Positions 1 through 46,636 of a stretch of DNA of 46,636 bases are shown piece after piece (positions within the stretch are counted from its first letter, which is position 1; each line of letters opens with the position of its first letter). Position numbers and translations under genes: made by a program. Source of the DNA: a virus. The stretch covers positions 1-46,636 of the IMG/VR virus record IMGVR_UViG_3300032032_000005; one strand, 5' to 3'. A model generated the notes under the pieces. That model did not search any database and was not told the origin of the DNA. It worked only from the letters and a program-made list of their open reading frames with translations.

Positions 1-164
1 ACGTGTCAGTTAATTGACCACCGGGCGAGCTGGGAGAACGTGTCAGTTAATTGACCACCGGGCGAGCTGGGAGAACGAACGCACCGGGCGAGCTGCACCA
101 CCGGGCGAGCTGCACCACCGGGCACCGGAAACCGCTCGAACGCGGGCGAGCTGCACCACCGGGC
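1..164. repeat. Left-edge repeat tract: 37-bp tandem repeat plus GGGCGAGCTG cores
   Basis: Bases 1-37 and 38-74 are two copies of the same 37-bp unit, starting ACGTGTCAGTTAATTGACCA. The core GGGCGAGCTG then recurs at 23-32, 60-69, 87-96, 104-113 and 144-153, and a related run (GAGCTGCAC twice, then GCGGGCG) is seen near 1085-1109. No convincing gene lies here. The tract sits 3' of the last leftward gene. It may be a terminal or pac-type repeat, a protein-binding array, or an assembly artefact at a contig end; the sequence alone cannot decide. Confidence 0.75.
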
Positions 165-191
165 AAAAAAAACCGGGCACCCGGCCCGGTT
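165..191 (-). terminator. Rho-independent terminator after the DUF7227-like gene
   Basis: On the minus strand an 8-bp perfect stem (AACCGGGC paired with GCCCGGTT, 4-nt loop) is followed by a run of T. It lies just downstream of the stop at 214 and closes that leftward transcript. The same stem sequence and T run recur at 1110-1138, and a close relative at 7311-7345. Confidence 0.85.
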
Positions 192-213
192 CAGTAAAAC
201 AAAATGGCGCCAG

Positions 214-1008
214 TTAGACGAGGGCCGCCGCCGGGTCTAATCCAATGTCGCCCACAATGTGGTGACGTAGAATGGAACCACGCTGAGCTGTGCGCGCGAA
301 CTCAACCAACCGTTCGCCGTCCGTTTCAACCGCGACGGGTTGCGCTCGCGTTGCTTCCCCATGCAGCCGCACATTACCCCCCGCCGCGTAGCAGCCGCCC
401 TCTTTATCCGGGTCCGCCGCCGCGCGTTTACTCGCCCCGTGGACTGGGAACGCAATCACGTAATCGCGATCACCGCGCGCACACAGTGGCCGACCGCCAC
501 CACAAGCCACCGTGCGCTCGCCGCTGGGTAATACGCCGCCGCCGCACGTGACACGTCGCCCATCGACGCGCATGTAATTGGCCGGGCAGTTCACGACCTT
601 GACCCCGTCGCGATCCCGGTATTGTTTACCGTCCGTAAAATAATTTTCAGGCACCGTGACGACCACCGGGCGCGGCACCCCGTGCAACCGGTTGAGCATA
701 TCCGCGCGGAGCGCATGATCGAGATCGATCAAACCGTCGGTGGAATGGTTGATTACGGTTTCGCCCGTTCGCCAGCGATAGCGCAACAGATCAAAATGCG
801 AATATCCAAACGACTGGCCGCCGCGCGGTACCGCCGCGCGCATCGCGCGCAGATAATCGTGATCAATTTCACCGGTGCCCGTACTGTTGGCGGGTTTCAG
901 TGAACAGGTATCAGGACAAGTATCAAAAAGATCGAGCACCCCGGCGCGATAAGTAATATCACACCCGGCGGTTTTACTTGATCTACTGTTAACTACTGTT
1001 TTTAGCAT
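214..1008 (-). CDS. Cys-rich phage protein, DUF7227-like
   Basis: A 264-residue protein of unknown function. The ATG at 1008 is preferred over the in-frame codon at 1041 because AAAGGGG lies about 7 nt upstream. The N-terminus carries NSRSSKTAG and a CPDTC pair; the C-terminal half has VVTVPENY, then spaced cysteines (VVNCP, VTCGGG, VACGGG, PLCARG) and ends the domain with IAFPVHG. This Cys pattern with the FPVHG ending is what I remember of phage DUF7227 proteins; the family name is from memory. The cysteines suggest a zinc or iron-sulfur site (inference). The gene is GC-rich and has its own terminator, so it looks like an independently transcribed accessory gene. Confidence 0.7.
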   Translation of the reverse strand: MLKTVVNSRSSKTAGCDITYRAGVLDLFDTCPDTCSLKPANSTGTGEIDHDYLRAMRAAVPRGGQSFGYSHFDLLRYRWRTGETVINHSTDGLIDLDHALRADMLNRLHGVPRPVVVTVPENYFTDGKQYRDRDGVKVVNCPANYMRVDGRRVTCGGGVLPSGERTVACGGGRPLCARGDRDYVIAFPVHGASKRAAADPDKEGGCYAAGGNVRLHGEATRAQPVAVETDGERLVEFARTAQRGSILRHHIVGDIGLDPAAALV

Positions 1009-1072
1009 TGTTGACCCCTTTATTAATAAACACGCGAACACCTATACACGACGGCCCCCTGGTATGCAACTT

Positions 1073-1083
1073 TATAGGATACT
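1073..1083 (-). promoter_or_regulatory. Promoter-like element AGTATCCTATA upstream of the DUF7227-like gene
   Basis: Read on the minus strand, AGTATCCTATA lies about 65 nt upstream of the start at 1008 and directly after the terminator of the preceding gene. The identical 11-mer precedes the DUF932-like gene (2347-2357). It could supply a -10 element (TATAAA or CCTATA), but there is no clear -35 hexamer, so it could also be a phage-specific element. Confidence 0.45.
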
Positions 1084-1109
1084 CGAGCTGCACGAGCTGC
1101 ACGCGGGCG

Positions 1110-1138
1110 AAAAAAAACCGGGCACACTGGCCCGGTTC
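1110..1138 (-). terminator. Rho-independent terminator after the DUF932-like gene
   Basis: The minus strand reads AACCGGGC, a short loop, GCCCGGTT and then a run of T. It begins about 24 nt beyond the stop at 1162. Stem and T run match the terminator at 165-191, so the phage reuses the same terminator cassette. Confidence 0.88.
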
Positions 1139-1161
1139 AAAGGTCTCTAATTGACGGTTAT

Positions 1162-2298
1162 TTAGGCTGCTTGCGCGCTCGCGATTGAGGACCATTGCGA
1201 AGCCGGGAGATTTAGCAACCGCCCGCCGCGCCGTTCCCATTCGCCGACGTCGTCAGCATCGATTTTATTAGCGCGTAACGCGGCATCATTGCCAACGGCC
1301 GTCACGGCATTGACTAACGTCGCACGGCTCACGGGCTCGCCCGCGTAACCCGGTTGCGACATTGTCGAGAACAAGCCATCCAACACGGACGCCGTTTCTT
1401 TTTTAGTCAATTGGAGCACGCGTCCGACCTGATCAACCGCCGCCTGAGCGGTCGTTCCAGCGCTCAACGTATCGCCCGCCGCCGAGCGGAACGTCTCCAG
1501 CACGTCATCGAAGGATTCGCGACTAGAATAATTAGCCGCAACATCGCGCAGTTTTAGCGACAACGCCGCGTTATCGGCGTCCTTAGCGGTCTGAGTGAGA
1601 ACCGACCACACGTCACTTTCGGATTGCGACGAGGTCAAATGCGCGCTCCGCTGCTTTTTAGCGGTTTGCATACCGTTAAGACAGATCAGCGTCCACGCTA
1701 ACATTGCGAGTGCGGCACTGCCGTGCCCCGTTTCTGAATTGCAAATGCTTAATCCCAAAGCCATTAGGTCTCCGACCGACGCGCCGGAGCCAGTGATCGC
1801 GGCAGACTTCAACCGCAAAGTCATTCGCTTTTCAGTAACCGACGCATTGACAATTTCCCAGCGGGCGTCCGACTCGGCCAACACGGGAACGACCGCATTG
1901 AGCATATCGAAGTTATCGAAACGCTTGAATTTATCCGATAGGAAGGCGCGAAGCACATGTGGGCCGCTCGAATGCTCGGCGGTTCGCAACATGACCTGCT
2001 TCGGCTCAGTGGTGAAAATGCGATTTAACGCGAGATCAAGCACATCCGAGTAGCTTTCCTGCAACCTGCGCCCGGTCCTGCTATCAATGTCGGCTTTTGC
2101 GAGGACTTGGCCGAACGCAACGTCGTTACACACGCTCGACACCGTAGCCATGCCCGGCTGCTCCGAATGAACAAACGTTTCGCCATCGATCGTGCGAAAA
2201 TTCAGGCCGGAGGTGTCCGCGACAAAATCCGCCTTGCGAGCTTCCTGATCCTTTAAATTTACTAGTAGTGACTGAAGGTCACCGTGTTGGTTTTCCAT
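1162..2298 (-). CDS. DUF932-like phage/plasmid protein
   Basis: A 378-residue protein that I place in the DUF932 (phage/plasmid-like) family from its overall character: the N-terminal part (GLNFRTIDGETFVHSEQPGM), the central MLRTAEHSSGPHVLRAFLSD stretch with a polar beta-rich region, and a helical C-terminus. DUF932 proteins occur widely on phages and plasmids, often beside defence or anti-defence genes, and no biochemical role is established. The start at 2298 has AAAGGGG about 8 nt upstream. It is a single-gene transcript with the promoter-like 11-mer upstream and its own terminator downstream. The family call is by resemblance only. Confidence 0.65.
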   Translation of the reverse strand: MENQHGDLQSLLVNLKDQEARKADFVADTSGLNFRTIDGETFVHSEQPGMATVSSVCNDVAFGQVLAKADIDSRTGRRLQESYSDVLDLALNRIFTTEPKQVMLRTAEHSSGPHVLRAFLSDKFKRFDNFDMLNAVVPVLAESDARWEIVNASVTEKRMTLRLKSAAITGSGASVGDLMALGLSICNSETGHGSAALAMLAWTLICLNGMQTAKKQRSAHLTSSQSESDVWSVLTQTAKDADNAALSLKLRDVAANYSSRESFDDVLETFRSAAGDTLSAGTTAQAAVDQVGRVLQLTKKETASVLDGLFSTMSQPGYAGEPVSRATLVNAVTAVGNDAALRANKIDADDVGEWERRGGRLLNLPASQWSSIASAQAA

Positions 2299-2346
2299 TC
2301 TGATTCCCCTTTAAGTTAAAATTTCCAATCGTGGAATATCAGATTG

Positions 2347-2357
2347 TATAGGATACT
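2347..2357 (-). promoter_or_regulatory. Promoter-like element AGTATCCTATA upstream of the DUF932-like gene
   Basis: Exact copy of the 11-mer at 1073-1083, lying between the terminator at 2364-2392 and the gene start at 2298, about 50 nt from the ATG. Its placement between a terminator and a start codon is what a promoter would show. Confidence 0.5.
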
Positions 2358-2363
2358 TATGGC

Positions 2364-2392
2364 AAAAAAAAGGGCCGCGTTAGCAGCCCTTA
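2364..2392 (-). terminator. Rho-independent terminator of the 3831-2419 small-gene operon
   Basis: On the minus strand AAGGGC, a short imperfect inner stem, then GCCCTT followed by a run of T. It begins about 27 nt after the stop at 2419 and closes the leftward operon that starts with the terminase small subunit or the 3366 gene. Confidence 0.85.
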
Positions 2393-2418
2393 AATTGGTC
2401 CCATGGTTTTCGGATCAG

Positions 2419-2601
2419 TTAATCGTCATACAGCTTGCGCCCGTTTGGATCACAATGTCGGCAATGCGTCACGCCTTCCGCCTCCCCCTTAGCATTAATA
2501 ATCTCGGTTTGCGTTAGCCAGCGCGCGATCGTTTCCTCCCCGTCGTAGCCCTCGCCGCAGCAGTCACACTCTTTAGTGTCTTCGCTCATGTCTTCACTCA
2601 T
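2419..2601 (-). CDS. Small zinc-knuckle protein
   Basis: A 60-residue protein starting MSEDMSEDTKE. The ATG at 2601 is chosen because AAGGAG stands 7 nt upstream; the reading frame is open further upstream but without a ribosome site. Cysteines form CDCC near the N-terminus and CRHC near the C-terminus, the layout of a small zinc-binding fold. The start codon overlaps the end of the 37-residue gene upstream. Function is unknown; phage proteins of this size often bind host enzymes or nucleic acid. Confidence 0.7.
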   Translation of the reverse strand: MSEDMSEDTKECDCCGEGYDGEETIARWLTQTEIINAKGEAEGVTHCRHCDPNGRKLYDD

Positions 2602-2707
2602 GTTTTTGCTCCTTTTCCCGCTCGCGCTTTTCGCGCTGGATCCGGTCCCAGTCGGTTTCACTTTCGCAGAGTTTAACGACCCATTCGATTAGCTTAAAAA
2701 TAACCAT
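2594..2707 (-). CDS. Tiny charged protein, 37 residues
   Basis: Encodes MVIFKLIEWVVKLCES followed by a highly charged tail rich in Arg, Glu and Lys (IQREKREREKEQ). The ATG lies three bases after the stop of the 2711-3082 gene, and the stop overlaps the start of the next gene, so it fits the translationally coupled operon exactly. The hydrophobic N-terminal half followed by a charged helix suggests an amphipathic or membrane-touching peptide. No homologue is recognised. Confidence 0.55.
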   Translation of the reverse strand: MVIFKLIEWVVKLCESETDWDRIQREKREREKEQKHE

Positions 2708-2710
2708 TTC

Positions 2711-3082
2711 TCAGGCGGGCACAAAATTGTAGTAACGCCGGGGCGAATGGTCAAAATCCAAACTGCCCCGTTGATTATCCGACCGCCGCCGGACGACGCA
2801 GATCCCAGCGCCGAACCCCTCGACGTCATAGTCTTCCTGCAATTCGGCGGTTGTCCATGTCTTACGCGGTTGCGATGCGCGCTCCAGTAGTTCGGTGAGT
2901 TGAAAGTCATACAACCATTTTGGTCCCAAACGATTTCGTAATTGTTGCAAGTACGCCCACTCGCCTCGATAAGTGGCGGAGCCCGAGCGCATCCAATCCG
3001 ATTGTAAGCTAGTTTTCCAGTCCTCGCCGTGTTGTTCGGCGTACGCTTTTACAGCGTTTAATTGATCGACGGTAAGTTTCAT
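2711..3082 (-). CDS. Phage hypothetical protein with MKL-type N-terminal helix
   Basis: A 123-residue protein with a strong AGGGG ribosome site before the ATG at 3082 and a 4-bp ATGA overlap with the gene upstream. It begins MKLTVDQLNAVKAYAEQHG and continues with aromatic-rich segments (SDWMRSGSATYRGEWAYL, RYYNFVPA). The first 19 residues resemble the start of the next gene upstream (MKLSESQESKVRKALLQHG), which suggests an ancient duplication or a shared N-terminal motif. No function can be assigned. Confidence 0.75.
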   Translation of the reverse strand: MKLTVDQLNAVKAYAEQHGEDWKTSLQSDWMRSGSATYRGEWAYLQQLRNRLGPKWLYDFQLTELLERASQPRKTWTTAELQEDYDVEGFGAGICVVRRRSDNQRGSLDFDHSPRRYYNFVPA

Positions 3083-3366
3083 TTGGTGTCCCCTAGCAAG
3101 TTTTCAAACGCCCGAACGGTTCGCTTTTCGCCATCGACAAAAAAACGGCCTTTGTAATAGTAATTTTTAGCGGACAATTTAACATCCGATTCATACGCAT
3201 AGTCGATTCCGGCGTTAGTGAATGCGACGCGCCACGTGTTCCTACTCTCCGTGTCTCGGCGATTAGCCGCATTACCAAACGGCGTCCAGAAATAGCTCTT
3301 CTTATGCTTTCCGTGCTGTAAAAGCGCTTTGCGGACTTTGGATTCTTGTGACTCAGACAATTTCAT
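3079..3366 (-). CDS. Phage hypothetical protein, possible relative of its downstream neighbour
   Basis: A 95-residue basic protein with AGGGG about 7 nt before the ATG at 3366. The N-terminal helix MKLSESQESKVRKALLQHG resembles that of the downstream gene, with which it overlaps by 4 bp. The middle contains SYFWTPFGNAANRRDTESRN and the C-terminal half YYYKGRFFVDGEKRTVRAFE, suggesting a small alpha/beta fold that could bind nucleic acid. No family is recognised. Confidence 0.75.
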   Translation of the reverse strand: MKLSESQESKVRKALLQHGKHKKSYFWTPFGNAANRRDTESRNTWRVAFTNAGIDYAYESDVKLSAKNYYYKGRFFVDGEKRTVRAFENLLGDTK

Positions 3367-3390
3367 TCGGTTTCCCCTGAAGGTTTAGTT

Positions 3391-3831
3391 TTACACCCCT
3401 TCAGCATACCTAATAGTATGGGACTTTACCAGACTAAAAACGTCCGCCCACGGCACCGGGTTGCGCCAATGGCCCGCCGGTTCCGCCCCCGCCAGCCCGT
3501 CGGTCGCCAACGCAATTGCGTCCGCTCCGCGATACAACAGAACGGAATGCGCTCGATCTTTAAACGGCTGCTTTTTAATTAGAACCCACGCCGAAGCGTG
3601 AGCATGGCGGGTCAGGAAGGAAACTTGATGCGGGGATAAACGAACGGCGTTCGCCGTGCAAACTTTTAATTCAATAAGATGAAACTGGCCGTCCGAATCA
3701 CAGAGAAGGGTGTCCGGCACACCGGGCACCGCCCACGTCTCGATCCGAGTGACGATCCAACTCTCAGGAAGATTCGCTCGAACCTGCTTCCAGAAGTTCG
3801 ACTCCCGGTTTTTCGCCGTCGCTACTTTCAT
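3391..3831 (-). CDS. VRR-NUC domain nuclease
   Basis: A 146-residue protein with the PD-(D/E)xK core of the VRR-NUC family: GVPD at residues 37-40 (catalytic Asp40) and IELK at 53-56 (Glu54, Lys56), flanked by hydrophobic strands, with a C-terminal VLLYRG strand. VRR-NUC proteins are structure-specific nucleases; in phages they probably resolve branched DNA before or during packaging. The ATG at 3831 lies inside the end of the terminase small-subunit gene (about 68 bp overlap) with only a weak ribosome site, so translation is probably coupled. An in-frame TTG at 3858 is an alternative. Position beside terS fits a packaging role (inference). Confidence 0.88.
   Translation of the reverse strand: MKVATAKNRESNFWKQVRANLPESWIVTRIETWAVPGVPDTLLCDSDGQFHLIELKVCTANAVRLSPHQVSFLTRHAHASAWVLIKKQPFKDRAHSVLLYRGADAIALATDGLAGAEPAGHWRNPVPWADVFSLVKSHTIRYAEGV
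3415..3424 (-). promoter_or_regulatory. Putative leftward promoter element GTCCCATACT
   Basis: Minus-strand GTCCCATACT lies about 50 nt upstream of the start at 3366, inside the 3' end of the VRR-NUC gene. The same 10-mer falls within the spacer of the good sigma-70-type promoter at 7282-7310. Here the best -10 would be TACTAT, with only a weak -35, so this is tentative. Confidence 0.3.
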
Positions 3832-4375
3832 CGTTCGAATGGATTGTGCGTGGAGCAAAACTTTCGCGGATTTTGATCAATTCCCGCTCAACGTCGGAAC
3901 GGGACATCTGGTCAATACTGCCGTGTCTGATTTCCGATTTCGAAACGTGCAAGCCCGCCGTCGATCCGCGAATTTTCTCGGCGGCCACGGCAGCCGAAAA
4001 CGCACCCCCGGCCAGACTTTCCTCACGCAACCGCCAGAGATCGGCAAGATGCTGGTCTTCGTCAATGCCGTATTTAACTTTCATTTCCTCTCGCACTTCG
4101 AGGATACGCTTGACGACGTGGGGGTACATCGCCGGGTTGGTCAGTTCAGAAGCCCGGACGGACGCGCCTCGCGCGCTATAGCCCGCTTTTTCCGCCGCTT
4201 CGCGAAGCGTGATGCGCCCCGTGTTTTCGACCAGCTCGCGAACGAATTTTTCCTGCTTCTTCGTCAACGGGCGATTTTCAGGCAAAAACGCCGGAGGCGA
4301 CACTTTTCGTGGCGGGCGCGGTTTGTGCCGTTCCGGATCGGGTACAACGAGGTATCTGCTTTGGTTGACTCCCAT
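3764..4375 (-). CDS. terS: Terminase small subunit
   Basis: A 203-residue protein. After a Pro/Arg-rich leader it has LTKKQEKFVRELVENTGR, then LREAAEKAGYSARGASVRAS, the helix-turn-helix of phage terminase small subunits. A helical oligomerisation segment (VVKRILEVREEMKVKYGI) and an AAEKIRG stretch follow. TerS rings bind the packaging site and load DNA onto the large subunit and portal. The ATG at 4375 is used, with a weak AGG just upstream; an in-frame GTG at 4393 is possible. It heads the leftward operon next to the AT-rich control region. The large subunit is not nearby, so the packaging genes are split. Confidence 0.82.
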   Translation of the reverse strand: MGVNQSRYLVVPDPERHKPRPPRKVSPPAFLPENRPLTKKQEKFVRELVENTGRITLREAAEKAGYSARGASVRASELTNPAMYPHVVKRILEVREEMKVKYGIDEDQHLADLWRLREESLAGGAFSAAVAAEKIRGSTAGLHVSKSEIRHGSIDQMSRSDVERELIKIRESFAPRTIHSNDESSDGEKPGVELLEAGSSESS

Positions 4376-4438
4376 GCCTGAATTTTGCCACACGTGGTTA
4401 AAATTGGAAACTCTATATATAGGGTCTGAACAAAAAAA

Positions 4439-4643
4439 ATAAAAAACTCACTCAAAACGCATTAAAGGTATTTTCTCGATTAAGGTTAGGTAACATTTCT
4501 GACTAAACAAGTAACACCTTGTTTAACTATAATTTGTTACCACTAAGTTATTGATCCATATACATAAAACACCTAAAGTAACACAAGTAACGGTAGTAAC
4601 GGCATATTTTTAGAAAAATAAAAAAACTCACTCAGAACGTATA
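4439..4643 (+). repeat. Direct repeat pair ACTCACTCA(A/G)AACG, 180 bp apart
   Basis: Copy 1 is at 4439-4462 and copy 2 at about 4617-4641. Each has AAT, then 6 or 7 A, then CTCACTCA, A or G, AACG, C or T, AT. Counting from the CTCACTCA start (4447 and 4627) the spacing is exactly 180 bp. Copy 2 runs straight into TATATATAG and copy 1 follows a TATATATAGGG tract within about 20 bp, so both copies lie beside possible promoter sequences. Confidence 0.75.
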
Positions 4644-4746
4644 TATAGTAATTCCTGTTCCTTGAGCCGTGGCCCGAAAACCCCAACCCCTAAAAACTTG
4701 TTTTAAATCAGCGACTTACGAGCCGTTTCCCCTGAAGGCCTATCTA

Positions 4747-4755
4747 TGCGATAAT
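4747..4755 (+). promoter_or_regulatory. Extended -10 promoter of the GHKL-HExxH gene
   Basis: TGCGATAAT matches an extended -10 (TGn plus GATAAT), about 55 nt upstream of the start at 4809. The -35 region is poor, as is usual for extended -10 promoters. Confidence 0.45.
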
Positions 4756-4808
4756 ATAGGAGCGGCTATCTCGGCTGCAATGTGTTCTTTAAAAAGGGAG
4801 AAATGCTT

Positions 4809-6296
4809 ATGCCTTATAAGGCAAAGGGCCGTGCTGTGCCCAAAACAGCACAACGAGCTTGGTTCGACGTTGATCGAAAAGGTCTGTCTCAGTTGATGGC
4901 CGACAGGCCCCGGTCGTTCCTGCTGTCCGAGCTGATCCAAAACGCTTGGGATCAAAACGTGACCAAAGTAACCGTTGAAATCGAGAAGCTCCGTCGCGGC
5001 CTCGCGGTCGTACGTGTAGTGGACGACGACCCCGACGGTTGGTCTGACTTGACCCATGCTTACACCCTCTATGCGCCGTCGGCTAAGAAGGCCGATCCAA
5101 CGCGACGAGGGCGGTTCAACATTGGCGAGAAGCTCGTCCTGTCCGTGTGCCGTGAGGCGCGGATCGTAACGGTGACCGGCGGTGTCGCATTTGACGCGAA
5201 GGGTCGTCACAACCTTCGCAGCCGACGGGAGTCGGGCAGTCTGTTCGAGGCGACGTTACCGTTGACCGACGTGGACATTCGGGCGTTCGAAATATTTTTC
5301 GATAGCCTGATCTGTCCACCCGGAATCGCGACGACGCTCAAGGTGCAGGATCGGATCGTGACAATAGACGCACGTTCCCCGGTCAGCACGCTGGAACTGA
5401 CGCTGCCGACAGTCATTGCCGACGCCGAAGGCAACCTGAAGCGAAGCCGCCGTACCACGACGGTCGAGCTTTACGAGCCGACGGTGGATGAGATGCCCAG
5501 CATTTACGAGTTGGGGATCCCAGTGGTTGAGATTGAAGGGCGCTGGCACTTGAACGTGCAGCAAAAGGTGCCGCTTAACTCTGATCGCGACAACGTGACG
5601 CCCGCCTATCTGGCGGAACTCAGGGTCGCGGTTCTGAACGCGGCGGCGCACTTGCTAGACACCGAGGACTTTTCTGACGCGTGGGTGACAGAAGCTTCAT
5701 CGGACGTTCGCTGCACGAACGAGGTGACGGAGCGCGTGATGACGGCGAGGTTCGGGGACAAGCGGGTCGCTTACGATCCGTCGAATCCCGAAGCGAACCG
5801 TGTCGCGGCGGCCCACGGCTACACGGTTATCACCGGGGGCACTCTGACCGGCGGCCAATGGGGGAACGCCAAGGCGGCGTCTGCCATAACGGCTGCGGGG
5901 CAGAAGTTCCCGACGAGCTACGACGCGTATTCGAACGATCCGAATGCGCCCGAAGCGGAAACCGTGGATCCGGCCAATTGGACGGACGACCAACGCGACA
6001 CGGTAGCGTTTTCTCAGCGGCTGCACGAGCTACTGCTAGGCTGCTCAACTGAGGTCGTTCTCGTCAAAACCGACAACGCTTTCGCGGCGGCGTACTCAAA
6101 GCGGAGTCTGCACCTGAACGTTGACGCGCTGGGACGACAATGGTTCCGGCGTGAAAACAGAAAAGTTCAGGTGGAGCTACTGCTCCATGAGTTCGCGCAC
6201 TTCCATGAAAGCGACCACTTGTCCGAGAATTTTGCGGACACCGTGGGAAGTTTGGGAGCCAAGCTGGCAGCGCACTTGGGTTTGGACAACCTCTAG
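4809..6296 (+). CDS. GHKL ATPase fused to HExxH metalloprotease-like C-terminus
   Basis: A 495-residue protein read alone on the plus strand. Residues 38-110 carry the GHKL (Hsp90/gyrase B-type) nucleotide pocket: N-box LLSELIQNAWD (Glu41, Asn45), G1 box DDDPDG (72-77) and G2-like GRFNIGEK (101-108). The C-terminus has HEFAH (460-464), then HLSENFAD whose Glu473 could be the third zinc ligand, as in gluzincin and M78-type peptidases. The middle (about 200-440) is not recognised. ATG 4809 is preferred to 4803 because GGGAG at 4796-4800 then has an 8-nt spacing. It has its own promoter and terminator. GHKL domains occur in T4 rIIA-like proteins, but the metalloprotease motif sets this one apart. 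Substrate and role are unknown. Confidence 0.8.
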   Translation: MPYKAKGRAVPKTAQRAWFDVDRKGLSQLMADRPRSFLLSELIQNAWDQNVTKVTVEIEKLRRGLAVVRVVDDDPDGWSDLTHAYTLYAPSAKKADPTRRGRFNIGEKLVLSVCREARIVTVTGGVAFDAKGRHNLRSRRESGSLFEATLPLTDVDIRAFEIFFDSLICPPGIATTLKVQDRIVTIDARSPVSTLELTLPTVIADAEGNLKRSRRTTTVELYEPTVDEMPSIYELGIPVVEIEGRWHLNVQQKVPLNSDRDNVTPAYLAELRVAVLNAAAHLLDTEDFSDAWVTEASSDVRCTNEVTERVMTARFGDKRVAYDPSNPEANRVAAAHGYTVITGGTLTGGQWGNAKAASAITAAGQKFPTSYDAYSNDPNAPEAETVDPANWTDDQRDTVAFSQRLHELLLGCSTEVVLVKTDNAFAAAYSKRSLHLNVDALGRQWFRRENRKVQVELLLHEFAHFHESDHLSENFADTVGSLGAKLAAHLGLDNL

Positions 6297-6305
6297 TGCC
6301 TTTAA

Positions 6306-6334
6306 GCCCGGCCCTTCACGGGGCCGGGTTTTTT
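6306..6334 (+). terminator. Strong rho-independent terminator of the GHKL-HExxH gene
   Basis: CCCGGCCC, a 5-6 nt loop, GGGCCGGG and then TTTTTT on the plus strand, starting 10 nt after the stop. The T run touches the stop codon of the convergent 6333-6560 gene. Confidence 0.92.
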
Positions 6335-6560
6335 ATTGCCACGTTTTTAATGGGTGCTGAGAGAAGGTACAAAAAGCGTGCTCGTCGGCATGGCCTGAAG
6401 GCCGATTACACGCCGTGAAATAGTCTGTGTCCCTTTTGACCGGCGCTGGGACAGGAGAAGGTTGCCCACACGGAATGATTTCTTCTTCCTTGCCCAAGGA
6501 CTCCGGGTTGCAAAACTCGCAACCCCACGCCTCCGGCGGGTCTAGTGTTCGTTCACTCAT
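6333..6560 (-). CDS. Small Cys/His-rich protein
   Basis: A 75-residue protein with GCEFCNPES near the N-terminus, a central CGQP, and CNRPSGHADEHAFC near the C-terminus, a cysteine/histidine set suited to one or two zinc ions. It starts in an 8-bp overlap with the DUF3310 gene and ends inside the T run of the convergent terminator. I do not recognise a named family; the CNRPSGH pattern is common in actinobacterial and phage zinc mini-proteins. Confidence 0.65.
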   Translation of the reverse strand: MSERTLDPPEAWGCEFCNPESLGKEEEIIPCGQPSPVPAPVKRDTDYFTACNRPSGHADEHAFCTFSQHPLKTWQ

Positions 6561-6780
6561 TGCGTTCTTTTATCGAAAGCTCAATCTCGATTCGCTTTTC
6601 GATAAAATGTTGGGCCTTACGCAGGTCTTCGATCGTGTTGTTTTTAAGTCGGCATCGCGCTAAATATTTGATGGCGCTGCCAACAAAATAATCGCATTCC
6701 CACGCGGAGATAACATCCCACGGCTCCGGTTGTAACGCCTTATAATGCTGGCCGCCGACTTGTCGTTGATTCGCACTCAC
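6553..6780 (-). CDS. DUF3310 protein (nucleotide-kinase-associated family)
   Basis: A 75-residue protein with the DUF3310 signature: GGQHY at the N-terminus, EPWDVISAWECDYFVGSAIK, YLARCR, and a C-terminal helix EDLRKAQHFIEKRIE. DUF3310 is widespread in phages and has been linked to T7 gp1.7-type nucleotide kinase activity, though most members are untested. The start is taken as the GTG at 6780, which overlaps the upstream stop by 4 bp (GTGA) and has GGAG 7 nt before it; a longer reading would remove that coupling. Confidence 0.85.
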   Translation of the reverse strand: MSANQRQVGGQHYKALQPEPWDVISAWECDYFVGSAIKYLARCRLKNNTIEDLRKAQHFIEKRIEIELSIKERNE

Positions 6781-6983
6781 TGCGCTGCTCCGGCGCACTC
6801 GGCGCAAATGTCCACTGTGATGTAAAAAGGCTCCCACGTATGGACCGTCCCGTCGTACGACGCCATTCCCGCGCGCCCTACGCGCTTCGATCGTTGGCCG
6901 TATTGGTCACCCTTGTTGATTTCCGCCTCACAGTCTTTGCAGATGCGGGGCTTCCTTGAGCGTTTGGTCTTGTACGTTACCAC
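6777..6983 (-). CDS. Small zinc-ribbon-like protein
   Basis: A 68-residue protein with a GTG start at 6983 overlapping the upstream gene by 7 bp. It carries RICKDCEAEINKGDQYG at 14-30 and ICAEC near the end, two CxxC knuckles separated by about 40 residues, plus aromatic residues (HTWEPFYITVDIC). The CKDC-I-KGD-Y pattern resembles small PARP-type or treble-clef zinc fingers found in phages. Function unknown; DNA or host-protein binding is likely. Confidence 0.7.
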   Translation of the reverse strand: MVTYKTKRSRKPRICKDCEAEINKGDQYGQRSKRVGRAGMASYDGTVHTWEPFYITVDICAECAGAAQ

Positions 6984-7246
6984 GGTAAATCATCCACTTC
7001 GAAGATCCGTGATTCGCGGTCTTCGACCCGGAGGTTGCGAGCAATGTGTTCAGCTTCCTGTCGCGTATAGGTCGATTCGCTACGCAGCTCCAAGCTCGCG
7101 ACACTACGATAAACGACGATAAAGCGCTGTGGCTCTTGGGACTTTTCCAGCTCGTGGGCGTTCTCGATTTCATACACGTCTTGCATACTTTCCACCACTT
7201 TGACGGCGCGAAGCCACGTCTCTCTGTCATAATTGTTTTTGGTCAT
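6977..7246 (-). CDS. Phage hypothetical protein
   Basis: An 89-residue acidic protein with an excellent AAAGGAG site before the ATG at 7246 and a sigma-70-like promoter at 7282-7310. It leads the small-gene operon 7246-6333. An N-terminal helix (ETWLRAVKVVESMQDVYEIE) is followed by a strand-rich segment (RFIVVYRSVASLELRSEST) and a helix (RQEAEHIARNL). No family is recognised. Confidence 0.7.
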   Translation of the reverse strand: MTKNNYDRETWLRAVKVVESMQDVYEIENAHELEKSQEPQRFIVVYRSVASLELRSESTYTRQEAEHIARNLRVEDRESRIFEVDDLPW

Positions 7247-7281
7247 TTACGACTCCTTTCCTTTGAGTTTGTCAGTATATT

Positions 7282-7310
7282 ATTTTAGCGGACAGTATGG
7301 GACCGGTCAA
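7282..7310 (-). promoter_or_regulatory. Sigma-70-type promoter of the 7246-6333 operon
   Basis: On the minus strand TTGACC (7305-7310), a 17-nt spacer and TAAAAT (7282-7287), sitting between the terminator at 7311-7345 and the start at 7246. It is the best host-type promoter in the window and suggests early transcription by host RNA polymerase. Confidence 0.75.
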
Positions 7311-7345
7311 CGAAAAAAAACCGGGCGCACTAGGTACGCCCGGTC
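7311..7345 (-). terminator. Rho-independent terminator of the 7921-7434 operon
   Basis: Minus strand: ACCGGGCG, about 9-nt loop, CGCCCGGT, then a long T run. It shares the CCGGGC stem and T tract with the terminators at 165-191 and 1110-1138. About 90 bp of unexplained GC-rich sequence separates it from the stop at 7434. Confidence 0.85.
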
Positions 7346-7433
7346 GGTCGAGGGCTCCGGCGTCGAGGGGACAAATCAGCCGGAGCTATTGGGATGCGCG
7401 TGGTGTGTTCCGCCGACGCGCGCGGCGAGGACT

Positions 7434-7739
7434 TTAGTGAAGTGACCCGTCGTCTTTCAAAAACGGTTCCAAAATATCCGCATATTCGTCATCCGGTGTG
7501 TCTTCCTGCGTGTGGAGAGCGACAGCGATACTGAGGGCCGATCCAATGAGGCCCATCGCTTGCGTTTGGTCTGAAGACCCGCGCAGCAGTGCCTGTAGCA
7601 TGACAGTCAACGCGCCGCTCATCGCTGAATCAAACCCCAACTCGTTCTCGCCAAATTTTTCGATGAGATTTTTTGTGAGTGATGCGGCTTTTTCAAAAGC
7701 ATGGATTCTGTTTTGGGCTTCAGCAACAGACATGCTCAT
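7434..7739 (-). CDS. Phage hypothetical protein, all-helical
   Basis: A 101-residue protein, MSMSVAEAQNRIHAFEKA..., predicted mostly helical (LTKNLIEKFGENELGF, ALTVMLQALL, QAMGLIGSALSIAVAL) with an acidic tail. The ATG at 7739 overlaps the upstream stop by 4 bp (ATGA); the second ATG at 7733 has better spacing from AAGG and is an alternative. Function unknown. Confidence 0.65.
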   Translation of the reverse strand: MSMSVAEAQNRIHAFEKAASLTKNLIEKFGENELGFDSAMSGALTVMLQALLRGSSDQTQAMGLIGSALSIAVALHTQEDTPDDEYADILEPFLKDDGSLH

Positions 7740-7921
7740 CCTTGCTGGATCCGGCTCCACGCCCGTTCCAATGCCATTGCGTCGTCCTCGGAGAGGCGTT
7801 CTGAAAACTCAGTCAAAGCCGCTTCGATGATTTGAACAGCGGCGGCCCATTCGAGGGTTTCCGCGTAGACAGGATGTACTTCATCCGCCGGGGGAAGAGA
7901 AAAGTTTACAACGTTTGACAT
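7736..7921 (-). CDS. Small phage protein
   Basis: A 61-residue acidic protein, MSNVVNFSLPPADEVHPVYAE..., with one or two long helices (LEWAAAVQIIEAALTEF, DDAMALERAWSRIQQ). A GGGA ribosome site lies about 10 nt upstream. It forms a two-gene operon with the downstream helical protein; similar composition suggests they could act together (inference). Confidence 0.6.
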   Translation of the reverse strand: MSNVVNFSLPPADEVHPVYAETLEWAAAVQIIEAALTEFSERLSEDDAMALERAWSRIQQG

Positions 7922-7995
7922 AGTTTTTGTTCCCGTTTACCGTAGGCGTCAGCTTATCGTAGATAGTCTTATACATCAACCGGAGAAAAGCAAAA

Positions 7996-8127
7996 ATGGA
8001 GTATATCATGCGAGATCAGCGGAAACCGAACGAGCGCTATCGACGGCGACAAGCCTTCGAAAAGACGTACATGTGGATCGCATCGGTCGCGGTGTTGTCC
8101 GTAACGCTTTATGGCATATTCCATTAG
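7996..8127 (+). CDS. 43-residue single-pass membrane peptide
   Basis: Plus-strand gene reading MEYIMRDQRKPNERYRRRQ, a short linker, then a hydrophobic segment (WIASVAVLSVTLYGIF) at the C-terminus. Basic N-terminal half plus one transmembrane helix predicts an inner-membrane protein with the basic part in the cytoplasm. GGAG at 7982-7985 precedes the ATG by about 10 nt, and GTCTTATACA just upstream resembles the promoter region of the other plus-strand gene at 15358. Its stop overlaps the stop of the convergent 8124-8327 gene by 4 bp. Could be a superinfection-exclusion or host-takeover peptide (inference). Confidence 0.5.
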   Translation: MEYIMRDQRKPNERYRRRQAFEKTYMWIASVAVLSVTLYGIFH

Positions 8128-8327
8128 GCGTTCTCTGCGTTGCGCCGAGCGTCGATTTCTTCTTTCAAAAACTTCTGATCTTTTTTAGATAGGTTTTCCC
8201 GTTTCCACGCTTCCCACGTGAGTCGCAACTGGCCCGAAATTGATCGAGCTTCAATGCGAGCGACAGCGGAAATTTCCTCATACATGGGTCTAGTGACAAG
8301 CACCGACTTCCATTTCGTCGTGTCCAT
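8124..8327 (-). CDS. Ribbon-helix-helix (Arc/CopG-like) DNA-binding protein
   Basis: A 67-residue protein: MDTTKWKSVLVTRPMYEEIS gives the beta strand and first helix, then AVARIEARSISGQLRLTWEAW the second helix of a ribbon-helix-helix fold, ending in a charged tail. Such proteins are dimeric repressors or transcription switches. The ATG at 8327 has GGAG about 10 nt upstream. It has its own promoter at 8364-8391 and lies just after the DNA polymerase gene, so it may regulate early transcription (inference). Confidence 0.7.
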   Translation of the reverse strand: MDTTKWKSVLVTRPMYEEISAVARIEARSISGQLRLTWEAWKRENLSKKDQKFLKEEIDARRNAENA

Positions 8328-8363
8328 TTTTGCGTTCTCCGATTGGTGTAGTGGGATCATGGG

Positions 8364-8391
8364 ATTTTATCGGATTCTCCAATAAAATCAA
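8364..8391 (-). promoter_or_regulatory. Sigma-70-type promoter of the ribbon-helix-helix gene
   Basis: Minus strand TTGATT (8386-8391), 16-nt spacer and TAAAAT (8364-8369). The -35 overlaps the stop codon of the DNA polymerase gene. A start about 7 nt later gives a leader of roughly 30 nt. Confidence 0.6.
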
Positions 8392-10292
8392 GAGGCTTCG
8401 CCCCAGCTCTGTCCTATTTCAATATCACAACGGTTGGGGATCTCTAAGGGCACCGCGTTCACCATAATTTCCGCATATTTTTCCGCCTGTTCCCGGTTTT
8501 CAACTGAAAAGCACAGCTCGTCGTGGATTTGAACGAGTGGCACCACACCGGTCTGGAACAAATCGATCATGCTCTGTTTGCACATGTCCGCAGCGCTCGC
8601 TTGGATCAATCGATTTAAACTTTTATACGTATATGCGCGCACCAGTCGGGTCGTTCCGCCGTACTCAGCGATGGCCTCGTCTCTTGGGAGCGCTTTGTGC
8701 ATCTCAAACGAGTCGGGTTCCCACAGGTCGAAGCGGCACTTCCGGCCTCGGAGGCTGCGTATCGAGCCGCTGGAGCGCGGATCGTTCAATCGACTGCTTA
8801 CCCCTCGCATCAGTTGGCGAACGAACGGTACGCGCTCGTGGTAGCGGTCGGTGAGGGTCTTGGCTTCGGCTTTGTCGATGTCGAGTTGTTCCGCGAGCTT
8901 GTTGACGCCCATGCCGTACATCATGGCGAGGTTAATCATTTTTGCTTGCTTGCGGGGGATTTCAGCCATTTCGGCGACGAGGCTGTGGAAGTCCATTTTC
9001 GGATCGTTCGTATAGCCGTCTAGAAATTCGGACAAGCCCTTCAATTCCGTATTTTTTGAATCCCCGTAGGCCTTGGCGTAGTGCACCAAGATCCGTGGTT
9101 CTTGCTGGGAATAGTCTATCGCCGCCCACTGTTGCCCCTCTTCCGGTAGGAACAGACTTCGGATCATCGGTCCGAGTGTCGGGTTCCGTGCAGGCAACTG
9201 CTGAATGTTCGGGTTCTGATAACTCAGGCGACCGGACACGGTGCCGCCGGAATCGCTGCGGTTTTGATTGATGTGCGCGTGAATGCGCCCGTCCTTTCCA
9301 ACATACTTCAGGACGTTGCCGACAAAGGCCGAATGCGTTTTGTTCAGTTCCCTCGCTTGCATGATAAGGGCGGGTAATTCGTGAGAGTGTTCAGACAGGA
9401 ACCCGCGCGTGAAGGACGGTGCCCCCTGTTCGGTTTTTGGGTATGACAGGCCCACCTTTTCAAAAGCCGCAGCGACCGATTGAGCGGCCCAGATTTCGAT
9501 ATCTTTCCCGGCCAGTTTTTTTATCTTTCGGAGCGTGGCTTTTTCCTGTTTGATGAGTTCCTGTTTGGTCCGTTCGGCGCGGTCAAGATCGACGCGAATA
9601 CCTTTCCATGTCATTTCGATCAGGCACGGCAGCAACGCCATTTCCAGTTCCCAGATGGTGGTCAGATCTTGCTTCATCAGTTCCAATTTGAAACAGTGCC
9701 ACAGTTCCAGCGTTAAACGGGCATCGGCTTCGCCGTAGGGGCCAACGTACATGGCGGGAAGCAGATACAGTTCGGCTTTTGGATCTACGCCAAACTCTTG
9801 CGCGGCTTCGGTGAGCAGGCGTTCGCTTTTTGTTTGGGACAGGTAGTCATAGGCCAGTGCGTTCAGCGAATAGGAGAAGCGGTTTTCATCGAGCAAGCTG
9901 GCGGTGATCATGGTGTCGATGAGCTTACCCTTGACGGTAAAGCCCTCGTGTTTCAGAAAACCCACATCGTATGCGGCGTTGTGAAAAATTTTGTCGGCAG
10001 GGCATTCGCAGATTTTTTTAATCCAGCGGTGCACGATGCGTTCATCCAGATTGCCGCCGCCCATGTGTCGGATCGGCACGTAGCCATTCCACGAAGCGGT
10101 GGCAATGGCGTAGCCGACGACTTCGCCGTTGCCCGTAGGCCAGCCGGGGCCGTGGGATTTTAAATTGGGGTCTTTTGTTTCCAAGTCGATGGCGATTTCA
10201 GTTGCGGACGTGAGGTCTGGAAGCTCACTGGGAGGCACCCATTCGCTTTTCGGTGGAAACATTGCCATCTGAAGTTTAGTGACAGATTTCAT
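8388..10292 (-). CDS. polA: Family A DNA polymerase with 3'-5' exonuclease (Leu762 type)
   Basis: A 634-residue replicative polymerase. Exonuclease motifs: AIDLE (Asp36, Glu38), FHNAAYD (103-109) and YGEAD (186-190). Polymerase motif A is AIDYSQQEPR with Asp393, motif B RKQAKMINLAMMYG (447-460) and motif C QIHDE (588-592). There is no 5' nuclease domain. In motif B, Leu455 occupies the place of E. coli Phe762, a position known to vary (Phe, Tyr, Leu) among virioplankton polymerases and proposed to affect fidelity and speed. It is the last gene of the replication operon and overlaps the HTH gene by 4 bp. Confidence 0.97.
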   Translation of the reverse strand: MKSVTKLQMAMFPPKSEWVPPSELPDLTSATEIAIDLETKDPNLKSHGPGWPTGNGEVVGYAIATASWNGYVPIRHMGGGNLDERIVHRWIKKICECPADKIFHNAAYDVGFLKHEGFTVKGKLIDTMITASLLDENRFSYSLNALAYDYLSQTKSERLLTEAAQEFGVDPKAELYLLPAMYVGPYGEADARLTLELWHCFKLELMKQDLTTIWELEMALLPCLIEMTWKGIRVDLDRAERTKQELIKQEKATLRKIKKLAGKDIEIWAAQSVAAAFEKVGLSYPKTEQGAPSFTRGFLSEHSHELPALIMQARELNKTHSAFVGNVLKYVGKDGRIHAHINQNRSDSGGTVSGRLSYQNPNIQQLPARNPTLGPMIRSLFLPEEGQQWAAIDYSQQEPRILVHYAKAYGDSKNTELKGLSEFLDGYTNDPKMDFHSLVAEMAEIPRKQAKMINLAMMYGMGVNKLAEQLDIDKAEAKTLTDRYHERVPFVRQLMRGVSSRLNDPRSSGSIRSLRGRKCRFDLWEPDSFEMHKALPRDEAIAEYGGTTRLVRAYTYKSLNRLIQASAADMCKQSMIDLFQTGVVPLVQIHDELCFSVENREQAEKYAEIMVNAVPLEIPNRCDIEIGQSWGEAS

Positions 10293-10783
10293 TCTTCACC
10301 TGCGGTATTCGCGCGGGAGCGTTGCTTGATAAATAGGAGTAAGGCTTCCGGCTCATAGCAAACGCGGCGGCCTAGCTTAACAAATCTAGGTCCTCCTCCG
10401 AGCCAGCGCCACTTCGTCAATGCCGATTTGCTCACGCCCAGAAATTCGGCGGCGGCCCGTGTGTCTAGCAGTGCGTCTTCGGGGGCTAATGTTTTTATGG
10501 CGGCCCGTTTGGCGACGGGTTGTGTCGTTTCGTACTCGACGCGATCGTCCCCCATTTCGAGTACAACATCGACCAACAATCCTTGCCACTTTTCGAGAAT
10601 GTTGATGTACCCCGCCATGTTCTGCGCGGCGACGGACTCCTCCAGAGCTTGCACCTCATCTAAACCACGTACGGCCATTTGAAACTCTTCCCTCTCGTTA
10701 TCTAAAATTCTGGACAACCGGGATTCAAATTCCGTCAAGTCGAGGCTCAAGTCCTTCAACACTTTTTTTCTGATTTCGTTCAT
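10289..10783 (-). CDS. Protein with C-terminal excisionase/MerR-type helix-turn-helix
   Basis: A 164-residue protein. The N-terminal 95 residues are helical and charged; residues about 105-158 form a winged helix-turn-helix of the HTH_17/excisionase type (LLDTRAAAEFLGVSKSAL, TKWRWLGGGPRFVKLGRRV, YEPEALLLFIKQRSR). Fused to 4-bp overlaps on both sides between helicase and polymerase, it probably acts in replication, for example as an origin-binding or loader factor, rather than as an excisionase, since no integrase is seen (inference). Confidence 0.75.
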   Translation of the reverse strand: MNEIRKKVLKDLSLDLTEFESRLSRILDNEREEFQMAVRGLDEVQALEESVAAQNMAGYINILEKWQGLLVDVVLEMGDDRVEYETTQPVAKRAAIKTLAPEDALLDTRAAAEFLGVSKSALTKWRWLGGGPRFVKLGRRVCYEPEALLLFIKQRSRANTAGEE

Positions 10784-12288
10784 ATTAGGTAGCTCAAATT
10801 TAGGTTTTCTGGTTCCACAATATATAAGTTTTGTCTTGCGCGTGTTACTCCCACGTAAAAAACGCGGTGCGTGTCATTGTCGAAATCCAACGCGGCTGCG
10901 GGCGCTAGATCGGAAAACAAAACGACGTTATCCGCTTCGCCGCCTTTCGCTTGATGAATGGTGGATAATCGAATACGCGGTTCGGCGTTGAACTTTTCTC
11001 CGCGCCGTAACAAGGCGACGATGTACGCACGATCGGCATCCGGCAGGCGGTCCATGGCTTCGTGCCAGATCTGGTCCGCACTAGCCACCAATCCGTGTTG
11101 TTTCTGAAGTTTTTCCAGTGTGAACATCGTGGTGTCGTCTTCGAGAATTTTTTTGTGCCCACGGTTGACTCGTACGCCATTTCCGGACATGTATGCATAA
11201 ATGCACTGAGCCGTGTGCAGTGAGACTTCGTTCCCTTTCCGCAAAGTTTCCCACCCATTGACAGCTTCGGATAATTTTTCAGAAATCGATCGCTGGCGGG
11301 GACGTTCGAAAAGGTAGCCCATGGAGCGCAATGTGGTGTCCAGCGGGTCCAGCATGTAATTCGCTTGGGTAAGAATGAGCCATGAGCCGTGGGACAGGTC
11401 TGCTTCGGACAGGTCATAGATCCGTTCGACGGTGCCCTTTTCCTGCCGGGGCAGGTATCGCTTGGGGTACCGGTCTGTGATCCGCGACACAATTTTATCG
11501 GCAACGGTATGGACACTTTGTGGGATCCGATAGGATTGCTCCAAGGTTTCGGTGCCGCCGGGGAGGTGGATGAATTGATTGATGTCTGCTCCCGCCCAAC
11601 GGTAGATGGCTTGGTCGTCGTCGCCCGCGCAATACATTTTTTCGCTGTGCTTATCCAGACCGTGGGCAATGTCCCATTGCAGTGGACTCAGGTCTTGTGC
11701 TTCATCGAGAAAGCAGACTTTGAACCGTGGGCAGTGGTCCGCCATATTTTCCGCAAACATCACGAGCGTATCTGTGTAGTCCAGCAGACCGTTCGCTTTT
11801 TTATACTTGTGGTAGGCGCGGGCCACGTACGACACTTCTTCCCACACGTTATCCAAATGGGATTGGTCGTATTGCGCCCGAACGGAGACTTTCCGCAACC
11901 TCGCTAAATTTATGAGGCTTAGAATGGGGTGGTCCGAGGAAGAAAGTGTTGTTCCATCGCCCACAAAGGGTTCTTTTTTGGACCGTACCAACTCGATCCC
12001 AAGGTGCTTTGAAAGCTCATGGAAATGTGAGATTTCCATTTGTTGATCTTTGCGAAGCCCGAGGAGCCTGTAGGACAAACTGTGTAATGTGCGAAAGTAG
12101 ACGAGGTCCTGTTCCGCATCCAAGTTAAATCGCTTCGCGGCGCGGTCCCGCGCTTCCGTGGCGGCTTTTTTCGTGAACGAGAGGAATGCGATCTGGTTAG
12201 GAGGCACTTCATCGGCCAGAGCTTGATCCACCAGATTCAACAGCGTCGTCGTTTTGCCCGTACCGGGGGGTCCGAAGATCCGAAACAT
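10780..12288 (-). CDS. UvrD/Rep-like SF1 DNA helicase
   Basis: A 502-residue superfamily 1A helicase. Walker A is GPPGTGKTTT (6-15), motif Ia FLSFTKKAA, motif II FLDEAQD (193-199), motif III AGDDDQAIYRWAGAD (221-235), motif IV-like LEQSYRIP, motif V STIHQAKGGEADNV and motif VI FYVGVTRARQNLYIV near the C-terminus. It unwinds duplex DNA 3' to 5' and is probably the replicative helicase here, since no DnaB-type helicase is present. It is shorter than host UvrD (about 720 residues), lacking part of the 2B region. ATG overlaps the primase stop (TGATG). Confidence 0.93.
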   Translation of the reverse strand: MFRIFGPPGTGKTTTLLNLVDQALADEVPPNQIAFLSFTKKAATEARDRAAKRFNLDAEQDLVYFRTLHSLSYRLLGLRKDQQMEISHFHELSKHLGIELVRSKKEPFVGDGTTLSSSDHPILSLINLARLRKVSVRAQYDQSHLDNVWEEVSYVARAYHKYKKANGLLDYTDTLVMFAENMADHCPRFKVCFLDEAQDLSPLQWDIAHGLDKHSEKMYCAGDDDQAIYRWAGADINQFIHLPGGTETLEQSYRIPQSVHTVADKIVSRITDRYPKRYLPRQEKGTVERIYDLSEADLSHGSWLILTQANYMLDPLDTTLRSMGYLFERPRQRSISEKLSEAVNGWETLRKGNEVSLHTAQCIYAYMSGNGVRVNRGHKKILEDDTTMFTLEKLQKQHGLVASADQIWHEAMDRLPDADRAYIVALLRRGEKFNAEPRIRLSTIHQAKGGEADNVVLFSDLAPAAALDFDNDTHRVFYVGVTRARQNLYIVEPENLNLSYLI

Positions 12289-13826
12289 CAGAAAGGGGAG
12301 TCCTTATTTTCCCCGAAATCTGGGGCAGGCACTTCAACAGCATGCTGTTCGTGCGCCGGAATAGACCAGACGCGGATAGGTTTCCCGCTCACTTTGAGGA
12401 GAATCGATTTCCCGTTGATGTCCCGCAGACGCTGGGCCATCTTGTGCGGTTTGAAATCAAAGAACCGGTTCTTTCGCAGGAAGGCATCAAAATCTTTGAG
12501 TCGGAAATATGTGACACCGTCTTCTTCATCGGTGTAAGGGCGTCTTAAAAGGATTTCCTCCCGTTCACTGGCGCGCTGCTTGCTCGTGCACCACTCTTCG
12601 AGGAAATCATAAAACTGTCCCGCGATGCTGGCGTCCTGACTCACTTCCCGTACGTTTCCCTCGGTTTGCGTCATGTCCATCAACAAGTGGTTCAGGCGTC
12701 CTTCCCACACTTCTTTGGTTTGAGTTCGCGGCATGAAATTCAATTGTTCGACGCAGGATCTCTGGAAGGCGGGCTGGTTCATTAGACCTTCCGTGTCCAT
12801 TTCCAAGGGCTGTCCGTTCACGTCCACAAACCAGACGGGAGGCTGGCTGTTATATTTTCGAAGGTTGGCGATAAGTGTTCCGGTGGCCGTGGCGTCTACG
12901 CCGTGCTTTCGTGTCCGGCATAAATCAGCATTGCAAAAGGCGTTTATGGGGCTGTCTTTACATTTGTACGTGTAGTCTTTTTTCTGCAACTGCTTGGCGA
13001 CAACATTGACTTCCGAGAGGGGCAACGGAGGAACAAGGTAGTTGGCGTTGTAATTCAAAATCTCCGTTTCCCATGCGTCTGGGAAGGCTTTTCGCAAAAA
13101 AACGCCGATATTGAACAGGCCGTTATTTCGGGATCCCTCGGAAATTTTTTGAGAACACAGATGCTGTAGACAGGGAGGGCCGTCGGGAACGGGCGTACCG
13201 TCCGTGGCTTCAATGGTCAGGGCCAGCAACTGCTCTGGAGTTTGAACATGCTTTTCGTGAAGCTCAAAAAACTCGGAAAGTGTGGCAGCGGAGCCGTCAT
13301 CATGGATAGCGTAGCGCAACCCATCGGAGGCATCATAGTACGGAATGTTCAGAAAATTCCCTACATCCCCCCGGTCCAGATTGAGTTGGATCTGTTTAGG
13401 AAACACCTCACACGTGCCGTAGCCCAGCCCTGCGCTCAAACTCTGCAACACCTCTTGCATCTCTTTTGCGGCAATCCACTCCGTGCAGAACAAAAAGCAA
13501 TGTGCGCCTCCGGATTTGCTTCGACAAACGACAAGCGGCAATTTTGCTTTGCGGATTTTTTCCACCAGCACTTTGTGGTCCAGCGGATACTCATCAATAT
13601 CGAGACAACCCCAGCGGCATTCGTTCGTTTCGTTGATGGGAATGATCCCAATCGAAACCCCTTCCCCGCTCAAGTGGTTTTCCCACAGAGCCGTGGTTCG
13701 TGGTTCGCGAACTAGGCTGGCTTTTCCTAGATTTTTTCCGTTCGCGTTTTTTCGTTTGACATTGTAGGTTCCGTACGCCTGTCTCAGGCCGTCGAAAATA
13801 CCTGCAAATTTTCCTGCATCTGACAT
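12288..13826 (-). CDS. Archaeo-eukaryotic-type primase (TOTE-like)
   Basis: A 512-residue primase of the AEP superfamily. Motif I is WGCLDIDEY (Asp76, Asp78), motif II CRSKSGGAHCFLF (His109), and EVFPKQ (140-145) followed by GNFLNIPYYD matches the TOTE-type primase core. A PriCT-like helical segment (NNGLFNIGVFLRKAFPDAW) follows, then a cysteine cluster (YTYKCKDSPINAFC, NADLC) that could bind zinc or an Fe-S cluster. The C-terminal third is less conserved and may contact the helicase. The ATG at 13826 has a strong GGGGGG site 4-5 nt upstream. It replaces the usual DnaG-type primase. Confidence 0.88.
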   Translation of the reverse strand: MSDAGKFAGIFDGLRQAYGTYNVKRKNANGKNLGKASLVREPRTTALWENHLSGEGVSIGIIPINETNECRWGCLDIDEYPLDHKVLVEKIRKAKLPLVVCRSKSGGAHCFLFCTEWIAAKEMQEVLQSLSAGLGYGTCEVFPKQIQLNLDRGDVGNFLNIPYYDASDGLRYAIHDDGSAATLSEFFELHEKHVQTPEQLLALTIEATDGTPVPDGPPCLQHLCSQKISEGSRNNGLFNIGVFLRKAFPDAWETEILNYNANYLVPPLPLSEVNVVAKQLQKKDYTYKCKDSPINAFCNADLCRTRKHGVDATATGTLIANLRKYNSQPPVWFVDVNGQPLEMDTEGLMNQPAFQRSCVEQLNFMPRTQTKEVWEGRLNHLLMDMTQTEGNVREVSQDASIAGQFYDFLEEWCTSKQRASEREEILLRRPYTDEEDGVTYFRLKDFDAFLRKNRFFDFKPHKMAQRLRDINGKSILLKVSGKPIRVWSIPAHEQHAVEVPAPDFGENKDSPF

Positions 13827-13887
13827 GAAACCCCCCTGATCGAGACGGCGCATAACGCGCCGTCATAATTTTTTGTTTTATTTCCGA

Positions 13888-14682
13888 TCAGAAAGGCACA
13901 TCTTCATCTATTTCGGTACCCCCCTCTTCCTGCTGATGCTTAACCGTGACGGATCCGCTTGCGATGCTGTGAGCAAATTGACGGGCTTCCTGATAGTGGT
14001 CCGCGTTGTCCACAGGGCCTTCCAAGGTCACGTCCCAGTTGAACCATTCGCCCTCATCATTGCCGTCTTCAATGACCTGCAAGGTGTAAACGTAGGCAAA
14101 ACGAGGCGGGCTAAAAATCTTCCCCGCGTCGTTAGTCATCACCCGCGAGGCAATCATGCTGTTCCATTTTCGCGACTTTTTTAAGGCCGTGCTTTTCATC
14201 GCGAGCAACGCAACAGTGGAACTCTCGTTGTCGTCTAAAACCAACAAATAGTGGTGATGCGTGTCCTCAAGGTAGGACCCGCTGTCGGTGTAATCCTTGT
14301 TGTCTTCAGGACTTCTGGTGGTTTCCGGGCGTTTTTCGTCCGGCGTGTAGATAGCGACGGGGGCGTTGTTGCCATCGCCGCGCGGCGTCCACTCAATGAA
14401 CCGACGTTGGTAGGCCGACGGAATCACTCGTAATTTTCTGTCGGAGTAAATCTCGTTGGTCACGGTGTTCCAGACATCCCCCGGCGAGGCATTTATCCCC
14501 AGCGCCTTCAACTGCTTGATGCTTTTTTGGCTGCTGGCTTGCAGGAGTTTCAGGAAGGGCAGCGCGAGGTCTTCCTGCCGCACCTCTTCATTTCCCACCC
14601 CCGCGTCCGCTTCGAGCAATGTCGTATCCAGCCCAGTAGTTAACGCTTTATTCTCTTTATTTTTGGTCATTTTCGTCGCCAT
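13888..14682 (-). CDS. Putative ssDNA-binding replication protein with SSB-type acidic tail
   Basis: A 264-residue protein. LALPFLKLLQASS and GDVWNTVTNEIYSDRKLRV open a beta-rich central region (to about 235) typical of phage replication-linked proteins. The C-terminus EGGTEIDEDVPF closely resembles the SSB tail of bacteria (DDDIPF), which recruits partner proteins. Position directly upstream of primase and helicase supports a role as single-strand DNA-binding protein. A fold comparison is needed because no OB-fold signature is obvious by eye. Strong AGAGGAAG ribosome site. Confidence 0.65.
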   Translation of the reverse strand: MATKMTKNKENKALTTGLDTTLLEADAGVGNEEVRQEDLALPFLKLLQASSQKSIKQLKALGINASPGDVWNTVTNEIYSDRKLRVIPSAYQRRFIEWTPRGDGNNAPVAIYTPDEKRPETTRSPEDNKDYTDSGSYLEDTHHHYLLVLDDNESSTVALLAMKSTALKKSRKWNSMIASRVMTNDAGKIFSPPRFAYVYTLQVIEDGNDEGEWFNWDVTLEGPVDNADHYQEARQFAHSIASGSVTVKHQQEEGGTEIDEDVPF

Positions 14683-15254
14683 TATTTGCTTCCTCTTTTG
14701 ATTGTTGCTCGCTGCCCGACAAAAACGCCGAACAGCTCCATCGGAATTTCTTCACCCTGCTCCACACGCTCCTTCACAAAGGCTTTGAGCGTTGAGGGGT
14801 GAACCTCTGTTTTTTGAGCAGGAGAAAATCCCTGCCCTTCAATGATGTCTACGAACTCACGCGCCTTGCTGTCTTCGTCTCGTCCGAAGTTCACGCTTAC
14901 CGTGTTTTTGATCAGATCATCGAATTCGTGCTCGCGAAGCCAATTGAAGGCGGCTTCTTTGTTGTCCACTTTTATGTGGGCACCGTAGGTTTGTTTCACA
15001 GAAATTTTAGAACCATCTTCCAATTCGAATGCGGACAGGCCCATCTCAGTGAGCATGGCCGGAAGATCTTCATCGGTTAGTTTGAGCAGGCTTTTTTTCT
15101 TTTGCTTGAGCAAGAACTCCAATTGCTCAATGTCTTCTTCTGTTTCAATAATGCGGTTGGCAACTTCAGCAACCGTTTTGAGATTGGTGTCATCGACGTT
15201 GTTTAATTTGGAAGAGACGGAATCAGCTTCCATATCGAAGGTTAAATCGCTCAT
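14682..15254 (-). CDS. Phage replication-operon protein, coiled-coil N-terminus
   Basis: A 190-residue protein heading the replication operon, with AGGAG before the ATG and a 1-bp overlap with the SSB-like gene. Residues 25-62 form a coiled coil (VANRIIETEEDIEQLEFLLK, then KKKSLLKL); the rest is mixed alpha/beta with GSKISVKQTYGAHIKV and a charged C-terminus. Similar proteins accompany SSB-like genes in many phages, but I know no function. It may be a recombination or accessory replication factor (inference). Confidence 0.75.
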   Translation of the reverse strand: MSDLTFDMEADSVSSKLNNVDDTNLKTVAEVANRIIETEEDIEQLEFLLKQKKKSLLKLTDEDLPAMLTEMGLSAFELEDGSKISVKQTYGAHIKVDNKEAAFNWLREHEFDDLIKNTVSVNFGRDEDSKAREFVDIIEGQGFSPAQKTEVHPSTLKAFVKERVEQGEEIPMELFGVFVGQRATIKRGSK

Positions 15255-15306
15255 AGATTCTCCTGTTTCTTGGTTCGTGTTTCGTGTTTGAAAGGGTGAT
15301 TGGCCC

Positions 15307-15335
15307 TTTACGCGGCCTAGAATGTCTTATATCAT
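15307..15335 (+). promoter_or_regulatory. Putative promoter of the SNF2 helicase gene
   Basis: TTTACG (15307-15312), 17-nt spacer, TATCAT (15330-15335) about 23 nt before the ATG at 15358. The sequence GTCTTATATC inside it resembles GTCTTATACA before the plus-strand peptide gene at 7996. Confidence 0.4.
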
Positions 15336-15357
15336 TGCACAAGTCAAGGGGAAAACT

Positions 15358-16827
15358 ATGCTCGCATCGACACGCACTTATGATTTCAAAACGAAGCCCT
15401 ATGAGCATCAGGCGGTCGCTCTGAAAACCTCGTGCTTTTCAGAATATTACGCTCTGTATATGGAAATGGGCACGGGAAAAAGCAAAGTTATTGTGGACAC
15501 GATGGCGTCGCTGTTTGAAGCAGGACACATTGACACGGTTCTCATTCTGGCTCCGAAGGGCGTTTACGACAACTGGGTCAGAGCTGAGATCCCCCGGCAC
15601 CTGCCCGACCGCGTCCATCACAATTTGGTCCGGTGGCAAAACAACCTCACAAAAAAATTTATTGCTGAGATGCAAGGCATTCTCTATCCAGCCACGCGTG
15701 AAGCAGAAACGCTGCACACTTTGGTGATGAACATCGAAGCCATGAGTACGAAAAAGGGCGCAAGCACGGTTCTCAAATACCTCAAGAACAATCCCAAAAA
15801 TTTATTGGTCGTAGACGAAAGCACGGCCATAAAAAATCATAAAGCGCTGCGGACAAAAAACATTATCAAGGCGGCTCAGTTTGCGAAGTACCGGCGAATT
15901 CTGACCGGTTCGCCCATCACAAAATCCCCTATGGACCTGTACAGTCAATGTACGTTTTTAAGCCCCAAGGCTTTAGGCTTCAAAAGTTTTTATGCGTTTC
16001 GAAATCGTTATGCGCGAATGCAGCAACGTCATATTGGTCCCCGCAGCATTCAGGAAATTGTGGGTTACCAACGGCTCGATGAACTGAATGAAAAGCTTAA
16101 TCGGTTCTCGCTGAGAACACTGAAAAAAGATTGTTTAGATCTGCCCGAAAAAATTTACATGCGCCGAGACGTTCCTTTAACCGCAGAGCAAGAACGCCTC
16201 TATCGACAGATGAAAAAGTTGGCGCTCGCGCAGTTCGATCAAGGAGAACTGGCAACCACTTCTTCTGTTTTGACACAAATCATGAGACTTCAACAAATCA
16301 CCTGTGGGTTTTTAAAACCAGACAACGGTGAAATAGAAGAGATCAAAAACAACCGCCTCGACGAACTCATGGCGGTTGTCGAAGAGCTTCAGGGAAAGGC
16401 AATCATATGGGCTTCGTGGACGCACGATATAGTCCGGATTGACAAAGCCCTGCGCCGTCGCTTTGGAGACGAAGCGGCGGCCTCTTATTTCGGCGAAACC
16501 GAACAGAAGCATCGACAGGAAATAGTCGAAAAGTTTCAGGACCCCGATTCAGAATTGCGGTTTTTTGTCGGCCAGCCGAGAACCGGGGGGTTTGGATTAA
16601 CTCTCTCCGTCGCTCAGACGGTCATCTACTTCAGCAACAGTTATGATCTAGAGATCCGGCTCCAGTCGGAAGACCGCGCCCATAGAATAGGTCAAGAAAA
16701 TAACGTGACCTACATAGATCTCGTTACTCCCGACACCATTGATGAAAAAATCCTGCAAGCACTGCGGGATAAGATCAATATCTCAAGTCAGGTGCTAGGG
16801 GAAAAAGCCCGCGAATGGCTAATCTAG
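15358..16827 (+). CDS. SNF2-family helicase/ATPase
   Basis: A 489-residue superfamily 2 protein on the opposite strand to its neighbours. Walker A MEMGTGKSK (35-43), motif II VVDESTAIKN (151-160), motif III ILTGSPI (181-187), the second RecA domain with GFGLTLSVAQTVIYF and motif VI RAHRIGQ (440-446), the classic SNF2 signature. ATG 15358 has AAGGGG 6 nt upstream, better than the ATG at 15322. Phage SNF2 proteins are thought to remodel DNA-protein complexes or restart replication. Its stop overlaps the convergent giant virion gene by 4 bp. There is no nuclease domain. Confidence 0.92.
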   Translation: MLASTRTYDFKTKPYEHQAVALKTSCFSEYYALYMEMGTGKSKVIVDTMASLFEAGHIDTVLILAPKGVYDNWVRAEIPRHLPDRVHHNLVRWQNNLTKKFIAEMQGILYPATREAETLHTLVMNIEAMSTKKGASTVLKYLKNNPKNLLVVDESTAIKNHKALRTKNIIKAAQFAKYRRILTGSPITKSPMDLYSQCTFLSPKALGFKSFYAFRNRYARMQQRHIGPRSIQEIVGYQRLDELNEKLNRFSLRTLKKDCLDLPEKIYMRRDVPLTAEQERLYRQMKKLALAQFDQGELATTSSVLTQIMRLQQITCGFLKPDNGEIEEIKNNRLDELMAVVEELQGKAIIWASWTHDIVRIDKALRRRFGDEAAASYFGETEQKHRQEIVEKFQDPDSELRFFVGQPRTGGFGLTLSVAQTVIYFSNSYDLEIRLQSEDRAHRIGQENNVTYIDLVTPDTIDEKILQALRDKINISSQVLGEKAREWLI

Positions 16828-19800
16828 GGGCGGTACGAACCGATCCCTTGGTTAATCAAGCCTGAAGTAATGTCTCCGGGGAACATTTGAGCAAAGCGCT
16901 GCCGGTTCTCCGGCGTGGTACCTTGGGCCGTGGGCTGCGGGGCAGGTGCGGGAGCCGTGGACCTTAGTGAAGGGACCATTGGCGGCGATTCTGGGGGTGT
17001 TAGAGACTCTAATGCCCGTGGAACGTACTCCATAAGGGGGCCGACCGGTCCACGCGATTGGGGTGTCCGTGACTGCTCTTGAAAAACCTCTTCGACTTCT
17101 TGCCCCGGTGTGACGAAATCTTCTGCTAAGAGAGGTCGTCTCGCAAGGGCTATAATAGGAACGCCGAGTATTTTACTAAAAGCGTTGCCTATGAAGCCTA
17201 TAGCCGCCTCTTCTTCCGTTTTAGAGCGGCCTTTTTTAAGCAGGGCCGTTAATAACTCCGTTCCTTCTTTACCCGGTGTAGCCGCCTTAGTAAGAATATC
17301 TTTAATCATTATCGAAGGCATACGGTCAAAATATTGCTGCGCGAAAGTAGCGGCTGCACCCGGTATTTGAACTGTCCCGCCCATTCCTGTTTTTGCTGCA
17401 AATTGGCGTCCCAAGCCCGCACCTAAAACCCGTAGGCCTAATAAATATTCTGGAGATCCCCCTTGGATAAGTCGGCTAACATCCACCCCATCCTCTACGG
17501 CGCGTTCAACACGCTCCATTCTCGTTAATAAGAGTTCAAAGTTATCGCCAAATTGCTTATCTACAATACCGTCCCTTTTAAGGGCTTCCATAAGAGGGGC
17601 TTGCCCACGAATATTTCCCAGAGGCGTGTCATATAGCACCTTTCTTAACTTTATAAGGCTGTATCCTTCCGGCGTTCGAGCCTTTTCCATAGCATATTCA
17701 ATAATAGAATCCCGAAAAGCCTCTTGCGTGTTTCTTGCTTTATGGGTTTTAGCCAATTTCACAATGTTTTTGTAATCACGTAGCGTGTTTTTATTGCTCT
17801 CGGACAGTATTTCCGCAACCACTTTTGTTGGGTTTTCGTCCGCTAAAAACCTAGACCATACGTTTTGGCGTTCGACATTTTTCCAATACTCACCAATCTT
17901 CAGGCCCTCCGCACTGTCTCCAAGTTTTGCATAGCCTCCTGTTCGCGGGTCTATGTCCAAAAGTTTGGGATCATTGCTCGCATAAGCGCGTAAGAGTGTG
18001 TCTCGTCTCTGGGGAACTTCAAAATCGGCCTTTAACTCTTTTAGGCCTTGTAGGCTAAAGACCTCTTCATATTCCTTCATAAAGGCGTCAAAGGCTTTGT
18101 CGTCTATAACAAAGGCTTCTATGGATTGTCCTGTAGCCGGATTAACTTCGTCTATGTTTTTTACCACATCGTCCATAAAGGCCTGCCTTACAAAGGCCTT
18201 GGTGGCGTCATTCACAGACGCCCTTCTACGTGCTTCTTTGGTCAGTAGCTTACTAAACGACCCAAATGTTCCGAGTTTGTCCGTTCCACGCGCCGCGTAA
18301 TCCACTATAGTTAGCGCTTTTTCGAGTTCTTTATGGTGCAAATAAACCTCATCCGCGCCACCCCTGAATAGCTCCATTAAGGCTAATTCCGGGGGTTTTC
18401 TATACTCTCCGGTGCTTTTTAATATACCCAATTCCCCGCCTACCGCTCTTGTAAACGTATCGTGAAGCTCTTTGGAAAAAGTGTGGGCTTTTAATAAATT
18501 TATTTGATTTTCGGACATGTCTTCAAGCGTCCTATTTATTATATTTCCTGCTTCATCGATATTACCCGCGATGCCCATATCAAGTAATGCCGCGTCCGCC
18601 AGATCCCCATAAATACGAACGGTGTTGTAATTGACCGCTTCCCCGGCTCCACGATTTCGGATATAAGCAAGCATTTCACTCCTGAAGTTCATCAGTTCCC
18701 CAAGATTGCTTTCTTGCAGTCCGGGTAAATCGTCAAGCCCTGTAGGCGCAAGCTCCAGAAGTTCCTGTGCTAATTCATCTTGTTGATTCCTAGCTTGTTC
18801 TATTTTTATTCTTTTATTAAAGATCGAAGCTACTCTTTTTCTATCAATTGAATTAGGAAGAGGCCGTTCCTTAGATCTTGGCGTAGGCTTATACATGCCG
18901 GGAACGCCGCCCTTGTCAATGGAAAGTTTAAAAGCATCTTCTGCGGCGTATAGCTTATCGAGTTCATTCAAATCTTTAAGCTCAGAACCGTCCAGATAAT
19001 TTGAAGCCGCCTGTTGAAGCCGATTTTCTTTACCGCCTCGTTCGGCTAGTTTTTCGATCTCTTGTTGAAGGTTTGTAATTTTTTGGTCTGCTGTTTTGGA
19101 CTGGTTTACCAAGGCGTCATATTGCCTACGGATAGGGTGCATTTGATTTTTAATAAAACTAGGGACGCCCGACCCAACTATATCTTTATAGGTTAGGCCC
19201 TCTTTAAGAAGGTTGGGTAATTCAGATGCCCACGCGGCTGCGATGTTTTCCGCTACAACGGGGGCTTTTTGATCGAGCTTGGCATAAAGCCCCCTTTCTA
19301 TACTTCTTGCGTCTTCAAGGGCGTCGCGTAAGCCTGTATGAACTTGTGCAGAAAAAAATCGTCGTATTTCACCGGGCGTCGCGCCACTTCGAGCAGCCAG
19401 CGCCTCTGTTTCTGTAACGGCTTTGGAGAGGTTGTCATTAAGCCAGTTTGTAAAGGTATGCGCGGTCATTTCCCGCTCTAGGTCTGCGGCCAAATGAACA
19501 GGCCCCGCCTTTCGGTGACTTATAAGGGACTCCACCAAGCCCGCTAGTGCTTCGTGGCCCTCCTTCGCGGCTCTTTTTTGGACCTCAGAATAAGTGGTTC
19601 CGGTCTTCGCAAGGTATTTTTCCAGTATTTTAAAGGTCGAACTTCCCGTTAATTGGCTAGGCGTAAGTTCAACTATATTTCCCTGAGCATCTTTAAACTG
19701 TGCGGCGGTAAGGACTTTTAAAAACTCTTCTGGGGACTCGTTTATTCCCCCTTTATTTAATTCACTAAAAAGGCCTGTTAAATAATCAGCGGCGCGTTGC

Positions 19801-21179
19801 TCTCTGGCACCCGGCCCGAAAGAACTAAATAGCTGTTTTGCGTGCTTTCTTCCCCAGCCAAGAAACGCACCGGGATAAAATATAGACATCCCCACTTCTG
19901 CCGCCAACTTCGGACCTTCCTGCAAGGGAGCAACCTCTTCTACATACATCGCTCCAAGCGGCGTCCATGCGGTGCCAATTAATGCTTCCCCGGCAAGATA
20001 TTTTTTGGGGTTCCTAAGAAAATGTTCCCCCGTTGCTTTTGCCCCTTTTGCCCCCGCCGCCACAAAATCTCTTCCGACTCCGTAAACTGAGGCGGGAACG
20101 GCACCCACGGCTGCTCCAGCAGCTTGAGCCTTGGCGGCTCCGTACCTTCTTGCCTTGTTCCACATTCGAGTTAAAAAGGGGCTAACCGGTCCCGGTGCCA
20201 CCTTGGGAAGAGGGGATAAAGCCAAGGCCTGTCCCATTTTTGTCACGTTGTCCGTAACTACAAGGGGCGCTATTTGAGGCATATGCGCGAGGCCTTTTGC
20301 CATTAAGGCACTAAGCGGGTAGACCCCTCCGGCCAAAAGGCCCGCCGTTCTTCCCGCCTCATATGACGTATAGTCTTCTAAAGGTAATTCCGGGTAAGCC
20401 CCCTCTTCTTTTTCACGAAGAACGGCAGAAAGTTCCGCTGCGCCTAACGCAGATCCCACCAAAGCACTTACATAACCAAGACCCTTCGCAGTTTTACCCA
20501 CAAGTCGGGCTGTGCGCCCTACCGGGGTACCCGAAAATACGGCAGAGGCGGCTTCTTTTGCTTTTGGCGCAAGGTTTAACGCCCGTTGCATTAAAGTGGG
20601 TTTGCTCGTGACGGAAGCTGCCCCACTGGGTGCTACCGTAATTACTTGTGGAATAGGCCCCGCTGCTTTAGCCCCATAGGCCATAGCCCCTTTTCCCGCT
20701 TCCGCTGCCACTTGTGCCGCGCCACGTGCGGCCTGCTTGCCCACCGAATAAATGGCGGGGACTGCTTTCGCGGCGGCGGCAACGCCAACCCCCGCCGCAA
20801 GGGCTTCCGGGGCTTCTTGCTTGAACCCTAAAAAAGCAGAACCGGCACGCCCCTGTGATTCTATTCCGGTCAATTTAGTTATAATATCGTCGTAAGAAAA
20901 CCCGGCGTTTAAAGCGCGGTCTAGGTCAAAATCAGTTTCTCCAGCTAACCGGACTGCGATCTTTTCCTTGGCTTCTAGTTCACCATCGCCTTTTAATCGT
21001 AGCGAAGAATAAGCGCGTCTTGTGTCGAAATTTTCAACAAACCGTGCCCCTGTCTTGCTAACCCCAATAATAGGTCGTGTAGATTGAGGCGTCTCTGACG
21101 TGACAGAAGCTGCTTTTTTTAAAAACTCATCTTTTTCTAAAATAAGCGACGGATCAAATATGTCTTGCGGTGAAGCCAT
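16824..21179 (-). CDS. Giant virion protein (1451 aa), candidate internal/ejection protein
   Basis: A 1451-residue protein at the end of the late region. The first 120 residues are polar; two Ala/Gly-rich hydrophobic stretches follow at about 125-150 (ALAAGVGVAAAAKAVPAIY) and 235-255 (LGYVSALVGSALGAAELSAV). Long helical and coiled-coil regions make up the middle, and a Pro-rich stretch ends with NRQRFAQMFPGDITSGL. Size, position and membrane-compatible segments fit the large internal virion proteins of podoviruses that pass through the tail to span the envelope, like T7 gp16 in role. No lysozyme motif is visible. A polymerase or tape-measure role is not supported. Confidence 0.65.
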   Translation of the reverse strand: MASPQDIFDPSLILEKDEFLKKAASVTSETPQSTRPIIGVSKTGARFVENFDTRRAYSSLRLKGDGELEAKEKIAVRLAGETDFDLDRALNAGFSYDDIITKLTGIESQGRAGSAFLGFKQEAPEALAAGVGVAAAAKAVPAIYSVGKQAARGAAQVAAEAGKGAMAYGAKAAGPIPQVITVAPSGAASVTSKPTLMQRALNLAPKAKEAASAVFSGTPVGRTARLVGKTAKGLGYVSALVGSALGAAELSAVLREKEEGAYPELPLEDYTSYEAGRTAGLLAGGVYPLSALMAKGLAHMPQIAPLVVTDNVTKMGQALALSPLPKVAPGPVSPFLTRMWNKARRYGAAKAQAAGAAVGAVPASVYGVGRDFVAAGAKGAKATGEHFLRNPKKYLAGEALIGTAWTPLGAMYVEEVAPLQEGPKLAAEVGMSIFYPGAFLGWGRKHAKQLFSSFGPGAREQRAADYLTGLFSELNKGGINESPEEFLKVLTAAQFKDAQGNIVELTPSQLTGSSTFKILEKYLAKTGTTYSEVQKRAAKEGHEALAGLVESLISHRKAGPVHLAADLEREMTAHTFTNWLNDNLSKAVTETEALAARSGATPGEIRRFFSAQVHTGLRDALEDARSIERGLYAKLDQKAPVVAENIAAAWASELPNLLKEGLTYKDIVGSGVPSFIKNQMHPIRRQYDALVNQSKTADQKITNLQQEIEKLAERGGKENRLQQAASNYLDGSELKDLNELDKLYAAEDAFKLSIDKGGVPGMYKPTPRSKERPLPNSIDRKRVASIFNKRIKIEQARNQQDELAQELLELAPTGLDDLPGLQESNLGELMNFRSEMLAYIRNRGAGEAVNYNTVRIYGDLADAALLDMGIAGNIDEAGNIINRTLEDMSENQINLLKAHTFSKELHDTFTRAVGGELGILKSTGEYRKPPELALMELFRGGADEVYLHHKELEKALTIVDYAARGTDKLGTFGSFSKLLTKEARRRASVNDATKAFVRQAFMDDVVKNIDEVNPATGQSIEAFVIDDKAFDAFMKEYEEVFSLQGLKELKADFEVPQRRDTLLRAYASNDPKLLDIDPRTGGYAKLGDSAEGLKIGEYWKNVERQNVWSRFLADENPTKVVAEILSESNKNTLRDYKNIVKLAKTHKARNTQEAFRDSIIEYAMEKARTPEGYSLIKLRKVLYDTPLGNIRGQAPLMEALKRDGIVDKQFGDNFELLLTRMERVERAVEDGVDVSRLIQGGSPEYLLGLRVLGAGLGRQFAAKTGMGGTVQIPGAAATFAQQYFDRMPSIMIKDILTKAATPGKEGTELLTALLKKGRSKTEEEAAIGFIGNAFSKILGVPIIALARRPLLAEDFVTPGQEVEEVFQEQSRTPQSRGPVGPLMEYVPRALESLTPPESPPMVPSLRSTAPAPAPQPTAQGTTPENRQRFAQMFPGDITSGLINQGIGSYRP

Positions 21180-21184
21180 TTTAT

Positions 21185-21883
21185 TTAAAGCCTAAAGAAT
21201 TGGTCTAAATCATCCATGCTATCTTCTTCTGGACCCGATATTTTACGTTCGTAAGCACTTACCAATTTGTCATATTCTCTTTGCAAAGCTCGCGCGGCAG
21301 ATAAATCTCGCCTTGTTTGTATCGTTTGTTTCCTGTCCAACTCCCCTGATTCCAGTTTTTCGGAAAGCAGGTTTCCTGCAAAATCCATTGTGCGGGAGGA
21401 AGTTTTAAATTGGTTTAAAGCGCGTCTATCGTTATATAAAAACTTTGCAGGGGGAACCTGTAATTGTTGTAAACGTATTTGAAGTTGAAGATTTTCTTTT
21501 CCCGAAATGGTTTTCATCATTTCCGTAGTAGCAATCGTACTCAATGCGGAGATAGCCGGGATAAGCTCTTCTGCGGCTTCTGAAAAAGCCGGAAGGTCTG
21601 TGCCAATTAGTTCGTTTACGAGATCAGAAGCCTGATTCATAACCGTACTACCTAATGCACTTGCACCTGTGGCAGAGGTTAGATCCAAACCCGGAGACAC
21701 CCCTAATAGACTAACGTCTTGCTCTTCTAAAGGATCGGGTAACACCACATTTAAATAATCTTGATAAGGCACCTCAGAATAGAACCGTTTATGAAGTTCC
21801 TTAGCTAACAGGTCCGAAGGCTCCTCCCCAAATTCTGGGTTACGCTCCTTAAATTCACGAATTGTCATAGTAGGTAACGGCAT
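21185..21883 (-). CDS. Virion-associated hypothetical protein
   Basis: A 232-residue protein between two giant virion genes. AGGA precedes ATG 21883 by 8 nt; ATG 21868 is a possible alternative. Residues 60-130 are Ala/Leu-rich and helical (VMNQASDLVNELIGTDLPAF, ELIPAISALSTIATTEMM) and the C-terminus is charged coiled coil ending EEDSMDDLDQFFRL. Probably a partner of the neighbouring internal proteins. Confidence 0.6.
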   Translation of the reverse strand: MPLPTMTIREFKERNPEFGEEPSDLLAKELHKRFYSEVPYQDYLNVVLPDPLEEQDVSLLGVSPGLDLTSATGASALGSTVMNQASDLVNELIGTDLPAFSEAAEELIPAISALSTIATTEMMKTISGKENLQLQIRLQQLQVPPAKFLYNDRRALNQFKTSSRTMDFAGNLLSEKLESGELDRKQTIQTRRDLSAARALQREYDKLVSAYERKISGPEEDSMDDLDQFFRL

Positions 21884-21896
21884 ATCAACAATCCTA

Positions 21897-24800
21897 TTAA
21901 TTGAGGGGAGTTAGGCCTGCCCGTTCTTCTAATGCCGCGTATCTAGGATCCTTACGACTTAAATAGGGTGCTCTAAAGTTTGGATCATTGTCTCTACGCA
22001 CAGCTATTGCGTCTAAAACAGGTCGCGGCAATAGCATACCCGGCACTTCTTGATTGAGTTGAGGATCCCATTTACTTTGAGTAGCCGAAGTTATATAGGC
22101 ATTTAAATACGATTCCGTATCAGCATCTAAAGTTCCCGCAGCATATCGATCCCAAAGATCTTTATTTCCAAACACATTACTCGTCCTTCCCAAGGCATCC
22201 TTTCCGCCAAAAGGGCCTTCCGTTAAATCTAAATCAGGCGTTCCCGTTTGTTTCATATATTCTAATGCGCTCAACATGTCCCAACGGGCCTTTTGCAGTT
22301 GCTGGCCCGTAACCGCAAGGCCATGAGATTTTTCAAACTGAAGTGTTTTTGCATCTAAGGCCGTCATAAACTGGTTATAGGATTGATCGCCCGCTTGTTC
22401 TTGAATGGCTCGCCTTAACCTATTCTCTTCTATTAGATCGTCTCGATTAAGTTGCATATCTTCCATAAATTCTTGTTTTAGCTTTATCAACTCGAACGCA
22501 TCTTTTCGAACATCCTCTCGAAAGTCTTGTGTATCGTCCTCCACATCTTCGCGCCAATCTTGAAGATCTTCTTGCCAGTCAAAGTCTCGGTTGGCTTTAG
22601 CAACGTTATATTCCGTCAATCGCTTCGCGGCGAGTGTGTCGTACGTTGTTCTATATTGTTGTAACTTAAACATGCCTTGCATCTGCCTGCTTTGTTGCGT
22701 TAAAGCCTGTTCGCCTCTTATCAAATCTCTTTCTACTATCTGTCCAAAGGAATTGGCGCTTTGTTGCAAGGCATTTGTATGACTTACTTCGGCCAACCGT
22801 TCTTGAATGGCTCCCAAAAGACCGCGCTCTTTTAGCTGTGTATTCATACGTTGGTTTGACAACATGGCAGTTAACTGGTTTTGTACATTTGAAAGCCGTG
22901 TTTGAAATTCTCGTGTGGTTTCATTTTCTAGTTTTGTAATTTTGGCGGCGAATTCCTCCCGACTTTTAAGGGCCGAAAAACCTATTTTTTGGCTGCGTTC
23001 TGATAGAGCGGCACTTCTCGTTGCGGTTTCTTCCCGTTCTGCTGCTTGTAGGGCAGAACTTTTTATCGCCAGTTGTTCTTGCCTTTGTTGAGCAATGCGC
23101 TCACCCATGGTTTTTGGAACTTGGGAAAAAGCGGCGGCAAACTGGGCCGCAGGAGATCGTGAGGCAACATTCTCACCACCCGCACCGCGCCCACCTGCAA
23201 AGTTTAAGCCTGCCCCGGCAATGTCAAACAGCATCTGAGATTTAGTAAAGTCTTTTTGATCCTGCCCAGAGCCTAAAAGGTCTTCATACAGCGGCAATCT
23301 TTCTTTAAACTGACGTTTTAAGCGCTCGGGATCCGCGTAGTTGGTCATTAGATCAAAACCGGGGTCTAAGCTGTCCATTGTTGGAAGGGTATATCCCTTC
23401 GGTGCGGTAACCGTTCCGGCTGTTACACGCTCTTCTTGTGGAATCATCCCCATTATATTTACGCGAGGATCCCGTATAGCTGTGTCCGGTGTGAGATAAC
23501 GCCGTCGGGATTCTGGGGTACTGCGCTGTCGATCTGGATCAAGATCTAAAAAATCGGTACCTATGGGCACCGGGGTCTTATACGCGTCTGGATTTACTAC
23601 GAGTTCATCATCCCCGAAGCCTAACAAACCTTTTTTTTTACGGGTGACAGATGCAACGCTCCCCGGCTCATCTCTAAAAAGATTCGCAATGCTACCAAAA
23701 AAGCCGGGTTTTTCTACGCCTTGACCTACAGCAAAATGCTGTACGGGGCCGCCATAAGCAAAACGCTGTACAGGGCCGCCATAAGCCATTCCTCCGGGCG
23801 GGGGTGGCATCATCGCTCCGGGCGGTGGACCCATCATGGCTTCAGGGGGGAGCGCTTCCATTGCCGGTTGTGCACCAGCCATCATCAAATTTCCGAGGCC
23901 CTCTCCCATCGGAGTGGCTTCACCCTCTTCCGTCAGCATTTCGGCACTACTCGAAAATTCCTGCATCAGATTGCCTATACCACTGTCCACGGCACCCTGC
24001 TCTGTCATCATAATCGCAGGCTGTACCAAGGCTAAAACAGAAGGCGGCGTGGCCTCTGCATCCTGTTCGCCCACGATTTGGGCGAGTTCGTCATACCGTT
24101 GCTCAAGGGGTACGTCTGTTCCACGAAGCGCGTTTATTAACTCTTCGGGATCTTCTGCCATGTCTACCGCAGATAACGTGTCGTTGACGTACTCACGGCC
24201 CACGTCTTCCATTCGGTTTGATACGGCCCCTTCGGCTTGGTTTAGGATCTCTGGGGCTTTCGATATTAACGCATCCATGCCCGCAGGCCCTGCTTGTGGG
24301 GGAGGCATCATTGCCTGCGGCGGCATTCCCTGCGGCGGCATTCCCTGTGGAGGCATCATTGCCTGCGGCGGCATGACAGGACCACCAGCCTGCATTTCTA
24401 AAGGAGCCTCTTCCTGTACAGAGGCGTCAACTGTTTCTAAGGCATCTTCAACAGACATGCCTTGATCAACCAAGGCTTTTACCTGTGCCTTTTGTTCCGG
24501 GGGTAAAAGGGCCAAGGCTTCTTGTTCTTGTCGTCCCGATGAAGTAAGGGCGTGGTATCCCAAAAGTGCGGCCCCCGACCCAAGAGCCGCAGGAGTGGAT
24601 TTGAGCGCTAATGCCCCCGCCCCAAGCGCCGCAAGACCCCCCAACGCAAAATGTTGTACGGGGAACTCAAGCGGTCGCAGAGGAGCGAAACGCTCACTGT
24701 CACCAGCCTGCATTTCTAAAGGAGCCTCTTCCTGTGCCGGTGCAGTGGCTCTTTCCAATGCTTCTTCAAGCGAAAGGCCCTGATCGATCAAATAGGCTAC

Positions 24801-25274
24801 ATAAGAGCGTGTTTCTGGGTCCAGTTGTGCCAACACATCCTCTGGAGAATCCGTGAGAGCGTCATAAGCTAAAGGAATACCCACGGTTGCTCCAAGAACA
24901 TAAGGGTTCACTGCAAAACGTCCTGCTGCGCCCGCAACACGACCCGCTTTTCCTAACAGAGATCCTAAACCGCTTTTTCCTGCGGGTGTTGCCCCGATCC
25001 TTGTCCTTCTAAAAAGCTCATCTGAAGACTGCGTAGGTACGGGTAAATTAGGACTTCCGAAACCGCCGGGGGGTGCATTCACTGGACCTGCACCAACGCC
25101 GCCGGGGGGTACGCCACGTAGGCGTTCCATAAGTCCTTTTCCACGTTCAAGGGCTTCGCCTGCCATGCCTTTTCCGCGTTCCCATTGGTCCGAAGAATAA
25201 CCCCAAGGGTCCGAAACCCCACCACCTGTTTGGTAGTGCTGACGAAATAAAGGTCTAGATAAAACACCCGCCAT
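21897..25274 (-). CDS. Large repetitive virion protein (1125 aa)
   Basis: A 1125-residue protein. The N-terminal third contains two copies of a roughly 40-residue block ending in EEAPLEMQAG (near 180 and 290), separated by an Ala/Gly-rich hydrophobic stretch (GGLAALGAGALALKSTPAAL). A Met/Pro-rich tract follows (PPQGMPPQGMPPQAMMPPPQ) and repeated GGPVQ-FA motifs. Residues about 690-1000 are long charged coiled coils with many Gln, Asp and Arg. The layout suggests an elongated, partly membrane-active internal virion protein. Some of the Pro-rich and FALGG motifs recur in the 600-aa neighbour family of marine phages, as I remember it. Confidence 0.65.
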   Translation of the reverse strand: MAGVLSRPLFRQHYQTGGGVSDPWGYSSDQWERGKGMAGEALERGKGLMERLRGVPPGGVGAGPVNAPPGGFGSPNLPVPTQSSDELFRRTRIGATPAGKSGLGSLLGKAGRVAGAAGRFAVNPYVLGATVGIPLAYDALTDSPEDVLAQLDPETRSYVAYLIDQGLSLEEALERATAPAQEEAPLEMQAGDSERFAPLRPLEFPVQHFALGGLAALGAGALALKSTPAALGSGAALLGYHALTSSGRQEQEALALLPPEQKAQVKALVDQGMSVEDALETVDASVQEEAPLEMQAGGPVMPPQAMMPPQGMPPQGMPPQAMMPPPQAGPAGMDALISKAPEILNQAEGAVSNRMEDVGREYVNDTLSAVDMAEDPEELINALRGTDVPLEQRYDELAQIVGEQDAEATPPSVLALVQPAIMMTEQGAVDSGIGNLMQEFSSSAEMLTEEGEATPMGEGLGNLMMAGAQPAMEALPPEAMMGPPPGAMMPPPPGGMAYGGPVQRFAYGGPVQHFAVGQGVEKPGFFGSIANLFRDEPGSVASVTRKKKGLLGFGDDELVVNPDAYKTPVPIGTDFLDLDPDRQRSTPESRRRYLTPDTAIRDPRVNIMGMIPQEERVTAGTVTAPKGYTLPTMDSLDPGFDLMTNYADPERLKRQFKERLPLYEDLLGSGQDQKDFTKSQMLFDIAGAGLNFAGGRGAGGENVASRSPAAQFAAAFSQVPKTMGERIAQQRQEQLAIKSSALQAAEREETATRSAALSERSQKIGFSALKSREEFAAKITKLENETTREFQTRLSNVQNQLTAMLSNQRMNTQLKERGLLGAIQERLAEVSHTNALQQSANSFGQIVERDLIRGEQALTQQSRQMQGMFKLQQYRTTYDTLAAKRLTEYNVAKANRDFDWQEDLQDWREDVEDDTQDFREDVRKDAFELIKLKQEFMEDMQLNRDDLIEENRLRRAIQEQAGDQSYNQFMTALDAKTLQFEKSHGLAVTGQQLQKARWDMLSALEYMKQTGTPDLDLTEGPFGGKDALGRTSNVFGNKDLWDRYAAGTLDADTESYLNAYITSATQSKWDPQLNQEVPGMLLPRPVLDAIAVRRDNDPNFRAPYLSRKDPRYAALEERAGLTPLN
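24383..24735 (-). repeat. 35-bp identical direct repeat inside the 1125-aa gene
   Basis: Bases 24383-24417 and 24701-24735 are identical (CACCAGCCTGCATTTCTAAA, then GGAGCCTCTTCCTGT). They encode QEEAPLEMQAG twice. The flanking protein blocks are similar but diverged, so the perfect DNA identity implies recent copying or gene conversion of this short piece. Confidence 0.85.
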
Positions 25275-26317
25275 TAGAATATCCCCGCTTGACGCGCGCC
25301 TGCCGCCGTCGCTGTTCCCGCAATACCCAATCCCGTCAACGTTTGAAAGGCTGAAGGTTGGGCCGCCGCAGAAGACGTAATGACCTGCTGTCCTGACGGC
25401 GTTCCTTTATAAATGTCCGACAGGAAAGCATACTGCTGATAGGGCTGCGCTTGTCGAGCAAGATTGGTTTGACGCAGTGCGTCCAATTCCGCTTGTTGCT
25501 GCTGGCGCATTACACCACCTATGTCCATAAGATTTCTGGATTGAGCTATCCCCAGATTAGTGCTTAATTCTCCCAAACCGGCCTCTTGTAGTCCTAAAGT
25601 ACCCAACTGACCCCCCAACTGACCGGTTTGTAAGCCTAATTGACCAATACCTTGGGCTAACTGACCGGTAAGGCCCACGCCAGCCAGTTGTCGTTGTTGC
25701 GCGGCTTCAAACGCTTGTTGGGCATTTTGCAGGGACCGTTGATAACCCGCAGACCTCAATTGTCCTGAAGCACGGGCCTGTGCCTCCTGAAGGTTTCTTG
25801 CGCCTTCGGCAAGTTGAATGCCTTGACGCGAACCCCCAAAAGCGCCCGCACCCACGGATTGCGCTTTTAAAGTTTGATCAGCAATGGCCGACTGTCGTTG
25901 AAGGTCTGCAAGTGTTTGTTGTACGACCTGATCTTCATAGGGATCCATATAGGCCTGAGCCATAGTCGGATCAAATTGCGCTGCGGTTGTCGGAATTCCG
26001 GCCAAGCCTTGCTTATAAGCGTCAAAACCAGTGCCCATCATGGGCATCGCCGCACCCGAAACGGCGGCTTGTCCCGCCTGTACGCCGCGAAGGCCGCCTG
26101 CAATATAAGGCTCGTAAGCGCCGATACCGCCTTCGACTAAACCCGCACCCGCTTGTTCTAAACCTGATAAACCCGCAACCTGATAATCCGGCGGCAGTAC
26201 GCCAGCTTCTATCTGTTGTTTTATAAAGCCTTGTGTATCCGCTAAAAGACCCAGACGATAGGCTTCAATAGCCGGGTCTTCTCGAACAAATTGTGTAGAG
26301 ACAGACGATTCAGGCAT
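25274..26317 (-). CDS. Gln/Ala/Gly-rich virion protein
   Basis: A 347-residue protein. After MPESSVSTQFVREDPAIEAY comes a Gly/Ala-rich region (GLVEGGIGAYEPYIAGGLRG), a central helical part with FDPTMAQAYMDPYEDQVVQQ and SVGAGAFGGSRQ, then an LGLQTGQLGGQLGTLGLQ-type repeat. The C-terminus is hydrophobic (LTGLGIAGTATAAGARQAG). The PYE-VV-TL and GAGAFGGSRQ signatures are widely shared by virion proteins of marine phages. Probably an internal or ejection protein; the ATG immediately follows the upstream gene. Confidence 0.7.
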   Translation of the reverse strand: MPESSVSTQFVREDPAIEAYRLGLLADTQGFIKQQIEAGVLPPDYQVAGLSGLEQAGAGLVEGGIGAYEPYIAGGLRGVQAGQAAVSGAAMPMMGTGFDAYKQGLAGIPTTAAQFDPTMAQAYMDPYEDQVVQQTLADLQRQSAIADQTLKAQSVGAGAFGGSRQGIQLAEGARNLQEAQARASGQLRSAGYQRSLQNAQQAFEAAQQRQLAGVGLTGQLAQGIGQLGLQTGQLGGQLGTLGLQEAGLGELSTNLGIAQSRNLMDIGGVMRQQQQAELDALRQTNLARQAQPYQQYAFLSDIYKGTPSGQQVITSSAAAQPSAFQTLTGLGIAGTATAAGARQAGIF

Positions 26318-28119
26318 TAGACTGTTTGACCTTCAAATTGGCGCATCATGTGATACATGTTCTGCATCCCTTGTTTCCGGTTTCCGTTTCCGGCCCCGCG
26401 TACCGCTTTAGCCGTCATCACATATTCGCCGTCAGACAGCATAGCGGGTATATCATCAGATGTGCCTGTGCCGGGTCCGTTAATAGCGCCGATACGCGGA
26501 GGAAAATTATTTTGATTTATGGGGCCTCCCATAGCGCTATATCGAATATCGTCGAGGGTGGCGGGGGTATAAGCGGGCGACGGAATTCCTACACTAAACA
26601 AACCGGGATTGCTTTGTAACCGCCCCAATGCGCTATTTGGCCCATACATTTGATCATAAAAATCTACAGGCTCTGGCTCTTCCCCCGGTTCAAACGCACC
26701 GAAGAGCCCCGCAGTACCCAGACCCAAAGCCGTTGAAGGCCCGTATCGTTGCAGTATATTGGGACCGGCGGCATTGTAAGCAGCGTCCGCTATCTTCACG
26801 TCACCCGTCCGCTCAAATGCTTTGTTGTATGCAGCCCGTTTAATCCCTTCCACTTGCTCCGGGTCGAGGCCGCCCCGGACCATTAAGTCCCGCGCCTTAG
26901 CAAAGCGGCCACGGTCACCGGCTACCTCACCGCCTGCCGTAGAGGCCGGTGGGGGGTTATAGGGAATACCGCGATCGAGGATAGGGATATTACCCCCCGT
27001 AGGGGTACGGACAGGAGGCTGTGATAGAAAATCAGGGTTTAATGTAACCCCCCTACTAGAGTCCAAAAACGCATTATTTGAAGGAAACGCGGGGGAATAC
27101 TGAGTGCCCAAAGCGTTCGGGGTCAAGGGCTTCGCCTGATACGGAACTATATTTCCCAGAGCATCATATTGAACAAACGTCGAGGATTGCGGTTGAAAGG
27201 GTTGTCCAGCATACGACGATCCCGTCGGTGCTTGAGCTTGTACTAAAGAGCCCATATCCGCATCGGGGGTACGGAAGGACACGCGCCCGTTTGTCATAAC
27301 GGGCCGGGCATCCTGTAATTGCGCCTGAAAAGAGCGGACTGGAGTAGTTTGAACGGGTTGTCCAATATACCCTTGAAGATTCCCCGGCTCATATGCCCCT
27401 AGCGGTTGTAATTGGCCCAAAGGTAACGAGGCCTCCCCAGCGGTTATGGGGCTTATCTCGGACGCTGCGTCTACGGGGCTTGCTGCGTCGGGGCCTGTGT
27501 CGGTCCCTATGACTTCAGAGCGATCTTCTATAGGAGCCCCGGCGCTTGGGGCGCGGGCTGCAAAGGGTGCTTTAAAGGCGTCGCTTACCCCCTTTTTAAA
27601 GCCTGCCAAACGGTTGCCTTCGCCTGCGCCATACGCCCCTGTAAGCCCGGCATAGAGTCCACCAATGCCTCCCGCAATAACGGAATTTTTTAAGCTCTTG
27701 CCAAAACTTTCGCCCCCGATAAGCGAAGCAATTCCCGTTCCCGCCGCAGCACCAAAAATGGGGCCTAGACGCGTCATACTTAACGCAACAGGCAGTACAA
27801 CCGGCGCAATGGTTTTTACGACCTTTTTAAGGCCTTTGAAAAGTTTCTTGAAGAAAAATTCAGGTTGGCCCGTGACCGGGTTAATCGAATTAAGTTTGTC
27901 GCCCACAACATAGCGCTTAGGCTCAAGGCCCATATCGCGCATTTGGGTAAACAGGGCGGCTTTTAAACGGGGGTTTTCATTTAGCACAGCCAAAGGAATG
28001 ACTGTTTCCCCTTTCGAGGCATGCACAACATAGCCGTCGCCAAAACGGCCAAAGTCCGCAAGGTGCTCGGCAACCTGTTGTATGCCTGTGATCCCCAGAG
28101 CGGAACGCTCGTAAGCCAT
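26317..28119 (-). CDS. Virion structural protein with SDGEYVMTA C-terminus
   Basis: A 600-residue protein. The N-terminus has GDGYVVHASKGETVIPLAVL; residues about 95-165 contain basic and then hydrophobic Gly/Ala-rich segments (FKGLKKVVKTIAPVV, IFGAAAGTGIASLIGG, GGIGGLYAGLTGAYGAG). The middle is low complexity, rich in Pro and Gln. The C-terminus carries DDIPAMLSDGEYVMTAKAVR, a motif common at the ends of phage virion proteins. Probably part of the internal or tail-associated complex. Overlaps the zinc-ribbon gene by one base. Confidence 0.7.
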   Translation of the reverse strand: MAYERSALGITGIQQVAEHLADFGRFGDGYVVHASKGETVIPLAVLNENPRLKAALFTQMRDMGLEPKRYVVGDKLNSINPVTGQPEFFFKKLFKGLKKVVKTIAPVVLPVALSMTRLGPIFGAAAGTGIASLIGGESFGKSLKNSVIAGGIGGLYAGLTGAYGAGEGNRLAGFKKGVSDAFKAPFAARAPSAGAPIEDRSEVIGTDTGPDAASPVDAASEISPITAGEASLPLGQLQPLGAYEPGNLQGYIGQPVQTTPVRSFQAQLQDARPVMTNGRVSFRTPDADMGSLVQAQAPTGSSYAGQPFQPQSSTFVQYDALGNIVPYQAKPLTPNALGTQYSPAFPSNNAFLDSSRGVTLNPDFLSQPPVRTPTGGNIPILDRGIPYNPPPASTAGGEVAGDRGRFAKARDLMVRGGLDPEQVEGIKRAAYNKAFERTGDVKIADAAYNAAGPNILQRYGPSTALGLGTAGLFGAFEPGEEPEPVDFYDQMYGPNSALGRLQSNPGLFSVGIPSPAYTPATLDDIRYSAMGGPINQNNFPPRIGAINGPGTGTSDDIPAMLSDGEYVMTAKAVRGAGNGNRKQGMQNMYHMMRQFEGQTV

Positions 28120-28337
28120 TATGTCACTCCTCTGCTGGCCCGTGGAGCGTGGACCGAAATTGCGGTGCTACGCTGCTCGGACCCGGTCCACGGTTTTTTA
28201 CAGTCTGGACACTGCCCTGATGGGTAGGAAGCAACTTCCGCAGGTGTATCAACCTTTTTTCCGCATGACGCACAAAGCACTATATCAAAACTGCCCTTAG
28301 ACCGCCAACGTGATAAAGAAAGGATGGGTCTGTCCAT
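28119..28337 (-). CDS. Small zinc-ribbon protein within the late operon
   Basis: A 72-residue protein with LCASCGKKV and QCPDCKKPW, two CxxC knuckles about 20 residues apart, the pattern of a rubredoxin-type zinc ribbon. It joins both neighbours by 1-bp overlaps (TGATG), so it is firmly part of the late operon. Unusual company for structural genes; it could be a minor virion or regulatory protein. Confidence 0.65.
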   Translation of the reverse strand: MDRPILSLSRWRSKGSFDIVLCASCGKKVDTPAEVASYPSGQCPDCKKPWTGSEQRSTAISVHAPRASRGVT

Positions 28338-28636
28338 CAGGAAGTGGTTACCGTAGCCGATCCCACGGTTCCCGTACCTTCGCTTCCGCGAGGATTGGAG
28401 ACGTTCCCAACGGTAATTTTGATATAAGCCTCATGCTCGAAAAGCGCCCCCGTTTCCAGATTATAATCGTCTGATTGAAGATTCGTGAGAGTCATGGTCG
28501 TGGCCCGTGAGTCGCCGGGATTGTTGACTTGCTGTAAAAACACAGAAAAGGCGCGCACGATTTCCGCCATATAAGCCGCGTCATAGGTACCCGGCGGAAG
28601 CGGAAATTGCGGCTGGACAAGGTTTCTGGAACTCAT
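28337..28636 (-). CDS. Phage structural-operon hypothetical protein
   Basis: A 99-residue protein, MSSRNLVQPQFPLPPGTYDA, then a helix (YMAEIVRAFSVFLQQVNNPG), then beta-rich and Ser/Thr-rich sequence. It overlaps the nozzle-like gene by 4 bp and always-coupled translation suggests a minor tail component. No known family recognised. Confidence 0.65.
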   Translation of the reverse strand: MSSRNLVQPQFPLPPGTYDAAYMAEIVRAFSVFLQQVNNPGDSRATTMTLTNLQSDDYNLETGALFEHEAYIKITVGNVSNPRGSEGTGTVGSATVTTS

Positions 28637-30528
28637 TGTCGGCCATCCTGTCGTACCTCAACACGCGGAGATCCCAAACGCCACTGGACCTGTTCTCCCG
28701 AACTGGCAACCCGCAGGGCAAAAGACCGCCCGCGCAGGCGCACAAAAGCCTGATTGGTAAATTGTTCTACTACCGTGGAAGTGGCCGCTTCCGTTTGTGT
28801 GACCGAACTATTGTCAGAGCTTAGGTAAGCTCCCCCCGGAAAATTCCGTGTTTTCAAAGTGAAGGTGGCAGTGGGAGACGTTGCTGTCGAACCGCCAAAC
28901 GTTACGTCGGGAATTAGGCGGCGAATAAACGCAAACCGTTCACCGTCTCCAATGTCAATCTGGCTGGATTCGATATGGGAGCTAATAGCGCAAGGCGGGT
29001 TTGTACTACCATCATCTAAGCCAAATTCATGGTTATACAGATAGTAATCCGTGCCGGTTGCTAACGGATAGTCGTTAATGCCGCGATCTAACCATGCCGT
29101 ACGAGCCAAGGAACCATAGGACCAAGCCTTATCCTGATAATTGTAAATCACATACTTGTCTATTTCTGTGGAATCCCCTGAAGGATAAAACCACCAAACT
29201 TCGTCAAAAGTGGAATTGAGTGCCGCAAAAACCTTTTGGTTTTGGGCCACATTAAAATCGTCAAATATGTAAGAGCGCACGGCGCAGGGGAGCTTCTGAA
29301 CGCGCCCATCAAAAACATAAAAGTCCTCTTGGCCCATCCAAAAAATCGTGTCGTCTACCGCCTTCGCCGCCATCGGTCCCATAATGGTGATGTTTTCCGA
29401 CAACTGGGAAATGCCAAAAGTAAAGGGCGGTCCCAAAAACTGCATAGCGTGTAACGAAGAATCCGTAAACACTATAATTTGTTGTCGGGTTTCCACGGCA
29501 CAGATGATTTCAGATCCAGATCCTACTCGTAATTCCCCGGCGGAATTGGTCGCCAACGCATTCCACGTCGTCGTACTTTCTGCATCGCTAAAACGAATCA
29601 GCAGAGGATCCTGCGTTCCGATCGTGGTTTCCCCATCACAGCCAAAAGCTACGATGTGGCGATCTCGGTCAGACACCAGCACCTGTTTGGCAATCGTCGG
29701 TATGGCGGAATCTGTATCTAGCGAGGCAAGCGTCACGGCACGATCAGTGCCCAGTGTCTTGGCGCTTGTGTCCCAATAATAGATACCGCCGTCCCGAACA
29801 TTAAATATTAAGTCTTCACCAAAATTATCATGGGACCATAAACGTAAAGTGTCAGACACCGTGAGGGTGCTGCTCGATCCCCACGTACCACGGCCCCACG
29901 TGCTTGTACCCCAGCCAGTACCAAAAACGGTAGAGTCCAGTCCTGTGTTTATTTGATATTTTCCTACTGTTGAACCACCGCCGTTACCGGAGTCACCACT
30001 AGCAGCTAATACAGCATTTCCAGAAGTATCTTTCGCTTCAATCGTGTAAGTGCTGGCATCTGTAACGGAGGCAATTTGATATTCCTGATTTAAAACCGCC
30101 GCAATAATATTTCCGCCTAAACTAGCTGCCCCGGAATACGTGACAAAGTCATTTGCTACCGCACCGTGGTTTGTATCCGTAACCGTAAGCGTTGCATCCC
30201 CAACGCCCACACGAGCAAAGGTTACATCCCCCGCAGACGTAGTCGAACGCAAGGGGGTAATGTCGGTAAACGCGCCACCCAAATAAAGGTAATATTTTAG
30301 ATTGGTGCCTGCGCCGGTATAAACATCACCCGCTAAGGAAACATAAGTATGAAGCGCACGGCAGGTTCCTAAAAAAGTGGAGGACGAAGCCTGTTGCCAG
30401 CCCCCTATCTTTTCCGGTACCCCGTATCGGAAGCGAATCATATCGCAGTCATACCAGCCCCCTTCATTACTGTAGGAAGTAACTTCTCGATTAATGCCGG
30501 GGCGAAATTTTAGTTTGGTTAAAGGCAT
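28633..30528 (-). CDS. Tail nozzle/stabilisation protein (gp10/gp12-like)
   Basis: A 631-residue beta-rich protein. The N-terminus MPLTKLKFRPGINREVTSYS with GGWYDCDMIRFRYGVPEKIG is characteristic of a tail protein family conserved in podovirus-like phages, comparable in position to P22 gp10 or T7 gp12. Many short strands (ADTISL-type, DRDRHIVAFG, DDTIFWMGQEDFYVFDG, YPSGDSTEIDKYVIYNYQDK) suggest a beta-propeller. Residues about 205-220 contain GWGTSTWGRGTWG, a Trp-Gly motif that returns in the repeat protein at 32902. Assignment to gp10 or gp12 is by context, not by sequence identity. Confidence 0.7.
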   Translation of the reverse strand: MPLTKLKFRPGINREVTSYSNEGGWYDCDMIRFRYGVPEKIGGWQQASSSTFLGTCRALHTYVSLAGDVYTGAGTNLKYYLYLGGAFTDITPLRSTTSAGDVTFARVGVGDATLTVTDTNHGAVANDFVTYSGAASLGGNIIAAVLNQEYQIASVTDASTYTIEAKDTSGNAVLAASGDSGNGGGSTVGKYQINTGLDSTVFGTGWGTSTWGRGTWGSSSTLTVSDTLRLWSHDNFGEDLIFNVRDGGIYYWDTSAKTLGTDRAVTLASLDTDSAIPTIAKQVLVSDRDRHIVAFGCDGETTIGTQDPLLIRFSDAESTTTWNALATNSAGELRVGSGSEIICAVETRQQIIVFTDSSLHAMQFLGPPFTFGISQLSENITIMGPMAAKAVDDTIFWMGQEDFYVFDGRVQKLPCAVRSYIFDDFNVAQNQKVFAALNSTFDEVWWFYPSGDSTEIDKYVIYNYQDKAWSYGSLARTAWLDRGINDYPLATGTDYYLYNHEFGLDDGSTNPPCAISSHIESSQIDIGDGERFAFIRRLIPDVTFGGSTATSPTATFTLKTRNFPGGAYLSSDNSSVTQTEAATSTVVEQFTNQAFVRLRGRSFALRVASSGEQVQWRLGSPRVEVRQDGRQ

Positions 30529-30533
30529 TCTCT

Positions 30534-30725
30534 TTAAACTACTTTACGACGCCTTTTTTTAGCTGTTTTTGCAGCTTTTGCAAATGCTTTGTCCGTTGGA
30601 GCACCTTTGTCACCTTTTTTACGCATTTTTTCCTTTGAACCCGCTTTAGCCACTCGCTTACGCTTCGCATGAATGTTTGCGTATAAGCCTTTTTTAGACT
30701 TAGTCTTAGTCTTAGACTTAGCCAT
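30534..30725 (-). CDS. Small Lys/Arg-rich basic protein
   Basis: A 63-residue very basic protein starting MAKSKTKTKSKKGLYANIHA, with KRKRV, KEKMRKKGDKGAPT and a KKRRRKVV tail. The ATG at 30725 has AGAGGAAAGG upstream. Small proteins with YANIHAKR and GAPT motifs are common in phage late regions. Charge and size suggest DNA binding or condensation inside the head, or a linker on the virion; untested. Confidence 0.7.
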   Translation of the reverse strand: MAKSKTKTKSKKGLYANIHAKRKRVAKAGSKEKMRKKGDKGAPTDKAFAKAAKTAKKRRRKVV

Positions 30726-30752
30726 AGCCTTTCCTCTCGCCAAGGGACCTGA

Positions 30753-30914
30753 TTAAATCACGCCTTTCTCTTTCAGCACAAAGCCAAGCACCCCGCCAAC
30801 GATGCCCAGCATTATTAGCCAATTCTGTCCTGTCAGCATGCCAACTCCCATGACGGCGGCTCCGGCAGCGGCGTAACTCGACGGTTCCTTAAATCTGTCA
30901 ATAATCCATTTCAT
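30753..30914 (-). CDS. 53-residue two-TM holin-like protein
   Basis: Reads MKWIIDRFKEPSSYAAAGAA, then VMGVGMLTGQNWLIMLGIVG, then GVLGFVLKEKGVI. Two hydrophobic segments separated by a short polar turn, an amphipathic N-terminus and a basic tail resemble small phage holins. GAGG stands 8 nt before the ATG. It fills an otherwise empty 200-bp gap between the fibre gene and the basic protein. Another holin candidate lies in the lysis cassette (42905), so this one may be an accessory or a virion-membrane protein. Confidence 0.6.
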   Translation of the reverse strand: MKWIIDRFKEPSSYAAAGAAVMGVGMLTGQNWLIMLGIVGGVLGFVLKEKGVI

Positions 30915-30944
30915 AATCTAAGCCTCTGGTGGTAATGTTCTACG

Positions 30945-32891
30945 CTATGCACTCTCTAACGCAGCAATTCGTGCTTCAAGAGCATCATTTTTAGCACTAA
31001 GTTCTTTAACCGCTTTAATCAGCGGTATTACAAACATCTCTTTTGAAATACGTTGGGAACCATCAGGATCTTCTTTCCATCCGGAAAATCTGTCCACTCC
31101 AGTTTTATCTAAAGCAACTTTAACCTCTTGCGCCACAAGACCGTGCATCTTGACACCAAGAGTCATGTGGTTTTCTTCACTATATTCAGCAAAATCTTCA
31201 GGAAACTCATTGTTTGGTTTCCATTCGTAAGTTACTGGTCTTAGGTCATTAACAAAGTCCAACCCCAACACGGCATCTTCTATATCTTTCTTTTTTCTAA
31301 CATCTGAAGATTGAGACCAAGCGGCATCTGTATCAAATTCGTTGCGAACAACATTTCCTGACTTACCGATTGTGACTTGAGAATCTTCAGAACAAGATAT
31401 GTTGGTGCCAATTGAAATTTGATTAGCGGCACCGACAGCCGAGACATCCGTAGCATATCCAACGCATACGTTAAAAGTTCCGGTGGTAACTGAATCTCCG
31501 GCAGCAGAACCTAGCCCCGTGTTGTAATCACCATCGGTAACAGCACCGTTCGCGTTGTAACCTATTGCAGTATTGTGAGTACCAGTGGTGGTAGCAAAGC
31601 CAGCGTAATACCCAATCCCCGTGTTGGAACTGCCTTCGCTGTTGGTATAAAGCGCTGCATACCCCATCGCGGTGTTGTAGTCGCCGCCTCCTCCTGCACC
31701 ATCGTTACTAGTGAGCGCAAAAGACCCTACCGCTGTGTTAAGAGTTCCAGTAGTATTAGCAGTAAGCGCAGCATAACCTACTGCAACTCCGTAACCATCG
31801 GTGGTATTAGCAGCAAGCGCGGAGCAGCCTACCGCTGTGGCGCGTAAGCCAGTGTGGGCCGTAAGCGCCCTATCGCCGATTGCTGTGTTTTGAATACTAG
31901 TTTCATTAGCATCCAGAGCCTGATAACCCACTGCCACATTTTGATCACCTGTCGTGATTGCAGTTCCTGCTTCATCGCCCACAAGGGTGTTGTAATTACC
32001 CCCGGATGCAATGGAGTTGCCTGCGTTGACACCAGCGATATAGTTAGATACTCCTGCGGTCACGGTGGACTGGGTGCCACTGATAATCCAACTATCCGCG
32101 CTTTCATCCCACAAAGCGTACTTGCCCGCCGTCGCTCCAAAAAACTTTACGTCATATCCAGTATCGTCTACTCCGACCGTTACTGTATTGTCTATTTGAA
32201 CGGCTCCATCAATGTCTACTGCATCTAAGTTAGCCGTTCCGTCAACATCTAAATCTCCAGCGAGATCGATGCCCGCAGCACCGGCTAAAACTAAGTCGTC
32301 AGTTGATGTATCCCAAAGCATGTAGGCGCTTGCTGTATCACCAAAGAATTTAACGTCATAACCCGTGTCATCAACGCCTACCGTAACGGTAGAATCAATC
32401 TGAACAGCTCCGTCAATATCAACCGCATCTAAGTTAGCCGTTCCATCAACGTCTATATCCCCGGCAAAAACAAGATTCTTAGCCAGCACACTTGCTACGG
32501 CTGCGCCACTTCCTGCACCATCCGCGTAGATGATGTCCGCCGCACCATTGGCAATCGTGACATTTGCGCCCGTGCCTTGTGAAAAAATCACGCTTTGGCC
32601 GCTGGAATTAACCACAAAATACAATTTATCCCCGTCATTAGGGCTTAACGTAATAGTGTTCGTGCCACTCGGACTTCCGCCCAACACTAAAACCTTATAA
32701 TTGCCATCCGAAGCGGAGCCATCAGACGTGGTTAGTGTTGTAGTTGTGCCTGTCAGGCTAAGTGTGCCCACCCCTGAAATAGCCCTGTCCAATATATCCA
32801 TATTGGTGTTGGTCATGGTTCCCCAAGTACCGGAACGATCCCCCGTTGCCGGTTTTTCAAGGCCCTGATTTAATGTGTATGTACTAGTCAT
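30945..32891 (-). CDS. Tail fibre with S74 intramolecular chaperone
   Basis: A 648-residue fibre. The N-terminus (TYTLNQGLEKPATGDRSG) is a typical attachment segment. Residues about 140-275 hold two 68-residue repeats (DLDVDGTANLDAVDIDG). Residues about 287-500 hold head-like repeats of the NTAVGYxAL type, as in trimeric adhesins. The C-terminal 121 residues form a peptidase S74 chaperone: SDVRKKKDI with the likely self-cleavage Ser529, PVTYEWKP, HGLVAQEV and a C-terminal coiled coil (ELSAKNDALEARIAALES). The chaperone folds the trimer and cuts itself off. It probably contacts host receptor. Confidence 0.9.
   Translation of the reverse strand: MTSTYTLNQGLEKPATGDRSGTWGTMTNTNMDILDRAISGVGTLSLTGTTTTLTTSDGSASDGNYKVLVLGGSPSGTNTITLSPNDGDKLYFVVNSSGQSVIFSQGTGANVTIANGAADIIYADGAGSGAAVASVLAKNLVFAGDIDVDGTANLDAVDIDGAVQIDSTVTVGVDDTGYDVKFFGDTASAYMLWDTSTDDLVLAGAAGIDLAGDLDVDGTANLDAVDIDGAVQIDNTVTVGVDDTGYDVKFFGATAGKYALWDESADSWIISGTQSTVTAGVSNYIAGVNAGNSIASGGNYNTLVGDEAGTAITTGDQNVAVGYQALDANETSIQNTAIGDRALTAHTGLRATAVGCSALAANTTDGYGVAVGYAALTANTTGTLNTAVGSFALTSNDGAGGGGDYNTAMGYAALYTNSEGSSNTGIGYYAGFATTTGTHNTAIGYNANGAVTDGDYNTGLGSAAGDSVTTGTFNVCVGYATDVSAVGAANQISIGTNISCSEDSQVTIGKSGNVVRNEFDTDAAWSQSSDVRKKKDIEDAVLGLDFVNDLRPVTYEWKPNNEFPEDFAEYSEENHMTLGVKMHGLVAQEVKVALDKTGVDRFSGWKEDPDGSQRISKEMFVIPLIKAVKELSAKNDALEARIAALESA
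32147..32500 (-). repeat. 204-bp tandem duplication in the fibre gene
   Basis: The sequence around 32151 recurs at 32355, a 204-bp shift that keeps frame (68 residues). Both copies code DxDVDGTANLDAVDIDGAVQ and TVTVGVDDTGYDVKFFG, with third-codon changes between them, so the duplication is not recent. Confidence 0.85.
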
Positions 32892-32901
32892 AACTCATAT
32901 C

Positions 32902-33666
32902 CTATGCTGCAATCTTTATCCAATCGGGTGTTTGAGACGGTGATACAGAAACCCAAGATGGAGATTGGCTTGGGCTAATCGCGCTATAGCTGGGATCTTG
33001 ATCGGGAATTATAAGACCCCAAACAAGAACCCCGTTTGTTTCTCCTGTACCGGATACGCCGGTTACGCTGAGGTTAGCACCAGTCTCAACCGTTACAGAG
33101 CCCACCGAACCTGTTCCCGCAACACCTGTAGCGGATACCGTAACGCCTATTCCTTCAACAACAGTTACAGAACCAACGGCACCTGTTCCCGCAACGCCTG
33201 TTACAGAAACGGTTACACCGCTTCCTTCAACAACAGTTACAGAACCAACTGCACTTGTTCCCGCAACGCCGGTGACGCTGAAGTTAGCATCAGTATCAAC
33301 CGCTACAGAGCCCCATGCGCCCGATCCCCATGTGTCGAGTCCCCAACCGGTCCCTGCCGAACCCGTACCCGCAACACCTGTTACAGAAACGGTTACACCG
33401 CTTCCTTCCGTAACCGTTACCGAACCTACCGAACCCGTACCTGCAAGACCGGTAACAGATATTGTTACATCCGTTCCTTCAACAACAGTTACAGACCCAA
33501 CCGCACTGGTCCCGGCAACACCTGTTACAGAAGCATCAATACTAAGCTCAACTGTTACAGAGCCAACCGCACCGGTTCCCACAACACCCGTAACGGAAAC
33601 TGGAGCGGCTTCGCCCCATGTGCCCGATCCCCATGTGTCGCGGCCCCAACCGGTGATTGCGGCCAT
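32902..33666 (-). CDS. Repeat-built virion protein (24-residue VTGVAGT repeats)
   Basis: A 254-residue protein. It begins GWGRDTWGSGTWGEAAP, then about eight tandem repeats of 22-24 residues (SVTGVAGTGAVGSVTVVEG), interrupted by a second GWGLDTWGSGAWG block near residue 105, and ends in PSQSPSWVSVSPSQTPDW. The repeats predict a beta-helix or stacked-strand fibre. It lies next to the S74 fibre in the same operon and is likely a fibre or receptor-related structural protein. Antisense frames stay open through the repeats but are artefacts. Confidence 0.75.
   Translation of the reverse strand: MAAITGWGRDTWGSGTWGEAAPVSVTGVVGTGAVGSVTVELSIDASVTGVAGTSAVGSVTVVEGTDVTISVTGLAGTGSVGSVTVTEGSGVTVSVTGVAGTGSAGTGWGLDTWGSGAWGSVAVDTDANFSVTGVAGTSAVGSVTVVEGSGVTVSVTGVAGTGAVGSVTVVEGIGVTVSATGVAGTGSVGSVTVETGANLSVTGVSGTGETNGVLVWGLIIPDQDPSYSAISPSQSPSWVSVSPSQTPDWIKIAA
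33050..33600 (-). repeat. Tandem repeat block of about 66-72 bp units in the repeat-protein gene
   Basis: Units beginning GTTACAGAAACGGTTACACC or close variants recur through the region and encode the VTGVAGT repeats. Unit number is likely variable between strains by slippage or recombination. Confidence 0.8.
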
Positions 33667-34100
33667 TAAGCGATCCTTATAATTGCATTACTGGCGTCCG
33701 CAGCGGGAAATACAATCTTAAAGTCTCCCGAACTGGAGGATTTATCAGAACCAAAGTCCAAAACAATCACGGAAGGATCTCCACTGGCACTGTCATTAAA
33801 AATCAACGAGCCTCGGGCCGTAATGGTGGAAGAACTCCATGTCGAATCAGCAAAATCCGTATATGCCGTCGTACCGCTTGTTGTTGGGTCTACGCGAGTA
33901 AGGGAGTTTCCCTTAGCTGTATAGCCCGTACCCGTAACCTCATTACTAGTGGTATACGCTGTCGTAGCTGCCGTAAAAGAAGCACTGTTTGTATACAATG
34001 CTGCTTGAAACGTATTTCCTCCACTATTTAAAAAATTGTGCTTGGCTTCCATTAACTCTTTCTTGAAAGACGTACACATAAAATTTCCAGTAAAGGCCAT
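33666..34100 (-). CDS. Beta-rich structural protein (decoration or tail-fibre associated)
   Basis: A 144-residue protein with a strong TAGGAG site before the ATG at 34100. A short helical start (TSFKKELMEAKHNF) is followed by Ser/Thr-rich strands (FQAALYTNSASFTAATTAYT, LIFNDSASGDPSVIVLDFG, DFKIVFPAADASNAIIRIA). This arrangement occurs in many phage structural proteins of the 'tail/head fibre' type. The reading frame is open further upstream to 34145 but lacks a ribosome site. Confidence 0.7.
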   Translation of the reverse strand: MAFTGNFMCTSFKKELMEAKHNFLNSGGNTFQAALYTNSASFTAATTAYTTSNEVTGTGYTAKGNSLTRVDPTTSGTTAYTDFADSTWSSSTITARGSLIFNDSASGDPSVIVLDFGSDKSSSSGDFKIVFPAADASNAIIRIA

Positions 34101-34101
34101 G

Positions 34102-34398
34102 TCAAAGTCTCCTAATTGCTTCAGCAAGTTCTGGATGCCCTGCATCCTTTAATGCGTTATAGACCGTGGTTCGATCGCTCTTAATGGCTTCCCGCATGTA
34201 AAAGGCAACCATTTTTTCTATATGGCCCTTAAAAGCGTAAGCCTGTGCCTGAATGCCCGGATGAGTATTGTTGGATATAGAAATGATTTTGTTCGCACAA
34301 TGATGCGCCACTTCTTCCGGCGTAAAGCCCCGATTATTTGTCGTATGAACCTCTACAGAATAATCGGAAGGAAGATCTATATTTAATGCGTCCATCAT
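34102..34398 (-). CDS. Conserved phage protein, late operon
   Basis: A 98-residue protein, MMDALNIDLPSDYSVEVHTT, then GFTPEEVAHHCANKII and a helical C-terminus (ALKDAGHPELAEAIRRL). ATGA overlap with the upstream gene. The PEEVAHHCANKI segment and the terminal AEAIRRL are features I associate with small proteins in virioplankton late regions. Unknown role, perhaps a regulator or assembly helper. Confidence 0.7.
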   Translation of the reverse strand: MMDALNIDLPSDYSVEVHTTNNRGFTPEEVAHHCANKIISISNNTHPGIQAQAYAFKGHIEKMVAFYMREAIKSDRTTVYNALKDAGHPELAEAIRRL

Positions 34399-35042
34399 TG
34401 TTTCGGCCTAATAACCATGCCAGCACGGTAATCTTGTGTAACTTCCTTGGCTTCGCCAAACATTTTAAGAGCTACCATGGCTTCGCCAAAACGCTTTTCA
34501 TATTCGGCCATTAAATCCTGCTCCCCTTTCATATAGGTGTAGGCTTCGGTTAAACACCCATATAAAAGAGCCAACGTGGCGTTTTCACTCAACCACGTTG
34601 TTCCACTGTCTCCCGCAGCCGTCAAACTCGCGGGGCGGTAAAAATAGTGCATTTCCGTCGTATACCCACTATCCGGCGTCGGCCCAATAATAAAATTGGT
34701 TATGTCAAACATTGCATAATACCGAGGCGTTCCCGTTGTGGAACTGTTTGGGTTAAAAGACTGCACAAAATTTACGTCTTTGTATTCAAGAAAGCTTTTG
34801 ACGCTACTGCTTGTGATAGATAACGAAAAGGGTGCCAAAAAATCGCTCGGGGCAGCTAAATACTGATTCGAAGAAGACATGGTCCCCGTTACGTTTTTAC
34901 GAAAAAGCTCTAATTGGACGTTTTTCAGGATCCGTTCTTCGGCCAGCTTTATAAAGTCGTCCATATGCGTCACGAACGTCGTTTCCGTGTTTTCGGTGTA
35001 ATCCTGTATAGCGGTCTTTAGACTGGAGTAAGTAAAGCTCAT
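34395..35042 (-). CDS. Head-tail connector / tail protein candidate
   Basis: A 215-residue protein: SLKTAIQDYTENTETTFVTH, HMDDFIKLAEERILKNVQLE, then a beta-rich middle and GTPRYYAMFDITNFIIGPTP, and a helical C-terminus (LLYGCLTEAYTYMKGEQDLM). The N-terminal helices and GTP-Y-like middle are typical of podovirus-type adaptor or gp11-like tail proteins. It starts 4 bp inside the upstream gene. The exact position in the tail is inference. Confidence 0.65.
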   Translation of the reverse strand: MSFTYSSLKTAIQDYTENTETTFVTHMDDFIKLAEERILKNVQLELFRKNVTGTMSSSNQYLAAPSDFLAPFSLSITSSSVKSFLEYKDVNFVQSFNPNSSTTGTPRYYAMFDITNFIIGPTPDSGYTTEMHYFYRPASLTAAGDSGTTWLSENATLALLYGCLTEAYTYMKGEQDLMAEYEKRFGEAMVALKMFGEAKEVTQDYRAGMVIRPKQ

Positions 35043-35341
35043 GTCGCCACCGTCACCGCGCCAACCTGCCCCACAGACATGATGGGCTTAAAGTTAGCTA
35101 TTTCAGGAATAATCGTATCCACATAGACCACCATGGGTTCGACCCTATCGGGACGCGGGTTTTTCAAAGCCTGTGGGTCCACTACCTTATGCCTTGGGTC
35201 TAGCTGGGGTTGCTTTTGTTCCCATTCGTCATAGCCAACAAGCGCTCCGGTCCATTCCTTTTTCATACGCCTAAGTAAATAAGAAGCCCCAGACCTATCT
35301 GAAATTCCCCGCGCATGTTTTCCTACAGCGAAACGAGACAT
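35039..35341 (-). CDS. Conserved phage protein with SDRSG motif
   Basis: A 100-residue basic protein starting MSRFAVGKHARGISDRSG, followed by LRRMKKEWTGALVGYDEWEQ, KQPQLDPRHKVVDPQALKN and a hydrophobic end. The KARGISDRSG and KQPQL-P pattern is widely conserved in phage structural operons. Sandwiched between two adaptor-like genes by overlaps, it is probably a minor connector protein. Confidence 0.7.
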   Translation of the reverse strand: MSRFAVGKHARGISDRSGASYLLRRMKKEWTGALVGYDEWEQKQPQLDPRHKVVDPQALKNPRPDRVEPMVVYVDTIIPEIANFKPIMSVGQVGAVTVAT

Positions 35342-36228
35342 CAGTTAAATCTCGCATACTCTAAGCTAGGCACGACATTAAACGAGGCTCGGTCACGATC
35401 TTCTACCATAGCCCTCTCCATCTCTTCCTCATATAACGGTTTCAAAACTTGAATCCGATTGGGCGCTCGTTTTAACGCAATGTAATAAGCAAGTCCTGCG
35501 GCCAAAGCAGGATAAAAACGAAACGGTACACCCAGCGTATTTGTAAAATCATCCACATCGTCTATTCGATAAAGACGATCAAAAATGAGAATGTCGGTAC
35601 TGTTTTCCGGAGCAGGCCAAATTTTTAAATTAGGCGTTACTTGTCGATCTAAGAAAAACTGGGAAGGACGACCTGTTTCTGTTTTATTTGGGATCGTAAT
35701 ATATCCGTCCCGACTTAAACGCGCGGCGGCATAACTGTTATCGCCTCGTTTAACCACTAACGATAAAATATCTATGGTGCCCTGTGCGTTCGTTAAATCA
35801 ACAGCAGCAGAAAGGGTGGTAGTTGCTGCGCTTGTCCCACCGGTAAGGGTTTCACCGTTGGTGAAAGTTCCTGTCGGAATGGTGATCGCCATGGAAGTAC
35901 CCGAGGGAAGATTGGTAATGGAAGCCGTAGCGCCACTGGTTCCTCCCGTAATGGTTTCAGCGACAGTAAAACCTGAACTAGAACCCACCGTCATAGTTAC
36001 GGTGCCCGCAGGATATTCAGTAATATCCGCCGCCACGGTTATGGAGGTCTGCTTAATGGTCCATTGGTTTAAGCCACGGTTAGCCCAATCCGCTAGAAGC
36101 AAGTTCATAGAACGCTTCGCGGTTTTTAGATCATAACCTGTACGAACTTCAAGACCGCACCGTTCAAAGGCTTCCTCAATATACTCACTGACATCGAGTT
36201 CAAAATTGATAGACCCAGACGTAGCCAT
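35341..36228 (-). CDS. P22 gp4-like tail accessory / connector protein
   Basis: A 295-residue protein: NFELDVSEYIEEAFERCGLE, RTGYDLKTAKRSMNLLLADW and ANRGLNQWTI match the N-terminal part of P22 gp4-type packaged-DNA stabilisation (adaptor) proteins. A Thr/Gly-rich insert of repeated GETLTGGTSAAT type at about 80-140 follows, then RPSQFFLDRQVTPNLKIWPAP and LGVPFRFYPALAAGLAYYIA. Such adaptors close the portal after packaging. The insertion is a beta-repeat not seen in P22. Confidence 0.75.
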   Translation of the reverse strand: MATSGSINFELDVSEYIEEAFERCGLEVRTGYDLKTAKRSMNLLLADWANRGLNQWTIKQTSITVAADITEYPAGTVTMTVGSSSGFTVAETITGGTSGATASITNLPSGTSMAITIPTGTFTNGETLTGGTSAATTTLSAAVDLTNAQGTIDILSLVVKRGDNSYAAARLSRDGYITIPNKTETGRPSQFFLDRQVTPNLKIWPAPENSTDILIFDRLYRIDDVDDFTNTLGVPFRFYPALAAGLAYYIALKRAPNRIQVLKPLYEEEMERAMVEDRDRASFNVVPSLEYARFN

Positions 36229-36572
36229 TATTTTTTAAGGCCCGTTTTTTTCACCGCACCACCGCCTCTAAAACGTTTAATGCTGTGTTTATTTACCGCC
36301 CCACCACCACGCATGGCTTTTTTAAGGCCCGTTTTTTTCACTGCACCCCCGCCTCTAAGACGTTTAATGCTGTGTTTATTTACCGCACCACCACCCCGCA
36401 TGGCTTTTTTAGGCCCCGTTTTTTTCACCGCACCACCACCTCGCAATTTTAAGAGGCCCGTGAGTTGGTCCACCTTTTCATGAGCCCGTCGCTCCTGTTC
36501 GTATCGTGGTATACGTTCAGGGACCATCCCCATAGCAAGGCGTTTATGTTGCGGTATGTATTTATCATCCAT
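36228..36572 (-). CDS. Small basic protein with RGGGAV tandem repeats
   Basis: A 114-residue protein with GGGAG upstream of ATG 36572. The first 45 residues look ordinary; residues 51-114 are two copies of a 29-residue unit plus a remnant, containing KTGLKKAMRGGGAVNKHSIK and LRGGGAVK, making RGGGAV occur five times. It is strongly basic (Lys/Arg). Repeats of this kind could bind DNA or glue subunits. It follows the 192-aa gene by an 8-bp overlap. Confidence 0.7.
   Translation of the reverse strand: MDDKYIPQHKRLAMGMVPERIPRYEQERRAHEKVDQLTGLLKLRGGGAVKKTGPKKAMRGGGAVNKHSIKRLRGGGAVKKTGLKKAMRGGGAVNKHSIKRFRGGGAVKKTGLKK
36231..36446 (-). repeat. 87-bp tandem repeats coding RGGGAV units
   Basis: Two full units (36336-36422 and 36249-36335) and a partial unit of an 87-bp in-frame repeat. 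Near identity between copies suggests recent expansion and copy-number variation. Confidence 0.85.
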
Positions 36573-37143
36573 TTTTTAGTCTCCCGTACAATTCGGACCT
36601 TTTTTCTCGAATGCTAGAAATATCATAATTACCAGTATACCTATCGTAATATCCAAGACTAGCTAGTTTCTCCGATGCTTCATGTAATTTAGCCAACCGT
36701 TGAATAAAAATCATGGCATAACTGGTTTCTACATGAGGTTCAAACGTACCATCATCAATTAATTCATTTGCTTCGTCTTCCGGGTGAAACCCCATTAGCC
36801 AAAGATCTTTATCACCAAAGTCTCCATCAGCGATAGCGTCGTTTAACTCAAACAGATGCGTATGAAAATAATCTGAATCGGGGTATTTCAAGTCCACCAA
36901 AAGGACAAGATCCGAGGTGTCGTCAAATAAAGAAATTAAATTGTAAAGGGGTTGGTAAGACGCGGAATACTTAAAAACAATAGAAACTTTATGGTCTTCC
37001 CATGTGTTTTTCGCATAGGGGCACGGAGAAAAGCCATTAAAGTCGGGGCTTTTCTCTTCTAAGGCATATGCCGACCAATCACGAATTTCGTCGCATATCT
37101 CCTTTTCAAGCCCGAGATATGATTCATTGAACTTCATGACCAT
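36565..37143 (-). CDS. Unknown protein with SPCPYAKNTW motif
   Basis: A 192-residue acidic, soluble-looking protein within the structural operon. It contains FNGFSPCPYAKNTWEDHKVS near residue 40, then SYQPLYNLISLFDD, LVLLVDLKYPDSDYFHTHLF and DLWLMGFHPEDEANELIDDG, and a helical C-terminus. The CPYA pattern and the following strand-rich part resemble a conserved protein I know only as unannotated in marine bacteria and phages. It might be an enzyme (a Cys/His set is present) rather than a virion part. Start at 37143 or the next ATG 37137. Confidence 0.6.
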   Translation of the reverse strand: MVMKFNESYLGLEKEICDEIRDWSAYALEEKSPDFNGFSPCPYAKNTWEDHKVSIVFKYSASYQPLYNLISLFDDTSDLVLLVDLKYPDSDYFHTHLFELNDAIADGDFGDKDLWLMGFHPEDEANELIDDGTFEPHVETSYAMIFIQRLAKLHEASEKLASLGYYDRYTGNYDISSIREKRSELYGRLKNG

Positions 37144-37146
37144 GAT

Positions 37147-37386
37147 TCATTTAAGCATTGCCGCTAAAACGGTCCAGATCCCCGTTTGTTGCGTCAGCAA
37201 TATCACTACGCCGCCCAGCAGAAACCACTTTATCTGGAACAAAGTACGTTTTATATCTTTAACGTCCGGTTCCAGTTGGTTTACTTTATCTAATATGTAA
37301 TGTTGCTGTGTGGCGTAATGGTAAAACTGAATCCGCATCTCCTCCTGATTTTTAGGAATTGGTGGGGCCTCGTCTTGCATGCGCAT
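37147..37386 (-). CDS. Small protein with C-terminal TM anchor
   Basis: A 79-residue protein, MRMQDEAPPIPKNQEEMRIQ, a coiled coil (YILDKVNQLEPDVKDIKRTL) and a C-terminal hydrophobic segment (WFLLGGVVILLTQQTGIWTV). GGAG stands 5 nt before the ATG. One coiled coil plus a transmembrane anchor resembles phage holin/antiholin-like or hemolysin XhlA-type proteins. It may help lysis or membrane anchoring during infection. Confidence 0.6.
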   Translation of the reverse strand: MRMQDEAPPIPKNQEEMRIQFYHYATQQHYILDKVNQLEPDVKDIKRTLFQIKWFLLGGVVILLTQQTGIWTVLAAMLK

Positions 37387-37406
37387 AAAAGCTCCGCAGG
37401 TAACCT

Positions 37407-37817
37407 TTACAAAGCCGTATATTCTTTAATACAGGTAATTGTTAAAGTATACGTCTCGCCGCTTGCCGCCCCTACTGTGGTTAATAACAAATCCCCATTT
37501 TTTCCAGAGCCGGAATAGTTTGGAAGACCGCTAAACTCGGAAAAATCAAAAGAGTCACTATAGTTGGGGGGAAGTTCAATGGCTAAACGGTTAGCTGTAG
37601 CATCCCAAAGCAATTGGACGCCCATTCCAACAGTAGAAAAAGAAAGACTTTCAATGCGAACACCCGTGCAAGCGTCTCCGTCTGCACTGGTGCTTAAAGC
37701 GCTTACATCTATCTTCGTAACAGCCGCTTCACCCGTACCATCACTAACATTAGTAAGGTAAAACACCGCTTTACGAGGACCATCAATAATGGTCGAAGCA
37801 TTTACTGAATCTGCCAT
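37407..37817 (-). CDS. Beta-rich virion protein
   Basis: A 136-residue protein with a very strong AAAGGAG site before the ATG. Mostly beta strands (KAVFYLTNVSDGTGEAAVTK, GVQLLWDATANRLAIEL, YTLTITCIKEYTAL). Size and context suggest a head- or tail-decorating protein. No named family by eye. Confidence 0.65.
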   Translation of the reverse strand: MADSVNASTIIDGPRKAVFYLTNVSDGTGEAAVTKIDVSALSTSADGDACTGVRIESLSFSTVGMGVQLLWDATANRLAIELPPNYSDSFDFSEFSGLPNYSGSGKNGDLLLTTVGAASGETYTLTITCIKEYTAL

Positions 37818-37828
37818 TTGATACTCCT

Positions 37829-38335
37829 TTATGCGTCAGCAAATGGAGTAACTACCGTGCCAGAAGCAAGCACTGTCCCACTAACAACGTATTTTGCACT
37901 AGCCGCCGCGTAACAAGTGACCACTGAGCCAACAATACCGCCCTTGGTGGAACCATTCATCGTGATGACATCATTAGATCCGCCAGACATAAAGGTCTTG
38001 CCCGCCGCATCACTCTTACCAAGATAAAGTCCACCGACAAACTTGTCTGTTCCATCGGTCAAAATATCCATATCCGTAGCTGCGGTAATCACTAAGAAAG
38101 TGAAGGTTGCGCCAAGGTTGTTGAGCTGAGTGGGATCCGTCGGATCGCCGGGAGTTGTAACGTCAATAGAAGGCAACGTGAATTTGCCATCGGCGTCATT
38201 AGTTAGTAATAGTCTTCCTGCGTGAGAAGCAACGGTCAGCGTCGTATCCGCCGTTAGGCTAACAACACCCGTGGAACCCGCATTAATGAAGCCTGCCAAA
38301 GATCGAACTGGACCTGAAAAAGTAGTTTTCGCCAC
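37829..38335 (-). CDS. Putative head decoration protein
   Basis: A 168-residue Gly/Thr/Ala-rich protein read from a GTG start at 38335, with AAGGGGG 7 nt upstream. Repeated beta patterns (AGSTGVVSLTADTTLTVASH, GRLLLTNDADGKFTLPS, GIVGSVVTCYAAASAKYVVS) suggest a beta-sandwich or a fold like phage head fibre/decoration proteins. It is the first gene after the major capsid gene, separated from it by a terminator and a possible pseudoknot whose 3' arm overlaps the ribosome site, so its level may be set by RNA structure. Confidence 0.7.
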   Translation of the reverse strand: MAKTTFSGPVRSLAGFINAGSTGVVSLTADTTLTVASHAGRLLLTNDADGKFTLPSIDVTTPGDPTDPTQLNNLGATFTFLVITAATDMDILTDGTDKFVGGLYLGKSDAAGKTFMSGGSNDVITMNGSTKGGIVGSVVTCYAAASAKYVVSGTVLASGTVVTPFADA

Positions 38336-38346
38336 TTTATTACCCC

Positions 38347-38405
38347 CTTACCAAAGGTTTTGCCCTAGAGTCTTGGTAAGCGTCTGCTGGGACAGTCGCT
38401 AGGGC
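38347..38405 (-). ncRNA. Putative H-type pseudoknot in the leader of the 38335 gene
   Basis: In the leftward RNA, GCCCUAG (38399-38405) can pair with CUAGGGC (38362-38368), and CUUACCAA (38373-38380) in its loop can pair with UUGGUAAG (38347-38354) beyond it. This crossing order is an H-type pseudoknot. The loop also holds an imperfect GCG-A-CUG / CAG-A-CGC hairpin. The last arm runs into the AAGGGGG ribosome site, so folding could control translation. Seen by eye; not folded by program. Confidence 0.5.
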
Positions 38406-38413
38406 TAATTTTC

Positions 38414-38448
38414 CCAGAAAAGCAGAGGGGCGACAGAAGCCACCCCTC
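38414..38448 (-). terminator. Terminator/attenuator after the major capsid gene
   Basis: Minus strand: GAGGGGTGGC, loop TTCT, GTCGCCCCTC forms a 10-bp stem with two G-T wobbles, followed by TGCTTTTC. It begins 20 nt after the capsid stop. The T run is short, so read-through to downstream genes is likely; this would raise capsid mRNA over later genes. Confidence 0.75.
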
Positions 38449-38468
38449 CATTCCTTCAGAACGAAAAA

Positions 38469-39374
38469 TTACGCTCCGGGTGTACCAAAAACACCACGCC
38501 AGTCAGAAACACCAAAGCTGTAACGCTCCCGTGCCTTAAAACGCATGTTTCCAGTATCAAAATCACCCTCCATCGCGGTACGGATCGGCGTACGCTGAAA
38601 CAGCTTAAAGCCGTTTGGCGCATCCGTTTTAATGAAAAACGCATCCGTATCAGTCAAGAAGTGATTGACATAAGCCCCTTCGGGTAACATCCCCATTGCT
38701 TTCATGGCGTTAATATCATTATCCGCCGTTCCTGCACGTAGGGTTGAGTTAAGCACCCGCTCGGATATAAATTGCAGTTCCTTTGGAATGAGCAATTTCA
38801 TTCCACGAACCGCAACTTTCAATCCGCGCTCATCCGTCAATCCGGCAATATCAATCAACATCTGCTCAAGAGAGGTTTCGTTGAGATCCGCTGCGGTAGA
38901 CAGCACATTACGCTGATTACCGGTAAGCGACGGATGTGAAGACGAGCAAAGAGCCGCGCCATCCCCAATGGGATAAGAAGTGTCAAAAGCATTGTTCAAC
39001 ACCGCAGCAGCTTTAACCTGCTTCGTTTGCGACATTGAACGTGCTAAAGCGCGGGTATACCGAGAAGCCAAACGATCATACAGGTTATCTTCGATCGCTT
39101 CTTCCGTAATGCTGAACGCAAGCGCAATGGTGTCATGCGTATAACGAGCAGTATATGTTTCCTGCGCGTCATCGAATGAAATTGCACTGCCTTCACCTTT
39201 TACCGGAGCCGTTCCGAAACCGGCAAGCATTACTTCCTCTTCAAATGCACGATCTGAAGACTCTTCTTCGTAGATTGCGGTATGTTCTTTGTCATACCGG
39301 TCATATTCAAGCCCGAACAAGGCATTAAGGCCGGGTTCAAGCTCTTTCGCGAGTTGTGCGCGAGAAATAGCCAT
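38469..39374 (-). CDS. Major capsid protein (HK97 fold)
   Basis: A 301-residue protein with the strongest ribosome site in the region (AGGAGGG). LNALFGLEYDRYDKEHTAIY, AFEEEVMLAGFGTAPVKGEG, EEAIEDNLYDRLASRYTRAL and ARSMSQTKQVKAAAVLNNAF are typical of a major head protein group related to Mu gpT-like HK97-fold capsids. VAVRGMKLLIPKELQFISER forms the A-domain spine strand and helix, and YSFGVSDWRGVFG is the C-terminal strand. No long N-terminal delta domain, so assembly relies on the separate scaffold gene upstream. Confidence 0.9.
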   Translation of the reverse strand: MAISRAQLAKELEPGLNALFGLEYDRYDKEHTAIYEEESSDRAFEEEVMLAGFGTAPVKGEGSAISFDDAQETYTARYTHDTIALAFSITEEAIEDNLYDRLASRYTRALARSMSQTKQVKAAAVLNNAFDTSYPIGDGAALCSSSHPSLTGNQRNVLSTAADLNETSLEQMLIDIAGLTDERGLKVAVRGMKLLIPKELQFISERVLNSTLRAGTADNDINAMKAMGMLPEGAYVNHFLTDTDAFFIKTDAPNGFKLFQRTPIRTAMEGDFDTGNMRFKARERYSFGVSDWRGVFGTPGA

Positions 39375-39385
39375 GTCAAACCCTC

Positions 39386-40030
39386 CTAAACGCCCGTTGT
39401 CGAAGGTGTACCAGCAGCAATACTCCCTTCCGGGGAGTTAAAGCTGTTGTTCAACCTTACGATGGCCTTGATTCCTGCCGCAGAAAAATCTGCATCAGAA
39501 TCATCTTCTACCCAACCCATAATCCTCAAATGGAGGGCTGCGGTAGTGGCGATGGTGCTGATTGCAAGTGCTGCGGAGGAACGACCTGTGTTAGTGGACC
39601 CACTGGTACCACTGCTAAAGTTTGCATTAGCAAAGACAGCCGCTCTTGCTGTGGCTTTATTTGTCCACGACGCATCCGTTCCAATTACGAATAACTGGTT
39701 TGGATCGTCAGCGACAAAAGCCTTTACAGGATAGTTACTGTCCGCCCCGGAACCGGGCCAATAATTTGACCAAACGGTTTTCGAGGTAGTGCTAGATACA
39801 TACTCACACCCTACAAAAGCGCCGACTAAGCTCACCGACCCACCAGCCGCAGCGCCTACCAGTGAAATATACCCCGTAGAAAGGGGAATAACTGGAGAGC
39901 CGTGGTAAATGGCAGTAGTGTTGCCGTTGGCAATTTCATAAGGCGTGTAGCCTGTGATACCCGTGGAGTTAGTGCTCTGACCTAATTTAGCAATGGGTTG
40001 TAGACCCATCGCAGAATAAGTATTAGCCAT
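39386..40030 (-). CDS. Virion protein, probable capsid decoration/cement protein
   Basis: A 214-residue protein directly upstream of the major capsid gene, with a strong AGGAG site. N-terminus NTYSAMGLQPIAKLGQST, Gly-rich strands (YHGSPVIPLSTGYISLVGAA), a small hydrophobic core and a C-terminal HLRIMGWVEDDSDADFSAAG. The MGL-P--KLG start occurs in head proteins of marine phages next to the capsid gene. Probably a decoration or capsid-stabilising protein. Confidence 0.7.
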   Translation of the reverse strand: MANTYSAMGLQPIAKLGQSTNSTGITGYTPYEIANGNTTAIYHGSPVIPLSTGYISLVGAAAGGSVSLVGAFVGCEYVSSTTSKTVWSNYWPGSGADSNYPVKAFVADDPNQLFVIGTDASWTNKATARAAVFANANFSSGTSGSTNTGRSSAALAISTIATTAALHLRIMGWVEDDSDADFSAAGIKAIVRLNNSFNSPEGSIAAGTPSTTGV

Positions 40031-40056
40031 TGGTTCTTACTCCTAAAGGGAGCAGT

Positions 40057-40548
40057 TCACGATTTCCGTGGACCGCCAAAAGTTACACGAGTTTGACGAT
40101 TTGGTTTATCAATCGTCATGGTTGAATGAGCATTCTCGCGCATCATGTCGTGGTCAACCGCGTCCATCAAGTCTTGGCTTTTAGCCGCAAAATAATCAGT
40201 ACGCTCCTGCACTGTTTCCAGTGGAATCCTCGCGAGAATTAATCCACCAACGCCAAACACACCTTCATAACGACCTGACTCCATAACTGGAGCTTCAAAC
40301 TCGGGATATTCATCTTTTCGAACAAATTCATAGCCTTCACGAAGACGTGCTGAAATGTTTTGACGATCATCAAAACCACGTACTTCGGCTCTTATCCAAC
40401 GATGTTTATACCCGTCTGGTGCAGGTGGTGCATCCAACATGGTGGGGGGTGCCCACGGCCTACGCTGTGCCGTTTCTGCCCGGTTCTGTTTTGCGCGAGG
40501 AGAACGATCAATGCCTTCGAAGCGGTCTGTCTCTACTTCTTTAGTCAT
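40057..40548 (-). CDS. Capsid-region hypothetical protein
   Basis: A 163-residue charged protein. RRPWAPPTMLDAPPAPDGYK, HRWIRAEVRGFDDRQNISAR and YEFVRKDEYPEFEAPVMESG are followed by VGGLILARIPLETVQERTDY and a helical C-terminus. The HRWIR and R-GYEFV elements are typical of a conserved protein found between scaffold and capsid genes in virioplankton. Might be a head-assembly cofactor. Confidence 0.7.
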   Translation of the reverse strand: MTKEVETDRFEGIDRSPRAKQNRAETAQRRPWAPPTMLDAPPAPDGYKHRWIRAEVRGFDDRQNISARLREGYEFVRKDEYPEFEAPVMESGRYEGVFGVGGLILARIPLETVQERTDYFAAKSQDLMDAVDHDMMRENAHSTMTIDKPNRQTRVTFGGPRKS

Positions 40549-40554
40549 TTCCTA

Positions 40555-41487
40555 CTACCTCACGTATTTCGCGTATTCTTCAAGCGGCACACCCAATTTT
40601 TTAGCAATAGATACTTGGCTAGGGGTGAGTCTAACCTTTGTCTTTCCGCGCCCTGACGAAGAAGAACGGGATACTCCAGCGACCGTCTGGGCGGTTCGTT
40701 TACTGGCCCCATTAAATTTTTGCGGAAACTCTGTCTGTATCCGCTCATCAAGCTCACTATAGTAGTCCTCACTCTGCGGGTCAAATCCTTCGCTTTCCAC
40801 CATTTTTTTGTGGATACCAAAGGCCGCAAAGGTCATAGCCTCATCCTGCCCAAACCATTCATTACGAGACGCCCATTCTACGGCTTTCGGGTCCGTGGGG
40901 GGCGCTTGTGGAACGGGCTGTTGAGCATAATTTGCTTGGTTTTGCTGCGCTAATTGTTGAGCATACGCAGCTTCCTGTGCGGACTGTTGCTCTTGTTGAG
41001 CTTTAGCCTGCTCATAACGATCTTGTGCAACCGCCAACTGGGTCATGGCTTTTTGAGCCGCTACGGTAGCGTCCACATCCCCTAGCTCTACCGCTTTTCG
41101 TAAGTCCCCTTCGGCCTGCTGCTGTTCCGCAGTGATGCGACTACCGTATTCAGACACATAGCCTTGATCCAACTGCTGCATACGCAATTTAAGATCATTT
41201 GATTCGGTTTGAACATTTTGGGCGTATTTTAAAGCCTCTTCTCGTTGCCTTTCGGCTTCCCGCATTTTCTTTGTTAAACGATCAATGCGTTTTTGAACCG
41301 TAGTGGTGTACTCTTCTTGCTCGGTTTTTTCTTCAACGTCCCGAACTTCAATAACTTCAGCGTCACTGACCTCCTCCCCCACCACAGGACTTTCAAGAGA
41401 CACTTCCACATCCGGTGCGTCTACATCAAAGTCAAGGGGAACTTGGTTATCCGTCTTCTCTGCTACTGTTTGTTGTGCTTCTGCCAT
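40555..41487 (-). CDS. Capsid scaffold-like protein
   Basis: A 310-residue protein with an acidic N-terminus (VDAPDVEVSLESPVVGEEVS), a long coiled coil at about 60-130 (RIDRLTKKMREAERQREEAL), a Gln/Ala-rich stretch (QQNQANYAQQPVPQAPP) and a basic C-terminus (RSSSSGRGKTKVRLTPSQVS). This order - acidic, coiled coil, basic tail - is the usual plan of phage scaffolding proteins, whose basic tail binds capsid protein. Its place just upstream of the capsid genes agrees. Confidence 0.82.
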   Translation of the reverse strand: MAEAQQTVAEKTDNQVPLDFDVDAPDVEVSLESPVVGEEVSDAEVIEVRDVEEKTEQEEYTTTVQKRIDRLTKKMREAERQREEALKYAQNVQTESNDLKLRMQQLDQGYVSEYGSRITAEQQQAEGDLRKAVELGDVDATVAAQKAMTQLAVAQDRYEQAKAQQEQQSAQEAAYAQQLAQQNQANYAQQPVPQAPPTDPKAVEWASRNEWFGQDEAMTFAAFGIHKKMVESEGFDPQSEDYYSELDERIQTEFPQKFNGASKRTAQTVAGVSRSSSSGRGKTKVRLTPSQVSIAKKLGVPLEEYAKYVR

Positions 41488-41499
41488 AGCTGCTCTCTT

Positions 41500-41919
41500 T
41501 TAGATATTAATAATGTCATCGGGGTCAAGAATAGTGGCTAAAACCTCATCATCATTAATGATGCGGACCTCGCCTCCCTCTATTCGAAGTCTGGACCCTG
41601 CGTACCTAGCAATAATGATCCAGTCCTTTTCCTTACACCAAGCCCCGTCAGGAAATTTTTCCGTATCCTTATAAGCTAAGGGGCCTTGTTTTATGACATA
41701 GGAAACAACCGTTTGTATTTGACCTTCTTCAAGGGTTTTGTCCGGTAGGTGAATACCTCCGTCGGTCGTACCTTTTCCCCGATAGGGGAGAATCAGCAGT
41801 CTCCAACCCGTAGGGTTGGGCATTCTTTCCAAAAGCGTATTATCAAGAAGAGTTGGGTCCAGTACACGCCCCTCTTCTTTAACGTACAGATTTTCTACCT
41901 TTTGAGCAGCTTCAGTCAT
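41500..41919 (-). CDS. GroES-like co-chaperonin (Cpn10)
   Basis: A 139-residue protein with an N-terminal extension of about 35 residues, then NPTGWRLLILPYRGKGTTDG, a mobile-loop-like GGIHLPDKTLEEGQ, QTVVSYVIKQGPLAYKD, WCKEKDWIIIARYAGSRLRI and a terminal EVRIINDDEVLATILDP. This is the Cpn10 fold; the mobile loop with GGI-L would dock on host GroEL. It probably replaces host GroES in folding the capsid protein, like T4 gp31. AGGAG before the ATG and an 8-bp overlap with the upstream gene. Confidence 0.88.
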   Translation of the reverse strand: MTEAAQKVENLYVKEEGRVLDPTLLDNTLLERMPNPTGWRLLILPYRGKGTTDGGIHLPDKTLEEGQIQTVVSYVIKQGPLAYKDTEKFPDGAWCKEKDWIIIARYAGSRLRIEGGEVRIINDDEVLATILDPDDIINI

Positions 41920-42109
41920 CCAATTGCTCCTGTTTTTCTAGCAGGCCCGAGAGTTCCTGTAAAATATAATTAAGGGCGTTTAACTCACCCATTAGTTCTC
42001 GATATTGTTCGATGGACTTTATACCATTATTTTCCAAAACATCCAGTACAATCGTCTTTCGTTCCTTAATCGTCCGTTGTATGAACTGAACAATCTCAAA
42101 GGAATCCAT
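41912..42109 (-). CDS. Small helical protein
   Basis: A 65-residue protein, MDSFEIVQFIQRTIKERKTI, then LDVLENNGIKSIEQYRELMG and ALNYILQELSGLLEKQEQLD. Helical with heptad-like leucines, overlapping GroES by 8 bp. The ribosome site GAGGG lies in the last codons of the 36-residue gene upstream. Function unknown; could bind capsid or scaffold. Confidence 0.65.
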   Translation of the reverse strand: MDSFEIVQFIQRTIKERKTIVLDVLENNGIKSIEQYRELMGELNALNYILQELSGLLEKQEQLDD

Positions 42110-42115
42110 ATAGCT

Positions 42116-42226
42116 TCAACCCTCTCTGCTATGCGTTGATTTTTCAAGCAATTCAAGTAACCGCAAAATTAGCGCAATAATTTCCTGATCCTCTTCCGTG
42201 TCCAGTTCAACCCTAATTTTAGCCAT
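42116..42226 (-). CDS. 36-residue protein
   Basis: Reads MAKIRVELDTEEDQEIIALI, then LRLLELLEKSTHSREG. A short strand followed by an amphipathic Leu-rich helix, fitting exactly between the 2OG oxygenase and the next gene with coupled translation. No strong ribosome site. Supported by gap filling and by codon-like composition only. Confidence 0.45.
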   Translation of the reverse strand: MAKIRVELDTEEDQEIIALILRLLELLEKSTHSREG

Positions 42227-42243
42227 TTGGTTTCTTGACTAAA

Positions 42244-42897
42244 CTAATCCTCTCTTTTTACCCCTAAAGACATATTAGCGGAGAAGGACCGGCGCTCCCC
42301 TTCACCATAAAAAGGGTATGCCGCATGAAATAAATAAGAAGGGAAAACATAAAGGTCGCCTACTTCAGGTTTAAGGCATAAGTTACCGGGACAACACACC
42401 AACGAAGTGCCGTAAATAAAGTCCAAATATCCTTCCGTCGCTTGTTTATCAATATGCTTGCTGTTGCTATCGGAAATGGTTTCGGGAACCTTTAGGTACA
42501 GTACACAAGAATAACTCCCGCTTGTGTGCATGTGCGTTGGATTATAGTCGTTCTCAAAAGCGCGAACAAACCAGCTTTTATGGACCACTAAACTTTCCGG
42601 AATTTCAGTTTGTTCTTCGTTACGCTCCTGAATACAATGGTCATACAAACCTTTGGTAAGTATGTACAGAAGATTTCCGAAATTGGGCACCTTCTCAAGA
42701 TCACAAGACCATTCTTCCCGTACGTGGCCTACTAAATCTTTGGAAAGGTTTAATTCTTCCCGACCATCCGTTTCCAAAATTTCATCGCAATGCAAATTAA
42801 GCGCATCCAACATAGCGGGAGGAACCGTTGCTTTTACAAGACGAGGTCCAAACGGTGTTAATACCGTGGCTTTGATTTGCTGTTCGTTCATTTTCAT
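42244..42897 (-). CDS. 2OG-Fe(II) oxygenase
   Basis: A 217-residue protein of the phage 2OG-Fe(II) oxygenase type (2OG-FeII_Oxy_5/TIGR02466-like). NPTHMHTSGSYSCVLYLKVP has the metal His122 or His124, GDLYVFPSYLFHAAYPF gives His191, and ERRSFSANMS the Arg that binds 2-oxoglutarate. N-terminal FGPRLVKATV is the typical entry strand. Such oxygenases hydroxylate proteins or nucleic acid bases; the target in phages is unknown. It lies between lysis and capsid genes, so a late function is likely. Confidence 0.88.
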   Translation of the reverse strand: MKMNEQQIKATVLTPFGPRLVKATVPPAMLDALNLHCDEILETDGREELNLSKDLVGHVREEWSCDLEKVPNFGNLLYILTKGLYDHCIQERNEEQTEIPESLVVHKSWFVRAFENDYNPTHMHTSGSYSCVLYLKVPETISDSNSKHIDKQATEGYLDFIYGTSLVCCPGNLCLKPEVGDLYVFPSYLFHAAYPFYGEGERRSFSANMSLGVKRED

Positions 42898-42904
42898 TTA
42901 TGCT

Positions 42905-43162
42905 TTACGCGCCTTTATCGGTCCTCGACTTTTCTTTTGAGCCGCTCGACGAACCAAACCAAAAGCTCATGACACTCGTCATTGATGACGTGAGGCTTCC
43001 AACGATGATCAACAAGACGGGCGTCATACTGTCTGATGTTTCGACATCTCCGACGACAATAATGTAAACCAATGCTGCATAGGAGCAAATAAAAAGCGTA
43101 CTCAACAGCAGTTGCGGGACCAAACTCCCGTTATTCATCATTGGTTTCGTTTCGTTTGGCAT
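42905..43162 (-). CDS. Two-TM holin-like protein of the lysis cassette
   Basis: An 85-residue protein with two hydrophobic helices (about 17-38 LLLSTLFICSYAALVYIIVV; 47-66 VLLIIVGSLTSSMTSVMSFW), then FGSSSGSKEKSRTDKG. The SFWFGSSSGSKEK tail is common in phage holin-like proteins. Placement right after the spanins makes it the best holin candidate. The ATG at 43162 overlaps the o-spanin gene by 32 bp; ATGs at 43141 and 43138, near its stop, are alternatives. Confidence 0.7.
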   Translation of the reverse strand: MPNETKPMMNNGSLVPQLLLSTLFICSYAALVYIIVVGDVETSDSMTPVLLIIVGSLTSSMTSVMSFWFGSSSGSKEKSRTDKGA

Positions 43163-43463
43163 TATGTCTGTGAATACAATTTTTGTAATGCACCGTCCGG
43201 CTATGGCTCTGGCGCAACGCTTTCTCCATGATCACGCCGTTTTTTGCTAACGATTTATAGTCGTCGCCCGTCAGCGCCATATATTGTCGCTCGTGGATTC
43301 CGGCGACGGCGTGCCATCTTACCGGCTCCAAAATTCCGGGCGTATACGCCGGGGGGGCCTCACAGGCAACCTCACTCGCTAAAAACTTCCTGAAGTAATT
43401 GTTGCCTAGCGTGGAACACGCGCTCAGTTGCGACAGTAGCACGATCAGCAAAATCGATTGCAT
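43131..43463 (-). CDS. Rz1: o-spanin (Rz1-like outer-membrane lipoprotein)
   Basis: A 110-residue lipoprotein beginning MQSILLIVLLSQLSACSTLG: a short signal peptide with a perfect lipobox LSAC (lipidated Cys16). It starts inside the i-spanin gene in another frame (43372-43463 overlap) and extends beyond it. It contains four further cysteines in the mature part and a C-terminal basic segment. Anchored in the outer membrane, it contacts the i-spanin to fuse membranes at lysis. The frame is open further upstream to 43697, but that part is only the shadow of the i-spanin. Confidence 0.88.
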   Translation of the reverse strand: MQSILLIVLLSQLSACSTLGNNYFRKFLASEVACEAPPAYTPGILEPVRWHAVAGIHERQYMALTGDDYKSLAKNGVIMEKALRQSHSRTVHYKNCIHRHNAKRNETNDE

Positions 43464-43746
43464 TAGTTTGCAACTCAGAGTCCCAATCCAATTTTTGCAA
43501 TTCTTCAAAAGAATTAAACTCCGACTCGATGGATTCCATCCGCTCCCGAAGCGCGGCGAGTTCTTCGAGTGCAACGTTGTGCTGTTCTGCTTCGAAGCTA
43601 TCACGTTCCGAGTACGCTTCTGCTGTCGCCTTGTTTCCAGCTTCCGCGATGACCGATTTTTTCCACTGAACATAGGCAAGTGTCGCCGCTCCAGCAAAAG
43701 CGGTGAACAGAAGCACCAGCAAAGCTATTTTCTGAAGCCCAAACAT
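43372..43746 (-). CDS. Rz: i-spanin (Rz-like)
   Basis: A 124-residue protein: N-terminal transmembrane segment (IALLVLLFTAFAGAATLAYV), then a long periplasmic coiled coil (NVALEELAALRERMESIESE), ending QQLLQEVFSE. It begins 3 nt after the endolysin stop and contains the start of the o-spanin in a shifted frame, the classic Rz/Rz1 overlapping arrangement. Size matches typical i-spanins. Confidence 0.85.
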   Translation of the reverse strand: MFGLQKIALLVLLFTAFAGAATLAYVQWKKSVIAEAGNKATAEAYSERDSFEAEQHNVALEELAALRERMESIESEFNSFEELQKLDWDSELQTNAIDFADRATVATERVFHARQQLLQEVFSE

Positions 43747-43749
43747 CTG

Positions 43750-44151
43750 TCAATACGACCATAACCAAGGCCGCATGTTGTTTGTTTCAGAGGCTGTCAA
43801 ATCGTCGAGATGAATGAATCGCCCGGACCCTTTTTGAGCTATTCCGATTCCCGAAAAACTCATGCTCATGGCGATCTTCAACAGAGCATGTGCATCATCG
43901 CGCGAAACCCCAAAATCTATCGCTTTGCCGCTCGTGTGCGGCCCGCTGGCTCCCGTGGACGACACATTGCTGTTGTGCTCTGGGCATCGATACCCACTAG
44001 TGACTCGCAGGGGCTTTCCGAAATTATCGCGCAAGCGGTCAATCCGATCTAAAAACTCCGCATCCATCGGGCAGGCGGAATTACAGAACCGCCCACACCG
44101 GCATTGGAGTTCCTCCTTGCTGAAAAATTGTCCGTGGTCAACAATAGCCAT
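43750..44151 (-). CDS. Endolysin, peptidase M15 (D-Ala-D-Ala-type)
   Basis: A 133-residue protein of the Peptidase_M15 family: SGYRCPEHN (52-60), GPHTSGKAIDF with zinc ligands His72 and Asp79, and FIHLDD with His114 and Asp116. A Cys-rich N-terminus (CRCGRFCNSAC, 17-27) may bind zinc, as seen in relatives. It cuts the peptidoglycan peptide. GAGG precedes the ATG. No signal peptide, so release needs a holin. Confidence 0.92.
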   Translation of the reverse strand: MAIVDHGQFFSKEELQCRCGRFCNSACPMDAEFLDRIDRLRDNFGKPLRVTSGYRCPEHNSNVSSTGASGPHTSGKAIDFGVSRDDAHALLKIAMSMSFSGIGIAQKGSGRFIHLDDLTASETNNMRPWLWSY

Positions 44152-44186
44152 ATTGGTTCCTCACTGCGCTCCCGATAGCTAGAGTA

Positions 44187-44348
44187 TCAGGTGCGCTTCC
44201 TCTTTCGTGACGTATCTGTTTTTCCACGACGTTTATCGGCATTCCGCATCGCGATGGCTATCGCCTGACTCTGTGGATAACCTTCGTCCATCAGCCGCCT
44301 GATGTTTTCGCTGATGACCTGATCACTGGAGCCCCGTTTAAGCGGCAT
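44187..44348 (-). CDS. 53-residue basic protein (DUF6496-like)
   Basis: Reads [39 protein letters not shown], then a very basic tail ([14 protein letters not shown]). The PLKRGSS--VIS-NI--LM--G-PQ-QAIAIA pattern is a family I remember in phages and marine bacteria as DUF6496. The first ATG follows the upstream stop by two bases, suggesting coupled translation. Unknown role; the basic tail suggests nucleic-acid contact. Confidence 0.7.
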
Positions 44349-44350
44349 GT

Positions 44351-44551
44351 CTAGGCCAGCGTGAAGCGACCGCCTCGTTGGGCAGCACCCATACCACGTT
44401 TTTGGCCTACCGTGATTTTAGCTTTCCCGATATTCGGCGTTTTTTCTTTAGTGGCCTTGGCATAAGGAATACTACCCTGACCTTGAATAACCGCCTTGTT
44501 TTGCGGTTTTGGCGCTTCTACCGGACCACTAATAATTTTTACTGCACCCAT
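44351..44551 (-). CDS. Small basic protein next to portal
   Basis: A 66-residue protein, [20 protein letters not shown], then [20 protein letters not shown] and [19 protein letters not shown] stands 7 nt before the ATG. Lys/Gly-rich with low order; perhaps a head or DNA-contact protein. No family known. Confidence 0.65.
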
Positions 44552-44552
44552 G

Positions 44553-46636
44553 TTATTGCCCTCTATTGTTTTGCTGCTGTAAACGCATTATCTCACGCTC
44601 GCGAGCAGCATCAATACGGGCCGCTGTTTGGCCCTCCTGACTCGCGAGACGTTGTTGAAATTCCTGCCCCTTGCGGATTTCCTTGCTTTGGTCAAGCTGC
44701 AATTCGGCTTGATCCTGTGCAATGTCCGCCTGACTCTTCTGACCCTTAATCGCCAGTTCCTGCTCTTTCAACGCGACCAACGGATCAGGGCCTTCTTGTT
44801 GTCCCATGTTCGCAATTTGGTCACTCAGCATCTTCAAGTTTTGCATTTCTTGTGCAATCAGTTGCGCCGTTAAGGCCTCTAGCTCATATTGTGCTTGACC
44901 TTCATCAACAGCCCCTTGCTGACCCGCAGCTTCACGCTGCTGCATAAACATAACTTCCGCCTGTTCCTGCGCCTTGAGCTTGGCATGTTCCATTACATGC
45001 TTCTGTAAAGAAATGGCTACCGCAGGCATTCCCTGCACAGTCCCAGAAGTACCAAAAACTATATGCGCCATAATATGAGCATCATGGTCCTGTCCGCTAA
45101 AGGCCTTCAGATCTGTAGTTTCCAAGGAATCAATATTCTCTTGTGCGGGATCTTTAGGCGCTGGTTCATCGGTGGAAGGCGTGTTTAATAACTTGTCGAT
45201 GTCCCGTACGCCCAACGCCTCATACATGCGCCGAAACGCCTCATGCAGGTTGTGCATTTCTGGAGCCTGCGTAGCAAGCTGCATCTGTGTTTGCGCCAGC
45301 GTGATCCGTTGGGCCTGAGAAAAAACATTAGGGTTGGATATGGGTAAAATATCAACCCGATCGTCAAAATCCTTCGCCTTAATGTCTCGATTAGCATTTA
45401 CAACCGCATAAGGGTATTCCGGTGGTAAATAATCCGCCATGACCCGCGAAAGAAGTTTAAATTCCTGCCGCATGGCATAGTGCATTCGTTTATGCACCGC
45501 ACTCATCACACGAGTGCCCTGCTCCAACATGGCAATCGTCGTACCGACTGCCGCACCTTGGTTACCGTCCCCAACCTTCAAATCCGTGATGGTGGCAAAT
45601 CGCTGTCCCGCTTCAACTACAAAACCTAGAAGCTGAAATAGCGTGGAATCCGGGCCTTTAAAAGGCAAAGGCATCAGGCTGTCCCGAATGGCTCCCCCCG
45701 GCGCATCCACATCTCGAAACTCTCCGGGCTGTAACGGATCCTCATCATCCCGTATCCGTAAACCACGGGCCTTAAACCCTGCGGGAAGGTTCGACAGAGT
45801 ACCCGCGTCAATAAGCTGACGCAGTGCCGCCGTAGCTGTGCGGGACAGGCCACCAATCGTGTGGATCAGGCCCAACCCATAGAAACCAAATCCGGGCAGA
45901 AACTTATAATGCACAAAATACTGAATCTTTCGTTTCTGTGGATCGTCTTCCTGATAATTCCGACGAATGGATAGTACTTGTCCATTATCTTCACTAAGGG
46001 TAACGATATAGGGGATCTTTATTCCGGTGGGTTCTCCATCCTCTCCGGTTTCTTCATACCCCGGCAGATCCAAGTCCACATGACATTCCAGCAACGTACA
46101 ATCATAGTCGATAGTCGAGGGATGAACGCCCTCCAGATACTCCAACTCCTTGGATATACCAGAGCTTTCGGATTGCGTAGGATGAACCGGAATATCTCGA
46201 TAAAATCCCGAAATTTGTTTTTTACGCAAATCGTTAAGCGGTGTTCTGACAACCTGCGTAATATTTGGGCACGTTTCTAAATCGCTTGCTTCAAAAGGAA
46301 CGATAAGATGTTCCGCAGGAACAAAACTGCTGACCGCGCGTTCCATGGCCTCGTCGTAATACACCTTTTTAAAAGTGGAACCCGCCAAAGGCAGGTAAAA
46401 AAGCATTTGATCAAATTCTGGCGTGTACTCCTCCATCACATTAGTGATGTAGTAATTCATAAACTCCTGAACACGCCGAGACTGCTGCTCCTTTTCTTCT
46501 GTTAAATCACCCAAAATGACCGTTCTTACGGGTCCACCGGGAGGCAGCATTTCATTAAACGCCTGTGCCTGAAATTGCGTGGCCGCTTCAGCCAATAAAG
46601 GATGGGTAACGCCGGTTGCACCACGGAACGGCTGGG
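44553..46636 (-). CDS. Portal protein, 5' end cut by the window edge
   Basis: At least 693 residues; the frame is open up to the edge at 46636, so the true start lies outside. EFMNYYITNVMEEYTPEFDQ, LFYLPLAGSTFKKVYYDEAM and FYGLGLIHTIGGLSRTATAA, LRQLIDAGTLSNLPAGFKAR match large P22-type phage portal proteins. The C-terminus is a long Gln/Ala-rich coiled coil (EELAIKGQ-type) that would form the barrel. The portal is the head vertex through which DNA enters and leaves. First gene of the late region in this window. Confidence 0.9.
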   Translation of the reverse strand, partial: QPFRGATGVTHPLLAEAATQFQAQAFNEMLPPGGPVRTVILGDLTEEKEQQSRRVQEFMNYYITNVMEEYTPEFDQMLFYLPLAGSTFKKVYYDEAMERAVSSFVPAEHLIVPFEASDLETCPNITQVVRTPLNDLRKKQISGFYRDIPVHPTQSESSGISKELEYLEGVHPSTIDYDCTLLECHVDLDLPGYEETGEDGEPTGIKIPYIVTLSEDNGQVLSIRRNYQEDDPQKRKIQYFVHYKFLPGFGFYGLGLIHTIGGLSRTATAALRQLIDAGTLSNLPAGFKARGLRIRDDEDPLQPGEFRDVDAPGGAIRDSLMPLPFKGPDSTLFQLLGFVVEAGQRFATITDLKVGDGNQGAAVGTTIAMLEQGTRVMSAVHKRMHYAMRQEFKLLSRVMADYLPPEYPYAVVNANRDIKAKDFDDRVDILPISNPNVFSQAQRITLAQTQMQLATQAPEMHNLHEAFRRMYEALGVRDIDKLLNTPSTDEPAPKDPAQENIDSLETTDLKAFSGQDHDAHIMAHIVFGTSGTVQGMPAVAISLQKHVMEHAKLKAQEQAEVMFMQQREAAGQQGAVDEGQAQYELEALTAQLIAQEMQNLKMLSDQIANMGQQEGPDPLVALKEQELAIKGQKSQADIAQDQAELQLDQSKEIRKGQEFQQRLASQEGQTAARIDAAREREIMRLQQQNNRGQ

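Follow-up and report, generated by a model that had tools for sequence, protein, structure and literature searches.

The pseudoknot in the leader of phage T4 gene 32 is located before the gene that it controls and serves autogenous control by gp32. Translational riboswitches of the SAM-II and preQ1-II type are pseudoknots with a compact core, in which the last strand reaches the ribosome site and sequesters the Shine-Dalgarno sequence (SD). Closest to the element described here is the Mu-gpT-DE RNA (RF03012), which sits after Mu gpT-like capsid genes and before genes starting with a TTFSGPV motif. The Mu-gpT-DE junction runs in the order outer helix, A, C-G-closed hairpin, AC, pseudoknot strand and GA, contains three GAC motifs and involves the ribosome site. 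In a published re-analysis, RF03012 was among the families with differing database structures and without supported pairs (PMC7657543). Neither a functional study of these leaders nor a function for Mu-gpT-DE was found in the literature searched.

A leader of related architecture is present in a 46,636-nucleotide stretch of viral DNA (IMG/VR record IMGVR_UViG_3300032032_000005, analysed over its full length and referred to as the window). All of its parts, from the capsid gene through a terminator hairpin and the leader to a GTG-started gene, are on the minus strand. The upstream gene (38469..39374, stop codon at 38471-38469) encodes an HK97-fold major capsid protein of the Phage_capsid_4 / Mu gpT-like kind. 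It is followed by a hairpin resembling an intrinsic terminator (38423..38450), GC-rich and trailed by a U run that is weak in this genome (CTTTTC); an earlier note on this DNA had recognised the weak run and had given the stem 10 bp, which is corrected here to 11-12 pairs (38450-38423). Such a hairpin is found after the capsid gene in 79 of 79 relatives. Next comes the leader, about 80 nt long and running up to the GTG at 38335, where the downstream gene (37829..38335) begins with an N-terminal tag, AKTTFSGPVRS, joined to a β-rich body like that of capsid spike or cement (decoration) proteins.

Several other genes in the window deserve mention. A GroES-like (Cpn10) gene (41500-41919, minus) lies upstream of the capsid genes, an arrangement also found in related phages, and a 2OG-Fe(II) oxygenase (42244-42897, minus) is placed amid structural and lysis genes. 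A primase with an archaeo-eukaryotic primase (AEP-TOTE) domain is encoded at 12288-13853 (minus), and an SNF2-like helicase at 15322-16827 (plus) on the strand opposite to its neighbours. A 504-residue open frame at 4782-6296 (plus) is without a PHROGs match and may not be a gene.

Fold of the leader in the window

The earlier note had proposed two crossing helices (GCCCTAG/CTAGGGC and CTTACCAA/TTGGTAAG), and both are present where it had placed them. The outer helix, P2, pairs GCCCUAG (38399..38405) with CUAGGGC (38362..38368). The pseudoknot helix, P4, pairs CTTACCAA (38380-38373) with TTGGTAAG (38354-38347); its 5' arm is the RNA strand CUUACCAA (38373..38380) and its 3' arm is UUGGUAAG (38347..38354). 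As had also been noted, this last arm reaches the ribosome-binding site AAGGGGG of the GTG-started gene: it overlaps 38349-38343 (38343..38349), a site that lies 7 nt ahead of the GTG (38335).

Two further helices and the junction motifs had been missed. P1 pairs CTGGGA (38417-38412; 5' arm CUGGGA, 38412..38417) with TCCCAG (38392-38387), and the 3' arm of P1 makes up the loop of P3, a hairpin of 3 bp (CTG 38395-38393 / CAG 38386-38384). Three GAC motifs frame the junction. The first and second flank P3 in the core GACUG-UCCCAG-CAGAC (38382..38397), which is near-invariant across 33 aligned relatives, and the third is at 38370..38372. The order from 5' to 3' is P1 5', P2 5', GA-[P3 with the P1 3' arm as its loop]-AC, P4 5', GAC, P2 3', 6-7 nt, P4 3' and the SD.

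With the window considered by itself, 65 of 5000 shuffles that keep dinucleotide content (1.3%) contained a crossing pair of perfect helices, each of 7 bp or more, and the nested fold of the region is mildly stable (z -1.86 by MFE folding, which cannot represent crossing helices). Folding of the plus strand yielded nothing. This single-genome evidence is modest; it is conservation in relatives that places the predicted fold beyond chance.

An Rfam search with the window returned no match; the RF03012 gathering threshold was not reached, nor was there a match to this family at E 10. A conserved compact core with crossing helices beside the ribosome site is also what a metabolite-binding riboswitch would present, as in the SAM-II and preQ1-II types. 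The window has no sequence or model match to these, none of the Rfam 15 riboswitch classes gave a covariance-model match to it even at E 10, and the controlled genes encode virion proteins rather than metabolic enzymes, which makes a riboswitch improbable. The T4 gene 32 leader is likewise a phage mRNA leader pseudoknot before the gene controlled; it differs in topology and gene.

Compensatory changes and element classes in relatives

A capsid search yielded at least 80 viral loci and two DNA patterns for the core yielded further ones; from these loci at least 176 distinct elements were extracted. Class A, to which the window element is similar, has the core GACUG-N6-CAGAC, and class B has GACAGG..GCCC..CCUGAC. 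Covariation was assessed by our own imitation of R-scape, a G-test with a tree-based null. In a structure-free alignment of 110 class A sequences, seven column pairs were significant in this tree-aware test (E-values 7e-8 to 3e-2), and all seven fall in predicted helices (six in P2, one in P1). Class A1 alone and class B alone, both of low diversity, gave no significant pairs. The element finder required at least 6 of 8 P2 pairs, a possible selection bias for this helix; the bias proved harmless, as 107 of 110 sequences had at least 6 of 8 pairs when P2 was not selected for.

In a set of 33 diverse members that have P4, the paired fraction of cells is 92.3%; it is 76.5% when the sequences are shuffled and 34-43% when the partners are slid. 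Both sides have changed at 14 of 19 pairs in this set, including 8/8 in P2 and 6/8 in P4. P4 is supported by these pair counts and by a permutation test rather than by the tree-aware test: its strands score 5.66 against their own partners and 3.70 (sd 0.09) against those of other members. P1 appears in compensated forms (CUAGG/CCUAG, CUGGG/CCCAG, CCGGG/CCCGG, CCAGG/CCUGG and CUCGG/CCGGG). P3 is invariant within the 33-sequence alignment, and in one locus outside it (L030) the closing pair is kept through a C-G to U-A change. The earlier note had pointed to covariation in homologues as a check; compensatory changes are abundant there and keep the same fold, clearly the reverse of the absence that would have counted against it. 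The conserved fold is confirmed as real, its predicted helices being established by covariation together with their conservation.

Most capsid relatives carry the Mu-gpT-DE RNA (class C) at the same spot. Six class C loci score 62-70 bits with the RF03012 model, which does not match the class A and B relatives. The window element shares with Mu-gpT-DE its placement between a Mu gpT-like capsid gene and the next virion gene, and the topology of an outer helix around a hairpin with GAC joints; the sequence differs, the Mu-gpT-DE outer helix being CCUG/CAGG. This helix has 7-9 bp in the window vs 3-4 bp in Mu-gpT-DE. The window element also has an additional strand on its upstream side (P1), to which the hairpin loop pairs, and the partner of its pseudoknot strand is located just upstream of the SD, not at the start codon. 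It is best regarded as an expanded, previously undescribed variant of the Mu-gpT-DE kind that falls outside RF03012. The common position, topology and GAC motifs suggest that classes A/B and C derive from one ancestral RNA.

Pairing with the start codon region is a feature of class C that is outside the Rfam model and absent from the window. The pseudoknot strand of RF03012 loci, UAGCCA, is able to base-pair around the start codon (UGGCUA). The two sides change together, GCC with GGC or CCC with GGG (codon 2), and inspection of the class C sequences revealed no discordant case; the one locus flagged by script (L014) has GCCC, which retains its pairing with GGC. When mapped on the capsid tree, the start-codon pairing has changed independently several times, and four strongly supported contrasts are all concordant, too few for significance in a sign test. 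The Rfam structure of Mu-gpT-DE omits this apparent crossing helix (UAGCC/ACCC with the start codon region, for example in L005 and L010). Class A3 is mixed, combining the class A core with a class C-like GCCA/UGGC match of about 4 bp to the start codon, and many of its members have an extra hairpin over the SD. Element type switches often on the capsid tree, with at least 22 changes among A, B and C.

The viruses hosting these leaders are a very common family of ocean phages. Cultured examples are the Pelagibacter phages HTVC023P and HTVC027P and phage DSL-LC04, with class A-like elements, and the Roseobacter phages CRP-901 and CRP-902, with class C elements. Hits in a scan of bacterial genomes were largely due to chance; real elements before tagged genes are present at six loci of metagenome-assembled genomes, which are probably phage contigs. 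One capsid relative (L062, 3906-4070) has a different leader before a gene with a tag-like start (MPTHFLSGV), which might be a further leader type.

The tagged gene and its ribosome site

In 74 of the 80 capsid-fetched loci a gene beginning M..TTFSGPV is present, and the element precedes that gene in 74 of 74, variant elements missed by the strict finder having been read by eye. The loci lacking a tagged gene are incomplete or have another gene. In L027 and L053, among these loci, another gene lies between capsid and element, and the element is still before the tagged gene. The element is tied to the next, tagged gene and not to the capsid gene. That the element travels with the tagged gene shows which gene it would regulate.

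The tag (M..TTFSGPVRS..GF; 38302-38335 in the window) was seen in tagged genes of about 200 loci. It stays constant although at least 10 unrelated protein bodies are joined to it, as if cement or spike domains of the capsid could be exchanged on a common docking arm. All element types are found with the commonest body family. One sister family matches the fold of the cement proteins of cyanophage Pam1 and Ralstonia phage GP4 (7eel_H, E 2e-6; 8h89_J, E 1e-3), a match that does not extend to the body in the window. The latter gave a confident β-rich model (pLDDT 86.5) with one weak match, to the Pa223 capsid spike (9ny6_C, E 1e-4, TM 0.48). The Pam1 cement protein contacts the capsid protein through an extended N-terminal loop (PMC9698820), and by analogy a capsid-contacting role for the tag is plausible.

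Constant leader and tag before differing bodies, together with the frequent switching of element type, could also reflect a DNA-level element, a recombination joint for swapping cement-gene bodies that has no role as RNA. Compensatory changes preserve pairing and not sequence, and the element keeps a fixed position relative to the ribosome site and strand; the covariation results disfavour the recombination joint, and we hold it to be very improbable.

How the ribosome site is engaged varies with class. The SD is touched by P4 in classes A1 and B, and in class A3 by the local hairpin and the short strand matching the start codon. Mu-gpT-DE engages the ribosome site through its outer helix and the start-codon pairing. 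The position at the ribosome site is constant throughout. Leaders that control translation are expected to show this pattern, in which the core is conserved and the 3' part varies, always reaching the SD or the start codon but through different pairings. The folding may only crowd, and not block, the ribosome, since the core GGAGG or GGGG remains outside P4 in classes A1 and B.

A -10-like box is located 4-12 nt before the element in 83 of 83 class B loci (about 14 expected) and 52 of 57 class C loci (about 12 expected), which suggests that in these classes the element is the 5' leader of a new mRNA. The box can be seen right after the terminator, about 10 nt before the element, in loci such as L047, L051 and L054 (classes B and C). 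No such box was seen before the element in the window or in most A1 members; there the leader would be reached by terminator read-through or, in the window, from a promoter not recognised here. The promoter-like boxes bear on the possibility that the fold protects the mRNA 5' end or boosts translation, as a stability or standby structure without switching. In most relatives the box would put P1 near the 5' end of the mRNA, and decoration proteins are needed in high amount. The element would be internal in the window and most A1 members, where no promoter was seen, and a pure cap would not need a 3' part that time and again contacts the ribosome site or the start codon, each time through other pairings. 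We consider such a purely protective or boosting role unlikely.

The earlier note had placed a pseudoknotted leader between the capsid and decoration genes and its final arm next to the ribosome site, which stands, and had further proposed attenuation. The latter is rejected on the order of the parts: the terminator is 5' of the leader, which is transcribed only once the terminator has been passed. The leader is thus unlikely to be an attenuator of that terminator, whose own effect on the mRNA downstream can only be a passive reduction.

Proposed control of cement translation

The arrangement is likely to consist of a terminator of the capsid transcript and a structured leader of the cement gene that sets, and probably switches, cement translation relative to capsid translation. 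The intrinsic terminator would end the capsid transcript, with the cement gene leader following. This leader is predicted to fold into a junction with crossing helices, namely the outer P2 and the hairpin P3 with its loop paired to the P1 strand further upstream, and the P4 strand would leave the junction to pair at the ribosome-binding site. The folded leader may hold or crowd the ribosome site; that folding lowers translation we infer, as we do translational control itself.

A special case of this translational control is autogenous, the capsid or cement protein binding the GAC junction and repressing or releasing the cement gene so that the two proteins are matched. T4 gp32 and the MS2 coat protein are precedents. 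An invariant core with a variable expression part resembles a binding site, the element is always before a cement or spike gene and usually beside the capsid gene, and the N-terminal tag is the sole constant part of the protein. Against this, the element follows the tagged gene where the capsid gene is not adjacent, and with bodies swapped freely a constant ligand could only be the tag or the capsid. Autogenous control remains a tentative and rather unlikely version of the control proposed here. Also speculative, and doubtful, is a broader view in which Mu-gpT-DE and window-type leaders form one superfamily, built on the pseudoknotted junction with three GACs, that senses capsid assembly: the capsid or tag protein would bind it and so adjust cement translation to the supply of capsid protein in many tailed marine phages, whatever body follows.

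Mu-gpT-DE, a family found by computer, now has a more complete structure that includes a helix crossing to the start codon, and is linked to larger pseudoknotted leaders absent from Rfam. The genes that these RNAs serve can now be named as capsid cement and spike proteins with a common N-terminal tag. For tailed DNA phages, the leaders make concrete a question that is seldom asked, namely what sets the amount of decoration protein relative to capsid protein.
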